A DNA stretch of 64,000 bases, taken from positions 466,206-530,205 of the forward strand of contig NZ_LMDN01000001.1 in assembly GCF_001425085.1 (NCBI RefSeq). Reading direction: 5' to 3'. This document shows, piece after piece, positions 1 to 64,000 of the stretch. The DNA is from Leifsonia sp. Root4. GTDB lineage: Bacteria > Actinomycetota > Actinomycetes > Actinomycetales > Microbacteriaceae. Each line of letters starts with the position of its first letter. Within the stretch, counting starts at the first letter, position 1. The notes beneath the pieces are model-generated. The model was not told where the DNA came from and searched no databases. It saw only the letters and a list, made by a program, of their open reading frames with translations. A program made the translations under genes and the position numbers.

Positions 1-170
1 CCGGCGAAGCTCGTCTCGTAGAGCATGACGCGCGCGCCCGCGATGTTGTAGATCAGGGCGCCGTCCTCGCTCATCTCCGGTTCGAGGTCCAGCTTGTCTT
101 TGTAGTAGCCACGCGCCCGCTCCAAGTCACTCGCGGGAAGCACGGCCATGACATTCGTGAAGCCCAACAT
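1..170 (-). CDS. VOC family (glyoxalase-like) protein, partial
   Basis: The first 56 residues of a protein whose C-terminus lies beyond the left window edge. It starts MLGFTNVMAVLPASDLERAR, followed by a Tyr-Tyr-Lys segment and a beta strand ending in VMLYET. This is the usual first half-module of vicinal-oxygen-chelate proteins (glyoxalase I, bleomycin-resistance and dioxygenase relatives), where the 'AxDLERARxFY' stretch is typical. The substrate cannot be read from this part. It is the last gene of a leftward run, separated from the upstream CNNM-type gene by a strong hairpin, so it probably has its own promoter in the short gap. Confidence 0.75.
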   Translation of the reverse strand, partial: MLGFTNVMAVLPASDLERARGYYKDKLDLEPEMSEDGALIYNIAGARVMLYETSFA

Positions 171-209
171 GAGGATTGCTCTCTTCTCCCCCGATCGAGG
201 CTACGCCGT

Positions 210-241
210 CGGATGCCGGCGGGGCAAGCCGCCGGCATCCG
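210..241 (-). terminator. Hairpin terminator after the CNNM/CorC pair
   Basis: Bases 210-222 and 229-241 form a perfect 13-bp stem around a 6-base loop (GGCAAG). It lies 17 bases past the stop of the leftward gene ending at 258 and before the VOC gene start at 170. There is no T-tract, as is common for high-GC actinobacterial terminators. Both arms contain the GGATGCCG/CGGCATCC word that recurs throughout the window. Confidence 0.6.
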
Positions 242-257
242 TTCGTCGAGATCACCC

Positions 258-1313
258 TCAGATGCGCCGAGTGGCGTCCTGTACCTCGCCGACGAGCTCC
301 TCGATGATGTCTTCCAGGAACAGCACGCCGATCGCCTGACCGTCCGCGTCGAAGGCGCGGGCCAGGTGGGCGCCGGTGCGCCGCATGGCGGTGAGCGCGT
401 CCTCCAGATCGGTGCCCTCGAAGATGGAGGCGAGCTGCCGGATGCGCTTGGCCGGAACCGGCTCGTCCCAGACCGGAGTCGTGGCATCCGGGATCAGGTC
501 CAGATCGATCACGTCCTTCAGGTGCAGGTAGCCGCTCGGCTCACCGCGCTCGTCGAGCATGACGTAGCGGGAGAAGCCGTGGCGGGCCACCGCCCGTTCC
601 AGATCGGTCGGGGTCGCGCCGAACGGCAGGCTCACGAGCGCCGAGATCGGCACGGCGACATCGCGCACCTTCTTCGTCGTGAACTCGAACGCAGCGCTCA
701 GGGCTCCTGTGCTGTCGCGCAGCACACCCTCCCGGGTGGACTGGCTCACGATCGTGGCCACCTCGTCGAGCGTGAAGGTGCTCGTCGTCTCATTCTTCGG
801 GGTCACGCCGACGAGGCGCAGCACGCCGTTGGCCACCGCGTTCAGGGCGACGATCACGGGCTTGAAGATACGCGCGACGAGCACGAGCGGCGGGGCGAGC
901 AGCAACACGGCCCGGTCGGGCACAGAGAAGGAGAGGTTCTTCGGAACCATCTCGCCGAACACCACGTGCAGGTACGAGACGAGCACGAGCGTGATCGCGA
1001 ATGCGATGCCGCTGATCACGGCCTCCGACCACCCGGTGAGGCCGAGCGGGATGGCGAGCAGGTGGTGGATCGCCGGCTCCGACACGTTCAGGATCAGCAG
1101 CGAGCAGACGGTGATTCCCAGCTGGCTGGTCGCCAGCATGAGCGTCGCGTGCTCCATCGCCCAGAGCGCCGTCTTGGCGCTCGCCTTGCCCTGTTCGGCC
1201 AACGGCTCGATCTGGGAACGGCGCGCGGAGATCACCGCGAACTCCGCGGCGACAAAGAACGCATTCCCGAGCAGCAATACGACCAGCCATGCCAGTCCGG
1301 CCCAGTCGCTCAT
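258..1313 (-). CDS. CNNM/CorC-type membrane protein (DUF21 and CBS domains)
   Basis: 351 residues. An N-terminal DUF21 membrane domain (about residues 1-190, four hydrophobic segments, with the family-typical FVAAEFAVISARRSQIE and GEMVPKNLSFS) is followed by a CBS pair (about 200-345). The family is labelled 'hemolysin' by history, but characterised members act in divalent cation (Mg2+, Co2+) transport or homeostasis. It lacks the C-terminal CorC/HlyC domain present in its partner at 1310-2797, and its start overlaps that partner's stop by 4 bases (ATGA). The two probably form a translationally coupled pair, perhaps a heteromer; the pairing of a long and a short paralogue is common in actinobacteria. 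Confidence 0.9.
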   Translation of the reverse strand: MSDWAGLAWLVVLLLGNAFFVAAEFAVISARRSQIEPLAEQGKASAKTALWAMEHATLMLATSQLGITVCSLLILNVSEPAIHHLLAIPLGLTGWSEAVISGIAFAITLVLVSYLHVVFGEMVPKNLSFSVPDRAVLLLAPPLVLVARIFKPVIVALNAVANGVLRLVGVTPKNETTSTFTLDEVATIVSQSTREGVLRDSTGALSAAFEFTTKKVRDVAVPISALVSLPFGATPTDLERAVARHGFSRYVMLDERGEPSGYLHLKDVIDLDLIPDATTPVWDEPVPAKRIRQLASIFEGTDLEDALTAMRRTGAHLARAFDADGQAIGVLFLEDIIEELVGEVQDATRRI

Positions 1314-2797
1314 CGCTGTCCCTCCGTTCGGGTCGAGGCTTCGCCCGCGGCGAGATCCGTGACGGCCGTGACGGCCGTGACGTCCGCGGCGGCCGAGGCG
1401 GCGGCGGCCTTGCGGGCTGCGGATGCCGCGCGCCGCGCGGTCGGGCCGGTGGCCGTGCCCTGGGCAGCGGCATCCGCCGCAGCGTCGTCGATCGGTTCCG
1501 GATCCGGGGTGAAGCGGATCCTGTCGATGCGGCGCCCGTCCAGGCGCTCGACCCGCAGCTCACCGCCGTGGATCAGCACCGTGTCCCCGACGACGGGAAG
1601 CCGGCCGAGTTCGCTCATCACGAAGCCGGCGACGGTCTCGAACGGGCCGTCTTCCGGAACCTTGATGCCGGTGCGCTCGAGTAGCTCGTCTGGCCGCAAC
1701 AGCCCGGGGAAGGTGAGTGAGTCGGCCTGGCGAACGACGCCGGCACGGGTGCGGTCGTGCTCATCCGCCACCTCGCCGACGAGTTCCTCCACGAGGTCCT
1801 CGAGGGTCGTGACGCCGGCCGTTCCGCCGTATTCATCGACGACGACCGCCATCTGGAAACCACGGCCACGGAGCTCGCCGAGGAGGGTGTCGAGCTTCAT
1901 CGTCTCCGGCACGCGCAGCGCATCGGATTGCAGCGCGGAGACAGGAACCTCGCTCCGCTTGGAGCGGGGAACGGCCATGGCTTGCTTCACGTGCACGACG
2001 CCGACGACGTCATCGACGCTCTCGTCGACGACGGGGAAGCGCGAGAACCCGGTCTGGGCGGTGAGCTCGATCACGGCCTGGGCGCTGTCGGTGCGGGCGA
2101 TGCTGGCGATGCGCGGTCGGGGCGTCATCACATCGGATGCCGTGTGCCCCGCGAACCGCAGGGTGCGGTTCAGCAGCGTCGCCGTGTCGGCCTCGAGCAT
2201 GCCCGCGCTGGCGGAGCGGCGCACGAGCGACGAGAGCTCCTCTGCCGTTCTGGCCCCGCTCAGCTCCTCCTTCGGCTCGATGCCGAAGGAGCGCAGGATC
2301 GCGTTCGCACTGCCGTTCAGTAGGACGATCGCCGGCTTGAACACGAGGGTGAAACCGGTCTGGAACGGGATGACGAGCTTCGCGGTGGCCAGCGGCAGCG
2401 CCAGCGCGAAGTTCTTCGGGACGAGCTCGCCGAGGATCATCGAGAGCAGCGTGGCGAGCACGATCGCGATCGTCGTGGCGAGCACGGGGATGATCGCCGC
2501 CGGGATTCCCCAGTCCGTGAAGACCGGGGTGAGCAGGCTCGTGATGGCCGGTTCCATCGTGAAACCGGTCAGCAGCGTCGTCAGCGTGATGCCGAGTTGG
2601 GCGCTGGAGAGGTGCGTCGAGGTGATCTTCAGCGCGGCGATGGTCATGCCGAGCTTGCTCTCACCGCGCTCACGCCTGGCTTCGAGTTCGGCGCGATCGA
2701 GGTTCACCAGCGCGAACTCACTGGCGACGAAGAGGCCCGTTCCCACGGTGAGGAGGAGTCCGATGCCGAGCATGATCCACTCAGACATCGCGATCAC
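1310..2797 (-). CDS. CNNM/CorC-type membrane protein with CorC/HlyC domain
   Basis: 495 residues. DUF21 membrane domain (about 1-190; FVASEFALVNLDRAELEARRE, LGELVPKNFALALPLA), CBS pair (about 205-330), CorC/HlyC domain (about 345-430; contains VVDEYGGTAGVTTLEDLVEE in the CBS/linker part) and an Ala/Thr-rich tail to 495. Members of this family are membrane proteins implicated in Mg2+/Co2+ efflux or homeostasis. It is the first gene of a two-gene leftward operon. Some of the tail is coded by short GC-rich repeats (near 1362-1385), which looks like slippage rather than a conserved domain. The ATG is preceded by a GGGGGTGA-like ribosome site. Confidence 0.9.
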   Translation of the reverse strand: MIAMSEWIMLGIGLLLTVGTGLFVASEFALVNLDRAELEARRERGESKLGMTIAALKITSTHLSSAQLGITLTTLLTGFTMEPAITSLLTPVFTDWGIPAAIIPVLATTIAIVLATLLSMILGELVPKNFALALPLATAKLVIPFQTGFTLVFKPAIVLLNGSANAILRSFGIEPKEELSGARTAEELSSLVRRSASAGMLEADTATLLNRTLRFAGHTASDVMTPRPRIASIARTDSAQAVIELTAQTGFSRFPVVDESVDDVVGVVHVKQAMAVPRSKRSEVPVSALQSDALRVPETMKLDTLLGELRGRGFQMAVVVDEYGGTAGVTTLEDLVEELVGEVADEHDRTRAGVVRQADSLTFPGLLRPDELLERTGIKVPEDGPFETVAGFVMSELGRLPVVGDTVLIHGGELRVERLDGRRIDRIRFTPDPEPIDDAAADAAAQGTATGPTARRAASAARKAAAASAAADVTAVTAVTDLAAGEASTRTEGQR

Positions 2798-2867
2798 CCC
2801 CGCGGGTCACGGGCATGGGTTTATGGGAGGGCGAATTGGCAGGAGGAGGGTCGTCCATTGTGGTGCC

Positions 2868-2873
2868 AGTATA
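2868..2873 (-). promoter_or_regulatory. Candidate -10 box for the CNNM/CorC operon
   Basis: On the minus strand a TATACT hexamer lies just past the guaB1 stop codon and about 70 bases before the start of the 495-residue CNNM/CorC gene. The matching -35 region is poor, so this is a tentative call. Confidence 0.35.
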
Positions 2874-2883
2874 TGCGAGCCGG

Positions 2884-4323
2884 CTACCAGCTGACTGGCA
2901 GCGCCTTGCCCTCTTCGTAACCTGCGGCCGACTGGATACCGACGCGGGCCAGCTGCTGGAATTCCGTCACGGTGCGGGCGCCGGCGTAGGTGAACGAGCT
3001 CCGGACTCCCGAGGTGATCATGTCGAGCAGGTCCTCCAGCGACGGCCTCTGCGGGTCGAGGAAGATCTTCGAGGAGGAGATGCCCTCGGCGAAGAGGGTC
3101 TTCCGCGCCAGCTCGTAGGCGTCGAGACGCTCGAAGCGCTCCTTGACGGCCTTGGTCGAGGCCATCCCCCAGCTCTCCTTGTAGAGCCGGCCCGCCGCAT
3201 CCGTCGCGAGTTGGCCCGGCGCCTCGATGGTGCCGGCGAACCACGATCCGATCATCACGGATGCCGCGCCGGCGGCCAGCGCGAGTGCGACGTCGCGCGG
3301 GTAGCGCACGCCGCCATCCGCCCAGACGTGCGCGCCGAGCTCCCGCGTGGCCTCCGCCGTCTCGAGCACCGCCGAGAACTGCGGCCGCCCGACGGCCGTC
3401 ATCATGCGGGTCGTGCACATGGCGCCCGGGCCGACACCGACCTTGATGATGCTCGCACCGGCCCCGACCAGATCGGCGACGGCATCCGCCGTCACGACGT
3501 TGCCGGCGACGAGCGGGATGCCGAGGCCGAGGCCACTGACCGTGGCGAGGGCGCGCAGCATGCCGTCCTGGTGTCCGTGTGCCGTGTCGAGCACGAGCAC
3601 GTCGACGCCGGCGGCGGCGAGTGCCTGCGCCTTGGCGGCGACATCGCCGTTGATGCCGATCGCGGCGGCCACGGCGAGACGGCCGGAGCCGTCGACGTTG
3701 GGCTGGTAGATCGTCGAGCGCAGCGCGCTGGTCCGGCTGAGCGTGCCGACCACGACGCCGTGGTGCAGCACAGGGGCGAAATCGAGCTCGGCGGCCGCCA
3801 TGACGTCGAATGCGCGGCGGGCCGTGTCGACGTCGTCGGCGTCGAGGGCGGTCAGCTCTCCGTGCAGCAGATCGCCGAGCCGGGCGTCGCTCGGCGCCGT
3901 CGCGAGCCTGGCCGCCTGGATGCAGCCGCGGTAGGCGCCACCATCGTCCTGGACGAGGATGCCGTGCCCCGCCGCCGCCGGCACCTGCCGCAGCGCCTCG
4001 GAGACGGTGGCGTCCGGCGAGAAGAGGAAGGGCGTGTCGAAGCGCACCGACTGGGCCTTCACCCAGCGGATCGCCGCATCCAGCTGCTGCAGCGGCATGT
4101 CCTGCGGCAGAACGCCGAGGCCGCCGCGGCGGGCGAGTGAGGCGGCCAACCGTGGCCCTGTGACCGAGTTCATGTTCGCGGCCACGATCGGAATCGTCGC
4201 ACCGGTGCCGTCATTCGGGGCCAACGAGACGTCGAGACGGCTCGTGATGGCGGAGCGACTGGGAACCAGGAACACATCGGAATAGGTGAGGTCGTGGCTC
4301 GGCGCTGTGCGGTAGAACTCCAT
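2884..4323 (-). CDS. guaB1: GuaB1-family IMP dehydrogenase-related protein (probable GMP reductase)
   Basis: 479 residues with the TIM-barrel of the IMPDH/GMPR family. The active-site loop GVGPGAMCTTR has its cysteine at residue 303. A CBS-like insert (about 95-205) is kept, which classical GMP reductases lack. Actinobacterial GuaB1 proteins form their own clade, and work on a mycobacterial member supports NADPH-dependent GMP reductase activity (GMP to IMP) in purine salvage. The start at MEFYRTAPSHDLTYSDV was chosen because the family begins there; upstream in-frame codons extend into the divergent promoter region. A TAGCGT hexamer 7 bases before this ATG and the lack of a Shine-Dalgarno site suggest a leaderless transcript. 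The gene is divergent from kgd. Confidence 0.88.
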   Translation of the reverse strand: MEFYRTAPSHDLTYSDVFLVPSRSAITSRLDVSLAPNDGTGATIPIVAANMNSVTGPRLAASLARRGGLGVLPQDMPLQQLDAAIRWVKAQSVRFDTPFLFSPDATVSEALRQVPAAAGHGILVQDDGGAYRGCIQAARLATAPSDARLGDLLHGELTALDADDVDTARRAFDVMAAAELDFAPVLHHGVVVGTLSRTSALRSTIYQPNVDGSGRLAVAAAIGINGDVAAKAQALAAAGVDVLVLDTAHGHQDGMLRALATVSGLGLGIPLVAGNVVTADAVADLVGAGASIIKVGVGPGAMCTTRMMTAVGRPQFSAVLETAEATRELGAHVWADGGVRYPRDVALALAAGAASVMIGSWFAGTIEAPGQLATDAAGRLYKESWGMASTKAVKERFERLDAYELARKTLFAEGISSSKIFLDPQRPSLEDLLDMITSGVRSSFTYAGARTVTEFQQLARVGIQSAAGYEEGKALPVSW

Positions 4324-4330
4324 GTTGCCA

Positions 4331-4336
4331 ACGCTA
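4331..4336 (-). promoter_or_regulatory. Candidate -10 box of a leaderless guaB1 transcript
   Basis: TAGCGT on the minus strand lies 7 bases before the guaB1 ATG. That spacing puts the transcription start at or next to the start codon. No ribosome-binding sequence is present. Confidence 0.4.
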
Positions 4337-4450
4337 TCCCCGTTGCATGTGCGAGCGCACCTGTCGCGTTCGACCACCCGGGAGCATCCACGGAGCGACC
4401 GGGGCTGCGCCGCGCAGTCGCGGCGCACACCGTTGCGCACAAAAGGGGAT

Positions 4451-4456
4451 TAGGCT
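4451..4456 (+). promoter_or_regulatory. Candidate -10 box of kgd
   Basis: TAGGCT in the guaB1-kgd divergent spacer (210 bases) matches the TAnnnT-type -10 seen before other genes here. It would give a leader of about 70 bases before the GTG start at 4534. No convincing -35 box is visible. Confidence 0.3.
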
Positions 4457-4533
4457 TGAACCCTGCTGCGGGTATCCATAAGACGCCAGCGCATCCCAGT
4501 TCCAGAATCAACGAAGAGAGTGGGCGATCGGCT

Positions 4534-7500
4534 GTGTCGAGCCAGTTGACCGGGTCGGGTTCCGACGAAACAACGTCGGAAGAATTTGGGGCCAATGAAT
4601 GGCTCGTCGACGAGATGTATGAACGATTCCTCGTCGATAAGAATTCGGTCGACCAGTCGTGGTGGTCGATTCTCGAGAACTACACGCCCAAGACGGCCCA
4701 GGATGCCGAGGCGCCCGCCGCACCCGCGGCCGAGCCGCGCCCCGTCACCGCACCGATCTCCGTGATCGGCAGCCAGCCGGCGGCCAAGACCACCTCCGTC
4801 GCCCCGAAGCCGGAACCCGTTCCGGCCGATGCGCCGATCACGACGCCGCAGCAGGTCGTCGCGACCGAGCAGCCGGCGGCAACCCCGGACGAGGTCACGC
4901 CGTTGCGCGGCATGGCGAAGACCCTCGCTGTGAACATGGACGCCAGCCTCAGCGTGCCGACCGCGACCAGCGTTCGCACCATCCCGGCGAAGCTGATGAT
5001 CGACAACCGCATCGTCATCAACAACCACCTCAAGCGCGCACGCGGTGGCAAGATCTCCTTCACCCACCTCATCGGCTGGGCGCTGATCCAGGCCCTCAAG
5101 GTGTTCCCGAGCCAGAACGTGTACTACACAGAGGTCGACGGCAAGCCGTCGGTCGTCAAGCCGGCGCACATCGGCCTCGGCATCGCGATCGACATCCCCA
5201 AGCCCGACGGCTCGCGCGCCCTCCTGGTGCCCGCCATCAAGCGTGCAGACACCATGACGTTCAGCGAGTACCTTGCGGCCTACGAGGATCTGGTCAAGCG
5301 CGCCCGCGGCAACAAGCTCACAGCCGACGACTTCAACGGCGCATCGATCTCGCTGACGAACCCGGGCGGAATTGGCACCGTGCACTCCGTGCCGCGTCTG
5401 ATGAAGGGTGCCGGCTGCATCATCGGTGCCGGTGCGCTCGAGTACCCCGCCGAGTTCCAGGGCTCAAGCGAGAAGACACTCGCCAACCTCGCCATCGGCA
5501 AGACCATCACGCTGACCAGCACCTACGACCACCGCGTCATCCAGGGCGCGGGCTCCGGCGAGTTCCTCAAGATCGTGCACGAGCTGCTCACCGGCCAGCG
5601 CACCTTCTACAGCGACATCTTCTCCGCACTGCGCATCCCGTACGCCCCGATCGAGTGGGCGCCCGACATCAGCGTCGACCTCGCCAGCGCCATCGACAAG
5701 ACGGCCCGCGTGCAGGAGCTCATCAACGCCTTCCGCGTCCGCGGTCACCTGATGGCCGACATCGACCCGCTCGAGTACGTGCAGCGCTCCCACCCCGACC
5801 TCGACATCGCGACCCACGGGCTCACCTTCTGGGATCTCGACCGCGAGTTCGTCACCGGCGGCTTCGGCGAGAAGCGCTCTGCGCTGCTGCGCGACATCCT
5901 CGGAGTGCTCCGCGACTCCTACTGCCGCACGACCGGCATCGAGTACATGCACATCCAGGACCCGGTGCAGCGTCGCTGGGTGCAGTCCAAGGTTGAGCGC
6001 AAGTACGAGAAGCCGACGCACGACGAGCAGCTGCGCATCCTCGGCAAGCTCAACGAGGCCGAGGCATTCGAGACCTTCCTGCAGACCAAGTACGTCGGCC
6101 AGAAGCGCTTCAGCCTCGAGGGCGGCGAATCCACGATCGCCCTGCTCGACTCCATCCTCGCCGGCGCGGCAGAGGCCGGCCTCGACGAGGCAGCCATCGG
6201 CATGGCCCACCGCGGCCGCCTGAACGTGCTCACCAACATCGCAGGCAAGACCTACGGCCAGGTGTTCCAGGAGTTCGAGGGCACCGCGAGCAACAAGAAC
6301 GTGCACGGCTCCGGCGACGTCAAGTACCACCTCGGCACTGAGGGCGTCTTCCGCAGCAGCACCGGCGCCCAGATCCCCGTCTACCTGGCCGCCAACCCCT
6401 CGCACCTCGAAGCCGTCGACGGCGTGCTCGAGGGCATCGTCCGCGCCAAGCAGGACCGCAAGCCGATCGGCACCTTCTCCACCCTGCCGATCCTCGTGCA
6501 CGGTGACGCGGCCATGGCCGGCCAGGGTGTCGTGCTCGAGACCCTGCAGATGTCGCAGCTGCGTGCCTACCGCACCGGCGGAACCATCCACGTGGTCGTG
6601 AACAACCAGGTCGGCTTCACGACGCCTCCCGGCGAGGCGCGCACCTCCGTCTACTCGACCGATGTCGCCAAGACCATCCAGGCCCCGATCTTCCACGTGA
6701 ACGGCGATGACCCCGAGGCCGTCGTGCGCGTGGCGGAGCTCGCGTTCGAGTACCGCCAGGAATTCAAGCGTGACGTCGTGATCGACCTCATCTGCTACCG
6801 CCGCCGCGGCCACAACGAGGGCGACGACCCCTCGATGACGCAGCCGCTGATGTACAACCTGATCGAGGCCAAGCGCTCGGTGCGCAAGCTCTACACCGAG
6901 GCCCTCGTCGGACGTGGTGACATCACCGAGGAGGAGTACGAGGCCTCGCACCGCGACTTCCAGGACCGCCTGGAGCGCGCGTTCATGGAGACACACGCCG
7001 CGCAGACCGGGTCGATGACCGTGGTCAACCCGATGAGCAACGGCGAGCCGGATGACGCCGTCGGTGTTCCGGAGGTCACCGGAGTCTCCGAGGCCGTCGT
7101 GCACCTGATCGGTGACGCGTTCAACAACAAGCCGGCCGGCTTCACGGTTCACAACAAGCTGCAGCAACTGCTGCAGAAGCGTCTCGATATGAGCCGCAAC
7201 GGCAACATCGACTGGGGCTTCGGCGAGTTGCTCGCCCTCGGCTCCCTGCTGCTGGAGGGCACCCCCGTGCGCTTCGCCGGTCAGGACGCGCGCCGCGGCA
7301 CCTTCGTCCAGCGGCACGCCGTTCTGCACGACCGCGTCAACGGCCAGGAATGGCTGCCGCTGGCCAACGTCAGCGACAACCAGGCCCGGTTCTGGATCTA
7401 CGACACGCTCCTCAGCGAGTACGCCGCCCTCGCATTCGAGTACGGCTACTCGGTGGAGCGTGCCGACGCCCTCGTGCTCTGGGAGGCACAGTTCGGTGAC

Positions 7501-8229
7501 TTCGCCAACGGCGCCCAGACCGTCATCGACGAGTTCATCTCCTCTGCCGAGCAGAAGTGGGGTCAGCGCTCCAGCGTCGTGATGCTGCTCCCGCACGGCT
7601 ACGAGGGGCAGGGTCCCGACCACTCCTCCGCGCGCATCGAGCGCTTCCTGCAGCTGTGCGCAGAGAACAACATGACCGTGGCACGCCCGTCGACCCCCGC
7701 GTCGTACTTCCACCTGCTGCGCCGCCAGGCCTACCAGCGCCCGCGTCGTCCGCTCGTGGTCTTCACCCCGAAGGCCATGCTGCGTCTGCGCGGTGCGTCC
7801 AGCGAGGTCGCCGACTTCACCAGCGGCGTCTTCGAACCGGTGATCGACGATGCGCGCATCACCGACAAGGCCGCCGTCAAGCGCGTGCTGTTCATGGCCG
7901 GCAAGATCTACTACGACCTGCGCAGCGAGCTCGAGAAGAACCCCAACGATCAGATCGCCCTCGTGCGCATGGAGCAGTACTACCCGCTTCCGGCAGCCGA
8001 GCTGAAGTCGGTCGTCGAGCAGTACCCGGACGCCGAGCTGTACTGGGTGCAGGACGAGCCGGAGAACCAGGGTGCCTGGCCGTTCTTCTGCCTCGAGACG
8101 GCCAAGATCGGGCAGCGTCCGGTCGGGGTCGTGTCGCGCCCGGCATCCGCGTCGCCCGCCGCCGGTTCGGCCAAGCGCCACGCCGCAGAGCAGGCCGAGC
8201 TGCTGCGCGCCGCGCTCACGCTGGAGTAA
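4534..8229 (+). CDS. kgd: Multifunctional 2-oxoglutarate decarboxylase/dehydrogenase E1-E2 fusion
   Basis: 1231 residues, the same length as mycobacterial Kgd. An N-terminal E1 leader (LVDEMYERFLVDKNSVDQSWW) and an Ala/Pro-rich linker lead into an E2 succinyltransferase-like domain (about 110-345; catalytic segment YDHRVIQGAGSGEF, His at 333). It has no lipoyl domain. The thiamine-diphosphate E1 part follows (about 360-1231; AHRGRLNVL, GDDPEAV and RRRGHNEGDDPS). In actinobacteria this protein works with AceF-type lipoyl E2 and Lpd in a hybrid PDH/ODH complex and is inhibited by a GarA/OdhI FHA protein. The GTG start was chosen because residues from SSQLTGSGSDETTSEEFGANEW match the family's N-terminus; the frame stays open further upstream but without family similarity. 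A strong terminator follows. Confidence 0.95.
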   Translation: MSSQLTGSGSDETTSEEFGANEWLVDEMYERFLVDKNSVDQSWWSILENYTPKTAQDAEAPAAPAAEPRPVTAPISVIGSQPAAKTTSVAPKPEPVPADAPITTPQQVVATEQPAATPDEVTPLRGMAKTLAVNMDASLSVPTATSVRTIPAKLMIDNRIVINNHLKRARGGKISFTHLIGWALIQALKVFPSQNVYYTEVDGKPSVVKPAHIGLGIAIDIPKPDGSRALLVPAIKRADTMTFSEYLAAYEDLVKRARGNKLTADDFNGASISLTNPGGIGTVHSVPRLMKGAGCIIGAGALEYPAEFQGSSEKTLANLAIGKTITLTSTYDHRVIQGAGSGEFLKIVHELLTGQRTFYSDIFSALRIPYAPIEWAPDISVDLASAIDKTARVQELINAFRVRGHLMADIDPLEYVQRSHPDLDIATHGLTFWDLDREFVTGGFGEKRSALLRDILGVLRDSYCRTTGIEYMHIQDPVQRRWVQSKVERKYEKPTHDEQLRILGKLNEAEAFETFLQTKYVGQKRFSLEGGESTIALLDSILAGAAEAGLDEAAIGMAHRGRLNVLTNIAGKTYGQVFQEFEGTASNKNVHGSGDVKYHLGTEGVFRSSTGAQIPVYLAANPSHLEAVDGVLEGIVRAKQDRKPIGTFSTLPILVHGDAAMAGQGVVLETLQMSQLRAYRTGGTIHVVVNNQVGFTTPPGEARTSVYSTDVAKTIQAPIFHVNGDDPEAVVRVAELAFEYRQEFKRDVVIDLICYRRRGHNEGDDPSMTQPLMYNLIEAKRSVRKLYTEALVGRGDITEEEYEASHRDFQDRLERAFMETHAAQTGSMTVVNPMSNGEPDDAVGVPEVTGVSEAVVHLIGDAFNNKPAGFTVHNKLQQLLQKRLDMSRNGNIDWGFGELLALGSLLLEGTPVRFAGQDARRGTFVQRHAVLHDRVNGQEWLPLANVSDNQARFWIYDTLLSEYAALAFEYGYSVERADALVLWEAQFGDFANGAQTVIDEFISSAEQKWGQRSSVVMLLPHGYEGQGPDHSSARIERFLQLCAENNMTVARPSTPASYFHLLRRQAYQRPRRPLVVFTPKAMLRLRGASSEVADFTSGVFEPVIDDARITDKAAVKRVLFMAGKIYYDLRSELEKNPNDQIALVRMEQYYPLPAAELKSVVEQYPDAELYWVQDEPENQGAWPFFCLETAKIGQRPVGVVSRPASASPAAGSAKRHAAEQAELLRAALTLE

Positions 8230-8247
8230 CAGAGCGAGAGATCGCAC

Positions 8248-8285
8248 GAAGGCCCGCCCCGACCCTCCGGTCGCGGCGGGCCTTC
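8248..8285 (+). terminator. Terminator of kgd
   Basis: Bases 8248-8258 and 8275-8285 form a perfect 11-bp GC-rich stem beginning GAAGG and ending CCTTC, with a 16-base loop that can itself pair partly. It lies 18 bases after the kgd stop. Confidence 0.75.
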
Positions 8286-8330
8286 TGTCCGTCTGGGAGG
8301 CACCGCGGTGGTTCGCACAGGCGCGCGTCC

Positions 8331-8336
8331 TAGGCT
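8331..8336 (+). promoter_or_regulatory. Candidate -10 box, leaderless start of the PGPGW gene
   Basis: TAGGCT is followed by 6 bases and then the ATG at 8343, with no Shine-Dalgarno sequence. Transcription would begin at or beside the start codon. Confidence 0.45.
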
Positions 8337-8342
8337 GGGCGT

Positions 8343-8705
8343 ATGAGCGAGCAGAACAGTGCGAAGCGCGTCGGGGCGGCCTTCGGACGGGCCACGAGCA
8401 CCGCCGCACACGGTGCACGGCGCGTCATCCGCCGCAACCAGACGGTCAACACCGTGTACAGAACCGGGGTCGGCGTCGTCGGCGGTGGCACGGTCGCACT
8501 CGGGATCGTTCTGATGCCGCTGCCGGGGCCTGGAGCCCTGATCGCGCTCGGTGGCCTGGGCATTCTCGCGACCGAGTTCGAGGGCGCCAAGAAGGTGAGC
8601 CGCACCGCGAACACCGCTGTGGGCAAGGGCGTGGCCGCCGCGAAGGCAGCGAAGGCTCGCCGGGATGCGGCCAGGGCCGCCGCGCCGCAACCCGCGGCCG
8701 AGTAG
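8343..8705 (+). CDS. PGPGW/TIGR02611-family small membrane protein
   Basis: 120 residues. A basic N-terminus (1-35) is followed by two adjoining hydrophobic segments (about 38-75) separated by the PLPGPGALIALGGLGILA signature, then a basic Ala/Lys/Arg-rich tail. The 'PGPG' turn between two membrane helices defines the actinobacterial TIGR02611/PGPGW family, which has no known function. It is a single-gene unit between the kgd terminator and a convergent MMPL exporter gene. Confidence 0.85.
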   Translation: MSEQNSAKRVGAAFGRATSTAAHGARRVIRRNQTVNTVYRTGVGVVGGGTVALGIVLMPLPGPGALIALGGLGILATEFEGAKKVSRTANTAVGKGVAAAKAAKARRDAARAAAPQPAAE

Positions 8706-8714
8706 CCGCGGGTT
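8689..8714. terminator. Bidirectional hairpin between convergent genes
   Basis: Bases 8689-8698 and 8705-8714 pair perfectly over 10 bp. The 6-base loop carries the first part of the PGPGW-gene stop region. The hairpin fills the 18-base gap between the convergent PGPGW and MMPL genes, so it can serve both. Confidence 0.6.
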
Positions 8715-8723
8715 CGCGCCAGG

Positions 8724-10967
8724 TTACCGCTCGGGCGTTGAGCGATCAGCGGCGTCGAAACGCGGCGTCTCCGGCATTCTGGAGAGCGCTGACGGCCACC
8801 AGATGACACGACCCATGTCGTATGCGAGCGCCGGAATCAGCAGCGAGCGCACCAGGAAGGTGTCCAGGAGCACGCCGAACGCCACGATGAAGGCGAGCTG
8901 GACCAGGAACAGGATGGGCAGAACGCCGAGGGCGGCGAACGTCGCCGCAAGCACGAGACCCGCCGAGGTGATCACACCGCCGGTGACGATCAGCCCGCGC
9001 AGGATTCCCTCGCGCGCACCGTGCACCGCCGTCTCCTCACGCACCCGCGTCATGAGGAAGATGTTGTAGTCGACGCCGAGCGCAACCAGGAAGACGAATC
9101 CGAACAGCGGCACGACAGGGTCGGCCCCCGGGAATCCGAACACCTGGTTGAACACGATCGCGGAGACACCGAGCGCGGCAGCGAAGGAGAGCACGACGCT
9201 GCCGATGAGCAGCAGCGGCGCGACGATCGCGCGCAACAGCAGCATCAGGATCAGCATGATCACGATCAACACCAGCGGGATGACGAGGTTGCGGTCATGG
9301 ATCGCCGCGGTGTTCGTGTCGAGCGCGACCGCCGTGGTGCCGCCGACGAGAACCGGCTCTGCCGACGTTCCGACGCCGCTGAGCTCGGTGCGCAGTTCCT
9401 TCACGAGCGCCTCGGCCTCGAGCGAGTCGCCGGCGTAGACGAGCGTCGCCTGCAGCAGCACCCGTCCGTCGACGACGGTGGGGTCACTCGGCTCGCTGCC
9501 GGGGGCGCCGAGCGCCTGGATCCCATCGCTCGTGACCGGCAACGATCCGCTCGGCGAGTCGGCCGAGAGCACGGTGACCGAATCGACACCGTCGGTGGCG
9601 AGCAGCACGTCGGCCGTGTCCTGGAGCGCACCTTCCGGCGCGATCACGACGGCCGGTGTTCCCGAGCCGCCGGGGAAGTGCTCCGCGAGCAGGGCCTGAC
9701 CGTCGCGGGACTGCGATTCCCCGAGCACGAACTCGCCGGAGGAGACGCCGTCTGCCTTGAGCTGCGTCATCCCGAGCGCCATGACCACCAGCAGGAGCGT
9801 CGAGCCGATCCAGATCACGCGCGGACGGCGACGGACAAGGCGGGCCAGGCGCGGCCAGATGCCGTTGGCGTCGATGCCCTGTTCGCTCGGTCCGGTCTGA
9901 CCCAGCTGCGGGCGGCGCGGCCAGAACGCGGTGCGACCCGCCCAGAACATGAGCGCAGGGAGCAGGGTGAGTGAGGCGAGCAGCGCGAACACGATGCCGA
10001 TCGCGGCGACGGGGCCGAGGATCTTGTTGGAGTTCAGGTCGCTGAAGAGCAGGATCAACAGGCCGGCGATGACCGTGCCGCCCGAGGCCAGGATCGGCTC
10101 CCACGAGCCGCGCAGGGCCGCCCAGGTCGCCGTCCACTTGCTCTCGTGCACGTGTAGCGCCTCACGGTAGCGCGCGATGTAGAGCAGCGAGTAGTCGGTT
10201 GCCGCGCCGATCACGAGGATGAAGAGGATGCCCTGGGTCTGGCCGTTGATCAGCAGGATGTCGGCCCTGGCCAGCTGCACGACGGTGAACACGGCGGCGC
10301 AGAGCGCGGTGAGGCTGGAACCGAGCATGATCAGCGGCAGCAAGGGCGAGCGGTACACGATAACGAGGATGAGGAACACGGCGGAGAGCGCGACGATCAG
10401 GAGCAGCCCGTCGATGCCGGCGAATGCCCCGGAGAGGTCGGCGGTGAATCCGGCGGGGCCGGCCACGTGTCCGGTGAGGCCGGCGGTCTCAGCGTCCGCG
10501 AGCTCAGCACGAAGCTCCGAGACGACGTCTCCGACCTCGGCCGCGGTGTCGATCTGCACGAACAGCTCGGCGGCCTCGCCGTCCTCGGACGGGATCGCCG
10601 GGGAGACGCCGTCGGTGAGCACGCCGTCGGTCGACTGGAACTGGCTTGCCAGCTCCGCGATCGCCTCGTTGTCTGCCTCGGTCAAGCCGCCGTCACGCTG
10701 CAGGATCACGATGGCCGGGATCGCCTCATCGCCTCGGAAGTCTGCCTGCAGCTCCTGAACCTTGGTGGCCTCGGAGCTGGCCGGGAGGAACTGCGCCTGA
10801 TCGTTGGTCGACACATCGCTGATCGCCCCGAACGACGCGCCGCCCAGGCCGAACAGCGCGAACCAGACGAGGATCAGCGCGGCGGGGATCAGCACCCGCA
10901 GCCAGCGGGGAACCCGCGATGCTGGGCGCGGCTGGACGGGGGGTGCGTCGGAAACGGCGGTCTTCAC
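8724..10967 (-). CDS. MMPL-family RND-type transporter
   Basis: 747 residues with the twofold plan of the MMPL/RND superfamily: TM1 near residue 25-45, an extracytoplasmic loop (about 55-190), five helices, a cytoplasmic stretch, then TM7 near 370, a second loop (about 395-555) and five more helices. The family-typical GAATDYSLLYIARYREAL and VALGVDYNIFLMTRVREE occur in the two halves. Members export lipids, pigments or drugs with proton motive force; the substrate here is unknown. No lipid synthesis gene is nearby. The GTG start follows a TAACGT -10 by 7 bases without a ribosome site. A perfect palindrome covers the expected -35 region, suggesting repression by a MarR- or TetR-type regulator that is not encoded next door. 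Confidence 0.9.
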   Translation of the reverse strand: MKTAVSDAPPVQPRPASRVPRWLRVLIPAALILVWFALFGLGGASFGAISDVSTNDQAQFLPASSEATKVQELQADFRGDEAIPAIVILQRDGGLTEADNEAIAELASQFQSTDGVLTDGVSPAIPSEDGEAAELFVQIDTAAEVGDVVSELRAELADAETAGLTGHVAGPAGFTADLSGAFAGIDGLLLIVALSAVFLILVIVYRSPLLPLIMLGSSLTALCAAVFTVVQLARADILLINGQTQGILFILVIGAATDYSLLYIARYREALHVHESKWTATWAALRGSWEPILASGGTVIAGLLILLFSDLNSNKILGPVAAIGIVFALLASLTLLPALMFWAGRTAFWPRRPQLGQTGPSEQGIDANGIWPRLARLVRRRPRVIWIGSTLLLVVMALGMTQLKADGVSSGEFVLGESQSRDGQALLAEHFPGGSGTPAVVIAPEGALQDTADVLLATDGVDSVTVLSADSPSGSLPVTSDGIQALGAPGSEPSDPTVVDGRVLLQATLVYAGDSLEAEALVKELRTELSGVGTSAEPVLVGGTTAVALDTNTAAIHDRNLVIPLVLIVIMLILMLLLRAIVAPLLLIGSVVLSFAAALGVSAIVFNQVFGFPGADPVVPLFGFVFLVALGVDYNIFLMTRVREETAVHGAREGILRGLIVTGGVITSAGLVLAATFAALGVLPILFLVQLAFIVAFGVLLDTFLVRSLLIPALAYDMGRVIWWPSALSRMPETPRFDAADRSTPER

Positions 10968-10974
10968 TCCGCCT

Positions 10975-11003
10975 ACGTTACCCTATTTATCTAGCTAAGC
11001 TAG
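10975..11003 (-). promoter_or_regulatory. Promoter with palindromic operator for the MMPL gene
   Basis: On the minus strand, TAACGT (10975-10980) lies 7 bases before the GTG start. The perfect inverted repeat CTAGCTAAGCTAG (10991-11003; 6-bp arms, 1-base centre) sits where the -35 box is expected. A symmetric AT-containing site in an otherwise GC-rich region is what a MarR/TetR-type repressor would bind. Confidence 0.45.
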
Positions 11004-11058
11004 CAATCGGGACCGCGACGGCTGTTACTCGGGACTGCACAGGCTCCGCGCGGTCGAA

Positions 11059-11301
11059 CTAGGCGTGCTGCTGGCTGAGGCGCAGACGCGCGAGAACCTG
11101 GTCGCGCAGGTCTTCCGGCGCACTTTCCTTGCACGCCCGCTGCACGGCCTCGGTCAGAACCTGTCCGACGAGATGCTCCGTGGTGCACTCCGGGCAATTC
11201 GCGAGGTGTTCCCGGATGTCTGCGGCATCCGTGCTGCACAGCTCATTGTGCAGATATTCCTCGAGTTCAGCCTTGGCTTTCTCGCATCCGCAATCACTCA
11301 T
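11059..11301 (-). CDS. rsrA: Zinc-containing redox anti-sigma factor RsrA
   Basis: 80 residues with the ZAS motif H32-x3-C36-x2-C39 (EHLANCPEC) plus further cysteines at 4, 6 and 22. Family knowledge: under reducing conditions zinc-bound RsrA holds SigR inactive; disulfide stress forms an internal disulfide and releases SigR, which switches on thioredoxin and mycothiol genes. Its ATG overlaps the sigR stop (ATGA), so the two are translationally coupled, the standard arrangement. Confidence 0.93.
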
Positions 11302-12011
11302 TTTTTGCTCCTTGGTGCTGTGACACCGGTGTCGGGTGTGGCGCGGCCGATGCCCTGTTCGAGGGCGTAGCCGGCCAGCATCTCGCGCAGCATCCGTCGG
11401 CCGCGGTGCAGGCGGCTCATCACGGTGCCGATGGGGGTCTTCATCATGTCGGCGATCTCCTGGTAGGAGAAGCCTTCGACGTCGGCGAAGTACACGGCCA
11501 GGCGGAAGTCCTCCGGCAGCGACTGCAGCGCGTCCTTCACGGTGCTGTCTGGCAGGTGGTCGATCGCTTCGGCCTCCGCCGAGCGGCTCGAACTCGCGGT
11601 GGTCGACTCTGCGCCACCCATCTGCCAGTCTTCGAGATCATCGATCGTGCCCTGATAGGGCTCGCGCTGCTTCTTGCGGTAGGTGTTGATGAACGTGTTC
11701 GTCAGGATGCGGTAGAGCCACGCCTTGAGGTTCGTGCCCTGCTCGAACTGCTTGAACGCGGCGAAGGCCTTGACGAAGGTCTCCTGCACGAGGTCTTGCG
11801 CGTCGGAGGGATTCTTCGTCATCCGCAGCGCAGCACCGTAGAGCTGGTCGATGAACGGGAGTGCTTGTTCTTCGAACAGCGTGCTGAGGTCAGGAGTTGC
11901 TGCGCCGAGCGCCTCGGCGTCTGTGGAGTCGGTGGTCATCACCGGCAATCTTAGAGCGTCTGCCACTGCGAACGCCCCGCTGGGGCGATCGAGCAATGCG
12001 GTCTGCGCCAT
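11298..12011 (-). CDS. sigR: ECF sigma factor SigR/SigH (thiol-oxidative stress)
   Basis: 237 residues. Region 2 ([23 protein letters not shown], then the [23 protein letters not shown] segment) binds the -10 element. Region 4 ([42 protein letters not shown]) recognises the -35 element GGAAT. The start was placed at MAQTALLD because GAGGAG lies 4 bases upstream. MTTDSTD, 24 residues in, is an alternative; Streptomyces SigR is also known to exist in two lengths. It is followed by rsrA with a 4-base overlap and is divergent from aroA. A SigR-type promoter for it lies at 12061-12088. Confidence 0.93.
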
Positions 12012-12060
12012 CGTTCTCCTCGTCATCAGCCTGCGCCATGGAGCGGCACCGACTACTCTG

Positions 12061-12088
12061 ATAACCAATGCTGATCTCGAGATATTCC
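12061..12088 (-). promoter_or_regulatory. SigR-type autoregulatory promoter of sigR
   Basis: On the minus strand, GGAAT (12084-12088) and GTTAT (12061-12065) are separated by 18 bases, a full match to the actinobacterial SigR/SigH consensus GGAAT-N18/19-GTT. It sits over the first codons of aroA, about 50 bases before the sigR start, and fits the known positive autoregulation of sigR. Confidence 0.75.
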
Positions 12089-13429
12089 AAGCCCGACTTC
12101 GATCCGTACGGCGAAAACAGCCCGGAGCCCGAAGAAACGCTGTGGCCGGCGCCGACGGCGTCTGCACCGACGAGCGCGGTTCTCTCGCTCCCCGGCTCCA
12201 AGTCGCTGACCAATCGCGAGCTCGTTCTCTCGGCCCTGGCAGACGGTAAGTCGCGGCTGCGTTCACCACTGCACTCGCGCGACAGCGACCTCATGGTCGA
12301 GGCGCTGCGCGAGCTCGGCACCGTCATCGAGTCGGTGTCCGGTGACGGCGAGTACGGCCCCGACCTGCTGATCACGCCCGCTGAGGAGCTCAGCGGCAGC
12401 ACGACGATCGACTGTGGGCTCGCCGGGACCGTGATGCGCTTCCTGCCGCCGCTGGCCGGGCTCGCTCTCGGCCCGACCACCTTTGACGGCGATGAGGCGG
12501 CCCGCCGCCGCCCCATGGCCACGACGATCAGCTCGCTGCGCGCGCTCGGCGTCGACATCAACGACGATGGCCGCCCCGTGCTGCCCTTCACCGTGCACGG
12601 ATCCGGCCGCATCGAGGGTGGTGAGATCACCATCGACGCCTCGCTCTCCAGCCAGTTCGTCTCCGGCCTGCTGCTGGCCGCCGCCCGCTTCGACAACGGC
12701 CTCACGCTCAGCCACTCCGGTGAGCGCCTGCCGAGCATGCCGCACATCGAGATGACGATCGAGACGCTGGCCGCCCGCGGGGTCACGGTGGACTCCCCCG
12801 CACCCGGCACCTGGGTCGTCGCACCCGGTCCGATCGCCGCGGCGGATGTCGCCATCGAACCCGATCTCTCCAACGCTGCTCCGTTCCTGGCCGCCGCCCT
12901 CGTCACCGGCGGCTCCGTGACGATCACGGGCTGGCCGAGCGAGACCACCCAGATCGGCGCACGACTGGCCGATCTGCTGCCGCTCTTCGGCGCCACCGTG
13001 GATCGGGACGGCGACCGCCTCACCGTGACCGGCGGCGACGGCATCCGCGGCGTCACCCTGGACCTGCCGGAGGGCGGCGAACTCGTGCCGAACCTCGTCG
13101 CGCTCGCGGCGCTGGCGTCGGAGCCGAGCACGATCACCGGGATCGGTCACATCCGCCACCACGAGACCGACCGCCTCGCCGCCCTCGTCACCGAGATCAA
13201 CAAGCTGGGCGGCAATGTCACCGAACTCGAGGACGGCCTGCACATCGAACCGGCAGAGCTGCACGGGGGAACCTGGCTGAGCTACGAAGACCACCGCATG
13301 GCGACGACGGGCGCGATCATCGGCCTCGCCGTCCCCGGCGTCGAGATCGAGGACATCGGAACGACCGGCAAGACGCTGCCGCAGTTCACCGAGCTCTGGC
13401 ATTCCATGCTGAGCGGTCACGGCGCCTGA
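12068..13429 (+). CDS. aroA: 3-phosphoshikimate 1-carboxyvinyltransferase (EPSP synthase)
   Basis: 453 residues, normal family length. It catalyses phosphoenolpyruvate plus shikimate-3-phosphate to EPSP, the sixth step of the shikimate pathway. Signatures seen: [20 protein letters not shown] (PEP/S3P site), [17 protein letters not shown] (near 110), [13 protein letters not shown] (near 195) and [13 protein letters not shown] with [14 protein letters not shown] near the C-terminus. A TACTCT hexamer 8 bases before the ATG and no Shine-Dalgarno site suggest a leaderless or nearly leaderless mRNA. It is divergent from sigR with only 56 bases between starts, and is followed by rsgA 30 bases downstream. 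Confidence 0.95.
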
Positions 13430-13459
13430 CATGACGACGCTGCGAGTGGGGTCGGCTGC

Positions 13460-14527
13460 ATGAGCTGGTGGAGCGATGACGCCGACGACGACGAGCCGGA
13501 GTTCGATGAATCCGCCGTGCGGGTGCGGCCCAACCGCAAGGGCAACCGGCCGCGCACCAAGACCAGGCCAGAGCACAGCGACGCCCTGACCGGTCGCGTG
13601 CTCGGCGTCGACCGCGGCCGCTACACGGTGCTGCTCGACGAGAACACGCCCGACGAGCGGCAGGTCACGTCCGCGCGCGCCAGCGAGCTGCGCAAGAAGG
13701 CTGTCGTCACGGGCGACCGCGTCGACATCGTCGGCGACACCACCGGTGCAGAGGGCAGCCTCAGCCGCATCGTGCGCATCCAGCCCCGCGTCACACTGCT
13801 GCGCCGCAGTGCGGACGACACCGACGCCGTCGAGCGTGTGATCGTCGCCAACGCCGACCAGATGCTCATCGTCGTCGCCGCGGCCAACCCGGAGCCGCGC
13901 ATCCGTCTCGTCGACCGCTACCTGGTCGCCGCCTACGACGCCGGCATCACGCCGATTCTCTGCATCACCAAGACCGACCTCGCCGATCCGGCCGAATTCC
14001 TGGCGAACTTCGCCGGACTCGAGTTCCAGGTCTTCACGAGTCGGAGCGACGAGATGCCGCTCGAGGCCATCAGCTCCGCCCTCGTCGGCCACGACACCGT
14101 GTTCGTCGGCCATTCCGGTGTCGGCAAGTCGACGCTCGTCAACGCGCTCGTTCCCGACGCCAAGCGCGCCGTCGGCGTCGTCAACACCGTCACGGGGCGC
14201 GGCAGGCACACCTCCTCCTCGACGGTGTCACTGCGCCTCGAGACGGAGGCGGGCCGCGGCTGGGTCATCGACACCCCCGGTGTGCGCTCCTTCGGCCTCG
14301 GCCACATCAACACCGACAACATCCTGAAGGCCTTCACCGACCTCGCGACGGTCGCGGAGGCCTGCCCGCGCGGCTGCAGCCACCTGCCCGACGCTCCGGA
14401 CTGCGCGATCATGGAGGCCGTCGCGGCCGGAAGCCTCGGCGACACCGGCCCGGCCCGCCTCGACTCGTTGCAGCGCCTGCTGGCCACCTTCGCGCCGTCC
14501 AACCGCACGGTCAGCACCGAGCGCTGA
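13460..14527 (+). CDS. rsgA: Ribosome small-subunit-dependent GTPase A
   Basis: 355 residues. A basic N-terminal extension (RPNRKGNRPRTKTRPEH) is followed by an OB-fold and a circularly permuted GTPase (CITKTDLAD as the G4 motif, then GHSGVGKSTLVNALV as G1, then DTPGVRSFGL as G3). A C-terminal zinc knuckle (CPRGCSHLPDAPDC) closes the protein. RsgA acts in late 30S maturation and responds to nucleotide state. It sits 30 bases after aroA, as in many actinobacteria, and probably shares its transcript. Confidence 0.94.
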   Translation: MSWWSDDADDDEPEFDESAVRVRPNRKGNRPRTKTRPEHSDALTGRVLGVDRGRYTVLLDENTPDERQVTSARASELRKKAVVTGDRVDIVGDTTGAEGSLSRIVRIQPRVTLLRRSADDTDAVERVIVANADQMLIVVAAANPEPRIRLVDRYLVAAYDAGITPILCITKTDLADPAEFLANFAGLEFQVFTSRSDEMPLEAISSALVGHDTVFVGHSGVGKSTLVNALVPDAKRAVGVVNTVTGRGRHTSSSTVSLRLETEAGRGWVIDTPGVRSFGLGHINTDNILKAFTDLATVAEACPRGCSHLPDAPDCAIMEAVAAGSLGDTGPARLDSLQRLLATFAPSNRTVSTER

Positions 14528-14561
14528 CCGTGCGCCGGCCGGCACCGGCTACGGTGGAAGC

Positions 14562-15041
14562 ATGACCGAATCTGTGCGCCTCGAGCCCGGCCAGCCCGCC
14601 CCCGCCTTCACCCTCAACGACCAGAACGGTGCTCCGGTGTCGCTGTCCGACTACCGCGGCCAGAAGGTGGTGCTCTACTTCTACCCGGCGGCCATGACGC
14701 CGGCCTGCACGACCCAGAGCTGCGATTTCCGCGACAGCCTCGGCTCGCTCGCCGCGGCCGGGTACCAGGTGCTCGGCGTCTCCAAGGATTCCGTCGCGAC
14801 GCTGGCCGAGTTCGCCGAGCGCGATGCGCTGACGTTCCCGCTGCTGAGCGATGAGGACCTCACGGTGCACAGGCTCTACGGCGCCTGGGGCGAGAAGAAC
14901 AGCTACGGCCGCATCATCACGGGCACGCTACGCTCCACCTTCGTGATCGACGAGGACGGGCACGTCTCGCACACCTTCTACAACACGAAGGCGACGGGCC
15001 ACGTGGCGATGCTGCGCAAGCGTCTGAAGATCAGCGCCTGA
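14562..15041 (+). CDS. bcp: Thioredoxin-dependent thiol peroxidase (peroxiredoxin Q/BCP)
   Basis: 159 residues. The AhpC/TSA fold carries the peroxidatic cysteine C49 in YPAAMTPACT and a likely resolving cysteine C54 five residues later, the BCP pattern. It reduces hydrogen peroxide and organic hydroperoxides using thioredoxin. A TACGGT hexamer ends 6 bases before the ATG without a clear ribosome site, so it may be leaderless. Its 3' end runs into an array of 14-base repeats in which every unit ends in TGA (15014-15083). Confidence 0.92.
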   Translation: MTESVRLEPGQPAPAFTLNDQNGAPVSLSDYRGQKVVLYFYPAAMTPACTTQSCDFRDSLGSLAAAGYQVLGVSKDSVATLAEFAERDALTFPLLSDEDLTVHRLYGAWGEKNSYGRIITGTLRSTFVIDEDGHVSHTFYNTKATGHVAMLRKRLKISA

Positions 15042-15083
15042 AGATCTGCGCCTGACGACCAGCGCCTGACGACCACCGTCTGA
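15014..15083 (+). repeat. Five tandem 14-bp repeats across the bcp stop codon
   Basis: Five consecutive 14-base units, each ending GCGCCTGA or a one- to two-base variant (CGTCTGA), run from the last codons of bcp into the gap downstream. The second unit supplies the actual stop at 15039-15041. A loss or gain of a unit would shift frame but still meet TGA, so the protein end is little affected. This looks like a slippage-generated minisatellite. Confidence 0.75.
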
Positions 15084-15109
15084 CGACGAGCGCCGCCCCA
15101 GCGGGCGTC

Positions 15110-15550
15110 TCAGCCCTCGTCGTGGGCGAACTGGTTGCGGATGCCGGGCGCGAGCAGCAGCGCGATGACGATGAGCGACGGGGCCAGCAGGGCCCAGCCG
15201 AGTTCCGGCCGCGCGTAGATGCCCTGGAAGCAGCCGACGGCGATCGCGATCTGCATCAGCTGCCAGCTGATCGCGCCGCCCCGGATCCAGGAGCGCCTCT
15301 GCACGGCGCCGATTGCGACGGCGGTCACGAAGACGAACGCGACGATCGTGAGCACGAGGATCGCGACGGCGCTGACGAAGGAGGCCGGCTGCTCGGTGAT
15401 GAGCTCGAAAACGAGCCACATCACGGCGACGAGCATGAGAGCCGCCTCGGCGAACAGCAGCGCGAACAGCAGCACCATCCCGCGTGACGGGCGACGTCGG
15501 AATGGGGGGTACATTCCCCGGTTTTCAGGGGTAGACAGCTCGTTACTCAC
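15110..15550 (-). CDS. Four-helix membrane protein of unknown function
   Basis: 146 residues with four hydrophobic segments (about 27-48, 58-80, 93-108 and 115-133), a short polar N-terminus and an acidic end (FAHDEG). I do not recognise a family; proteins of this size and plan are common next to bcp or whiB genes in Microbacteriaceae. The GTG start at 15550 was chosen for length. A second candidate is the ATG 12 codons in (MYPPFRRRP). It converges on bcp and is divergent from the whiB1 promoter region. Confidence 0.65.
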   Translation of the reverse strand: MSNELSTPENRGMYPPFRRRPSRGMVLLFALLFAEAALMLVAVMWLVFELITEQPASFVSAVAILVLTIVAFVFVTAVAIGAVQRRSWIRGGAISWQLMQIAIAVGCFQGIYARPELGWALLAPSLIVIALLLAPGIRNQFAHDEG

Positions 15551-15577
15551 AGGGGAATCCCATACAAAACTATTGAT

Positions 15578-15606
15578 TTGACACGCCCACTATGGGAGCA
15601 TATTTG
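15578..15606 (+). promoter_or_regulatory. Candidate SigA-type promoter of whiB1
   Basis: TTGACA (15578-15583) and TATTTG (15601-15606) are separated by 17 bases in the 183-base spacer before whiB1. The predicted leader is about 120 bases. Confidence 0.5.
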
Positions 15607-15619
15607 AGGTCAAGTTGAC

Positions 15620-15637
15620 GCTCACAGGGACGTGAGC
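15620..15637. promoter_or_regulatory. Inverted repeat in the whiB1 leader, possible operator
   Basis: GCTCAC-N6-GTGAGC (6-bp arms) lies just downstream of the predicted whiB1 transcription start. Mycobacterial whiB1 is controlled by Crp. This site has the right spacing, but its half-sites are inverted relative to the Crp consensus (TGTGA-N6-TCACA), so another symmetric regulator is also possible. Confidence 0.3.
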
Positions 15638-15733
15638 TGATCATGTCAGATCCTACTTCCTGCAACCTGACCGTTCCTCGCATGTCAGCCAATCGGCTCT
15701 GCGAAATTCCCCCCGCAATAAAGGAGCACCCCC

Positions 15734-15982
15734 ATGGATTGGCGCGATAAAGCTGCCTGCCTCACAGCCGACCCCGAGCTGTTCTTCCCTGTTGGGAACA
15801 CCGGACCGGCCGTCGACCAGATCGAGAAGGCCAAGACGGTCTGCGGTCGATGCAATGTGACCGAGATCTGCCTGCAGTACGCGCTCGAGACCGGTCAGGA
15901 TTCCGGCGTCTGGGGTGGCCTGAGCGAAGACGAGCGCCGCGCACTCAAGCGCCGCGCCGCACGCGCACGCCGCGCCTCCTAG
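15734..15982 (+). CDS. whiB1: WhiB1-type iron-sulfur transcriptional regulator
   Basis: 82 residues, almost superimposable on mycobacterial WhiB1: MDWRDKAACL, ELFFPVGN, cluster cysteines C9, C37, C40 and C46, the turn GVWGGLSEDERR and a basic C-terminus (ALKRRAARARR). Wbl proteins bind a [4Fe-4S] cluster that reacts with nitric oxide, and WhiB1 partners the primary sigma factor. AAAGGAG lies 7 bases before the ATG. It is followed by two back-to-back hairpins and converges on the pdtaS-like gene, as Rv3219 does on Rv3220c. Confidence 0.95.
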   Translation: MDWRDKAACLTADPELFFPVGNTGPAVDQIEKAKTVCGRCNVTEICLQYALETGQDSGVWGGLSEDERRALKRRAARARRAS

Positions 15983-16018
15983 AGCGCACGCAACACACGC
16001 AACAACGCAACACATCAA

Positions 16019-16058
16019 CGCAGAAGCGCCGCACGAGAACTCGTGCGGCGCTTCTGCG
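16019..16058. terminator. 19-bp perfect hairpin between whiB1 and the kinase gene
   Basis: Bases 16019-16037 and 16040-16058 form a perfect 19-bp stem with a 2-base centre (AA). It lies 36 bases after whiB1 and, in the other direction, after the convergent pdtaS-like gene, so it can act on both strands. Confidence 0.7.
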
Positions 16059-16076
16059 TGACGCGTAGCGTCACGC
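16056..16076. terminator. Second hairpin, overlapping the first
   Basis: GCGTGACGC (16056-16064) and GCGTCACGC (16068-16076) make a 9-bp stem with a 3-base loop. It shares three bases with the preceding 19-bp hairpin, so the two structures compete at their junction. It lies nearer the convergent kinase gene and may serve mainly that side. Confidence 0.5.
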
Positions 16077-16154
16077 AAGGCGGCAGCCCCCACCTAGGAA
16101 ATCTCGGAAACCGTCACCGATGTCGGTGCGTTGCGGTACTCCCCGGCCGGCGGC

Positions 16155-17654
16155 CTAGTGCTGACGTTTGTCGAGCCAGCGCAACGGGATCTCGATCGTC
16201 ACCTCTGTGCCACTGCCGAGAACGGTGTGCCAGTCGATGGTTCCGCCCAGCTCTCCCTGGATCAGCGTGCGCACGATCTGGGTGCCGAGGCCGGAACCGA
16301 CCTTGCCCTCCGGGAGCCCGGAGCCGGTGTCGCGCACGCGCACGGTGAGCGTCTCGTCATCCCGCTCCGCGATGATCTCAACCTCTCCCTCGCGGCCCGC
16401 CAGGCCGTGCTCGACGGCGTTCGTCACGAGCTCGGTCAGCGCGAGAGCCAGTGGGGTCGCGTACTCACTCGGCAGCACGCCGAAGGTGCCGCTCGACTTG
16501 GGGTGGACGGTGGTGTTGTGCGCGGACGCGACCTCGGCGACGAGCAGCAGCACACGGTCGAAGACGGCGTCGAAGTCGACGTTCTGACTGAGCCCCTCCG
16601 AGAGGGTGTCGTGTACGACGGCGATCGCCGCGACCCGGCGCATGGCCTGCGCCAGCGCCTCCCTGGCCTCCTCTGAGCGACCACGACGGGCCTGGATGCG
16701 CAGCAGCGACGCCACCGTCTGCAGATTGTTCTTCACCCGGTGGTGGATCTCGCGGATCGTGGCGTCCTTGGTGATCAGCTCGCGTTCCTGGTGACGCAGC
16801 TCCGTCACGTCGCGGCAGAGCACGATCGCGCCGATGCGCTCCCCGCGGTTGCGGATCGGGATCGCCCGGAGGCCGACGGTCACGCCGCGCGCCTCGATGT
16901 CGGTGCGCCAGGGTGCCCGCCCGGTGACGACGAGGGGCAGCGACTCGTCGACGACGAGCTTGCCGGGGAGCAGCTTGGTTGTGACCTCGGCGAGCGACTC
17001 GCCCTCGAGCTCATCGACGAAGCCCATGCGGTTGAACGCCGAGAGCGCATTCGGGCTGGCGAAGGTCGTGATCCCGTCGACGTCGAGACGGATCAGGCCG
17101 TCGGACGCGCGGGGCGCTCCACGCCTCGGCCCGGTCGGTGCGCCGAGGTCGGGGAAGTCCCCCGTCGCGATCATCGCGAAGAGTTCGCTGGCGCAGTCGT
17201 TGAATGTCAGTTCCTGGCGGCTCGGGGTGCGGGCCTCGCTGAGGTTGGTGTGCCTGGTCATCACGGCGACGGGGTCCGGCGCGACGGCCGAGCCGGATGC
17301 CGAGAGGCGGCGCATCACGGGGATGGCCTTCACCCGCGTCGGGGTCTCCTCGTACCAATCCGGCGCGGTGTTGTCGACGATCTTCGCCGTCTCGAAGGCC
17401 TCTGTCACCTGCTTGCGCCATTCGGCCTTGATCTCCTGGCCGACGAAGTCGCGGTAGAACAACGTCGCGGCGCTGGACGGCCTGGCGTGGGCGACGGCGA
17501 CGAAACTGCCGGTCTCCGTCGGTACCCACAGCACAATGTCGGCGAAGGCAAGGTCGGCTATGAGCTGACCGTCGGCCACCAACATGTGCAGCCAGTCAAC
17601 ATCAACCTGGCTGCTGCGGCCCTGGGCAAGTACGAGATCACTGAGCGTCGACAC
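16155..17654 (-). CDS. pdtaS: PdtaS-like cytoplasmic sensor histidine kinase
   Basis: 499 residues without membrane segments. A GAF-like N-terminal domain (about 1-140, beginning STLSDLVLAQGRSSQVDVDWLHML) and a PAS domain (about 180-290) lead into a HisKA_2 dimerisation box, EIHHRVKNNLQTVASLLRI (His 304/305), and a HATPase (about 380-495; ELVTNAVEHGLAG, DTGSGLPE). This matches Rv3220c (PdtaS), which senses metal or cyclic-di-GMP-type signals and phosphorylates the antiterminator PdtaR; no PdtaR gene is in the window. The GTG start was chosen because it matches the family N-terminus; the frame is open another 55 codons upstream into the CpaE-like gene. It lies 16 bases after that gene and is probably its last operon partner. 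Confidence 0.88.
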   Translation of the reverse strand: MSTLSDLVLAQGRSSQVDVDWLHMLVADGQLIADLAFADIVLWVPTETGSFVAVAHARPSSAATLFYRDFVGQEIKAEWRKQVTEAFETAKIVDNTAPDWYEETPTRVKAIPVMRRLSASGSAVAPDPVAVMTRHTNLSEARTPSRQELTFNDCASELFAMIATGDFPDLGAPTGPRRGAPRASDGLIRLDVDGITTFASPNALSAFNRMGFVDELEGESLAEVTTKLLPGKLVVDESLPLVVTGRAPWRTDIEARGVTVGLRAIPIRNRGERIGAIVLCRDVTELRHQERELITKDATIREIHHRVKNNLQTVASLLRIQARRGRSEEAREALAQAMRRVAAIAVVHDTLSEGLSQNVDFDAVFDRVLLLVAEVASAHNTTVHPKSSGTFGVLPSEYATPLALALTELVTNAVEHGLAGREGEVEIIAERDDETLTVRVRDTGSGLPEGKVGSGLGTQIVRTLIQGELGGTIDWHTVLGSGTEVTIEIPLRWLDKRQH

Positions 17655-17670
17655 GGCATCCAGCGTACCT

Positions 17671-18930
17671 TCACTGTGCGCTCGACATCGCCGCGGCGCC
17701 GCCCCGCCGCGCACGCGGCCGCCACGACGGGCGGCTCCGCACAGCGGCCGCCGGAACGAAGCTCTCCTGCACGAGCGCTGCCAGCGCCGTGCGCACCGGG
17801 GAGCGCGGAGCGGCGTCACGCAGCGTCCGGCCGTCGAGGACGGCCGTGTCGACGGCGTTCAGGTCGTGCGGCACGAGCGTGGCGTCCTCGATCCCGCCGA
17901 AGCGGCGCAGCGTGTGGCGCAGCTGCGCCTGCGGGTCGAGCCCGATCGCGCTGGCCCGCACCCGGTTCAGCAGCACCGTGATCTGCGCGCTCGGCGCCGC
18001 CTCACCGAGCGCGGAGAAGCCGCGCAGGAAGCGCGACAGCCCCAGCGGATCGGCCAGACCGACCGCGACGACCCGATCGGCGGCCGCGAGCACGGCGAGA
18101 GTCGCGGCGTTCCGCCTCGGGGCGAACAGATCACTGGAGATCTCCTCGTCGTCCTCGAGGCAGAAGCCGACGTCGACGACGACATACTCGCGCCAGTCCC
18201 GGCACGCCTCGATGCTGGCACTCACCTTGTCGGCGCCGAGTTCCGGCCAGCGTGCGGCACGACCGATCCCGGTCAGCACAGAGAATGAGCCATTGGGTGA
18301 GTCGTAGCGCTGCGCGATCCGCTCCAGTTCGGCCGCGTTCAGGCTGCCGGTGCCGCCCAGTCTGCATGCCGCGGCGAATCCGGGTGCCTCGTCGAGCATG
18401 CCGAGCAGCGGCGCGATGCTGCCGCCGTAGCTGTCGGCATCCGCCAGCACGACGGAGTGGCCGCTGGCCGCGATCTCGGCCGCGATATTCACGGCGATGG
18501 TGGTGCGCCCCGGCGCCCCACCCGGCCCCCAGACGGCGATCACGGTTCCGCGCCCGCGCGCCGGCTGCTCGTCGGCCGTCCGCAGCGGCAACGGGATTCC
18601 CGCGCTCAGCATCCCCTCGATCTCCGGCCAGGCCGCGTCGGCCGCGACGACCTCGTGCAGGCCGAGCACGGCGGCGTGCCGGCGCTCCGTGGCATCGGCG
18701 GCCAGGGCGACCAGTCGGATGCCGCGCCGGTCGCAGGCCGCGAGCAGCTCCGGTCCCAGCGTCATCCGGGTCGCGGAGACGAGAACCGCGTCCGGCCGCT
18801 GCTCGTCGAGGGCCACGATGATCTCACGCGCTGAGCCGAGCCTGGCCGCGACGCTGTGGCCGTGCTCGATCATGTCGGCCAAGAGGCGGTCTTCAGCCCT
18901 GGCGTCGAGGCCGAGGACGAGGGTGACCAC
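17671..18930 (-). CDS. CpaE-like P-loop ATPase with deviant Walker A
   Basis: 419 residues. An N-terminal receiver-like pseudo-domain (about 1-115) is followed by a MinD/ParA/CpaE-type ATPase domain (about 125-385) and an Arg/Ala-rich tail. The P-loop reads GPGGAPGRTT (135-144). The usual lysines of the deviant Walker A (KGGxGKT) are missing, with Arg 142 where the catalytic lysine belongs. Walker B-like YVVVDVGF (Asp 253) is present. CpaE proteins localise Flp/Tad pili, but no tad genes are here. It starts 2 bases after the SAF gene's stop. ATP hydrolysis is uncertain; a localisation or assembly factor is a reasonable inference. Confidence 0.8.
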   Translation of the reverse strand: MVTLVLGLDARAEDRLLADMIEHGHSVAARLGSAREIIVALDEQRPDAVLVSATRMTLGPELLAACDRRGIRLVALAADATERRHAAVLGLHEVVAADAAWPEIEGMLSAGIPLPLRTADEQPARGRGTVIAVWGPGGAPGRTTIAVNIAAEIAASGHSVVLADADSYGGSIAPLLGMLDEAPGFAAACRLGGTGSLNAAELERIAQRYDSPNGSFSVLTGIGRAARWPELGADKVSASIEACRDWREYVVVDVGFCLEDDEEISSDLFAPRRNAATLAVLAAADRVVAVGLADPLGLSRFLRGFSALGEAAPSAQITVLLNRVRASAIGLDPQAQLRHTLRRFGGIEDATLVPHDLNAVDTAVLDGRTLRDAAPRSPVRTALAALVQESFVPAAAVRSRPSWRPRARRGGAAAMSSAQ

Positions 18931-18932
18931 GG

Positions 18933-19580
18933 CTAGCCCGCGCCGAGCTCGGCGCCGAGGCTGGCCGGTACGAGCGAGAGCGCGTCCGCGTTCGCGACCG
19001 CCTGCAGCACGGCTGCGACAGAGGAGGTCGGCAGGCGCAGTTCGACCGATCGCCCTGCCGCGCCGAGGAGACCTCCGTCGTCGAGCACCCTGACCACCTC
19101 GGCCGAGGAGACGATGACACCCGGCGGCCCGTAGCGGCCGTGCTCGAGCTGTTGCGCCGCCCAGAGATCGACGGGTGCCCCTGGCGTCACGGACGCCGCG
19201 ATATCGCCGGAGAGGGCGACGACGACCCCCGTCCAGCCGAGCTCTGCCGCGTCGCTGACCGCGGTGAGTGGGATCAATTCACCGGCGGAGACAGCCCTGT
19301 TGAGCACGAGCCCGTCGTCTGGCAGCTCTGCAACGTCCAGGTAGCGCTGCTCGGCGGTGCCGAGCCGAACAGCGGTGGGCTCCAGGTCGGCGGCGGTGAT
19401 CGTGGTCCCCGCCGGCAGGGTGGTGCGGGCGACGTACATCTGGGCAGTGTCGTCGACGCTCGCGATGACGGCGGTGACACCGATGATCGACCCGAGCACC
19501 AGCACAACACCGACGAAGAAGCGCGGGTCGAACCACAACGGCCGCTTCGCAGCGCGTGCTCCGGCTGTCTCCTGCCCCAT
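18933..19580 (-). CDS. CpaB-like SAF-domain membrane protein
   Basis: 215 residues. One transmembrane helix (about 20-42) is followed by a SAF domain (about 45-105; ARTTLPAGTTITAADLEP) and an RcpC/CpaB-like segment. CpaB proteins are periplasmic parts of Flp pilus assembly, and stand-alone SAF proteins of this kind are common in actinobacteria. The start at MGQETAGARAAKRPLW is preceded by GGAAGG at a normal distance; an upstream ATG 14 codons earlier has no ribosome site. It leads a three-gene leftward unit with the CpaE-like ATPase and the kinase. Confidence 0.75.
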   Translation of the reverse strand: MGQETAGARAAKRPLWFDPRFFVGVVLVLGSIIGVTAVIASVDDTAQMYVARTTLPAGTTITAADLEPTAVRLGTAEQRYLDVAELPDDGLVLNRAVSAGELIPLTAVSDAAELGWTGVVVALSGDIAASVTPGAPVDLWAAQQLEHGRYGPPGVIVSSAEVVRVLDDGGLLGAAGRSVELRLPTSSVAAVLQAVANADALSLVPASLGAELGAG

Positions 19581-19652
19581 GAGTGGCGCCTTCCCTCGTG
19601 TTCCGTCGCCGTGGGTTCCCATGATCGCAAAGATCGTCGACGCCCGAAAAAG

Positions 19653-19661
19653 TTATCCACA
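19653..19661 (+). promoter_or_regulatory. DnaA-box sequence upstream of the SAF and HTH genes
   Basis: A perfect TTATCCACA lies in the 130-base divergent spacer between the SAF gene and the BldC-like gene. Isolated boxes of this kind can titrate DnaA or let it act as a transcription factor. Confidence 0.4.
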
Positions 19662-19698
19662 GCCGCGATCCCCCGGCACCGCAGCCCGTGCGCGAGGC

Positions 19699-19704
19699 CA
19701 TAAT
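19699..19704 (+). promoter_or_regulatory. Candidate -10 box, leaderless start of the HTH gene
   Basis: CATAAT ends 6 bases before the ATG at 19711. It is the best -10 match in the divergent spacer, and no Shine-Dalgarno sequence lies between it and the start codon. Confidence 0.45.
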
Positions 19705-19710
19705 CGAACT

Positions 19711-20046
19711 ATGTCCGCTGCCGCCCCCGAAGATGCACTCGGTCGCTTCTTGACCCTCGGCGACACCGCCGAGATTCTCTCGGTGAGTGTCGACGATGTG
19801 CTGGCCCTCGTGCGCTCCGGCGAGCTGCCGGCGATCAGGGTCGGGCGCACGGCCGACACGAGTGGCGGCGCGAGCATGTGGCGCGTCGAACGGATCGTGC
19901 TCGAGGCCTACATCGAGGCGAAGTACGAGGAGACTCGTCGCATGGGGCTCTGGAATCAGGCGGAGTTCGCCAACATTCCCGAACTCTCCGGCGGCACGAT
20001 CGTGCGGAGCGGCCAGCCGTCCCCGCCGAAGCGCCCCAGGGACTGA
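19711..20046 (+). CDS. BldC-like MerR-type helix-turn-helix protein
   Basis: 111 residues. A winged helix (about 12-72) reads FLTLGDTAEILSVSVDDVLALVRSGELPAIRVG, the plan of BldC/excisionase-type HTH_17 domains. It is followed by a wing and a helix (WRVERIVLEAYIEAKYEETRR) and a short polar tail. It is probably a DNA-binding regulator. It is divergent from the SAF/CpaE-like/kinase unit, so local control of that unit is plausible but unproven. A leaderless start fits the CATAAT box 6 bases upstream. Confidence 0.8.
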   Translation: MSAAAPEDALGRFLTLGDTAEILSVSVDDVLALVRSGELPAIRVGRTADTSGGASMWRVERIVLEAYIEAKYEETRRMGLWNQAEFANIPELSGGTIVRSGQPSPPKRPRD

Positions 20047-20053
20047 CCGCGCG

Positions 20054-20701
20054 TCAGACCGTGAGGCGGAGCATCATGAGCTGATCGAACGGCACGATCC
20101 GGTAGCCCGTCACGAGCGCGCTCCGCCGCGGAACACCGACGTCGTGCATGGCGAGATCACAGTGGTCGCGCCCGACCCTGTCGATGGTGCCGTGCAACAC
20201 ACGCGCGGCGCCGGACAGGTTCCCACCGCAGTCAAGCTCGACCGCGGCCCGTCGCCGGCAGAGATCGCGCAGCACGAAGGCGAGTCCGATCCGTTCGGCC
20301 AGGCGAGCCGATGCGCCCGGCTGCTCGCGCAGGCTCCGTTCGACGCCGCCACGGTCAAGCAGCACGCCGCTGATCGCCGCGAAGGGAATGACGCACTGCG
20401 GTCGGCGCACGCCTGCTGCGACGAGTTCGCCGGCGAACCAGTCCTTGCCGAAGGTGAGCGCTCGCACGCTCACGAGCGCGCCGCTGCGCAGCTCGATCCG
20501 CAGAACGCCGGCAGAGTCGCCGGAGCCGAATCCCGGAGCGCCCTCTGGCCCGGCGGCGAGAGCGCTCAGCCGTGCGCGCAGCGAGAGCCGGCCGAGCCGC
20601 AGTCGTTCCTCCTCGGCTGCGAGCTGGGCCTCCTCCGCGCCGAGCTCGTGCTCGAGCTGACTCTCGAGGTCGTCGAACAGGCTCTCCCAGCGCATGTCCA
20701 C
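20054..20701 (-). CDS. Conserved-looking protein of unknown function
   Basis: 215 residues, no membrane segment. An acidic Glu/Leu-rich N-terminal coiled-coil-like helix (about 8-50; FDDLESQLEHELGAEEAQLAAEEERLR) precedes a beta-rich part (LRIELRSGALVSVRALTFGKDWFAGEL; later DRVGRDHCDLAMHDVG), suggesting a small barrel. I do not recognise a family. It lies tail-to-tail with the BldC-like gene (7-base gap) and head-to-head with the Rv3235-family gene. MDMRW or MRW (two codons on) may be the true start. Confidence 0.65.
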   Translation of the reverse strand: MDMRWESLFDDLESQLEHELGAEEAQLAAEEERLRLGRLSLRARLSALAAGPEGAPGFGSGDSAGVLRIELRSGALVSVRALTFGKDWFAGELVAAGVRRPQCVIPFAAISGVLLDRGGVERSLREQPGASARLAERIGLAFVLRDLCRRRAAVELDCGGNLSGAARVLHGTIDRVGRDHCDLAMHDVGVPRRSALVTGYRIVPFDQLMMLRLTV

Positions 20702-20733
20702 ACGTTAGTGCCTCCGGCCGGGGCGCAGGAAAG

Positions 20734-20742
20734 TTATCCACA
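20734..20742 (+). promoter_or_regulatory. Second DnaA-box sequence
   Basis: A perfect TTATCCACA in the same sequence setting (AAGTTATCCACAG) as the box at 19653, here in the 170-base divergent spacer between the unknown gene ending at 20701 and the Rv3235-family gene. Confidence 0.4.
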
Positions 20743-20871
20743 GAGCGATCTGGCTCTAGACAGACGAGGACGCGGGGTGCTTTCATGTGCGACAGGCAGT
20801 ACCCCCTGAACGGGGCACAAATTTCATCCTGGTGTGGCGACGTGCCCTCGCGCCCCCGAAGCGGAGATGTC

Positions 20872-21327
20872 ATGTCAGAACCCGAGCATGCAGGCACGGC
20901 GGCGGTACCCGATGCGCGCGCGAGTGCGCTGGTCGCCGTCGACCCGGACGACGACGTCTTCACCAGGCAACGGAGCGCTCGAGGGGAGTTGCCCGACCCT
21001 GAGCCACTGCTGATCAACCTCACGCGCTGCGTGCTGGAGATCCTGGGCGGCATCCGCGACCTCGAGCAGATCGGCCGCTGGGTCACCGACGAGGTCTACA
21101 CGGCGCTGAAGACGCGCGCCGGCATCGCCGCGCGGGCACGGGCCGTCAAACGGATGCCCGCCGCCCGGCCGGTGGTCACGATCGCGCGGGTGGTCATGAC
21201 AGAGCCGTGTGACGGCATCGTCGAGGCCGTCGTGATCGTGCACGGCAGGGCGAGGAGCCGCGCGGTGGCCATCCGATTGGAGGGGCTCGACCACCGCTGG
21301 CGAGCCAGCGCGCTCAGCATCCTGTGA
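20872..21327 (+). CDS. Rv3235-family protein
   Basis: 151 residues. A disordered, acidic N-terminus (1-45) is followed by a conserved domain beginning PEPLLINLTRCVLEILGGIRDLEQIGRWVTDEVYTAL and ending in a beta-rich segment (GIVEAVVIVHGRARSRAVAIRLEGLDHRWRASAL). This layout is typical of the small actinobacterial Rv3235 family found near secA; its function is unknown. GCGGAG stands 6 bases before the ATG. A longer in-frame reading upstream crosses the neighbouring gene and is not credible. Confidence 0.8.
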   Translation: MSEPEHAGTAAVPDARASALVAVDPDDDVFTRQRSARGELPDPEPLLINLTRCVLEILGGIRDLEQIGRWVTDEVYTALKTRAGIAARARAVKRMPAARPVVTIARVVMTEPCDGIVEAVVIVHGRARSRAVAIRLEGLDHRWRASALSIL

Positions 21328-21348
21328 CGGCGGCCGCGACAGGCCGAC

Positions 21349-21771
21349 TCAGAGTGCGGGAGTTCTCGCGGCTGCCAGAACCTTCGGGCGGAGTGCGACG
21401 AAGTAGAGGACGAGGCCGACCAGCAGCAGGATGTGCCCCATGCCGGCGATTCCTGCGATGGCGGCGGTGCTCTGCTCCCCCAGAACGGTGAGCGATCCGT
21501 GGGCGACCATTGCGCCCGTGGTCAGCAGCAGCCCGGCGCAGTACACCCAGAAGAACCAGCCGAAGAGCGGGCTCTGCGCGACCGCGAAAAGCTTCTCGAG
21601 CGCCAGGAGGATGAGGAACACCGTCATGCCGAGTGCGAGCAGGTGCGTGTGCACGAGCGCGAGCTGGGTGTCTCCGACGAAGTCGTTGGCCTTGGTGAAT
21701 TCGCGATAGAACAGCCCGGAGGCGACTCCGAGCAGCATCGACGCGAACGCGGCGTAGAACAACCTCTTCAT
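21349..21771 (-). CDS. DUF2871-family membrane protein
   Basis: 140 residues with four transmembrane segments (about 4-22, 40-60, 72-92 and 104-124). The DUF2871 pattern of a small four-helix bundle with His/Thr in helix 2 (ALVHTHLLALGM) is visible. The function is unknown, and the fold recalls small cytochrome-like or heme-copper-related membrane proteins. The start was placed at MKRLFYAAF because AGGAGAAAG lies at the right distance; further upstream codons would add a polar stretch without similarity. It sits next to secA but is cut off from it by a strong hairpin. Confidence 0.75.
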   Translation of the reverse strand: MKRLFYAAFASMLLGVASGLFYREFTKANDFVGDTQLALVHTHLLALGMTVFLILLALEKLFAVAQSPLFGWFFWVYCAGLLLTTGAMVAHGSLTVLGEQSTAAIAGIAGMGHILLLVGLVLYFVALRPKVLAAARTPAL

Positions 21772-21873
21772 GATGACAACTTTCTCCTGGGCTCGATCGA
21801 CACCAAGGTTTCCATCGTGCCCCGGCCGCCTCCCACCGCGCATCAACCCAAAGATTGGTGCTGCCGACAGAAA

Positions 21874-21906
21874 GAGGATGCCCCCGCTCAGTGCGGGGGC
21901 ATCCTC
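21874..21906 (-). terminator. Terminator of secA
   Basis: Bases 21874-21887 and 21893-21906 form a perfect 14-bp stem with a 5-base loop (TCAGT), 16 bases after the secA stop. On the minus strand a short T-rich stretch (CTTTCTG) follows, so it is close to a classical intrinsic terminator. Confidence 0.8.
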
Positions 21907-21921
21907 ATGGACTGCTGTGGG

Positions 21922-24729
<2,808 letters not shown>

Positions 24730-24913
24730 GGATTGTCTCCAGTTGTCTGAGGGCTCGGGGTCGTGCCGCCGTGGCATGTGCAACGGGGCGCGTCAGCGCG
24801 CGGCCGACTCCACTCGGCCACGATAGCAAGCGTATCGGGATGCGCACTGTGAATACCGACACCGGGTTCGCTGAGAGCGGAGCGTCTGCGTCCCCGCCCG
24901 GCCCGAGACGGCA

Positions 24914-24948
24914 CCGGGCCCCACATCAGCGACTGATGTGGGGCCCGG
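24914..24948 (-). terminator. Terminator between hpf and secA
   Basis: Bases 24914-24929 and 24933-24948 form a perfect 16-bp stem with a 3-base loop, 16 bases after the hpf stop. It separates the hpf transcript from secA, which therefore needs its own promoter in the remaining 180 bases. Confidence 0.75.
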
Positions 24949-24963
24949 GCACTCCGGCCGGCG

Positions 24964-25632
24964 TTACGCCGAGATCGCCTCGCGCTCTGAGTCGCCGAGG
25001 CCGATCACGCCGTAGTCCCAGCCCTTGCGGCGGTACACGACGCTCGGACGGTCGGTCTCGATGTCGTGGAAGAGGTAGAAGTCGTGCCCGACCAGTTCCA
25101 TGTTGTACAGGGCGTCGTCGATCGTCATCGGGATCGATGCGAAGAGCTTGCGGCGGATCACGACGGGGGTGTACACGTCGTCGAGTTCTTCGCTGTTCTC
25201 CTCGCTCACGACGGGGATGGATCCGGTGCGCACCTGCTCCAAGACCTCGGCATCGGCCGGCGTCATGTGCACGGCTTCGAAGCCTCCCGTGCTCGCCTCA
25301 CGCAGGGAGGTCGGGCGATGGTTTCCGCGGTGCACCTTGCGTCGGTCCTTGGCTCTGCGCACCCGTTCGAGCAGGCGGCCGAGCGCGACATCGAACGCGG
25401 CGTACTTGTCTGAGCCCTCGGCTTCGGCTCGTACCAGAGGCCCTTTGCCGATCAACGTGAGCTCAACGCGGTCGCTCCGCACGGTGCCGGTGACCTGGCT
25501 GTGGCGGCTGACCTTGATCTCCAGCGCCTGTGCCTTGTCGGCGAGAGCCGCTACTTTCTCGGCCTTGTCCGTGGCGTATTCACGGAAGCGATCAGTGATT
25601 CCCAGGTTGCGTCCGACGATGTTTGTTTCCAT
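24964..25632 (-). CDS. hpf: Ribosome hibernation-promoting factor, long form
   Basis: 222 residues. The N-terminal S30AE domain (about 1-105; METNIVGRNLGITDRFREYATDKAEK, a basic RRAKDRRK patch) is joined by a flexible linker to the C-terminal dimerisation domain (about 160-215; VIRRKLFASIPMTIDDALYNMELVGHDFYLFHD). Long HPF dimerises 70S ribosomes into inactive 100S particles in stationary phase or stress. GGGAGG precedes the ATG by 6 bases. It lies between comF and secA, as in mycobacteria. Confidence 0.95.
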   Translation of the reverse strand: METNIVGRNLGITDRFREYATDKAEKVAALADKAQALEIKVSRHSQVTGTVRSDRVELTLIGKGPLVRAEAEGSDKYAAFDVALGRLLERVRRAKDRRKVHRGNHRPTSLREASTGGFEAVHMTPADAEVLEQVRTGSIPVVSEENSEELDDVYTPVVIRRKLFASIPMTIDDALYNMELVGHDFYLFHDIETDRPSVVYRRKGWDYGVIGLGDSEREAISA

Positions 25633-25722
25633 GACGACCTCCCAGATAGGCGTGCCGCCCGGCATCTACAGGGCGGACCTTTCTCGCCTTTGAGCCAACC
25701 GTAGCCGTTGTCCGATGGAAAG

Positions 25723-26478
25723 TCATCGGCTATTCATCCGAACTTCCTGTGACCATGCGTGGGCGTCCGCGCGCAGTCTGGTATCGGCCACAACGGCGCA
25801 TCCGCAGACCTCCGCTCCCGCGCTCCTGAGCGCCCGTGCGGCCTCCGCGATCGTCGACCCGGTGGTCAGGATGTCGTCGACGACGAGCACCCGCAGCCCG
25901 GCCACGGAGCCGGCGCCGCCCCGCACGCGCAGGGTGCCGGCCATGTTGAGCGCCCGCGCCTCGCGGCCGAGGCCGGCCTGGTCGAGATGGGCCGAACCGT
26001 GGCTGAGAAGCGCCGTGCTGCGCAGCCCGGCTGCGGCGAGGAGGGTGTTGACGGGGTGGAAGCCGCGGTGCATCGCGGCAGCGGGGTCGGAGGGAATCGT
26101 GACGATGCGGATCCCGGCGGCACCGGCATCCGCGGCGAGCGCCGCCCTGAGTGCGGCGCTGATCGCCCCACGGAGCGGAACGCTCAGCGCGCCGGCTGCC
26201 TCGGTGCGGCCCGCGTCCTTGAATGCGAGCAGTGCCCGCCTGGCCGCTCCGGCGTAGTCGAGGCCGCACCAGACCGTCTCGCCCAGCCGCACGGTGCTGT
26301 GCGGGGTCTCCGCCGCGAACGCGGCTGCGCACTCACGGCAGAGCCCGCGGTCATGACGGCCGCAGCCGACGCAGTCGCTCGGCGCCCACACGGCGAGCGC
26401 GTCGGAGAGCGCGTCGGGGATCGAGTGGGAGAGCGCACCGGGGAGCGCGGCCCGCACGGCCGAGCCGGAGACGTCCAT
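25723..26478 (-). CDS. ComF family phosphoribosyltransferase-like protein
   Basis: 251 residues. An N-terminal zinc-finger pattern (CVGCGRHDRGLCREC, about 36-50) is followed by a PRTase-type fold with the PRPP loop VLVVDDILTTGST (about 197-209). ComF proteins are linked to DNA uptake and recombination in competent bacteria; in actinobacteria the exact role and substrate are unknown. Gene order lpqB-comF-hpf-secA is conserved across actinobacteria. The start is uncertain by a few codons because GGAG lies very close to the ATG. Confidence 0.88.
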   Translation of the reverse strand: MDVSGSAVRAALPGALSHSIPDALSDALAVWAPSDCVGCGRHDRGLCRECAAAFAAETPHSTVRLGETVWCGLDYAGAARRALLAFKDAGRTEAAGALSVPLRGAISAALRAALAADAGAAGIRIVTIPSDPAAAMHRGFHPVNTLLAAAGLRSTALLSHGSAHLDQAGLGREARALNMAGTLRVRGGAGSVAGLRVLVVDDILTTGSTIAEAARALRSAGAEVCGCAVVADTRLRADAHAWSQEVRMNSR

Positions 26479-26589
26479 GGCTCCAGCCTGCGCCGCAATC
26501 GGCAGCCGCCGGCATCCGAGGCCGCCGCCTGTGTAGAACGGACGCCCTCCCCCGCCCTGTGGAGGACAGACACAACAGCACCGCCGGTG

Positions 26590-28323
26590 TCAGAGGCCGA
26601 TCGAGATGCCGAGCACGCTCACGCCGTCGATGCGCGGCTGCCACGACAGGCCTCGGCGCTGCATGAGCTCTCCCGCCCCGCTCAGCAGCCGCAGCTCGCG
26701 GCTCGTGTTGCCCCCGCTCAGGGTGAGTGCGTCGGGTGCCCCCTCGATCTCGCTGCTCGGGCCGCCGAGCTGCTGCGTCGTGATGATCGTCTCCTCCGCC
26801 GGTCCCTCGGTCAGGGTCGCGACGGTGAGCTCGTTGACCCATGCCGTCGCCAAGGGGGCGGCGGCAGGAACGGCGAGCTCCAACGGGACGCCGAGCCGCT
26901 CTGGCACATTGCGCCCCTCTCCCTCCTGCCTGAGGATCCCGGTCGCGACCAGCCGCGTCGCTCCTCCCGCCTCGTAGAGGGCGATGAGCCTCGTGCCGTC
27001 TCGCGAGAGCGCGAGGGAGGTGATGCTCGTCGCGTCCGGCCAGCTCGTGGCAACAGGCGTGCTCGTGCCGTCGGGGGCGAAGGCGAGGAGCGCCCCCGGG
27101 GCGTTCCGCGGAACCGACCAGACGTAGCCGAAGACGTCGACGACGGGCGCGACCAGCCCCGGCCGATCATCGAGCAGCCGCGGCTCGCTGCCGGTGCGCA
27201 CGACGCTGACTCCGAGCTCGCTGCGGACGGCGGCGGTGTTGCCGGAGCCTTGCGGGATCCCGACGCTGACCGCGCTCGGCTTCAGCGCCACGATCTGCTC
27301 CGAGAGGTCGATCGGGGTGATCGTGTCCCCGCTCGCCGCCAGATGCCCGAACTCGCCGTCGCGCAGGATCAGCGCACGCGGGTCGACGTGCGGGTCTTGG
27401 ATGACGGGGGCGAGGGTGTCGGAGATCTGCTGCTCGATCTGATCGACCGTGATCGTGACGCCGGTGATCGAGGAGACGCCCTGCAGGCTCTCCCGCAGCT
27501 GCAGCTGCATGCGCTGGAGCGAGATCGCCTCCGTCTGCAGCACACTCGGGCTGAGGTCGACGATGGCGCTGCGGGTGACGACGCGCACCGATGCCGTCGT
27601 CAGGGCCGTCCCCTCCGGGAAGGCGGAACGGACGGCGCCGTCCAGCCACTCGCTCGGCCCGCTCAGCAGAGCATTGACGATCACGGTCGGCGTCGAGGTG
27701 CGCCGGGGGAACCAGCGCAGATCGGGAACGAGGTAGCTGAAGGTCGGGTCGAAGAAGTAGAGCGGGTAGCTCCCGAAGACGAGCGAGAAGGTCGGCTGGT
27801 CGACGAGGATCCCCTGCGGGGCCCTGCTGATGCGCCACTCCCCGTCGATCTGGGCGAACTCATAGCCGAGCACCTGGGTCGTCGGAGAATCCCGCTGCAT
27901 GTACTCACCGCTGACGCCGACATCCGCCAGCGCCGACACCGTCAAGGTCATGGCGTCCGCGTTCAGGGTCTGCGGGCTGCGCTGGATTCCGCTGTCGATG
28001 AGCGCGCTGGCATCGGGATCCCACTCGGTGCTGAACTCGGGGGTGAGGAACTCCTTGGCGACCGCGTAGCGATCCTGCGGACTGGCGGCCGCTTCGACGA
28101 AGCCGAGCAGGATCTCCTCCTGCGTCGCGCCCGGTTGCGGGCTGCGGGCGAGGAAGTCGAATTCAGGGCTGGCCTCGCTCTCCACCGCCTGCCCGGCATG
28201 CACGGGCCCGGAGCTCGGGATGCCGGCACAGCCGCTGAGAATCAGGGCGCCGAGGGTCGCCATGGCCAGAATGCGCGCGGCACGGATGCGCGCGGTCAGG
28301 CCGGTGCGTTGGCGTCTAGACAT
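26590..28323 (-). CDS. lpqB: Lipoprotein LpqB, partner of MtrAB
   Basis: 577 residues. A lipoprotein signal peptide has a twin-basic start, a hydrophobic core (about 14-29) and the lipobox LSGC with the acylated cysteine at 32. A GerMN domain (about 195-310) and a beta-propeller-like C-terminal part follow. LpqB modulates the MtrB kinase and links the pathway to cell-wall and division status. The start codon, preceded by GGAGG, overlaps the mtrB stop by 8 bases, so expression follows mtrB. The last of the mtrA-mtrB-lpqB operon. Confidence 0.93.
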   Translation of the reverse strand: MSRRQRTGLTARIRAARILAMATLGALILSGCAGIPSSGPVHAGQAVESEASPEFDFLARSPQPGATQEEILLGFVEAAASPQDRYAVAKEFLTPEFSTEWDPDASALIDSGIQRSPQTLNADAMTLTVSALADVGVSGEYMQRDSPTTQVLGYEFAQIDGEWRISRAPQGILVDQPTFSLVFGSYPLYFFDPTFSYLVPDLRWFPRRTSTPTVIVNALLSGPSEWLDGAVRSAFPEGTALTTASVRVVTRSAIVDLSPSVLQTEAISLQRMQLQLRESLQGVSSITGVTITVDQIEQQISDTLAPVIQDPHVDPRALILRDGEFGHLAASGDTITPIDLSEQIVALKPSAVSVGIPQGSGNTAAVRSELGVSVVRTGSEPRLLDDRPGLVAPVVDVFGYVWSVPRNAPGALLAFAPDGTSTPVATSWPDATSITSLALSRDGTRLIALYEAGGATRLVATGILRQEGEGRNVPERLGVPLELAVPAAAPLATAWVNELTVATLTEGPAEETIITTQQLGGPSSEIEGAPDALTLSGGNTSRELRLLSGAGELMQRRGLSWQPRIDGVSVLGISIGL

Positions 28324-29980
28324 CTGCGGCCTCCTGGGTGTCATCAACCGGCCGGGCCTGAGGCTCGGCCGGGCGGGCGGCGCCGGCATCCTCCGGCGGC
28401 AGCGGCAGCGGGGATTCACCCATCGGCCGCCCGTGCACGCGCGGCAACGTCAGCCGGAACGCCGAGCCGGCCCTGGGCGTCGACCAGACATCGATCGTGC
28501 CACCGTGCAGCAGGGCGTCCTCGAGTGAGATCGGGAGCCCGAGGCCGGTGCCACCGATCGTGCGCTTGCGCGACGGGTCCGCGCGCCAGAAGCGGTCGAA
28601 GACGAGCGCGGCCTCGTGCTCCTTCATTCCGACGCCGTAGTCGCGCACGGTCAGGGCGACCGCGGTGGACGTGCTGTCGACGGAGACGATGATCGGCTTG
28701 CCCTCGCTGTGCTCGATCGCGTTGCCGAGCAGATTGCTCACGATGCGGCGGATGCGGCGCGGGTCGAGCTCGGCGGGCAGGTGCCCGCCGGGGGCGACGA
28801 GGCGCACCTCTGTTCCGTTCTGCTCGGCCAGGCCGCTCATCGTCTCGATCGTCTCCTCCGCGATGTGCACGAGGCTCGTCGCCTCGAGGTCGAGACCGAC
28901 GGAGCCGGCGTCGTAGCGGCTGATCTCGAGCAGATCGGCGAGCAGCAGCTCGAATCGTTCGACCTGGGTGTGCAGCAGCTCGGCCGTGCGCTCCGTCGCG
29001 GGCGGGAAGGTGCCGCGCTGGTCGTAGAGCACGTCGCCGGCCAACCGGATCGTGGTGAGTGGGGTGCGCAACTCGTGCGAGACGTCCGAGACGAAGCGCT
29101 GCTGCACCTCGCTGAGATCGGCGAGCTTGCGGATCTGGGCCTGCAGGCTGTCCGCCATGCCGTTGAAGGAGCGCGCGAGCGTCGCGATGACGTCTTCACC
29201 CTTCTCCGGGATGCGCACCTCGAGCTCGCCGTCCGCGAGGCGTTCACTCGTCTCTGCCGCCACCCGGATCGGGTTGACGACGAGGCGCACGACGACCCAG
29301 GTGACGGCGCCGATGAGCAGCAGCAACGCGATCGCAGCGATCCCGGCCGTCTGCTGCACGAACCCGAGGGTCTGCTCGGCGTCGGCCAGGCTGTATGCGA
29401 TGTAGATCTCGTAGCGCCCCGCCGTCGGCAACACGAGCTGGGATCCGACGACGATGCCGGGAACCGTCCCGCCCTCCGGCGTCTGCAGGCTGACCGACTG
29501 CCAGAACTGCTCGTCCGGATTCTCCCTGACGTTCTCCCGCAGCTCCGGCGTGATCACACCGGAGCGCAGCGATGACGGCACGAAGTCCAACGGTGCGACG
29601 GCGCTCGGCTCCTGGCCGGGCACCCGGAAGCCGGCGACCTGACGGCTGGCCGCACCGGTGCTCATCGCGTTACGCGCGCTGTTCATCACGCCGAGCACGG
29701 CGGCGCGGTCGGTGGCGTCCGAGGCGTCGACGAGCTGCTGGGCCGATGCGACCGCACGCGCCGAATCGCCGAGGACCTGTTCGAGCCTGGCCTGGAACAG
29801 ATTGTTGCTCACGCTCGTGGACAGGTAGATGCCGGTGAGCAGGATCGCAACGCTCGAGAGCCCGAGCGAGATGAGAACGGTGCGGAACTGCAGCGACTGG
29901 CGCCACAGCCGCCCGAGCTGTTGCGGCCAGCTGCGCCACGAACGCCACTCGAAACGGCGAGCGCCGGCGCGGACGGCCAT
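28316..29980 (-). CDS. mtrB: Sensor histidine kinase MtrB
   Basis: 554 residues. Two transmembrane helices (about 32-54 and 209-233) flank an extracytoplasmic domain. HAMP (about 233-285), HisKA with SDVSHELRTPLTTIRLAG (phosphoacceptor His 302) and a HATPase (about 400-515; NLLGNAIEHSEG, GTGLGLPIS) follow, then an acidic Pro-rich tail. MtrB with MtrA controls cell-wall metabolism, division and osmotic response in actinobacteria. It begins 3 bases after mtrA's stop and overlaps lpqB. Confidence 0.96.
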   Translation of the reverse strand: MAVRAGARRFEWRSWRSWPQQLGRLWRQSLQFRTVLISLGLSSVAILLTGIYLSTSVSNNLFQARLEQVLGDSARAVASAQQLVDASDATDRAAVLGVMNSARNAMSTGAASRQVAGFRVPGQEPSAVAPLDFVPSSLRSGVITPELRENVRENPDEQFWQSVSLQTPEGGTVPGIVVGSQLVLPTAGRYEIYIAYSLADAEQTLGFVQQTAGIAAIALLLLIGAVTWVVVRLVVNPIRVAAETSERLADGELEVRIPEKGEDVIATLARSFNGMADSLQAQIRKLADLSEVQQRFVSDVSHELRTPLTTIRLAGDVLYDQRGTFPPATERTAELLHTQVERFELLLADLLEISRYDAGSVGLDLEATSLVHIAEETIETMSGLAEQNGTEVRLVAPGGHLPAELDPRRIRRIVSNLLGNAIEHSEGKPIIVSVDSTSTAVALTVRDYGVGMKEHEAALVFDRFWRADPSRKRTIGGTGLGLPISLEDALLHGGTIDVWSTPRAGSAFRLTLPRVHGRPMGESPLPLPPEDAGAARPAEPQARPVDDTQEAADV

Positions 29981-29983
29981 GGC

Positions 29984-30661
29984 TCAGCTGACGGCGCCGG
30001 CCCGGTAGCCGACTCCGCGCACTGTCATCACGATGCGGGGATTGTCCGGGTCGTGCTCCACCTTCGCCCGCAGCCGCTGCACGTGCACGTTCACGAGGCG
30101 CGTGTCGGCCTTGTAGTGGTAGCCCCAGACCTGCTCGAGCAGCATCTCGCGCGTGAACACCTGCTGCGGCTTGGACGCCAGCGCCAGCAACAGGTCGAAT
30201 TCGAGCGGTGTCAGGTTGATGCGCTGATCGCCCCGCCTGACCTCGTGGCCGGCGGCATCGACGACGAGGTCGCCGACGTGCAGCGACTCGGATGCCGCGG
30301 TGCTCGGTCGCAGCCTGGTGCGGATCCGGGCGACGAGCTCCTTCGGGTTGAACGGCTTGACGATGTAGTCATCCGCCCCCGATTCGAGCCCCTTGACGAC
30401 ATCCGTCGTGTCGGACTTCGCGGTGAGCATGATGACGGGCGTGCCGGACTCTGCCCGGATCTGCGTGCACACCTCGATGCCGTCGCGGCCGGGCAGCATG
30501 AGGTCGAGCAGCACCAGATCCGGCTTGTACTGCCGGAAGGCGTCGAGCGCGAGCGCGCCATCCGCGCAGAAGCTCGGCTCGAAGCCCTCGCTACGCAACA
30601 CAATGCCGATCATCTCCGCGAGTGCGGTGTCGTCATCGACGACCAAAATCCGTGCGCTCAT
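29984..30661 (-). CDS. mtrA: Response regulator MtrA
   Basis: 225 residues. The receiver domain (phosphoacceptor Asp 53 in LVLLDLMLPG; DD at 9-10; Lys in VKPFNPKEL) is joined to an OmpR/PhoB-type winged helix (about 130-222; LTPLEFDLLLALASKPQQVFTREMLLEQVWG, VHVQRLRAKVE, VRGVGYRAG). It is phosphorylated by MtrB and regulates cell-wall and division genes. The start is MSARILVVDD, the family N-terminus; upstream in-frame sequence is not coding. First gene of mtrAB-lpqB and divergent from the QAPYG-repeat gene. Confidence 0.97.
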   Translation of the reverse strand: MSARILVVDDDTALAEMIGIVLRSEGFEPSFCADGALALDAFRQYKPDLVLLDLMLPGRDGIEVCTQIRAESGTPVIMLTAKSDTTDVVKGLESGADDYIVKPFNPKELVARIRTRLRPSTAASESLHVGDLVVDAAGHEVRRGDQRINLTPLEFDLLLALASKPQQVFTREMLLEQVWGYHYKADTRLVNVHVQRLRAKVEHDPDNPRIVMTVRGVGYRAGAVS

Positions 30662-30804
30662 GATTCCGTTCCCGCTGGGGCCGCGCGCATCAGAGCACGC
30701 GGCGGCATACTTTGGGACAACAGTAGTCGAGTCGTGCGCTCTTCGGCGCGATTCGCCGCGTGGCCACGGGCCAAGGCGGGAGCCCGATGTGGCAGCATGG
30801 GTGA

Positions 30805-32082
30805 ATGACCGACGAGCAGAGCTGGCAGTCGCCATCGGGGGCGCGACCGGCCGAGCCAGCGCCGGCGCCGGCACCCGCTCAGCCCCCGCATGGCCAGGCC
30901 CCCCAGGGCCAGGCACCATACGGCCAAGCCCCGTATGGCCAGGCGCCCTATGGGCAGGCCCCGTACGGGCAGGCGCCCTATGGCCAAGCGCCGTACGGAC
31001 AGGCCCCATACGGGCAGGCACCGTCTGGGCAGATTCCGTTCGGCCAGCAGCCGGCATGGACGCCCCCGCCCAAGCCCGGGCTCATCCCCCTGCGCCCGCT
31101 CAGCTTCGGAACCCTGCTCGGCGCACCCTTCCAGGTGCTGCGCAGGAACCCCAAGGCCACATTCGGCAGCGCGCTGATCGTGCAGTCGCTCTCCGTGCTC
31201 ATCTCGCTGCTCGTGCTCGGCCCTGCAACCTTCATCGCGCTCGACCGTATTGAGAGTGCGAGCGCGGCCGAACGCGAGGCGGTGACGGCCGGCAGCATCG
31301 CCGCCATCATCCTGGCCGCGCTCATTCCGGTGGTGTTCACCGTTCTGGCGTCCGCACTGCTGCAGGGCGTGATCGTGCTGGAGGTCGCCAGGTCGACCCT
31401 GGGCGAGAAGCTCCGCCTGTTCACGCTGTGGAAGGCGGCCCTCCGCCGCCTGTGGCCGCTGCTCGGCTGGATGGGCCTGCTGATCCTCGGATACGCGGTC
31501 GGCATCGCCGCCGCGGTCGGCATCGTGGCCGTGCTCGCCGTGCAGGGGCAGGCATGGCTCGGCGCGACGATCGGCGTCGGCATCCTGCTCGGGCTCGGTC
31601 TCATCGTGCTCTTCGTCTGGCTGACCGTGAAAACCTCGCTCGTTCCCTGCCTGATCGTGTTGGAGAAGCAGGGGGTCGCCGCCGCGATCGCTCGGTCGTG
31701 GTCGCTCACCGGCGGCTACTTCTGGAAGACCTTCGGCGTGCAGTTCCTCGTCGCCTTCATCGTGAACGCGGTGAGCCAGATCGTGACGCTGCCGGTGTCG
31801 TTGATCTACGGCTTCGCGGCGACGTTCATCGATCCGAACAACGTGCTCGGCACCGTCGGGCCCGCGATCGCCTCCTATCTGTTGCTCATGCTCGTCACGC
31901 TCATCATCGGCTCCATCGCCATCGTCGCCCAGTCGGCGACGGTCGCACTCATCTACATCGATCTGCGCATGCGCAAGGAGGGTCTCGACCTCGAGCTGAT
32001 GCGCTTCGTCGAGGCCCGCGAGCTGGGCGACTCCGACGCTCAGGACCCCTACCTGCTGCCCCGCGGCACCGCCGCCGCATGA
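30805..32082 (+). CDS. Membrane protein with QAPYG-repeat N-terminus
   Basis: 425 residues. A disordered Pro/Gln/Gly/Tyr-rich N-terminus holds ten copies of a QAPYG-type pentapeptide (residues 31-80). Six or more transmembrane helices (about 110-410) follow, in the plan of the glycerophosphodiester phosphodiesterase membrane-domain-like proteins of actinobacteria ([23 protein letters not shown]). No catalytic domain is present. Such proteins usually sit between mtrA and a DUF4129/DUF4350/MoxR/DUF58 set, as here; the role is unknown. The stop overlaps the next start by 4 bases. Confidence 0.8.
30895..31044 (+). repeat. Ten 15-bp tandem repeats coding QAPYG-type pentapeptides
   Basis: 150 bases made of ten in-frame 15-base units. 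The seven central units code QAPYG exactly and differ mostly at third positions (GCC/GCG, TAC/TAT, GGC/GGG). The outer units drift ([15 protein letters not shown]). The synonymous variation shows selection on the peptide rather than a very recent expansion. Confidence 0.85.
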
Positions 32083-32774
32083 CGGGCGGCCTCTGGGCCG
32101 TCGTCGCGGCGATCCCCCTCGACCCGGATGCCGAAGAAGCACGGCGGCTGTTGCGCGAGGAGCTGGCCAAGCCGCCGTACCGGGCCGCCGAACCGAGCTG
32201 GTTCGATCTGGCCTCGAAGGCCTTCTTCGACTGGCTGGCCTCGCTGTTCTCCGGTGCGGACGGCGCGGGGGGCGGCTGGCTGCCCCTCGTCGCGACCGTC
32301 ATCGTCGTCGGCATCCTCGTCGCGGCGCTGCTGATCTGGGGGGTGCCGCGCCTGAACCGCCGGAGGAAGCAGGCACCGCTGCTCTTCGGCGAGCGCGACG
32401 CGCGCACCGCGGAGCAGATGCGTGCCGCCGCGAGCGCCGCAGCGGCATCCGCCGACTGGTCACTCGCGATCGCCGAACAGTTCCGCGCCTTGGCGGCCGG
32501 GCTGGCCGAGCGCACCGTCGTCGCCGTGAACCCGGGGACGACGGCGACCGACTTCGCCCGTGCCGCCGCCAGGGCGTTGCCGGCCGAGAGCGACCCCCTC
32601 CGTCGGGCCGCCGACGCATTCGACGAGGTGCGCTACCTGGAGCACCGGGGCAGCGAGGCCGACTACCGTGCGGTGCGCGCGCTCGATGACCGGGTGCGCC
32701 AGGCCAGGCCGGCGCTGCCCGAGCCCGCGGAGCTGCACACCGTCGCCGGATCCGGCGAGGGGACTCGCTCATGA
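32079..32774 (+). CDS. DUF4129 domain protein
   Basis: 231 residues. An N-terminal segment (1-60, with [28 protein letters not shown], the DUF4129-associated 'ARxLLxxELAxPxY' pattern), one transmembrane helix (about 67-90) and a cytoplasmic helical DUF4129 domain (about 120-215; [22 protein letters not shown] and an LxxRPGxTAxE-like variant, [14 protein letters not shown]) are visible. The function is unknown. It overlaps genes on both sides by 4 bases, so the whole set is translationally coupled. Confidence 0.85.
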
Positions 32775-34069
32775 GCGTCCAGACCGCCCAGGGCGCTCGG
32801 GCCCCGCAGCCGGCCCCAGCGATCACGCCGACCCTGCGCTCCGCCGGCAAGCGGGCCGCGTTCTGGGTGATCGCCGGCGTCGGCGCGCTCCTCGTCGCGC
32901 TGATCGCCATGGCGTTGAGCAACGCATCGGCCGTCGGCGGCCCACCCCTCGGCGCCGAGAATCCCGCGCCGCCCGGCGGCATGGCGCTGGCCGAGGTGCT
33001 CCGCGCCCAGGGCGTCGACGTCGTCATCGCCGACAGCCTCGACGCCGCGATCGATCTGAGTGCCGCCGACGCTGTGACGCTCTTCGTCTCCGACCCGGAC
33101 GACATCCTCGGCGACGGGCAGATCGCGCGCCTGGGCGATGCCAGGCACGCGGTGATCGTCGAGCCGAGCTTCGCCTATCTGCAGGAGCTGTCGCCGGAGA
33201 TCGGGTTCGGCGGTGTCGGCGCAGAGGAACCCATCGCAGCCGGAGCCGGCTGCGGACTCGGGGCCGCAGAGCGCGCGGGCAGCGTGGCCGGGGCGGATGG
33301 TGCTGCGCTGAAGACGCTAAGCGTTCCCGCGGATGCCGCGGCCTACACCGCCTGCTTCGGCGACGCCGCCAGCGGCTCGTCTGTGCTCGTGCAGCGCGAC
33401 GGCCGGCTCGGGGCTCAGGGCGCGATCACCCTGGTCAGCGACCGCGCGATCTTCGCCAACGGGTCCATCACCTCCGCGGGCAACGCGGCGCTCGCCCTCG
33501 GCCTGCTCGGCGAACGGCCGACGCTGGTCTGGTACCTGCCGACACTCGCCGACGTCGCGGCCGGAACACCGAGCCTGGCCGAGCTCACGCCCGGCTGGGT
33601 GACACCCGTGATGGTGTTGCTCGTGCTCTGCGGCATCGCGGCGGCCTTCGCGTACGGCCGCCGCTTCGGCCCCCTCGTGGTCGAGAACCTGCCCGTCACC
33701 GTGCGCGCCAGCGAGACGATGGACGGGCGGGCTCGTCTCTACGCGCGCAACTCCGAGCGGCTGCGCGCCGTCGACGCGCTGCGCATCGCCACCGTCGGGC
33801 GCATCGCGACGGCGCTCGGCCTGGCGCGCACCGCAACGCTCGAGGAGGTCGTGGCGTCCGCGGCATCCGCCACCCGCTCCGACCCGCGCCGGGTGCGGGC
33901 GACGCTGCTCGACGAGGAGCCGCAGAGCGACGCCCAACTGCTCGCCCTCTCTGACCGACTCCTCGATCTGGAGAGCGCCGTGCAGGCGGCCACCCGGCCG
34001 GGCGACGGACACACCGACATCCGCCACTCCACCCCCACCGACTCCCGCACCGAGAGAATGGAACCATGA
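32771..34069 (+). CDS. DUF4350 domain protein
   Basis: 432 residues. A transmembrane helix near 32-52 is followed by a DUF4350 domain (about 60-250; GGMALAEVLRAQGVDVVIADS), which resembles a Rossmann-like/GATase-like fold with the lower half outside the membrane, then a second helix (about 280-298) and a helical C-terminal cytoplasmic part rich in Ala/Arg. It is always found with MoxR and DUF58 proteins in actinobacteria; no biochemical role is established. It overlaps moxR by 4 bases. Confidence 0.85.
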   Translation: MSVQTAQGARAPQPAPAITPTLRSAGKRAAFWVIAGVGALLVALIAMALSNASAVGGPPLGAENPAPPGGMALAEVLRAQGVDVVIADSLDAAIDLSAADAVTLFVSDPDDILGDGQIARLGDARHAVIVEPSFAYLQELSPEIGFGGVGAEEPIAAGAGCGLGAAERAGSVAGADGAALKTLSVPADAAAYTACFGDAASGSSVLVQRDGRLGAQGAITLVSDRAIFANGSITSAGNAALALGLLGERPTLVWYLPTLADVAAGTPSLAELTPGWVTPVMVLLVLCGIAAAFAYGRRFGPLVVENLPVTVRASETMDGRARLYARNSERLRAVDALRIATVGRIATALGLARTATLEEVVASAASATRSDPRRVRATLLDEEPQSDAQLLALSDRLLDLESAVQAATRPGDGHTDIRHSTPTDSRTERMEP

Positions 34070-35088
34070 CAGACACCGGTCTTGACAACGTTGCCGCACC
34101 GCTGCGAGGCATGCCAGAGTCCAGCGACGCGGCCTCGGCGACCGAGCTGCGCCAGGCGCTGGCGAGGGTGCGCACGGAGGTGGGCAAGGCCGTCGTCGGT
34201 CAGGATGCCGCCGTCACCGGGCTCATCATCGCGCTCCTGGCCCGCGGCCACGTGCTGTTGGAGGGTGTGCCCGGCGTCGCCAAGACGCTGCTCGTGCGCA
34301 GCCTCAGCGCGGCGCTGAACCTGCAGACCCACCGGGTGCAGTTCACACCGGACCTGATGCCGGGCGACGTGACGGGCTCGATCGTGTACGACGTCAAGGC
34401 AGGCGACTTCGAGTTCCGCGCCGGCCCCGTCTTCACGAACATCCTGCTCGCCGACGAGATCAACCGGACCCCGCCGAAGACGCAGTCGGCGCTGCTCGAG
34501 GCGATGGAGGAGCGTCAGGTCTCCGTCGACGGCGTCTCCCGGGCGCTGCCGGAACCGTTTATCGTCGCCGCGACACAGAACCCCGTCGAGTACGAGGGCA
34601 CCTACTCGCTGCCGGAGGCGCAGCTCGACCGCTTCCTGCTCAAACTCGTGCTCGATCTGCCGGAGCGCGACACCGAGATCGAGGTGCTGCGCCGACACGC
34701 GGCCGGTTTCAATCCGCGCGATCTGGCCGGCGCCGGGGTCACCGCCGTGCTGGACGCCGAGCAGCTGGCCGCGGCGCAGGCATCCGCGGCATCCGTCGGA
34801 GTCAGCGCCGATGTCCTCGCCTACGTCGTCGATCTGGCCCGCGCCACCCGCACGAGCCCATCGGTCAAGCTCGGCGTGAGCCCGCGCGGAACGACCGCGC
34901 TTCTCGCCTCGGCCAAGGCGTGGGCCTGGCTGAGCGGCTACGACTCGATCACCCCCGACCACGTGCAGGCGATGCTGCTGCCCGTCTGGCGGCACCGGGT
35001 GCAGCTGCGCCCGGAGGCTGAGCTCGAGGGCGTCTCGGTCGACGCGATCTTGCGCTCGATCGTGCAGCAGGTTCAGGTTCCGATCTAG
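34066..35088 (+). CDS. moxR: MoxR-family AAA+ ATPase
   Basis: 340 residues. A single AAA_3 module has Walker A GVPGVAKT (residues 67-74), Walker B ILLADEINRTPPKTQSALLEAMEE (about 126-150), sensor ATQNPVEYEGTYSLPEAQLDRF and a C-terminal lid. MoxR proteins act as chaperones that mature or remodel partner complexes, usually together with VWA or DUF58 proteins. The DUF58 gene follows after 2 bases. Confidence 0.93.
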   Translation: MTDTGLDNVAAPLRGMPESSDAASATELRQALARVRTEVGKAVVGQDAAVTGLIIALLARGHVLLEGVPGVAKTLLVRSLSAALNLQTHRVQFTPDLMPGDVTGSIVYDVKAGDFEFRAGPVFTNILLADEINRTPPKTQSALLEAMEERQVSVDGVSRALPEPFIVAATQNPVEYEGTYSLPEAQLDRFLLKLVLDLPERDTEIEVLRRHAAGFNPRDLAGAGVTAVLDAEQLAAAQASAASVGVSADVLAYVVDLARATRTSPSVKLGVSPRGTTALLASAKAWAWLSGYDSITPDHVQAMLLPVWRHRVQLRPEAELEGVSVDAILRSIVQQVQVPI

Positions 35089-35090
35089 CG

Positions 35091-36461
35091 ATGGCGATCA
35101 CGCCGAGATTCGTGCTGCTCCTCGCCATCGGCGCGGTGCCCATCGTGCTGCTCGGCGGGGAATCGCTCGGCGCCGCGGCGACGGTGCTCGGGGTCTGGCT
35201 GCTGTTCGCACTCGCACTGCTGATCGTTGACCTGCTGCTCGCGGCCTCGCCGCGGCAACTGGCCACCGAGCGCGTCATCCCCGCGCGGGTGCGCCTCGGC
35301 GAGAGCGTCGACGCCCGGCTGTTTCTGACGAACACGGGGAAGGGCGCGCTCCGCGGAGTCGTGCGGGACGCCTGGCAGCCCTCGGCCGGGCCGGCGAGCA
35401 ACCGGGCCGCCGTCGCGCTTCCTCCCGGCGAACGCCGCGCACTCAGCACCGTGCTCACCCCGTTCCGCCGTGGCGAACGCCGGGTGGAGCAGATCACCGT
35501 GCGCTCCCTGGGCCCGCTCGGACTCGCCGCACGCCAGGCCACCCTCCGAGCGCCCGGCCGGGTGCGCGTTCTGCCTCCGTTCAACGCCCGCAAGCACCTG
35601 CCCTCGCGTCTGGCCCGGCTGCGCGAGCTCGACGGTCGCACCGCCGTGATGGTGCGCGGCCAGGGCACCGAGTTCGACAGCCTGCGCGAGTACGTGCGCG
35701 GCGACGACGTTCGCTCGATCGACTGGCGCGCGACGGCACGCCGCAGCGGACCGCTGCTGGGCGCAGGGGTGCAGCACGCCACGGCGACGGCGGCGACGAT
35801 GGCGCCGAACCTGATGGTGCGCACCTGGCGGCCAGAACGCGACCGCCGCGTCGTGATCGTGCTCGACAGCGGGCGCACCTCGGCCGCTCGGGTGGCCGAC
35901 GAGCCCCGCCTCGACACCGCATTCGAGGGCGCACTGCTGCTCGCGGCCCTCGCATCCCACGCCGGGGACCGTGTCGACTTCCTCGCATACGACCGCCTCG
36001 TGCGCGGCCGGGTACAGGGTGCGAGCGGTGCGGAGCTGCTCAGTCGCATGGTCGATTCGATGGCGCTGATCGAACCGGAGCTCATCGAGATGGATTGGAA
36101 CGCCGTTCCCTCGCTCGTGCGCGGCGTCACCAGCAGGCACGCATTGGTGGTGCTGCTCACCGCGATCGAAGCGCCAGGCGCGGCATCCGGCCTGCTGTCG
36201 GTGCTGCCGCAGCTGAGCAAACGGCACACGGTCATCGTCGCGTCCGTCACCGATCCGGCCGTTCTCGCCGCAACGGCCGAGCGCGGACGTCGGAGCGAGA
36301 TCTACCGGGCGGCCGCGGCCGAACGCGCGCTGCTCGACGTCGCCAGGGTCTCCGCGGCGATACGGCAGTCGGGTGCGGAGGTCGTCACCGCCGCACCGGC
36401 CGATCTGCCCCCCGCCCTCGCCGACCGTTACATCGCCCTCAAGGCCGCCGGGCGGCTCTGA
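35091..36461 (+). CDS. DUF58 domain protein (MoxR partner)
   Basis: 456 residues. Two hydrophobic segments at the N-terminus (about 7-45), a beta-rich domain (50-160) and the DUF58 motif (about 183-215: GQGTEFDSLREYVRGDDVRSIDWRATARR) lead into a vWA-like fold with VVIVLDSGR, where the metal-site pattern is incomplete. DUF58 proteins are the usual partners of MoxR ATPases; the target in actinobacteria is not known. It closes the coupled five-gene run that starts at 30805. Confidence 0.9.
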   Translation: MAITPRFVLLLAIGAVPIVLLGGESLGAAATVLGVWLLFALALLIVDLLLAASPRQLATERVIPARVRLGESVDARLFLTNTGKGALRGVVRDAWQPSAGPASNRAAVALPPGERRALSTVLTPFRRGERRVEQITVRSLGPLGLAARQATLRAPGRVRVLPPFNARKHLPSRLARLRELDGRTAVMVRGQGTEFDSLREYVRGDDVRSIDWRATARRSGPLLGAGVQHATATAATMAPNLMVRTWRPERDRRVVIVLDSGRTSAARVADEPRLDTAFEGALLLAALASHAGDRVDFLAYDRLVRGRVQGASGAELLSRMVDSMALIEPELIEMDWNAVPSLVRGVTSRHALVVLLTAIEAPGAASGLLSVLPQLSKRHTVIVASVTDPAVLAATAERGRRSEIYRAAAAERALLDVARVSAAIRQSGAEVVTAAPADLPPALADRYIALKAAGRL

Positions 36462-36552
36462 ACCGTCACACACCGTCAGATGTGCGCGCCGTTCGGCGCG
36501 GCACCGCTACTCTCCTGATCGTTCTGTTCGTTTGATTAGGGAGCCGCACCAC

Positions 36553-37326
36553 ATGACATCATCGAGTTCACCGAGCACCGGCGCACGCCTCGCCGCAGAG
36601 TTCGCCGGCACGTTCATCCTCGTCTTCGGCGTCATCGGCACCGCGCTCTTCGCAGCGGGCTTCAACGGTGGCGACGGCAACCTCAACGTCGGCTTCCTCG
36701 GCGTCGCCCTCGCGCTCGGCCTCACCGTCGTGGTCGGCGCGTACGCGCTCGGCCCGGTCTCCGGTGGCCACTTCAACCCCGCCGTCACGCTCGGCCTCGC
36801 CGTCGCACGCCGCTTCGGGTGGGGCGATGTGCTCGGCTATCTGGTCGCGCAGTTCCTCGGTGGCATCGCCGCATCGGCGCTGCTCTTCGTCATCCTCTCC
36901 GGCGGCGAGAACCCCGACCTGACCGCTCAGTTCACGGGCGCCTCAACCGGCTACGGAGTGCTCTCCCCCGGCGGGTTCAGCCTGCTCTCTGTGATCCTCA
37001 TCGAGGTCATCACCACCGCGATCTTCGTCTACGTGATCCTGGGCGTCACGAGCTCGCGGGCCGCGGCCGGCTTCGCCCCTCTCGCGATCGGTTTCACCCT
37101 GACCCTGCTCGCGCTGATCGCCATCCCCGTGTCGAACGCCTCGTTCAACCCGGCCCGCTCTCTCGCGACGGCGGTCTTCGGCGGCCCGGAGGCCCTCGGT
37201 CAGGTCTGGGTCACCCTGCTGGCCCCCGTCATCGGTGCGATCATCGCCGGTGCGACGTTCTCTCTCCTCTTCGAGCGCACCGTCGCGCTCAGCGCGGATG
37301 CGGAGCGTGTGAGCGCCAACGCCTGA
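36553..37326 (+). CDS. Aquaporin/MIP family channel with unusual selectivity filter
   Basis: 257 residues with six transmembrane helices and both NPA boxes (GGHFNPAVTLG, residues 75-77; NASFNPARS, residues 199-201). Aligned by eye on E. coli AqpZ, the aromatic/arginine filter positions read Leu 55, Ala 188, Ala 197 and Arg 202, in place of Phe, His, Thr and Arg. The pore should therefore be wider and less polar than a strict water channel, so permeation of small neutral solutes is possible. The start is at MTSSSSPSTG; upstream in-frame codons lie over the DUF58 gene end. A small hairpin at 36485-36500 separates it from DUF58. It interrupts what is often an uninterrupted DUF58-SpoIIM neighbourhood. 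Confidence 0.92.
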   Translation: MTSSSSPSTGARLAAEFAGTFILVFGVIGTALFAAGFNGGDGNLNVGFLGVALALGLTVVVGAYALGPVSGGHFNPAVTLGLAVARRFGWGDVLGYLVAQFLGGIAASALLFVILSGGENPDLTAQFTGASTGYGVLSPGGFSLLSVILIEVITTAIFVYVILGVTSSRAAAGFAPLAIGFTLTLLALIAIPVSNASFNPARSLATAVFGGPEALGQVWVTLLAPVIGAIIAGATFSLLFERTVALSADAERVSANA

Positions 37327-37343
37327 CGCAGACGCTGACCAAC

Positions 37344-37375
37344 AGTCGGCTCTTCCCACCAGGGCGGGGCCGACT
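37344..37375. terminator. Weak hairpin between aquaporin and SpoIIM genes
   Basis: AGTCGGC (37344-37350) pairs with GCCGACT (37369-37375) around an 18-base GC-rich loop in the 48-base gap of two convergent genes. The stem touches the stop of the spoIIM-like gene. Confidence 0.4.
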
Positions 37376-38370
37376 CAGGCGGCTGCGATCGTCCTGGCCC
37401 CTGCCGCGAACTCGTCGAGGTCGCCTGTCTCGCCCGCCCGGGCGGCGCGGCCACCGAGCACGAGCATGTAGACGAGGAACGCGGCCAGCGCGAGCGCCCC
37501 GATGCCGATCTTCACCGGCCACGGCCACGGCGCCGGAGTGACGAAGCCCTCGATGATGCCGGAGACGAACAGGGCGATGGCCAGGCCGATCACGACGGTG
37601 AACATGGCGCGGGCCTCTGCCGCCAGCGCCTGACCGCGGGTGCGCGCTCCCGGCGCGATCCAGGACCAGAAGATGCGTGTTCCTGCCGCCGCGGCGACGA
37701 AGACGCTGGTGAGTTCGAGCAGACCGTGCGGGGCGATGTAGAGCAACATCGTGTCACCCTCCCCGTGCGCGAACATCACGGCGGCCGTCACGCCGAGGTT
37801 CTGCGCATTGCTGAAGATCACCGCGGGAACGTAGACGCCCAGGATGCCGAAGGCGATGCACTGCGCGGCGATCCAGGCGTTGTTCGTCCACACCTGACCG
37901 GCGAAGGACGCGGCCGGATTCGCGGAGTAGTAGTCGACGAAGTCCTCGTCGGCGAGTTGGGCCAGCTGCTCCTTCGAGCCGAAGTTCGCGAGCACCTGCG
38001 GGTCGCCGAGCGCCCAGAGCGCGTAGAGCGTCGCGATGAGCACCGTGGCCAGGGCGTAGACGAGCGTCAGCCACCGCACGCGGTAGAGGGCGGCCGGCAG
38101 CTGCACGACGAAAAAGCGGGGCAGCTGGGCGAGCAGGTTGTCGCCGGTTCCGGTGAATCGGAGCCGCGCCCGTGACAGGCTCACGGAGAGTCGATCGCCC
38201 TGCAGCGTGGACCCCGCCGTTGTCTTCAGCTGCGAGAGCTGCGTCGCCCCCGCCTGGTAGAGATCGACGAGCTCGTCGGCTTCCGCGCCGCTCAGCCTGC
38301 GCTGCGCCGCCAGGGCGTCCAGACGCTCCCACCGTTCACGGTGGGCTGCGGAGTAGGCGTCGAGATCCAT
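37375..38370 (-). CDS. Stage II sporulation protein M-like membrane protein
   Basis: 331 residues. A cytoplasmic helical N-terminus (1-85; MDLDAYSAAHRERWERLDALAAQRRLSGAEADELVDLYQ) is followed by five or six transmembrane helices (about 105-315), the SpoIIM/DUF95 plan (NNAWIAAQCIAFGILGVYVPAVIF, HGLLELTSVFVAAAAG). The Bacillus member belongs to the SpoIIDMP engulfment complex. In non-sporulating actinobacteria this protein is paired with an RDD protein and the MoxR/DUF58 set, and its job is unknown. It is divergent from the RDD gene with 17 bases between starts. Confidence 0.88.
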   Translation of the reverse strand: MDLDAYSAAHRERWERLDALAAQRRLSGAEADELVDLYQAGATQLSQLKTTAGSTLQGDRLSVSLSRARLRFTGTGDNLLAQLPRFFVVQLPAALYRVRWLTLVYALATVLIATLYALWALGDPQVLANFGSKEQLAQLADEDFVDYYSANPAASFAGQVWTNNAWIAAQCIAFGILGVYVPAVIFSNAQNLGVTAAVMFAHGEGDTMLLYIAPHGLLELTSVFVAAAAGTRIFWSWIAPGARTRGQALAAEARAMFTVVIGLAIALFVSGIIEGFVTPAPWPWPVKIGIGALALAAFLVYMLVLGGRAARAGETGDLDEFAAGARTIAAA

Positions 38371-38387
38371 CTGATTGAATACTAACC

Positions 38388-39233
38388 ATGGTCGAGCCGA
38401 GCGCGCTGAGCGAACAGCATCCGGACGCCGACACGGTGTTCACCGGCGAGGCGGTCGCCCTGGACGTGCGGCCGGCCAGCGTGCTGATCCGTGCGGCGGG
38501 GACGATGATCGACGCGGTCGTCTACCTCGGAGGCTTTGCGCTGCTCGCCTGGATCGTCGCGGCCGCGGCCGGCGACGGCATGGACCAGTCCATGGCCACC
38601 GCGCTGTCGATCATCGGGCTCGTGACGGCGCTGGTGATCGCCCCGACCATCGTGGAGACGGCCAGCGGCGGGCGCTCCCTCGGCAAGCTGGCCATCGGCG
38701 CGCGGATCGTGCGCGACGACGGCGGCGCCATCGCGATGCGCCACGCCTTCGTGCGCGCACTGCTCGGTGTGATCGAGATCTACATGACGCTCGGCGGGCT
38801 GGCCGCGATGGTGGCACTGTTGAACGCGCAGGGCAAACGCCTCGGCGACATCCTCGCCGGCACCCACTCACAGATGGAACGTGTTCCCCACTACGCCGCG
38901 CCGGTCTACGGCGTACCCCAGCCGTTGCTCGCCTGGGCGGAGCTCGCCGACGTCGCCACCCTCCCTGACCGGCTGCAGCGTCGCATCGCACAATTCCTGC
39001 AGCAGGCACCCCGGCTCTCGGATGCCGCGCGCACCCGCCTCGCCGGCGAGCTGGCGCGCGAGGCATCCGTCTACGTCTCACCCCTGCCGCAGATCGAGCC
39101 GGAGCTCTTCCTGGCCGGGGTCGTGGCCCTGCGCAGGGAACGCGACGCCGCCGCTCTGGAACTCGGCAGGCAGCGCCTGGCCAGGCTCGACCCTGTGCTC
39201 ACCGGACTGCCGCACGGCTTCCCGGAGCGCTAG
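38388..39233 (+). CDS. RDD family membrane protein
   Basis: 281 residues. Three transmembrane helices (about 45-65, 75-95, 130-150) include the RDD-type conserved Arg/Asp positions (RAAGTMIDAVVY, GRSLGKLAIGARIVRDDGG). A long cytoplasmic helical part (165-281) follows. The function of these proteins is unclear (proposed sodium/proton antiport in a few cases). The very short divergent spacer (17 bases) with the SpoIIM-like gene means the two share a control region. Confidence 0.85.
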   Translation: MVEPSALSEQHPDADTVFTGEAVALDVRPASVLIRAAGTMIDAVVYLGGFALLAWIVAAAAGDGMDQSMATALSIIGLVTALVIAPTIVETASGGRSLGKLAIGARIVRDDGGAIAMRHAFVRALLGVIEIYMTLGGLAAMVALLNAQGKRLGDILAGTHSQMERVPHYAAPVYGVPQPLLAWAELADVATLPDRLQRRIAQFLQQAPRLSDAARTRLAGELAREASVYVSPLPQIEPELFLAGVVALRRERDAAALELGRQRLARLDPVLTGLPHGFPER

Positions 39234-39260
39234 CCCCGGGCCGCCGCCGACTGCTGTGGA

Positions 39261-40739
<1,479 letters not shown>

Positions 40740-40807
40740 GTCGCTATTCTCGCAGCTTCCGGATGTCGGCGTCGTTTTGTTCCGCCTTCGTTACCCGGCG
40801 AAGCGTG

Positions 40808-41035
40808 TCACTCCGCCGCGCGCTGACCGCCATCGGAGACGAGGCTCATATGACGCACGACCTGCCAGCCGACGGGCGCGGAGAGCCGTTCGGCGTGCCG
40901 GGCACAGAGGTCGTAGCCGTGCGGCTCGGCCGTGGCGCTCAGCGGGCCGAGCACCGCCATCGAGTCGGCGTAGTCGTAGGTGAGAGTCGCGACCGCCTGG
41001 CCTTGGCACGCGATCTTGGAGCAGGGCCTGTTCAT
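40808..41035 (-). CDS. DUF3499 family protein
   Basis: 75 residues. MNRPCSKIACQGQAVATLTYDYADSMAVLGPL, then HGYDLCARHAERLSAPVGWQV matches the small actinobacterial DUF3499 family, which carries two Cys pairs (C5, C10 and C46 with nearby His 49) suggestive of metal binding. The function is unknown. The ATG is preceded by GGAG at 6 bases. It is divergent from the metallopeptidase-like gene with 72 bases between; the pairing of the two is conserved in actinobacteria. A longer in-frame reading upstream is not supported. Confidence 0.85.
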   Translation of the reverse strand: MNRPCSKIACQGQAVATLTYDYADSMAVLGPLSATAEPHGYDLCARHAERLSAPVGWQVVRHMSLVSDGGQRAAE

Positions 41036-41094
41036 GTCGACTCCAGCGTATCGCCAGAGCACGACACTGCGTGCTGCAGCCCAGCCTCGCGGCT

Positions 41095-41100
41095 TAGGAT
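41095..41100 (+). promoter_or_regulatory. Candidate -10 box, leaderless start of the metallopeptidase-like gene
   Basis: TAGGAT ends 7 bases before the ATG at 41108. The 72-base divergent spacer to the DUF3499 gene holds no Shine-Dalgarno sequence on this strand. Confidence 0.45.
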
Positions 41101-41107
41101 TGGTGCT

Positions 41108-41566
41108 ATGCCTCGTTCGCGCCGTACCTCGTCTGGCCGTGCCTCGGCGGGCGGTTCCGCTCGGCGCGGCATCCGCGACCGCCACGGTCGCGGCCTGCGC
41201 TCCTCGGTGGCCGGCCCGTACCTTCCGATGCTGAACGGCCGCATCGACATGTTCGAGCAGACGATCCTCTCGACAGCGGAGTACCTCCGCGGAGTCTGGC
41301 CGGCCGAGCTGTCCTCTGTGCGCTTCGAGGTCGCCGCCGCGCCGGAACAGGCGTTGCACGGCGATCACATCGACCGCTGGAGCGTCGATCCTGAACGGGG
41401 GCGCATCGTGTTCTACCGCGTCCCCATCCAGCGGATGAGCAAGTTGCACCACAACGACGACATCCACCGCCGCATGATGGTGGAGAGCTGCGTGTTCCGT
41501 GCCGTCGGCGATCTGCTCGGCAAGGACCCGTGGGACCTGGCTCCCGATCGCTTCCGCCACTTCTAG
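41108..41566 (+). CDS. Metallopeptidase-family homologue lacking the HExxH histidines
   Basis: 152 residues. A basic, disordered N-terminus (1-35) precedes the DUF1025-like zincin fold (ERGRIVFYRVPIQRMSKL, about 97-113). Where related proteins in other phyla have HExxH, this one has VESCV (residues 125-129). The glutamate remains, but both zinc-binding histidines are gone, so peptidase activity is unlikely. Actinobacterial members share this change, which suggests a kept non-catalytic role. It is usually near manA and DUF3499 genes. Confidence 0.82.
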   Translation: MPRSRRTSSGRASAGGSARRGIRDRHGRGLRSSVAGPYLPMLNGRIDMFEQTILSTAEYLRGVWPAELSSVRFEVAAAPEQALHGDHIDRWSVDPERGRIVFYRVPIQRMSKLHHNDDIHRRMMVESCVFRAVGDLLGKDPWDLAPDRFRHF

Positions 41567-41673
41567 CGACGCCGCATCGGCAGCGCGCCGCGGCGGAAAC
41601 CGCAGTTTCGCGGCGGAAACGTCGGGCGGGTAGGTGTGGTTTCTACCGCTCGAGCGTGTGCGAGGCGGTTGCG

Positions 41674-43122
41674 TCAGTGCGTGTAGACGGCGATCGCGCG
41701 GGCGAGCGGCCCGGGCGGGTTGAGCGCGAACGAGGAGAGCGCCGCGCCGCCCTGGTAGCTCACGCTCGCGACGACGCCGCCCGTCTCGCTGGCGCCGAGC
41801 GTGTACGAGGCACCGGCGGTGAGGGGAACGCTCACCGAGCCGGCTGCCGGCAGGTTCACCGTCAGCGGGGTGCCTGAACCGTCCTGCAGGGTGACCCGCT
41901 GGGCGTTGCCGTGCGGGTTCGCCAGCCGCAGCGTCGGGGCCGGTCCGTCCGCGACGACGATGGCGCTGTCGTCGACGAGTGCCTGGGAGGCGACGAACCA
42001 CGCGAAGTCCTCGCTCGTCGCCGACTTCTCCGTGCTGCGCGCGGCGGCGACGATCGGCTGGTCAGCGTTCAGGCGCACCGTGTAGTTACCGGCGGCGAGT
42101 TCGCTGAGAGGGACCTCCGACGCGACGCCGGGCTCCAGGGTGACCGTGATCGACGCGCCATTGCCCCCGTCGTCGGAGGTCGCACTCACGGTGAGCTCCG
42201 CGGCATCCGCGCCGGTGTTCAGCACGCGCACGGCGGCCTGGTCATCGTGGAAGTGGCTGTCGTTGCTCTGGGTCTCGTCGATCAGGGCGGCCGGCACCGT
42301 GAATCCGGAGATCAGCTGCTCCAGGGCCGGCGCCGCCGTGGTGCCGGCGAGCTCGATGCCGCCGGGGACGAGACCGTGGATGACGCTCTGCTGCAGCGAC
42401 GCGACGACCTGGCCGCCGCGCGTGGCCACATGGACGACGGGCGAGTTGAGGTTCGGCGCGAGTCCGGCCAGCGGGATCACGCGCTGCGACTGGGGCTGCA
42501 CCAGGATCCCGGTCGATCCCGGCGCATCGACGAGGCCGCCCTCGCCGTACAGCCTCAGATCGACCGATGCCGCGACGTCGCTCGGGTTGCTGAGCAGTAG
42601 CAGGCTGGTGTGCCCGATCGCGGTGGAGCCCGCGACCAACCAGCCGTCGGACGACGCCTCGCCGCAGCCGGCCGCGGTGAAACCGCTGAGCGTCTCGGTC
42701 GTCGCCGTCTGCGACTGCGCGCCGGCCATGAGCGGCGCGGAGTCGGCCGCCGGGATGCTCAGCAGAAGCGGCGTTCCCGCGACATCGCCAGCGACGTTGT
42801 CCGGGGCGGCCAATGGACTCACCGTGATGTCGGATGCCGAGAGGGAGCCGGAGCGTCCAGCGGCGTAGAGCGTGTCTGCTGCACCGATCGAGGAGGCGGA
42901 GGATGCCGCGCTCGCGTCGGCGGCGAGGGCGAGCAGCGGGCCGGGGCAGACACGCTGCTGCCCACTGGCGGTCGGAGTGACGAGCTCGGCGTTCGGCTGC
43001 ACGATGTGGCTCGGCCACGGGAGCAGCGTCGCAGCACCGACGGTGGCGACCGCTGCGGCGATCCCGAGCAGTCCGGTCATGGCGCGGGCGCCGACCAGCG
43101 CCCATCGGCGGCTAGCGCTCAT
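41674..43122 (-). CDS. DUF5719 family secreted or membrane-anchored protein
   Basis: 482 residues. One N-terminal transmembrane or signal segment (about 12-34) is followed by a large extracytoplasmic beta-rich region with no recognised catalytic motif, ending PGPLARAIAVYTH. It is the standard partner, in actinobacteria, of the very large glycosyltransferase gene upstream, with which it overlaps by 11 bases. A part in envelope polysaccharide handling is inferred from that link. The start is at MSASRRWALVG; upstream in-frame sequence lies within the glycosyltransferase gene. Confidence 0.85.
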   Translation of the reverse strand: MSASRRWALVGARAMTGLLGIAAAVATVGAATLLPWPSHIVQPNAELVTPTASGQQRVCPGPLLALAADASAASSASSIGAADTLYAAGRSGSLSASDITVSPLAAPDNVAGDVAGTPLLLSIPAADSAPLMAGAQSQTATTETLSGFTAAGCGEASSDGWLVAGSTAIGHTSLLLLSNPSDVAASVDLRLYGEGGLVDAPGSTGILVQPQSQRVIPLAGLAPNLNSPVVHVATRGGQVVASLQQSVIHGLVPGGIELAGTTAAPALEQLISGFTVPAALIDETQSNDSHFHDDQAAVRVLNTGADAAELTVSATSDDGGNGASITVTLEPGVASEVPLSELAAGNYTVRLNADQPIVAAARSTEKSATSEDFAWFVASQALVDDSAIVVADGPAPTLRLANPHGNAQRVTLQDGSGTPLTVNLPAAGSVSVPLTAGASYTLGASETGGVVASVSYQGGAALSSFALNPPGPLARAIAVYTH

Positions 43123-46100
43123 CGCTCTGCCCGCTTTCCTCTGTGTCGGTCGTCTCTGTGTCGGTCGTCTCTGTGCCAGTCGTCGCTGCCTCGGTCGTCG
43201 CCGTGTCAGTCGTCCCTGTGTCAGTCGGCGCGATGGGCTCGGCTGTTGCTGCGGGCTCCACCGGGGCGAGTTCGGCCGACTCGGCCGCCCTCCGCCCTCT
43301 CGTCGGCTTCTCCTTCGCGCGCTTCTGCTTCGTCTGCTTCGTCTGCCTGGTCCGTGCTGGCGCCTCGGGAAGCACGGGCGCCGGCACGGCCGTCCGGCCG
43401 CCTGGCATGTCACGCCCGACACCGGTCGGGATCGAGAGCAAGACGACGAAAGCGAAGACGGCGAGCTGAGTCCACATCACGGCCCGACCGAGCAATCCGC
43501 CGGCGTCCGCCGGGATCGCGGCGGCGTCCGACGCGGCGACGTCACTCGTCTGGTAGCTCCACAGGGTTCCGAAATCGGTCTCGCCGACCGGTACCAGAAG
43601 TGCGTTGCCGTCGAGCGAGCTCGCCGTGCGCCGCGCGGTGTCTGCGGCATCCGTGCTGACGTCGGCGCCGGGCGCTGCACTGGCCGGGGCCAGTAGCACG
43701 AAGCGGATCGCCAGCGCATCGAGGCTCGGCTGGGCATCGAATCCGCTGCGCGAGCTCAGATTGCCCGCCAGCTCCGCCAGCATGGCGTCGTCCTCGCTCG
43801 GCTCGGTCTGGGTCGCGAAGAGCGTCGACTGGTCGTCGAGCGTCGTCCCGGATCCGCGCTGCAGCTGGGCGAGCACCCCGCCATTCGACTGCGGCACGAG
43901 CACGAGAGTCCCGGCGCGCGGCTCGGTCTGCGCCTCGGCGGTGACGAAGGCGGGAAGCATGCGCGCGTCGCCGGCGTGGACGGCGGCGGGGTTCGGTGCG
44001 GCCGCGCCCAGGGCGATGGAGCCGGCAAGCGGGATGACGGCCATGGTCAGTGCCAGCCCGGAGATGATCGTCGGGGCGGTGCCTGCCCGGCCGAGTGCGT
44101 TCAGCCCGATCACGGCGGCGCCGATGAGGCCGGCCCAGTAGAGGCTGAGACCGGCGCCCGGCCAGACGAGGATGCTCTGATCGCCGAACGTGGCCACGGC
44201 GATCTGGACCGCCGCGATGGACGTCGCGAAGCCGAGCAGCGCGGTGACGAGACCGAACAGCGCCGTGCGGGAGCCGGGCAGGAAGAGGGCGAGCAGTGCC
44301 AGGACAGCGAGCGGTGCCAACAGGATCGGCACGAGGATCTCGGCGGTCACGCCGGGCAGCGCGAGCGACTCAACGAGCGCTCCCCAGCCGCCGAAGTCGC
44401 CGTTCGGGAATCCGAACAGCAGCTGCCAGCTCGAGGTGTGCTCTGCGGGCAGCGGAACACCGGGGTCGGCGAGGAGCGCCAACCAATTGCCTCGCAGCTG
44501 CTGGTCGAGCACAAGCGGGGCGGCCAGCACGAGCGCAGGGATCGGGATGCCGATGAAGCGCATGATGGAGCGGCCGCTGAACAGCACCGCGAGGAGCCAC
44601 AGAACGAGCAGTGCCGGCGTGAGCGACGGCGCGCAGGCGGTGATTGCCGCGAAGAGCAGAGCGGATGCCGCGGACGCCGACCACGAGCGCGCGGCTGCGG
44701 CCGCGGCGAAGAACAGCCACGGCAGGAGGATGTGCGCGATCATCGGCGCCGGCCTGCCGTCGGCGATCGCACTGAGGAAGGTCGGCGCGAGCATCCACAG
44801 CACGGCGGCCAGCGCCCGCAGGGCCCCGCGGATGGTCAGTCGGGCGGCGGCCAGCCACGCACCGAGCGCGGCCAACGGCAGCGCGAAGAAGTACAGGGCG
44901 AGCAGCAGGGCGGACGGCGACCAGAAGGTGATCGAACCGAGCACGGCCAGCACCGCGGCGAATGGATCGGCCGCACCGACGAAACCGGTTCCGATGTCGC
45001 GCCAGCCGTAACCGATGTTCTGCCAGAGCACGGCCGGCGCGTTCACCGGCAGCAGGCCGCCCCCGTCCAGCGCCGAGGCGCCGAGCAGGGGTGCGAGCAG
45101 TGCGACGCCGACGACGGCCGCGACGATGAGCGTCCAGGCTCCCCCGCTGCTGAAGAAGGCCAGTTCGTGGCGTGACCCGCGCACCCGGGAGCGTTGCTGT
45201 TCGCGCACGAGCGCCCGGCGGCGGCGCACCTCGGCGCTCGGCATCCGCAGGGACGCGATCGAACCCCAGCCGAGGGTGCGCGTGGTTTTGAGCCGGCGCC
45301 GCGCGTTGGAGACGCGGATGCCGGAGAACGCGGCACCGAATGCGGCACCGAATTCGGCGCCGATCGACCCCGGTTCCTTCTGCATCAGGCGTACGAACGC
45401 CCGCACGAAGGCCAGCGGGACGAGCGAGAGCCAGTGCAGCACCAGCGCAGCCGCCGGCGCGTAGACAAGTCTGCGGTGCAGCTGGGCCTGCCGGCGCAGC
45501 CGGACCCGCCTGCGCCGCTCGCTGCCCTTCTGCGAGCTGCCCGCACCCGCGATGCCGTCGCCGGCGACGGCGACGCGCGCGGCAGGCACGAGGGCGACGC
45601 GGTGGCCGGCCAGTCTGGCGCGCACGCAGAAGTCGAGCGCGTCATCGACGACGGGCAGGGCTGGGTCGAAACCGGCCAGCGTCTCCCAGAGACGGTGACG
45701 CACGAGCATGCCGGCTGAGCCGACGGCCAGGACATCGCTCAGGCCGTCGTGCTGGGCCTGGTCAAGCTCTGCCCCGACGACGGGAACGGTGGCGCCGAAG
45801 CGCGTGATCGTCTCACCGAATTCGCGGATGTAGTCCGCGCGGTCCCAGTCCATCTGCTTGGGTCCGGCGACGGCGACCGATGGCGCGATCTCGAGCGCAT
45901 TGACCAGGGCGGCGAGCGCCCCCGGTTCCGGCGCCGTGTCCTGAGCGAGCAGCCAGAGGAACTCGTCGTCGGCCTCTGGCGTCGCGGTGACACGGACGGC
46001 GGCCGCGATGGCATCGCCGAAGCTCAGTTCTTCTCCGGCCGAGATGAACTGGGTCGGGCCGAATTCCGCCAGCAGCTGCGGGGTGGCATCCGTCGACCCG

Positions 46101-46219
46101 CAATCGACCATGATCACGGAGTCCGGCCGGCGCGTCTGCGCCGCGAGGGCCGCCAGAGTTCGGGTGAGATGCTGGGCGCCGTTGCGCGCGATGAGGATGG
46201 CGGTTACTCGGGGAGACAT
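43112..46219 (-). CDS. Very large membrane glycosyltransferase (GT2 plus multi-TM)
   Basis: 1035 residues. An N-terminal GT2 domain (about 1-240; TAILIARNGAQHL, VMVDCGSTDAT-type sugar-nucleotide loop, DDALDFCVRARLAGHRV) is joined to a membrane part with about twelve to fourteen helices (about 360-760) and an extracytoplasmic segment, then a last helix near 955-975. The C-terminal tail is Lys/Arg-rich (RQTKQTKQKRAKEKPTRGRR) and ends in Thr/Glu repeats. Such proteins add sugars to lipid-linked envelope polymers; the polymer here is unknown. A TAGGCT box 9 bases before the ATG suggests a leaderless start. It follows whiB2 and overlaps the DUF5719 gene. Confidence 0.85.
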   Translation of the reverse strand: MSPRVTAILIARNGAQHLTRTLAALAAQTRRPDSVIMVDCGSTDATPQLLAEFGPTQFISAGEELSFGDAIAAAVRVTATPEADDEFLWLLAQDTAPEPGALAALVNALEIAPSVAVAGPKQMDWDRADYIREFGETITRFGATVPVVGAELDQAQHDGLSDVLAVGSAGMLVRHRLWETLAGFDPALPVVDDALDFCVRARLAGHRVALVPAARVAVAGDGIAGAGSSQKGSERRRRVRLRRQAQLHRRLVYAPAAALVLHWLSLVPLAFVRAFVRLMQKEPGSIGAEFGAAFGAAFSGIRVSNARRRLKTTRTLGWGSIASLRMPSAEVRRRRALVREQQRSRVRGSRHELAFFSSGGAWTLIVAAVVGVALLAPLLGASALDGGGLLPVNAPAVLWQNIGYGWRDIGTGFVGAADPFAAVLAVLGSITFWSPSALLLALYFFALPLAALGAWLAAARLTIRGALRALAAVLWMLAPTFLSAIADGRPAPMIAHILLPWLFFAAAAAARSWSASAASALLFAAITACAPSLTPALLVLWLLAVLFSGRSIMRFIGIPIPALVLAAPLVLDQQLRGNWLALLADPGVPLPAEHTSSWQLLFGFPNGDFGGWGALVESLALPGVTAEILVPILLAPLAVLALLALFLPGSRTALFGLVTALLGFATSIAAVQIAVATFGDQSILVWPGAGLSLYWAGLIGAAVIGLNALGRAGTAPTIISGLALTMAVIPLAGSIALGAAAPNPAAVHAGDARMLPAFVTAEAQTEPRAGTLVLVPQSNGGVLAQLQRGSGTTLDDQSTLFATQTEPSEDDAMLAELAGNLSSRSGFDAQPSLDALAIRFVLLAPASAAPGADVSTDAADTARRTASSLDGNALLVPVGETDFGTLWSYQTSDVAASDAAAIPADAGGLLGRAVMWTQLAVFAFVVLLSIPTGVGRDMPGGRTAVPAPVLPEAPARTRQTKQTKQKRAKEKPTRGRRAAESAELAPVEPAATAEPIAPTDTGTTDTATTEAATTGTETTDTETTDTEESGQSDER
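43142..43231 (-). repeat. Six 15-bp tandem repeats coding the Thr-rich tail
   Basis: Six consecutive 15-base units encode the TDTET/TDTGT-type end of the large glycosyltransferase. The first two units (43142-43156 and 43157-43171) are identical, so the array is probably still changing in copy number. The units keep frame, and the tail faces the cytoplasm or wall as a flexible end. Confidence 0.8.
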
Positions 46220-46280
46220 ATCGGGAACAGCCTAGGTTGCGTCTGCGTCAACGGGCATGAGGCCGCAGGCGCGCCGCGAA

Positions 46281-46601
46281 CTAACTTGCGCGCTTGCGGA
46301 GCTTGCGGCGCTCGCGTTCGGACAGGCCACCCCAGATGCCGAATCGCTCGTCGTTCGCGAGAGCGTAGTCGAGGCATTCCGAGCGCACCTCGCACGATCC
46401 GCAGATCTTCTTGGCGTCTCTCGTCGAGCCGCCCTTCTCCGGGAAGAACGCCTCTGGGTCGGTCTGCGCACAGAGCGAATCAGTCTGCCAGGCCAAGGGG
46501 TTGTCACCGTCGATGTGCTGCCTGACACCGGGAACACCCAGCCTGACAGGATCGACGAACCAATCCTCGGGTACCCCCGGACGATAATCAGATTCAGCCA
46601 T
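46281..46601 (-). CDS. whiB2: WhiB2/WhmD-type iron-sulfur regulator
   Basis: 106 residues. Cluster cysteines C44, C67, C70 and C76 (CGSCEVRSEC), the turn GIWGGLSERERRKLRKRA at the C-terminus and a longer N-terminus (PGVPEDWFVDPVRLG) are the WhiB2/WhmD pattern. The protein is a [4Fe-4S] regulator needed for normal division and septation in mycobacteria and Streptomyces. The ATG at 46601 is preceded by GGGAG at 6 bases; a GTG 4 codons upstream is a weaker choice. It stands upstream of the large glycosyltransferase gene, as in mycobacteria. Confidence 0.93.
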   Translation of the reverse strand: MAESDYRPGVPEDWFVDPVRLGVPGVRQHIDGDNPLAWQTDSLCAQTDPEAFFPEKGGSTRDAKKICGSCEVRSECLDYALANDERFGIWGGLSERERRKLRKRAS

Positions 46602-46651
46602 ATCGTCTCCCACCCTTCTTGTCCACGCACCGGCCCGGCGCGTCCGAACTA

Positions 46652-46681
46652 ATTACACCGTTGTCATTAGGGTGGCGTCAA
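46652..46681 (-). promoter_or_regulatory. Candidate SigA-type promoter of whiB2
   Basis: On the minus strand TTGACG (46676-46681) and TGTAAT (46652-46657) are 18 bases apart in the 148-base spacer between galE and whiB2. It gives a leader of about 45 bases. Confidence 0.5.
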
Positions 46682-46749
46682 GTCGCAGATCGTAAACCCT
46701 CAACTCAATATCGAGAGTTCACGACGCGCCGGAGCGTACGAACCGGAAC

Positions 46750-47712
46750 TCAGGCGGCGGCGCGTCGCGCGTCCCAGGCGCTCTGCACCATCGTCCCGAG
46801 GCTGTGCCGCATCTCCCAGTTCAGGTCGCGCCGCGCCAGCTCGCCGGAGGCGACGATGCGGTCAGGGTCGCCGCCGCGGCGGGGTGCGATCTCCGGGGTG
46901 AACGGGATGCCGGTGACCGCGGCCATGGTGCTCATGATCTCACCGACGGAGACGCCGTCGCCGCTGCCCAGGTTGTACACGGGCTCGATCGGGTCCCCGG
47001 CCTGGAGGCGCTCCGCCGCGGCGACGTGCGAGCGGGCGAGGTCGGCCACGTGGATGTAGTCGCGCACGCAGGTGCCATCCGGCGTGTTGTAGTCGTCGCC
47101 GTTGATGCGCGGGGTGCGCCCGTCCAGCAGCGCCTCGAAGACGAGCGGGAAGAGGTTGTGCGGGCTGGTGTCGTAGAGACCGTCGTGACCGGAGCCGACG
47201 ACATTGAAGTAGCGCAGCGAGGTGTGGGCGAGGCCCGTCGCGATGCCCTCATCGCGCAGCAGCCACTCTCCGATGAGCTTGCTCTCGCCATAGGGCGATT
47301 CCGGGGCCTTCGGGGTCGCCTCCGTCACCAGATCGGTGTCAGGCGTGCCGTAGACGGCGGCGCTGGAGGAGAACACGATGCGGCCGACACCGGCGTTCTG
47401 CATCGCCTGGAGCAGCACCGTCGTCGCCGTGACGTTCTGCTCGTATGTGTGCAGCGGTCGCTGCACCGAGACCCCGGCGTACTTGAAGCCGGCGACGTGA
47501 ACGACGCCGTCGATGGTGTTCTCGGCGAAGAGCGTGGCCAGCAGCTCGGCGTCGAGGATGCTGCCGCGGTAGAACGGCACCTCGGCCGGAACGAAGTCGG
47601 CGTGGCCGCTGGAGAGGTCATCCACGATGACGACGTCGATGCCGTCGGCCAGGAAGGCCCGCACAACATGCGAGCCGATGTATCCCGCGCCACCCGTTAC
47701 CAACCACGCCAT
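46750..47712 (-). CDS. galE: UDP-glucose 4-epimerase
   Basis: 320 residues of the extended short-chain dehydrogenase family. NAD-binding VTGGAGYIGSHVV at the N-terminus, SSSAAVYG, the catalytic YGESK (YxxxK), RYFNVVGSG and GDDYNTPDGTCVRDYIHV (UDP-sugar part) are clear GalE marks. It interconverts UDP-glucose and UDP-galactose and so supplies galactose for envelope polysaccharides. The start at MAWLVTGG is the family N-terminus; GGAGATGGGG precedes it. It overlaps the small upstream membrane gene by 16 bases. Confidence 0.92.
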   Translation of the reverse strand: MAWLVTGGAGYIGSHVVRAFLADGIDVVIVDDLSSGHADFVPAEVPFYRGSILDAELLATLFAENTIDGVVHVAGFKYAGVSVQRPLHTYEQNVTATTVLLQAMQNAGVGRIVFSSSAAVYGTPDTDLVTEATPKAPESPYGESKLIGEWLLRDEGIATGLAHTSLRYFNVVGSGHDGLYDTSPHNLFPLVFEALLDGRTPRINGDDYNTPDGTCVRDYIHVADLARSHVAAAERLQAGDPIEPVYNLGSGDGVSVGEIMSTMAAVTGIPFTPEIAPRRGGDPDRIVASGELARRDLNWEMRHSLGTMVQSAWDARRAAA

Positions 47713-47861
47713 TGCTGCCCCATCTCCAGTGAGTTCCGCGGCGCCTGCCGCAGGCCAGCCTCCACTGTATTGCAGCGGCCGTAGCCGTCGCGCCGCAGGA
47801 CGATGATCGTGTGGACGATGGCCCAGATCACGAGGGCCAGGAGCGGAATGAGAATCAACAT
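47697..47861 (-). CDS. Possible 54-residue single-pass membrane protein
   Basis: An N-terminal hydrophobic helix (MLILIPLLALVIWAIVHTII) is followed by VLRRDGYGRCN and a short polar end. Small proteins with a helix and an 'RRDGYGR' turn recur in Microbacteriaceae. The stop lies inside galE (16-base overlap), so it may be the first gene of the galE transcript. The ribosome site is poor and the C-terminal half is doubtful, so this is tentative. Confidence 0.4.
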   Translation of the reverse strand: MLILIPLLALVIWAIVHTIIVLRRDGYGRCNTVEAGLRQAPRNSLEMGQQWRGW

Positions 47862-47978
47862 GGCAGAAAGTCTTGCTCTTGTGTTTTTCTGCCGCGAGTG
47901 GCAGCATTGACAGCATTCGTCGAGTTCCTGCCATGTCGGACGGCATCCGGGCGCTCGGCCCATTCGACGGAGGGTGAC

Positions 47979-48974
47979 ATGCTCGAGAAGGTCGTCTGCA
48001 TCGCGTTGCCAGGCATGGCACCGTTCGAGTTCGGCGTCGTCTGCGAGGTGTTCGGGATCGATCGCTCCGCCCAGGGCGGCCCGGCCTTCGATTTCACGAT
48101 CGTCGCGGCAGAGCCGGGGCCGATCCGCATGAAGCTCGGCTTCGACATCGTCATCTACAACAATCTGGAGGCCGCCGCCGACGCCGACCTCGTCGTCGTG
48201 CCCGCGTACATGGATTCCTCGATCAGCGCGGAGGGCGCCCCCGCGGTGCACCCCGAGATCCTGCGGGTGATCCAGGAGGCTGAGGCCCGCGGCGCCTGGG
48301 TGCTCAGCGTCTGCAGCGGCGCCTTCGTGCTCGGCGAAGCCGGGCTGCTCGACGGCCGCCGCAGCACGACGCACTGGCTCTACACCGACAAACTCGCTGA
48401 GCGTTTCCCCGGCACAACCGTCGACGCCGATGTGCTCTTCGTCGAGGACCGTCACGTCGTCACGGGTGCGGGCACCGCCGCCGGCATCGACGCCGCACTG
48501 CACATCGTGCGCCGGGAGCTCGGGGCATCCGCGGCCAACATCATCGCCAGGCGCATGGTCGTGCCGCCGCAGCGCGACGGCGGGCAGTCGCAGTTCATCC
48601 AGCTGCCGACCGCGACGGCGCCGAACGACTCGTTGGCCGCCGTGACCGACTGGATGCTGCAGCACCTCGATCAGGAGCTCACCGTCGACCAGCTCGCCCG
48701 CACGGCGCTGATGTCGCCGCGCACCTTCGCCAGGCGCTTCCGGGCAGAGCTCGGAACGACGCCGACGGCCTGGCTCAACCGTCAGCGTCTGCTGCGCGCG
48801 CAGCAGTTGCTCGAGGAGAGCGAGCTCGGCCTCGAGATCATCGCCGGCGACACGGGCTTCGGCACCGCAGCGGTGATGCGGCACCACTTCGTCAAGGTGC
48901 TGCAGACGACGCCGACGGCGTATCGGCGCACCTTCGGTTCCCGCCGGGGCGCCCGCGAGCTGCTCGACGCCTGA
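47979..48974 (+). CDS. GlxA-type transcriptional regulator (DJ-1/PfpI plus AraC HTH)
   Basis: 331 residues. A DJ-1/PfpI-like GATase1 domain (about 1-190) with the nucleophile-elbow sequence VCSGAFVLGEAGLLDGRRSTTHW is followed by a double HTH of the AraC type (about 225-320; TVDQLARTALMSPRTFARRFRAELGTTPTAWLNRQRLLRAQQLLE). GlxA-family regulators act on catabolic or stress genes; the effector is unknown. GGAGGG precedes the ATG by 4 bases. It is followed by a 25-bp perfect hairpin and converges on manA. Confidence 0.9.
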   Translation: MLEKVVCIALPGMAPFEFGVVCEVFGIDRSAQGGPAFDFTIVAAEPGPIRMKLGFDIVIYNNLEAAADADLVVVPAYMDSSISAEGAPAVHPEILRVIQEAEARGAWVLSVCSGAFVLGEAGLLDGRRSTTHWLYTDKLAERFPGTTVDADVLFVEDRHVVTGAGTAAGIDAALHIVRRELGASAANIIARRMVVPPQRDGGQSQFIQLPTATAPNDSLAAVTDWMLQHLDQELTVDQLARTALMSPRTFARRFRAELGTTPTAWLNRQRLLRAQQLLEESELGLEIIAGDTGFGTAAVMRHHFVKVLQTTPTAYRRTFGSRRGARELLDA

Positions 48975-48989
48975 ACACTCGCAGTCGTT

Positions 48990-49042
48990 CCCCGCTGATC
49001 GAGTAGCGCGACGCTGCGCGTCGCGCTACTCGATCAGCGGGG
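48990..49042. terminator. 25-bp perfect inverted repeat, bidirectional terminator or REP element
   Basis: Bases 48990-49014 and 49018-49042 are exact reverse complements with a 3-base loop (TGC). The repeat fills the gap of the convergent GlxA-type and manA genes. The core CTGATCGAGTAGCGCGAC resembles a palindrome family that I recall as dispersed in Microbacteriaceae genomes. Confidence 0.7.
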
Positions 49043-49059
49043 TGCGCTCAGACACGGCG

Positions 49060-50301
49060 TCAGCCGACGGTGGCGACGAAGAGCGTGCCGGAACCGGCGA
49101 CGCTGAGCGTTCCCTCCTCCGGCGTGATGAACACGGATTCGCCGCGGGCGATCTCGCTCGCGTTGCGCCCGCCCGTCAGCCGCAGCGTTCCGGCCGTGCA
49201 GAGCGCGATCGCCGCACCGCTCAGGGTGACCTCCGACGACGCATCGGCTTCGGCCCGCTCGATCGCGTACAGCACGAAATCGGGGACGTCCGGCCGGTAG
49301 ACGCGCACACCGTCCGCGGGGCGTTCCGGCTCCAGGCGCGGCACGGGAACGGGGTCGAAGCGCAGCACCTGCAGCAACTCGTCGACGTCGATGTGCTTGG
49401 GCGTGAAGCCACCGCGCAGCACATTGTCGCTGGCTGCCATCAGCTCGATGCCGAGTCCGTCGAGGTACATGTGAATGTTGCCTGCCGGCAGATAGAGCGC
49501 CTCGCCGGCCCGGAGCGTCACCCGGTTCAGCAGCAGCGCGAGCACGATGCTCGGGTCTCCTGGGTAGGCATCGGCGAGGGTGCCCACCGTCGCGAACTCG
49601 GCGGCGAACGGGCTGTTGGCGAGCGCTGCGGATGCGGCGAGCGCCACGACCCGCTCGACCAGCCACTTCACCTCGCCGCTGTCCTCGCCGCGGCCGTCGC
49701 GCAGCAGCCACTCGACGGTGTCCCGCAGGCCGTCGCGTCCGCGTAGCACAGCCTCCAGCGCCGCGAGCGGACTCGGCTGGGGGTCGGCGGTCGCGGCATC
49801 CGCCCTCTGCAGCTCGGCGACGATGTCGAGGGTCTGTGCGAGGTCGCGGAAGCCGCAGAGTGCGTCGAATCTCTCGCTCAGCGCCACGATCAGCTCCGGC
49901 TTGTGGAAGGCGTCCTTGTAATTGCGATCCGGAGCATCGATGGCGATGCCCGCCTCGTTCTCGAGCGCGAATCCGGCGCGCGCCTGCTCGGGCGACGGAT
50001 GCGCCTGCAGCGACAGCGGTCCGGCGGCGGCCAGCACCTTGAGCAGGAATGGCAGGCGTTCGCCGTGCTCGGCGATGCTCCGCTCCCCCAGCACGCCGAC
50101 CGGGTCGCTCTGCACGAGCTCCGACAGCGTCGCCGCGGATCCGCCCCGTGCGCCGACGATCACGCTCGGCGATCCCGAGTGCGCACCCAGCCAGAGCTCG
50201 GCCTCCGGGGCCCCGCTCGCCGGGTGCCCGAGCAATTCGGCGATCGCCGTGCGCGATCCCCAGGCGTAATCGCGCGGGGTGTTGGTGATTGCTACAAACA
50301 T
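49060..50301 (-). CDS. manA: Mannose-6-phosphate isomerase, class I
   Basis: 413 residues. It interconverts fructose-6-phosphate and mannose-6-phosphate, supplying GDP-mannose for mannosylated lipids and polymers. The class-I cupin features are seen: DYAWGSRTAIAELLG, AELWLGAHSGSPS, FLLKVLAAAGPLSLQAHPSPEQAR (zinc ligands Gln/His), YLPAGNIHMYLDGLGIELMAASDN and a C-terminal cupin. It is close to whiB2 and the large glycosyltransferase, as in other actinobacteria. Confidence 0.94.
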   Translation of the reverse strand: MFVAITNTPRDYAWGSRTAIAELLGHPASGAPEAELWLGAHSGSPSVIVGARGGSAATLSELVQSDPVGVLGERSIAEHGERLPFLLKVLAAAGPLSLQAHPSPEQARAGFALENEAGIAIDAPDRNYKDAFHKPELIVALSERFDALCGFRDLAQTLDIVAELQRADAATADPQPSPLAALEAVLRGRDGLRDTVEWLLRDGRGEDSGEVKWLVERVVALAASAALANSPFAAEFATVGTLADAYPGDPSIVLALLLNRVTLRAGEALYLPAGNIHMYLDGLGIELMAASDNVLRGGFTPKHIDVDELLQVLRFDPVPVPRLEPERPADGVRVYRPDVPDFVLYAIERAEADASSEVTLSGAAIALCTAGTLRLTGGRNASEIARGESVFITPEEGTLSVAGSGTLFVATVG

Positions 50302-50370
50302 CGTGGGGTCCTGTCCTGCTGGCGTGAGACCAAACTACCAAGTGCCTTCGCCGCCGGCCGTCCCGCCACC

Positions 50371-50416
50371 TATGCTGAGCGTGACATCACCGACAGGCCC
50401 CTGGCGACAGGGGCCT
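50371..50416 (+). promoter_or_regulatory. Candidate -10 box and leader hairpin before the acyl-CoA dehydrogenase
   Basis: TATGCT (50371-50376) would start a transcript near 50383. Its leader then holds an 8-bp perfect hairpin (50395-50402 with 50409-50416) about 12 bases before the GGAG ribosome site. It could be an attenuator or just a stabilising stem. Confidence 0.4.
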
Positions 50417-50438
50417 CCGTTTGCAATGGAGCGCCGTC

Positions 50439-51617
50439 ATGACCTTCGAGCCCCTCATCTCCGACTTCTACAACTACGAGTCGTTGCTCAGCGAGCAGGA
50501 GAAGGAGGCGATCATGGCGCTGCGCGGCTACCTCGACTCCGAGGTGCGCCCCATCATCGGCGGTTACTGGGATCGTGCGGAGTTCCCCACCGAGATCGTG
50601 CGGCCGCTGGCCGAGCTCGGTCAGTTCAGCTACGCCTGGGACGAGACCCGACCATTCGAGAACTCCGCCGTCTTCCGCGGCTTTCTCGCCTTCGAGCTGG
50701 CCAGGGTCGATGCATCCGTCGCGACCTTCGTCGGCGTGCAGAACGGTCTGAGCTGCGGGTCGATCGCCGTCTGCGGCTCGCCGGAGCAGCGCGCGGAATG
50801 GCTGCCGCGCCTGGCATCCGGTGAGGTCATCGGCAGCTTCGGCCTGACCGAGCCGCAGAGCGGATCCGATAGCGCCCAGGGCCTGCGCACCACCGCCAGG
50901 CGCGACGGGGACAACTGGGTGCTGAACGGCGCCAAGCGCTGGATCGGCAACGCCACGTTCGCCGACATCACGGTGATCTGGGCGAAGGATGTCGCGGACA
51001 ACCGGGTGTTGGGCTTCATCGTGCCGACCAGCTCGCCCGGCTACACCGCGAGCAAGATCGAGGGCAAGATCAGCCTCCGCGCCGTGCAGAACGCCGACAT
51101 CACCCTCGAGGACGTCGTCGTGCCCGAGTCGCTCCGGCTGGCGAACGCCAACTCGTTCAAGGACACGGCGAAGGTGCTCCGGCTGACGCGTGCGGAGGTC
51201 GCCTGGGCCGCCGTCGGCGTCGCGGCCGGCGCCTACGAGGCGGCCGTTGCGTACTCCAGGGAGCGTGAGCAGTTCGGCAAGCCGATCGGAGCGCACCAGC
51301 TGGTGCAGGACATGCTGGCGAAGAGCCTCGGGAACATCACCGCATCGCTCGGCATGGTCGTCCGGGTCTCCGAGATGCTCGACCGCGGCGAGCAGCGCGA
51401 CGAACACTCCGCCCTGGCCAAGGCGTTCGCGACCTCCCGCATGCGCGAGACCGTGGCGTGGTGCCGCGAACTCTTCGGTGGCAACGGCATCGTGATCGAC
51501 TACGACATCGCCCGCTTCTTCGCCGACGCGGAGGCGCTGTACTCCTACGAGGGCACGCGCGAGATGAACACGCTCATCGTCGGGCGCAGCATCACCGGGC
51601 AGGCGGCGTTCGTCTGA
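50439..51617 (+). CDS. Acyl-CoA dehydrogenase, glutaryl-CoA dehydrogenase-like
   Basis: 392 residues, the normal ACAD length. N-terminal helical domain, FAD-binding middle domain (GSFGLTEPQSGSDSAQGLRTTARRDGDNWVLNGAKRWIGNA) and C-terminal helical domain ending YEGTREMNTLIVGRSITGQAAF, where the glutamate of YEGT is the expected catalytic base. That ending and the N-terminus are the pattern of the glutaryl-CoA dehydrogenase branch; without testing the pocket the acyl substrate is open. The ATG at 50439 has GGAG 7 bases ahead. No beta-oxidation partner is nearby, so it stands alone between manA and the polysaccharide locus. Confidence 0.9.
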   Translation: MTFEPLISDFYNYESLLSEQEKEAIMALRGYLDSEVRPIIGGYWDRAEFPTEIVRPLAELGQFSYAWDETRPFENSAVFRGFLAFELARVDASVATFVGVQNGLSCGSIAVCGSPEQRAEWLPRLASGEVIGSFGLTEPQSGSDSAQGLRTTARRDGDNWVLNGAKRWIGNATFADITVIWAKDVADNRVLGFIVPTSSPGYTASKIEGKISLRAVQNADITLEDVVVPESLRLANANSFKDTAKVLRLTRAEVAWAAVGVAAGAYEAAVAYSREREQFGKPIGAHQLVQDMLAKSLGNITASLGMVVRVSEMLDRGEQRDEHSALAKAFATSRMRETVAWCRELFGGNGIVIDYDIARFFADAEALYSYEGTREMNTLIVGRSITGQAAFV

Positions 51618-51666
51618 GATCGCCCCTGCCGCGGTGGGGCGGCCGTGCCGCGCCGTCCGAGTTCGA

Positions 51667-51672
51667 TAGCCT
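51667..51672 (+). promoter_or_regulatory. Candidate -10 box, leaderless start of the first ligase gene
   Basis: TAGCCT ends 6 bases before the ATG at 51679. The only ribosome-site-like word (GGAG) lies one base from the ATG, too close to act as one. Confidence 0.4.
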
Positions 51673-51678
51673 TGGAGC

Positions 51679-52980
51679 ATGAAGCCGGTCCGTAGCCGTT
51701 TTGCCGTGCGCGCACTGGCCTCCCTGCTGCTGTTCACGGCCATTGCCGGCCAGTTCTGGCGCAACCTGCTCGGATGGTGGGGCTGGGGTGCCCTGGCGCT
51801 CTTCGTCGTCGTCGCCGCCGTGGTCGCGCTCGTGCGGTTGCGGCCGGACTGGTCGTGGCGCCGGATGCCGAAGAGCCTGTGGCTCTTCGTCGGTTTCTCC
51901 GTGCTGTCCCTCGCGTGGTCGTTCTACCCCGGTGCGACGGCCATCGGCATCGCGGCCCAACTCTCGGCCACCCTCTCGGCGCTCTTCCTCGGGCTCTGCC
52001 TGAGCTGGGTCGAGTTCCTGCGCACCTTCGGCGTCGCGCTGCGTTGGGTGCTCGGCCTCTCGCTGCTGTTCGAGATCTACGTCGCCGGGGTCGTCGGCGG
52101 TCCGATCCTGCCCTTCTTCACCGACTACGACGGCACGGTTCCCGCCGCCTTCTACTGGTCACGCGGGCTGCTCTTCGACGGCGGCCCGATCGAGGGCATC
52201 GTCGCCAACCGCAACCTGCTGGCCGCCGCCGCGCTCATGGCCGTGATCGTCTTCGGCGCCCAGCTGGCGGCACGGAGCGTGCGCAGGGGCCCCGGCATCT
52301 TCTGGCTGGCCACCGCCGTGTTCACGCTCGCCCTGACGCGTTCGGCCACCGTGATGATCGCCGTCGCCGTCGTCGCGCTGGCGCTCGGCTTCGCGCTGTG
52401 GGCCCGCAGGGTCGGGCCGGAGGCACGGCGCCCCGTCTACCTCACCGCTGCCGGACTGCTCGTGCTCGGCGGCGTACTGCTCGTCGCGCTGTGGGGCCAG
52501 CTGTTGGCCCTCTTCGGCAAGAGCGAGGACCTGACCGGGCGATTCGACATCTGGTCGTCGGTCGCCGGCCTCGCCGCGGAGCGCCCCGTCGCCGGCTGGG
52601 GCTGGGTGGGCTACTGGGCCCCGTGGGTCGAACCGTTCGATGACCTCGCGGTCCGCAAGGGCGTCACATACCTGCAGGCCCACAACGCCTGGCTCGACGT
52701 GTGGCTGCAGCTCGGCGTCATCGGCGTCGTCCTCTTCGCCGCACTCGTGATCGGAACCCTCTGGCGCAGCTGGTTCCTGGCCGTCGACCGGCCCAGGGAC
52801 GCGCTGGAGGACAATCGGCCGTATGCGGCATCCGCCCTCGTGCCGTTCCTGCTCATGGTCGCGTTCATCGTGCAGAGCGTCGCGGAAAGCCGGATCCTGA
52901 TCGAGAGCGGCTGGATGCTGCTGGTCGCGCTCGCCATCATCACCAAACGCAATCTCGGCCGCGTCGAGACGATGCCCTGA
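51679..52980 (+). CDS. O-antigen ligase/polymerase family protein (first of a tandem pair)
   Basis: 433 residues with about eleven or twelve transmembrane helices and one larger external loop. The Wzy_C/WaaL pattern is seen in GRFDIWSSVAGLAAERPVAGWGWVGYWAPW and, after it, AHNAWLDVWLQLGVIGVVLF, whose His 335 matches the essential 'HN' position of ligases. Such proteins polymerise or transfer lipid-linked polysaccharide at the outer face of the membrane. It opens the locus and is followed after 3 bases by a paralogue. Confidence 0.88.
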   Translation: MKPVRSRFAVRALASLLLFTAIAGQFWRNLLGWWGWGALALFVVVAAVVALVRLRPDWSWRRMPKSLWLFVGFSVLSLAWSFYPGATAIGIAAQLSATLSALFLGLCLSWVEFLRTFGVALRWVLGLSLLFEIYVAGVVGGPILPFFTDYDGTVPAAFYWSRGLLFDGGPIEGIVANRNLLAAAALMAVIVFGAQLAARSVRRGPGIFWLATAVFTLALTRSATVMIAVAVVALALGFALWARRVGPEARRPVYLTAAGLLVLGGVLLVALWGQLLALFGKSEDLTGRFDIWSSVAGLAAERPVAGWGWVGYWAPWVEPFDDLAVRKGVTYLQAHNAWLDVWLQLGVIGVVLFAALVIGTLWRSWFLAVDRPRDALEDNRPYAASALVPFLLMVAFIVQSVAESRILIESGWMLLVALAIITKRNLGRVETMP

Positions 52981-52983
52981 CGC

Positions 52984-54288
52984 ATGGATGCCGCAAGACG
53001 CCCCGTGCTGCCGCCCGCCGTCGCCCACCTGCTGGGCTCGGCGCGCTTCGCCGCGGCCCTGACGCTGTGCATCCTCGGCGCCGCCTTCAGCACCCACCTG
53101 TTGCGGGCGACGATGGGATGGCCGGGTCTGCTCGCCATCCTCGTCGCCCTCGTCGCCCTCGCCACTCTCTCGCTCCTCGCCCGCAGGCAGGCGATCGACT
53201 GGTACGGCCTGCCGCCGATCACATTGCTCGTCTTCCTCGGCTGGACCATGATCTCGGTGTTCTGGAGCACGACGACGGTGCTGAGCGGGGCCAAGGTGCT
53301 CTACCTGCTGCTCTTCACGGCGCTGGGTGTCTATCTGACACTCGTGCGCGACACGATCCAGCTGGTGCGCGGACTCGGCGACGTGCTGCGTGTGCTGCTC
53401 GGCCTCTCCCTCGCCCTCGAGGTGCTCTCCGGGGTGCTCCTCGATCTGCCGATCGCCTTCCTCGACATCCAGGGCAACCTCACCTCGCTCGGGCCGCTGC
53501 AGGGCGTCTTCGGCAGCCGCAACCAACTCGGCCTGATCGCACTGATCGGGCTGATCACCTTCTCGATCGAATTCATGACACGCTCGGTGCCACGGATGCA
53601 GGGCGCGTTCTCAATCGGGCTCGCGACGCTCTGCGTGCTGCTCTCCGGCTCGCCCGTGACCATGGGCGCCTTCATCGTCGTCGGCATCGCCGCGCTGGCG
53701 CTCGCCGGCATCCGTCGGGTGCCGAGCGCAACGCGCATGTACTGGCAGCTCGGCCTGCTGACGGTCGTGGCCATCACCGCCCTCGTGCTCTGGCTGACGC
53801 GCTCCAGGATCCTCGAACTGCTCAATGCCGGAAGCGAGTTCGAGGTGCGCATCGCGGTCTGGCGCGAGATCGTGCGGTACTCGCAGATGAACACGCTGCA
53901 GGGCTGGGGGTGGGTGGGCGCCTGGCCGCCGCTGGAGCCGCCGTACATCTGGATCAACCTCGCCACGCGTGGCACCCAGAACTCGGCGCTCAGCGCCTTC
54001 TACGACGTGTACTTCCAGCTCGGGATCGTCGGACTCATCAGCTTCAGCGCCCTGATCGGCTTCGCACTCGTGCGCTCGTGGCTGCTCGCCAGTGAGAAGC
54101 GCAGCTCTGTCTACGTCTGGCCCGCGCTCATCGTGGTCGCGCTGACCGTGACCTCATTCGCCGAGAGCACGGTGCTCGGCGAGTACGGCTGGATGCTGCT
54201 CATCGTCTGCGCCATCAAGGCCTCGCAGAGCATGAGCTGGCGGGACGCCCTGCGCCGGCACGAGCCTGCACCGGTTCCGGAGGAATAG
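52984..54288 (+). CDS. O-antigen ligase/polymerase family protein (second of the pair)
   Basis: 434 residues, about twelve helices, the same plan as the preceding gene with shared marks (EVRIAVWREIVRYSQMNTLQGWGWVG; C-terminal GEYGWMLLIVCAI). At the place of the ligase 'HN' it has QNSALSAF, with Gln 332 where the first protein has His 335. If that histidine is catalytic, as in characterised WaaL/Wzy proteins, this copy may have a different activity or act as a partner. It converges on the GT2 gene at 54295 with a 6-base gap. Confidence 0.87.
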   Translation: MDAARRPVLPPAVAHLLGSARFAAALTLCILGAAFSTHLLRATMGWPGLLAILVALVALATLSLLARRQAIDWYGLPPITLLVFLGWTMISVFWSTTTVLSGAKVLYLLLFTALGVYLTLVRDTIQLVRGLGDVLRVLLGLSLALEVLSGVLLDLPIAFLDIQGNLTSLGPLQGVFGSRNQLGLIALIGLITFSIEFMTRSVPRMQGAFSIGLATLCVLLSGSPVTMGAFIVVGIAALALAGIRRVPSATRMYWQLGLLTVVAITALVLWLTRSRILELLNAGSEFEVRIAVWREIVRYSQMNTLQGWGWVGAWPPLEPPYIWINLATRGTQNSALSAFYDVYFQLGIVGLISFSALIGFALVRSWLLASEKRSSVYVWPALIVVALTVTSFAESTVLGEYGWMLLIVCAIKASQSMSWRDALRRHEPAPVPEE

Positions 54289-54294
54289 CCCCGA

Positions 54295-55278
54295 TCAGAC
54301 GGGCTGGATCAGATCGCGCAGCACATCCTGCGCGCCGAGCCCGAAGCGGCGGTACCTCCCGCTGAACCATTCCTTCAGCACGGGGATCAGGCGAAGCAGG
54401 CGGGCGCGGGGGTAGCCGCTGCGCACTCGCTCGTGCACGACCTTGTCCTGCGCCAGCTCGACGACGTGCTGGGGCGCCCCCGTTCCCGGGAGTCGCTCGG
54501 CCAGGTCGATGGCCCGCGCCAAGAGGCGGGCATCGCGGTCTGTGCGCGGCTGCATGAGGCGGGCCAGCCGGATCGACCCCGTCAGGGATGTCGCACCGAT
54601 CTGGTTGGCGCCGTGCTGGCGGTAGTCGATCAGATCCTGCTCGATCAGCAGAAGGCGGTCTGTCGACGCCGCGATCACGGCAAGCCACTCGTCGTGCACC
54701 CAGGACGCGGGGAATGGGCGGGCGCGCTCGATGAGACCGCGACTCACCACCGCGGTGGCCCCCGTGACCAGGTTGCGCCGCAGCAGAGTGTCGATGGCGC
54801 GACCACCGCGAATCTCGCGCCGCTCCGACTCGGAGACGTTGAGCGTCTCGAGGAGGCGGAGCCCAGTCGGCGTCCCGATCGCATCGACGATCCGCGCGTC
54901 GCTGTGCACGAGCTCCAACTCCGCGCGCGCGCGGAACGCCTCCTCGATCACCGCGATCTTGCCGTCATCCCAGCGATCGTCCTGGTCGCACAGTGCGATG
55001 ATCTCGCCTGAGCACGCGCCCAGTGCCTGCTCGAAATTGGCCGTCACCCCGAGCGCGAACTCGTTGCGCAGGATGCGCAGGGCCGGCACGGGGGCATGGA
55101 GGCTCGCCCACTCCGCGACGCTCGCTTCGATGATCGCAACCGTGTCGTCACGTGAGGCATCGTCGGAGACGATGATCTCGTCAACGGGGCGTGTCTGGGC
55201 GAGGATGCTCCGCAACTGCTCGCGGATGAACGCGGAGCCGTTGTGCGTCGCAAGGGCGACGGAGATGCGCGCGGTCAT
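54295..55278 (-). CDS. Glycosyltransferase family 2 (rhamnosyltransferase-like)
   Basis: 327 residues. A GT-A fold (about 1-215) with ISVALATHNGSAFIREQLRS, the nucleotide loop DDASRDDT and CDQDDRWDDGKI (the DxD-type metal site), then a basic helical C-terminus. Close relatives transfer rhamnose or other deoxysugars to polysaccharide repeat units; the sugar cannot be fixed from sequence. The start codon overlaps the stop of the GT4 gene by 4 bases, so the two are co-translated. Confidence 0.88.
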   Translation of the reverse strand: MTARISVALATHNGSAFIREQLRSILAQTRPVDEIIVSDDASRDDTVAIIEASVAEWASLHAPVPALRILRNEFALGVTANFEQALGACSGEIIALCDQDDRWDDGKIAVIEEAFRARAELELVHSDARIVDAIGTPTGLRLLETLNVSESERREIRGGRAIDTLLRRNLVTGATAVVSRGLIERARPFPASWVHDEWLAVIAASTDRLLLIEQDLIDYRQHGANQIGATSLTGSIRLARLMQPRTDRDARLLARAIDLAERLPGTGAPQHVVELAQDKVVHERVRSGYPRARLLRLIPVLKEWFSGRYRRFGLGAQDVLRDLIQPV

Positions 55279-56429
55279 CGGGCGCCGTGCAATCGCGCCG
55301 CGTCGCGGAATGCGGAGACGTGCCCGTCAACGCACGACTCCCAGGTGAACTGGGCGGCGCGGGCGAGCCCGCGCCGGGCAAGCTCTGGCCCTGCGGCGAT
55401 CGCCTCGCGCACACCGCGTGCGATGTCTGACGGGTCGTTCGGGTCGAAGAGCACCGCGGCGTCCCCACACACCTCGGGAATCGAGCCGGCGTTCGATGCG
55501 GCAACCGGGCAGCCGGAGGCCATCGCCTCCAGTGGCGGCAGACCGAAGCCCTCGTAGAGGCTCGGGAAGACGAGGGCGGATGCGCTGCGGTAGAGCCCGA
55601 GCAGTTCCTCACGGGGAACCAGCCCGCGACGCTCCACCCACTCCGGCATGCTGCCAAGCGCGTCGAGGTTGCCCCCGGTGAGCACCAGGCGCAGCCCAGG
55701 GCGGTCGACGCGCAACAGCTCCATGGCGGAGAGGAGGGCGGCGTGGTTCTTATGCGGCCAGCCGCGGGCCGGGTAGAGCACGAAGTCCTCGCGCTCTCCG
55801 AAGAACGGGGTGAATTCCGTGATGTCGACGCCGAGCGGGATGACACGGATGCGCTCGGCGGGAACCCTCAGGTGCTTCTCGATGCCGCCACGGGCGAATT
55901 CGCTGATGGTCACGACGATGTCGGCCTTGCGGGCGGGGATCTCGTAACTGAAGACGCGGAAGAGCTTCTCGGCGAAGGAGAAGAGGTGCGGCAATTCGCG
56001 GTGCTGCACGTCGTGCACGGTCATCACCGTGGCTTGGCCGGCCGCCGCCTTCGGCACCCGCACCGTGAACGGAAAGTGCACGACGGCGGCATCGGCACTG
56101 ACCGCCCGAATCGAGCGCTTTGCAAGCGTCGCACTGAGCAGTGCGCGCAGGCGTCCAACGGTCGACGGCCGCGCGATCACACCATCGATGGCGTGTTCGG
56201 CGGTGAGTCCGGAGCTTCCGGCTGCGTTCTCCGGGACCAGGGCGTCGACGGTGACGTCGGCGCGAGCGTCGAGCCCGCGCGCGAGTTCCCGCGCGTACGT
56301 CTCGCTTCCGCCCATGCCACCTGGCACGAGCGAGAGCATGGACAGCGTCACTCTGATCGGAGTGCCGTCGCTGCGCCCGGTTTCTGTGGACGCCGAGTTC
56401 CCGGGCGCACCGTTCTTAGATACTGACAT
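55275..56429 (-). CDS. Glycosyltransferase family 4 (GT-B fold)
   Basis: 384 residues. N-terminal LSLVPGGMGGSETYARELARGL (the GT4 glycine loop) and the C-terminal donor domain with VLYPARGWPHKNHAALLSAMELL and the E-x7-E motif YEGFGLPPLEAMASGCPV. GT4 enzymes use nucleotide sugars (GDP-mannose, UDP-glucose and others) with retention. The start MSVSKNGAPG is followed by a short polar stretch; a later start near VTLSMLSLVPGG is possible. It is the first of a two-gene leftward unit. Confidence 0.88.
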   Translation of the reverse strand: MSVSKNGAPGNSASTETGRSDGTPIRVTLSMLSLVPGGMGGSETYARELARGLDARADVTVDALVPENAAGSSGLTAEHAIDGVIARPSTVGRLRALLSATLAKRSIRAVSADAAVVHFPFTVRVPKAAAGQATVMTVHDVQHRELPHLFSFAEKLFRVFSYEIPARKADIVVTISEFARGGIEKHLRVPAERIRVIPLGVDITEFTPFFGEREDFVLYPARGWPHKNHAALLSAMELLRVDRPGLRLVLTGGNLDALGSMPEWVERRGLVPREELLGLYRSASALVFPSLYEGFGLPPLEAMASGCPVAASNAGSIPEVCGDAAVLFDPNDPSDIARGVREAIAAGPELARRGLARAAQFTWESCVDGHVSAFRDAARLHGAR

Positions 56430-56524
56430 CCGGTCTAGTTTAGTGATTCGGGTGAAGCCCAGCGCGATGTGCGAGCATGGAGGGTCCTCATCGTCCCCGC
56501 TGAAAGAGCCAGGATTCCTCCCCA

Positions 56525-57409
56525 GTGACCCTTGACATCATGATGCCGTTCTACGGCAGCTTCGACCACTTCCGCGCCGCCGTCGAGAGTGTGCGCGCGC
56601 AGAGCGACCCGGACTGGCGACTCGTCGTCGTCGATGACGTCTATCCCGACCTCGCCCCCGGTGAGTGGCTCGTCGGCCTCGGAGACCCCCGGATCAGCTA
56701 TATCCGCAATGAGCACAATCTGCGCCCGAGCCGCAACTACAACAAGTGCATCACCCTCATGCAGAGCGACTTCGCCGTCCTCATGGGCTGCGACGACGTG
56801 ATGTTGCCCAACTACGTCGGCCGGGTGAAGGAACTCATCGTGCGTTTCCCCAACGCCGGCGTGATCCAGCCGGGGGTCAGCGTCATCGATGAGAACGGCG
56901 CGCCGTCGCGTCCGCTCGCCGACAGGGTGAAGGCCATCTACCGGTTCAACGGGAGCGGCGCACGGGAGTATCGCGGCGAGCAGCTGGCGACCAGCCTGCT
57001 GCGCGGGAACTGGACGTATTTCCCCTCCTTGGTCTGGAACGTCCAGGAACTGCGCAAGCGCGACTTCCGCACCGACCTCGACGTCGTTCAAGACCTCGCG
57101 ATGCTCCTGGAGATCACCAAGGGCGGCGGCTCTCTGGTGTTAGATGACGCCCTGTGCTTCAACTACCGGCGGCACTCCGCGAGCGTCTCCGCGGTGACCG
57201 GGCCGGACGGATCCAAGTTCGCCCAGGAGCTCACCCTCTTCCGTGAGACGTCGACCGCATGCACGGCCCTGGGCTGGCCGAAGGCCGCCCGAGCGGCCCG
57301 CAGGCACTTCACCTCCCGCCTGAACGCGCTGACCGAAGTACCGGCAGCCATCCGCGCCAAGAACAGCGCCGGGCGCTCCGCCCTGCTCCGCCATGTCTTC
57401 ACCGGCTAG
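56525..57409 (+). CDS. Glycosyltransferase family 2
   Basis: 294 residues. A GT-A domain with DIMMPFYGSFDHFRAAVESV, the donor-site loop VVDDVYPD and the metal site MGCDDVMLPNYV, followed by a helical C-terminus ending FTSRLNALTEVPAAIRAKNS. The acceptor and sugar are unknown. The GTG start gives VTLDIMMPFYG; an AGGA stands about 10 bases ahead. It is divergent from the GT4 gene, with the two promoters in a 95-base spacer. Confidence 0.86.
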   Translation: MTLDIMMPFYGSFDHFRAAVESVRAQSDPDWRLVVVDDVYPDLAPGEWLVGLGDPRISYIRNEHNLRPSRNYNKCITLMQSDFAVLMGCDDVMLPNYVGRVKELIVRFPNAGVIQPGVSVIDENGAPSRPLADRVKAIYRFNGSGAREYRGEQLATSLLRGNWTYFPSLVWNVQELRKRDFRTDLDVVQDLAMLLEITKGGGSLVLDDALCFNYRRHSASVSAVTGPDGSKFAQELTLFRETSTACTALGWPKAARAARRHFTSRLNALTEVPAAIRAKNSAGRSALLRHVFTG

Positions 57410-57438
57410 CGCAGAACGCCGCCACGCACAGCCATTGC

Positions 57439-57444
57439 TAGGAT
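57439..57444 (+). promoter_or_regulatory. Candidate -10 box, leaderless start of the DPM1-like gene
   Basis: TAGGAT ends 7 bases before the ATG at 57452, with no Shine-Dalgarno site in between. The box lies in the 42-base gap after the preceding glycosyltransferase gene. Confidence 0.45.
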
Positions 57445-57451
57445 CTCAAGA

Positions 57452-58189
57452 ATGACCTCTTCGCTCGCGCGCACCCTCATCGTGATGCCCGCGCTCAACG
57501 AAGAGGAGGCCGTCGGTGCCGTCGTGCGCGAAGTGTTCGAGAAGCTGCCCGGCGTCGCTGTTCTCGTGGTCGATGACGGCTCAAAGGATGCCACGGCCGC
57601 CATGGCCCGCGCAGCCGGTGCGACCGTGTTGAGCCTGCCGTACAACCTCGGCGTCGGCGGCGCGATGCGAGCCGGATTCAAGTACGCCATGGCGCACGGC
57701 TTCGAGAATGTCGTGCAGGTCGACTCCGATGGTCAGCATGATCCGGCCGGTGTTCCCGTGCTGCTCAAGACGCTCGCGGAGGCGGATCTGGTGCTCGGTG
57801 CGCGTTTCGCCGGAGAGGGCGACTACACGGTGCGTGGTCCGCGCAAGTGGGCGATGGTCGTCCTGGCCAGTGTGATCAGCCGACTCGCCAGGACGACACT
57901 CACCGATACGACGTCCGGATTCCGCGCGACCGGGCCCCGGGCCGTCGCGCTGTTCGCGGAGCATTACCCCGCTGAGTACCTCGGCGACACCATCGAGTCG
58001 CTGGTGATCGCCGCCAGGGCAGGCTGCGACATCCGTCAAGTTCCCGTCGCCATGCGTCCGCGCGCCGGCGGAACGCCGTCCCACAACCCGGTCAAAGCCG
58101 CGGCCTACCTCGGCCGCGCCGGAATGGCCCTGCTCATTGCGCTGATGCGGCCACGTGTGCCGCTCGCGGAGAAAGGCGTAGTCGCTTGA
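57452..58189 (+). CDS. DPM1-like glycosyltransferase family 2
   Basis: 245 residues. Nearly all of it is a GT-A domain: TLIVMPALNEEEAVGAVVREV, VVDDGSKDAT, QVDSDGQHDP (metal site) and the DPM-type DTTSGFRATGPRAVALFAEHYPAEY. It lacks membrane helices. Family members move mannose, glucose or another sugar from a nucleotide to polyprenyl phosphate for use outside the membrane. Its stop overlaps the DUF2304 start (TTGA), a pairing common in bacteria that may provide a membrane anchor. Confidence 0.88.
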   Translation: MTSSLARTLIVMPALNEEEAVGAVVREVFEKLPGVAVLVVDDGSKDATAAMARAAGATVLSLPYNLGVGGAMRAGFKYAMAHGFENVVQVDSDGQHDPAGVPVLLKTLAEADLVLGARFAGEGDYTVRGPRKWAMVVLASVISRLARTTLTDTTSGFRATGPRAVALFAEHYPAEYLGDTIESLVIAARAGCDIRQVPVAMRPRAGGTPSHNPVKAAAYLGRAGMALLIALMRPRVPLAEKGVVA

Positions 58190-58560
58190 GCCTCGCGAGT
58201 TACATCTTCGGAATCGCCGCAGCACTCCTGACGCTCATCGTTGTGATCGAGATGCTTCGGCGGCGTCGGCTGCGCGAGCGCCACGCCGTGTGGTGGCTGG
58301 TCGCAGGGGTGCTCGCACTGCTGATCGGGATCTTCCCCCCTGTGTTGGAGTGGGCGGCCGGCATCGTCGGTGTTGAGGTTCCCACCAATCTGGTGTTCTT
58401 CGTCAGTGTGCTGATCCTCTTCCTGGTCTGCATTCAGCACAGCGCGGAGCTCACCGATCTCGAGGACAAGACGCGCGTGTTGGCAGAACAGAGCGCGCTG
58501 CAGGATCTACGCATCGAGGCGCTCGAGTCTCGAGCGCGCCGCGAGAACGACTCGACGTAG
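58186..58560 (+). CDS. DUF2304 membrane protein
   Basis: 124 residues. Three helices (about 3-22, 38-56, 66-86; the first pair separated by RRRRLRERHAVWW) and a coiled-coil-like end (LTDLEDKTRVLAEQSALQDLRIEALESRAR). It typically accompanies DPM1-like GT2 proteins and may anchor or help flip the polyprenyl-phosphate sugar. The TTG start is set by the 4-base overlap with the preceding stop. Confidence 0.85.
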   Translation: MSLASYIFGIAAALLTLIVVIEMLRRRRLRERHAVWWLVAGVLALLIGIFPPVLEWAAGIVGVEVPTNLVFFVSVLILFLVCIQHSAELTDLEDKTRVLAEQSALQDLRIEALESRARRENDST

Positions 58561-58562
58561 CC

Positions 58563-60107
58563 GTGAGACGCCGTTCCGCAACGACGCGGACCTTCTTCAC
58601 GGCCTGGTTGTGTTTGAGCCTGCTCGCCGGGCTGTGGGCGATTGCCACTCCCCTCGCCGCTGCCCCGGATGAGCCGGCACACCTCATCAAGGCGGCGTCC
58701 GTCGCCCGCGGCCAGTTCGTCGGGGTTGCCGGGGAGAACGGCCACGCGGTCACCGTTCCGGCGGGTGTCGCATTCACTCACGCGCAGACCTGTTTCGCGT
58801 TCAACCCGGAGCAGTCGGCCGGCTGCGCGCCCTCGACCCCGCCCGGCGACGGTCTGGTCGAGACGACAACGACGGCCGGACTCTACAACCCGCTCTACTA
58901 CGCGCTCGTCGGCTGGCCGAGTCTGGTCTTCGACGGCGAGGTGGCCGTCTACGGCATGCGCATCGCGAGTGCGCTGCTCACCTCGGCGCTGCTTGCGCTC
59001 AGCTTCCTGCTCGTCGCGAGCTGGCGGCACCGAGCCATCCCGACGATCGGGCTGCTCGCTGCCGTCACCCCGCTCACCGTCTTCATCGCCGGCGTGGTGA
59101 ATCCGAGCGGCCCGGAGATCGCCGGCGTGCTCACCGTGACCGTTGCGGTGCTCTCCCTCGTCCGACACCCGGATGACGCTCGCACGACCCAACGGGTCGT
59201 CGTGCTCGCCATCGCAGGCTCCGTGGCCATGAACATGCGGGGCATCAGCCCGCTCTGGGTCGCGATCGCCGTGCTCCTCCCCGTCGCGCTGGCCAGGGGC
59301 GATCTGCTGCGCACACTCTTCCAGCGGCATGCGGTGCGGCTTGCCGCGACAATCACAGCGGCCGCCGGCGGCTTCGCGCTGCTGTGGACGACGCTCAGCA
59401 ACTCGCTCGGCTCCGCGATCGCAGACGGCGAGGTGGAAACGGACTATCCCGGTGTCGGAACGCACCCCGTCGTCGGCTTTCTGACGGTGCTGACACGCAG
59501 CTTTCAGTACGCCAGCGGCATGGTCGCCGAATTCGGGTGGGCAGACACCATCGCTCCCCCCGCGACCATCTTTGTTCTCTCGCTCCTGATCGGCGGAACC
59601 ATTCTCTTCGCCATCAGTGTGCTGCGCGGGCGGGAGCGCGTCGTTGTGCTCGCGGCGCTGACCGCGCTCGTGATGCTGCCCGCGCTCATCCAGGCGAGCT
59701 ACGTCACCCAGGGCGGCTACATCTGGCAGGGTCGCTACGCGGCACCCATGCTCGGCATTCTGCTGGTCGTGGCCGCGGCGCTGCTCGGGGATGCCGTCGC
59801 CGAGCGGGCCCCGTCGCGCGTGATCAACACTCTGCTCGGCTACTGCATCGCGCTGTGGTGCTTCGCTCAGCTGGAGAGCTTCGTCACAACGCTGGGGCGC
59901 TACGCGGTTGGTACGCCGATCGCGTGGGGCGAGTTCCTGCGCGCCCCCGAGTGGTCACCACCCGGCGGCGTCGCCATTCTCTGCTGCGCGTTCGTGCTGA
60001 CGCTCGTCGCGTGCGCGCGCGCAGGGTGGTTCTACGGGCGCGCCCCGTCGGAGTCCGGCACCGACTCGGCGCTGACGGAGCGCGAGCGCCCCGCCGTCAC
60101 CAGATAG
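58563..60107 (+). CDS. DUF2142 family membrane protein (complete copy)
   Basis: 514 residues with about eleven or twelve transmembrane helices. Near the N-terminus are ATPLAAAPDEPAHLIKAASVARGQFVG and then an external stretch with a Cys-containing motif (TCFAFNPEQSAGC). The acidic PDEPAHL after helix 1 recalls the catalytic Asp/Glu of GT-C glycosyltransferases, a plausible but unproven role. The GTG start is 2 bases after the DUF2304 stop, so it belongs to the DPM1-like/DUF2304 operon. Its last 76 bases overlap the 3' end of the convergent flippase gene. Confidence 0.88.
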   Translation: MRRRSATTRTFFTAWLCLSLLAGLWAIATPLAAAPDEPAHLIKAASVARGQFVGVAGENGHAVTVPAGVAFTHAQTCFAFNPEQSAGCAPSTPPGDGLVETTTTAGLYNPLYYALVGWPSLVFDGEVAVYGMRIASALLTSALLALSFLLVASWRHRAIPTIGLLAAVTPLTVFIAGVVNPSGPEIAGVLTVTVAVLSLVRHPDDARTTQRVVVLAIAGSVAMNMRGISPLWVAIAVLLPVALARGDLLRTLFQRHAVRLAATITAAAGGFALLWTTLSNSLGSAIADGEVETDYPGVGTHPVVGFLTVLTRSFQYASGMVAEFGWADTIAPPATIFVLSLLIGGTILFAISVLRGRERVVVLAALTALVMLPALIQASYVTQGGYIWQGRYAAPMLGILLVVAAALLGDAVAERAPSRVINTLLGYCIALWCFAQLESFVTTLGRYAVGTPIAWGEFLRAPEWSPPGGVAILCCAFVLTLVACARAGWFYGRAPSESGTDSALTERERPAVTR

Positions 60108-61324
60108 ACCGTGTGAACGAGCAGCCCGACGGTCGGCCCGAGTAGCAGGGCCAGCTCCGTGCGCAGCACGAGGTCGAGCGGCAGCATGAGAGCGGCAATC
60201 GTCGTGAGCGCTGCGAGCACCCATCCGGCCGTGTAGACGCCGTGCTTGCCCAGTGCGAGCACTGCTGGACCGCTCGCGCACAGGGCCGCGGTGACGCCGC
60301 CGGATACGACAATCACGCCGAGCACGACACCATCGACCGCGTATGCCGATCCGAACACCAGCTGCACGAGCCACGGCCCGATCGCCGCCGCGAGGAGCGC
60401 GGCAACGACGGCCACAGCCAGGATGCCCCCGATGGCGGTGAAGAAGACGCGCCAGAAGTTGCCGCCGCGGTCCTTGAACTTGACGATCAGGAAGCTCTGC
60501 AATGCGAGGACCGGGATGACAAGTGGCGCGCGGGTCAGGGTGATGACCAACAGGAGCGTCGCGAGCTGTGCGGGATCTTCTCCCGCGCTCGTTGCCCCCA
60601 TCAAGGTGGGGAATCCGCTGATGAGAGCAGCCATGGATGCCGCAGCCAACAGTGTTCTGGCCACGTTCCAGCTGAGGGCCTTGTAGCCGACATCCAGCCG
60701 CGATCGGCCGATGACGCCTCGCCTGATGACGAGCCACACGACGATGAGCGTGATCGGGAATGGCAGGGCCGTCGCGGCGGCGAGTGCGTCATCGCCTCCA
60801 CCGGAGAGCAACGCCAGACCGACCGCGAGCAGGCGCAAGACGCCGTCGAGCCCGATGAGCCAGGCCAGCGCGGCCCAGCGGTTCAGACCGTACAGCGTTC
60901 CGCACAAGGTGGCGACGACCGTGTACCCGGCCGCGCCGACGGCGATCGCGATCGCAACGATCGGGGAGCTGCCAGGAAGCACTACCGGCATCCACAGCGG
61001 AGCGCTGAATCCGACGACGGCGCCGACGAGAACCGTCGCTACGATTCCGAAGTTCCGCGCGACGTGGGCACCGGCTTCCGCCCGCGCCGAGCCCTCCTCG
61101 TGCGGAGACGTCGCGCGGCTCACCTCCTGCTGGATGCCGGAGAGGGTGCCGACCAGCAGGTAGAGAGTGCCCCAGAAGACGCTGAACGCGACATAGCGCT
61201 CCGGACCGATGACGCCGGCAACGAGCCCCAGCGTCACATAACCGGAGATTCCCGCGATGACCGTCGCCAGAAGGATGAGCCTGACTCCGCTGAATCGGCC
61301 GGCGGCTGCGCGGGGGTCGCTCAT
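60032..61324 (-). CDS. Polysaccharide flippase-like membrane protein (MOP superfamily)
   Basis: 430 residues, twelve to fourteen hydrophobic helices with the basic loop patterns of Wzx/MATE-like exporters (VAFSVFWGTLYLLVGTLSGIQQEVSRA; VALQSFLIVKFKDRGGNFWRVFF). It probably moves a lipid-linked sugar across the membrane. It starts 3 bases after the epimerase gene and belongs to the leftward acyltransferase-epimerase-flippase unit. The 3' end overlaps the convergent DUF2142 gene by 76 bases. Confidence 0.82.
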   Translation of the reverse strand: MSDPRAAAGRFSGVRLILLATVIAGISGYVTLGLVAGVIGPERYVAFSVFWGTLYLLVGTLSGIQQEVSRATSPHEEGSARAEAGAHVARNFGIVATVLVGAVVGFSAPLWMPVVLPGSSPIVAIAIAVGAAGYTVVATLCGTLYGLNRWAALAWLIGLDGVLRLLAVGLALLSGGGDDALAAATALPFPITLIVVWLVIRRGVIGRSRLDVGYKALSWNVARTLLAAASMAALISGFPTLMGATSAGEDPAQLATLLLVITLTRAPLVIPVLALQSFLIVKFKDRGGNFWRVFFTAIGGILAVAVVAALLAAAIGPWLVQLVFGSAYAVDGVVLGVIVVSGGVTAALCASGPAVLALGKHGVYTAGWVLAALTTIAALMLPLDLVLRTELALLLGPTVGLLVHTVYLVTAGRSRSVSAESVPDSDGARP

Positions 61325-61327
61325 GTG

Positions 61328-62395
61328 TTACGCCTGCGCCGCAATCCACTCCTGCAGCCCGGCGACACCCTGCGCGACGCTCCACTGCGGCGCCCAGTCC
61401 AGCTCGGCCAGAGTGCGATCAATGGTGCAGGCCGCGAAACGCACGTCGCCGTCGCGGAAAGCCCCGTTGATGGCCGGCGCCGGAGCACCGTGGTACTCCG
61501 CGATGGCTGCGGCCAGCTCGAGGATCGTCGTGCCGACACCGGAGCCGACGTCGTAGCGACTCACGCCGCTCGCGCGCGGGCGGGCGAGGGCGGCCACGAA
61601 GGCGTTGGCCACGTCGTCGATGTACACGAAGTCGCGGGTGATGAGACCGTCCTCGTAGACCGGGATGGACGCTCCCTGTTCGGCCATCTGGGAGAACAGC
61701 GAGACGATGCCGGTGTACGAGTTGATGAGCGACTGGCCGGGGCCGTACACGTTCTGCAGGCGCAGAATCGTCAACTCGGTGTCGAGCGCCCCGACCCAGG
61801 CGGCGAGGATGTGCTCCTGCGCGAGCTTCGTCGCACCGTAGACGCTCGTGGGGCTCGGGATCGTCGCATCGACGGAGCTCGGGAGTGCGCGAGCGCCCGG
61901 GAAGTCCCACTGCCCGGCCTCGAGCTGAGCGTGGCTGCGCATTCCCGGCTGGTAGACGGTTCCGTCCTCACGCTGCCAGGATCCCTCGCCGTACACGGCG
62001 CGGCTGCTGCTCAACACGATCCGTGCCGGCACGTGCCCCGCCCGTCCGAGTGCATCGAGCATTGCGGTCGTGCCGACGACGTTGGCGTCGGCGTGGCGGG
62101 TCGCCTCGTGCAGCGACTGCGCCGTCCCGGTCTCCGCCGCGAGGTGGATGATCACGTCGGGACGGACGGACGCGAGGACCTCGTCCCAGACGGCAGCGTC
62201 GGTGACGTCGCCGACGATCAGTTCGGCGGCAGAGTGCAGATCCGCCGGGCGTTCCGCGGTCTGGTGCACCTGCGGGTGCATGACGTCGACAGCGACCCAG
62301 CGCTCCGATGATGCCGCGAGCTTCTGCGAGAGTGCACAACCGATGAAGCCGGCTCCGCCCGTCACGAGTACAACGCCCAACTGAGCATTAGCCAT
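61328..62395 (-). CDS. NAD-dependent epimerase/dehydratase, sugar-nucleotide type
   Basis: 355 residues of the extended SDR family. VLVTGGAGFIGCALSQKLA (NAD loop), DVTDAAVWDEVLASVRPDVIIHLAAETG, SSSRAVYGEGSW, catalytic SVYGATKLAQEH (YxxxK) and RLQNVYGPGQSL. The C-terminal sugar-binding part (DGLITRDFVYIDDVANAFVAAL) is intact. Relatives include dTDP-glucose dehydratases and UDP-sugar epimerases; the exact reaction is not clear. Its start overlaps the acyltransferase stop by 8 bases. Confidence 0.88.
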   Translation of the reverse strand: MANAQLGVVLVTGGAGFIGCALSQKLAASSERWVAVDVMHPQVHQTAERPADLHSAAELIVGDVTDAAVWDEVLASVRPDVIIHLAAETGTAQSLHEATRHADANVVGTTAMLDALGRAGHVPARIVLSSSRAVYGEGSWQREDGTVYQPGMRSHAQLEAGQWDFPGARALPSSVDATIPSPTSVYGATKLAQEHILAAWVGALDTELTILRLQNVYGPGQSLINSYTGIVSLFSQMAEQGASIPVYEDGLITRDFVYIDDVANAFVAALARPRASGVSRYDVGSGVGTTILELAAAIAEYHGAPAPAINGAFRDGDVRFAACTIDRTLAELDWAPQWSVAQGVAGLQEWIAAQA

Positions 62396-63602
62396 TGTTC
62401 AGATCTCCGATCGATTCGTTGGTGCTGGCCTGCGCGCGGCCGAAGCGTGCGCGCACCCGCTGATACCAATAGTTGAGCCCGCGACCCGGGCCCCAGTCCT
62501 TGAGTGCCAAAGCCCGCTTCTCGATGAGGTGCCAGCTGGCGAAAGCCAGAGCACACGAGAGCACGAGCGAGATCACGATGTAGATCGGGTACCCCCAGCG
62601 GTTCCAGCCCATGTAGGCGGCGAACTGCTGAACGAGGAAACCGTAGAGGTAGATGCCGTACGAGTAGTCGTTCTTGCTGAACATCTTCTTGAACGGCGTG
62701 GGTGCGCGTACCGCCAGCCACATCAGCAGGTACGCGAACGCCGGGAAGCCGACGATGCCGAATCCCCCGTTGATGAGCGTGTAGATCGTGACAGCGGCGG
62801 CGAGCAGCCCGAGCTTGTCGTCGATGATCACCTTGTCCGCGTAGACCGCGAAGCACGCCCCCCACAGGAAGATCAGTGTGAGGTTGATCGTGAGCGGGTC
62901 GGACAGCCACGGCACGACCTGCCCGAGGGTCTGTGGCGATGCGAAGCGGACGATCTGCAGAAACAGAAAGACGACGGTGAGCGCCGCGATGATGATCTTG
63001 GCCCGGCTGAAGACGCCGAAGAGCACGAGAACACCGATCAGCAGGTAGCAGTACCACTCGTAGCTCAGTGTCCACAGTGATCCGTTGAAGACGCTGCCTG
63101 CGATCTCGCCGTATGGCGTCGTCGTGGCGAAAATGTCGTGGATTCCCCACTGGTGGATCGTGAGCTGCCAGTTCAGCGAGATGTAGCCGAATGGGCCACC
63201 GGCGCCCGGCGTGAAGTACTCACTCATCGGGCGCTGTTCCATCAACCAGACGGCTGGCCCCACAATGAAGGCGCCGACGGCCAGCACGATCCAGAATGCG
63301 GGGAAGATACGCAATGCCCGTCGCCAGATGTACTCCAACACGCCACTCGCCATGCCGCTGCGCGTGATGAGGTACCCGCTGATGGCGAAGAAACCAATCA
63401 CCGCGACCCCGCCGAGATTCTCTTGGCTGTGGAATCGGGTGAAGAACGGGTCGTTGCCCCATCCGGAGAGCGGGAAGCCATGAGAGACGATGACCGCGGC
63501 CGCCAACAGGAAACGGATGACGCCGAGGGCATTGTGGCGGCCGCTCAATCCGCTGCGCAGAGTCACGCGTTCGACGGGCGCTGGGCTCACATCAGTACTC
63601 AC
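62388..63602 (-). CDS. Acyltransferase family 3 membrane protein
   Basis: 404 residues with ten or so transmembrane helices. The N-terminal segment GVIRFLLAAAVIVSHGFPLSGWG carries the conserved Arg and His of AT3 acyltransferases, and GYLITRSGMASGVLEYIWRRALRIFPAFWIVL follows. Such enzymes O-acetylate or otherwise acylate cell-surface sugars. The GTG start at 63602 (VSTDVSPAPVERV) is a best guess; the frame is open 29 codons further upstream. It is the first gene of the leftward unit and divergent from the second DUF2142 gene. Confidence 0.85.
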   Translation of the reverse strand: MSTDVSPAPVERVTLRSGLSGRHNALGVIRFLLAAAVIVSHGFPLSGWGNDPFFTRFHSQENLGGVAVIGFFAISGYLITRSGMASGVLEYIWRRALRIFPAFWIVLAVGAFIVGPAVWLMEQRPMSEYFTPGAGGPFGYISLNWQLTIHQWGIHDIFATTTPYGEIAGSVFNGSLWTLSYEWYCYLLIGVLVLFGVFSRAKIIIAALTVVFLFLQIVRFASPQTLGQVVPWLSDPLTINLTLIFLWGACFAVYADKVIIDDKLGLLAAAVTIYTLINGGFGIVGFPAFAYLLMWLAVRAPTPFKKMFSKNDYSYGIYLYGFLVQQFAAYMGWNRWGYPIYIVISLVLSCALAFASWHLIEKRALALKDWGPGRGLNYWYQRVRARFGRAQASTNESIGDLNNG

Positions 63603-63822
63603 TCGCACCCGGATTCTCGCTCGGTCAGTTCGGACAAATCGACGGCATCGACCCTGGTTCCGGGCACACTCGCTCACGACAAGCGCCAATCTTTCTCGAT
63701 TTTAGCGCAGATCGGCTGAAGGACTGCTCCCCATGGGCGCCGCGCGGGAGCGATGTCCTAGGGTTGGGGATGATCTGCGGGCCCGGCCCGATCCGAATCT
63801 TTCCACGAGAAGTGAACCGAGC

Positions 63823-64000
63823 ATGAAGTCTGTCACCGGCACCCCGGCCGCGGTCTCCCCCGGTCGATGGGCATTCTTTGGCGCGGTGTTCGCCCTCGTC
63901 GCGTCCATGATGACGCTTTGGGCGCTCGCGTCCCCGCTCATGGCCGTGCCTGACGAACCGGCCCACGCGGTGCGCGCGGCGGCCGTCGCCCGCGGCCAAA
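63823..64000 (+). CDS. DUF2142 family membrane protein, partial (second copy)
   Basis: The first 59 residues before the window ends. After a short N-terminus and one helix (about 17-40) come SPLMAVPDEPAHAVRAAAVARGQ, almost the same as ATPLAAAPDEPAHLIKAASVARGQ in the complete copy at 58563. It is therefore a second DUF2142 protein, in the same strand direction, with the leftward flippase/epimerase/acyltransferase unit between the two. Confidence 0.85.
   Translation, partial: MKSVTGTPAAVSPGRWAFFGAVFALVASMMTLWALASPLMAVPDEPAHAVRAAAVARGQ

Follow-up and report, generated by a model that had tools for sequence, protein, structure and literature searches.

At the locus considered here, aroA, for EPSP synthase, is read in one direction, and sigR, followed by a gene for an rsrA-like anti-sigma factor, in the other (the window being the whole stretch of 64,000 nucleotides that was analysed, with, as a high-GC actinobacterium, 69% GC). 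The features are collected in Table 1. The aroA gene is the sole full-length match in the genome, and its product is 92% identical to AroA of Microterricola pindariensis, so that the genus is probably Microterricola; the family, Microbacteriaceae, is taken from the named loci found by AroA similarity. By a TIGR02947 score above the cut-off, the SigR of the window is a member of the curated SigR/SigH-group family. The rsrA-like protein scores 56.2 bits with TIGR03988, under the cut-off of 62.5, and 31.6 over 22.2 with PF13490 (zf-HC2); HxxxCxxC, read by eye, is present in it. Downstream of aroA are rsgA and a gene for a thioredoxin-dependent peroxiredoxin (window 13460-15041).

Table 1. Genes and predicted signals at the aroA-sigR locus (positions in the window)
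Feature	Position	Strand	Basis or remark
aroA, EPSP synthase, 453 aa	12068..13429	+	TIGR01356 366 bits, cut-off 287.25
-35 element GGAAT of p2 (SigR-dependent sigR promoter)	12084..12088	-	doubles as part of aroA codons 6-7 (TAT TCC)
-10 element GTTAT of p2	12061..12065	-	GTT at 12063-12065, two bases before aroA ATG
TACTCT, predicted SigA-type -10 of leaderless aroA mRNA	12054..12059	+	TANNNT conservation before aroA ATG
AGGAG, ribosome-binding site of long SigR form	12016..12020	-	upstream of ATG 12011
sigR long form (SigR'-like), 237 aa, start ATG 12011	11298..12011	-	TIGR02947 305.7 bits, cut-off 251.55
TAAGAT, predicted -10 of second sigR promoter p1	11948..11953	-	8 bases before ATG 11939
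sigR short form, 213 aa, start ATG 11939	11298..11939	-	TANNNT-N8-ATG conservation
rsrA-like anti-sigma factor, 80 aa	11059..11301	-	start overlaps sigR stop (ATGA)

The original prediction was of a SigR promoter for sigR embedded in the 5' end of aroA, and the geometry that it gave is borne out. On the minus strand GGAAT (12088-12084), 18 bases and GTTAT (12065-12061) follow one another, an exact match to the SigR-type consensus GGAAT-N18-GTT with spacing within the accepted range. The motif does overlap the first seven aroA codons, GGAAT being in codons 6-7, and the distance to sigR, put at about 50 bases, is 50 from the end of the motif to the ATG of the long form. The aroA gene begins inside the spacer of this promoter, p2 (its ATG is at 12068-12070). 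Features that go beyond the prediction are the leaderless-type -10 element of aroA (12054-12059), a second sigR promoter and start (p1; 11953-11937) and the conservation of the arrangement in the family.

A chance match as the origin of the motif is ruled out by shuffles, by a reversed-pattern control and by its conservation in the family. GGAAT-N17..19-GTTAT has a single match in the 64-kb window, where dinucleotide shuffles average 0.02 (2 of 100 shuffles had one), and six sites in the whole genome versus none for the reversed pattern. Since its position is conserved family-wide, since the SigR of the window scores above the curated cut-off and since the same motif is upstream of trxB in this genome (L241; GGAAT-N18-GTT some 70 bases before the likely start), the sequences strongly support the claim of a SigR promoter for sigR inside aroA. 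Of the five other GGAAT-GTTAT sites in the genome (L007 to L011), four could be placed by eye: they precede a putative sufB (L010) and a putative luciferase-like monooxygenase gene (L011), lie upstream of a putative heavy-metal ATPase gene (L008) and fall in rRNA (L009). In the window itself, GGAAT-N17-GTT on the plus strand (15499-15523) marks a possible further SigR target, a WhiB-family gene lying some 210 bases downstream, at 15734. With regard to where transcription would begin, the numbering used for the homologous SigH promoters of Corynebacterium glutamicum has GGAAT at -35 to -31, its T being at -31 (PMC10012870, available text), and because of this the p2 start for sigR is predicted near 12053, adjoining the aroA -10.

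How widely the arrangement is held was assessed by calling a locus locked when ATTCC (the reverse of GGAAT) is at +17 to +21 of an in-frame aroA ATG. Locked loci made up 186 of the first 200 examined from Microbacteriaceae and 5 of 7 read later, 191 of 207 in total with the window's own included. By source, the lock was present in 104 of the 120 genomes sampled evenly from the family (the window among them), in 7 of 7 others and in 80 of 80 named loci, the last a biased figure as these were found by similarity to the AroA of the window, partly via the peptide just behind codon 7. The first 200 loci consisted of 113 of the 120 evenly drawn genomes, three genus genomes, four family genomes and the 80 named loci; the seven read later are the remainder of the 120. 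Some named loci duplicate species already sampled, and L005 and L101 are, judged by length, the same contig; the 186 locked loci comprise 176 distinct stretches of 120 bases. For flanking features 114 clusters (75% identity over 120 bases) were built from the 186 locked loci only, and counts given per cluster are conditioned on the lock. Divergence of sigR from aroA was seen in 172 of 173 family loci, the remaining one being without sigR in the stretch examined. Among the 186, the distance from AAC (the reverse of GTT) to the aroA ATG is 2 bases in 154 loci, 1 in 28 and 3 in two, and two loci have no AAC there; single-base differences in spacer length are confined to the non-coding flank, which the reading frame leaves free to vary. 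Loci with an otherwise clearly dissimilar AroA N-terminus keep the lock as well.

Facing p2 is a TANNNT box, which we take to be a SigA-type (housekeeping) -10 element. It is 6-10 bases before the aroA ATG in all 114 clusters (7-9 bases in 112), and is also present in each of the 14 non-locked loci of the first 200 and in six of the seven read later, L246 being the exception. A comparable box marks p1: with SigR starts anchored across loci by tblastn positions, TANNNT-N8-ATG in the sigR frame is found in 114/114 clusters versus no more than 12/114 for each of the other spacings between 0 and 19. It is present in 9 of the 12 non-locked loci having sigR (those without are L081, L098 and L245) and, in leaderless-type form, in 27 of the 28 sigR loci outside the family but within the order (L181-L211), where spacings of 6-9 were searched and all matches were at 8. 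As it occurs outside the family in this way, leaderless-type p1 seems to predate the aroA lock. An in-frame upstream start with a ribosome-binding site is available between the two sigR promoters in 101 of the 114 clusters (missing, by a loose criterion, in 13). Of 99 segments of the extension that it would add, 94 have no stop in the sigR frame, the figures for the other frames being 78 and 44, and mismatches by codon position (82/92/130; 43 pairs) have a mild lean to third positions, a weak codon signal; its translation is likely. For the window, p1 would give the 213-aa SigR, and SigR-driven p2 a form with 24 extra N-terminal residues.

The lock is dispensable, as 16 of the 120 evenly drawn family genomes are without it. 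In eight of these GGAAT-N16..20-GTT is kept upstream of sigR and the aroA start is further downstream (L053, L058, L064, L072, L081, L089, L093, L097); in four sigR is present and GGAAT-N16..20-GTT is absent (L098, L233, L235, L245); and in four sigR was not found in the stretch examined (L083, L227, L237, L246). Within the first class L053, L064, L072 and L089 form one clade with the aroA start shifted downstream and provided with its own TANNNT box, the former aroA ATG now reading CTG in L053 and AAC in L072 (by eye). On a FastTree tree of 197 of the 200 family loci (three were under the length limit) with four outgroup rows and none of the seven later loci, the lock changed at least six times. 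Each non-locked group is nested among locked ones, and because of this the lock is best read as ancestral in Microbacteriaceae. Outside the family, 33 stretches were read from 102 genomes, and none of these 33 loci from other families of the order has the site at the aroA start; sigR is 0.6-8.8 kb from aroA in 28 of the stretches and was not seen in the other five. A CAT-containing spacer at the order-level locus L182 is a coincidence, the reading frame there being only 11 aa.

Whether the constancy at codons 6-7 reflects DNA or protein needs to be judged with the way in which the loci were chosen in mind. Codon 6 in the 186 locked loci is TAT in 177, CAT in five and AAT in four, so that the residue changes (Tyr, His, Asn) under a constant GGAAT; xAT at codon 6 and TCC at codon 7 hold by construction in a set picked by ATTCC. 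The informative facts are the retention in 104/120 and the lack of any synonymous variant among the other loci: Tyr, Asn, His or Asp followed by Ser, in other codons, was present at codons 6-7 of no candidate aroA start in the 16 non-locked family loci or the 33 order-level loci. In the remainder of these aroA genes TAT accounts for only 13% of Tyr codons and TCC for 25% of Ser codons. Given that retention, the absence of the site from the 33 loci of other families and the want of synonymous variants in non-locked loci, the target of selection appears to be the DNA, in its role as a SigR promoter, and not the protein. A protein-level explanation of TAT TCC is ruled out by the residue changes at codon 6 together with the missing synonymous variants. 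It is scarcely credible that GGAAT..GTT as a whole is no promoter and follows only from conservation of the N-terminus of AroA (xYSxP) and from the bases next to the start codon, even if AroA residues 9-11 are also fairly conserved among locked loci. Besides what has just been described, codons 2-5 and 8 use 26-31 different codons each (114 clusters), GGAAT persists in the eight loci where aroA starts further downstream, and the order-level loci are without the site. Should the promoter be real, its user might be another ECF sigma factor, e.g. of SigE type, since SigE and SigH share some promoters in C. glutamicum; this is improbable, as the shared class there is GGAAC and GGAAT the SigH-only class (PMC10012870, available text), and as p2 faces the SigR gene itself.

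A more serious alternative is that the overlap exists without regulatory effect on aroA. Ancestral intergenic compaction would have placed the aroA start inside p2, indels would later have been blocked by the reading frame and the promoter spacing, and p2 would be too brief or too weak to alter aroA output. The separation of the two genes outside the family is compatible with this, and the nesting of non-locked lineages among locked ones, with at least six changes, implies that separation is tolerated. Yet 104 of the 120 evenly drawn genomes retain the lock although separation is possible, and open complexes on the same bases would have to compete to some degree. The probability of an overlap without effect may be set only slightly short of even. 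Conservation alone does not separate selected coupling from historical lock-in.

Several parts of the arrangement have precedents. In Streptomyces, sigR is read from p1 to give stable short SigR and from p2 to give unstable extended SigR' (PMC4921905, PMC5472188, as available in part). The sigR-rsrA locus of Streptomyces coelicolor resembles that of the window in having a SigR-dependent upstream p2 for the extended form, p1 for the short form without stress, and rsrA downstream. It differs in that p2 of the window lies in aroA coding sequence and over the predicted aroA promoter, in that p1 of the window looks leaderless (TANNNT-N8-ATG), and in the extension, 24 aa in the window versus 55 (PMC4921905) or 58 (PMC5472188) in Streptomyces; the two forms of the window may also differ in stability. 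The sigH-rshA system of C. glutamicum is like that of the window in its consensus, GGAAT-N18..19-GTT (PMC10012870), and in having an autoregulated sigma factor with an anti-sigma factor; its operon has several promoters, one of SigA type overlapping a putative LexA site, and the available text of the paper on that operon has no mention of aroA. A different type of precedent is S. coelicolor SigE, which lowers expression as a direct repressor where its site overlaps HrdB promoters (PMC10771440, available text). As in what is proposed for the window, the binding site of an ECF sigma factor overlaps a promoter of housekeeping type; in S. coelicolor the ECF polymerase is suggested to act as a barrier, whereas in the window the ECF site is a divergent promoter kept across the family. 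A single SigR site overlapping coding sequence, that of SCO3162, is on record in the accessible part of PMC2375139. Among the titles and abstract openings listed from the open-licence literature, a scope outside which most subscription papers fall, none dealt with a sigR promoter inside aroA or with Microbacteriaceae. The SigR motif, autoregulation and the two-isoform design are already known; what this locus adds is a lock fixed by the reading frame, set against a leaderless-type promoter of opposite direction and retained by the majority of the family.

The reading preferred here, to which a probability of roughly 0.8 can be attached, is that three promoters (p2, that of aroA and p1) are packed in about 140 bp, and that p2, with its -35 in aroA codons 6-7 and its -10 just before the aroA ATG, serves SigR-dependent autoregulation and conflicts with the aroA promoter. 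The latter faces the opposite way, its TANNNT adjoining the p2 start, and its mRNA would begin at the ATG or 1-2 bases from it; p1, of housekeeping type and inside the long sigR reading frame, would provide leaderless mRNA for short SigR. In unstressed cells SigA-RNA polymerase would read aroA and p1, with RsrA holding the short SigR. Under disulfide stress SigR would be freed and SigR-polymerase on p2 would yield N-terminally extended SigR, a positive feedback. Because p2 and the aroA promoter occupy the same DNA, they can be expected to compete: the stretch to be melted would be shared by both open complexes (about 12052-12070), SigR-polymerase opening that of the aroA -10 and SigA-polymerase at aroA the GTT of p2, leaving room for polymerase on one or the other and not both. 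For as long as SigR is active, initiation at aroA would then fall, and p2 in turn would be damped by a strong aroA promoter. In the window and most sampled family members, aroA and sigR can probably not both be switched on at once. The original prediction had SigR-driven transcription colliding with aroA initiation. The conflict is supported by geometry, in particular by the TANNNT 6-10 bases before the ATG in every cluster; promoter occlusion is a more fitting term for it than collision.

A stronger form of the proposal is more tentative: with SigR-polymerase on p2 blocking access to the leaderless aroA promoter, disulfide stress would throttle the shikimate pathway at the initiation step without the help of a repressor protein. 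As an extrapolation this may hold, at rather less than an even chance. If true, the own promoter of a stress sigma factor would be a stress brake on a core biosynthetic gene, written into AroA codons, and the coupling would have been retained in most lineages since the ancestor of Microbacteriaceae. From a different perspective the locus shows clearly how a promoter on the other strand can hold bacterial codons in place, the residue being able to vary (Tyr, Asn, His) and the promoter bases remaining constant over most of the family. In addition, a further lineage joins Streptomyces in having the sigR design with two promoters, its housekeeping start being of leaderless type. The family, with its locked and its separated lineages, is a natural test case: divergent promoters that overlap and answer to different sigma factors may be a regulatory device or a hard-to-undo accident.
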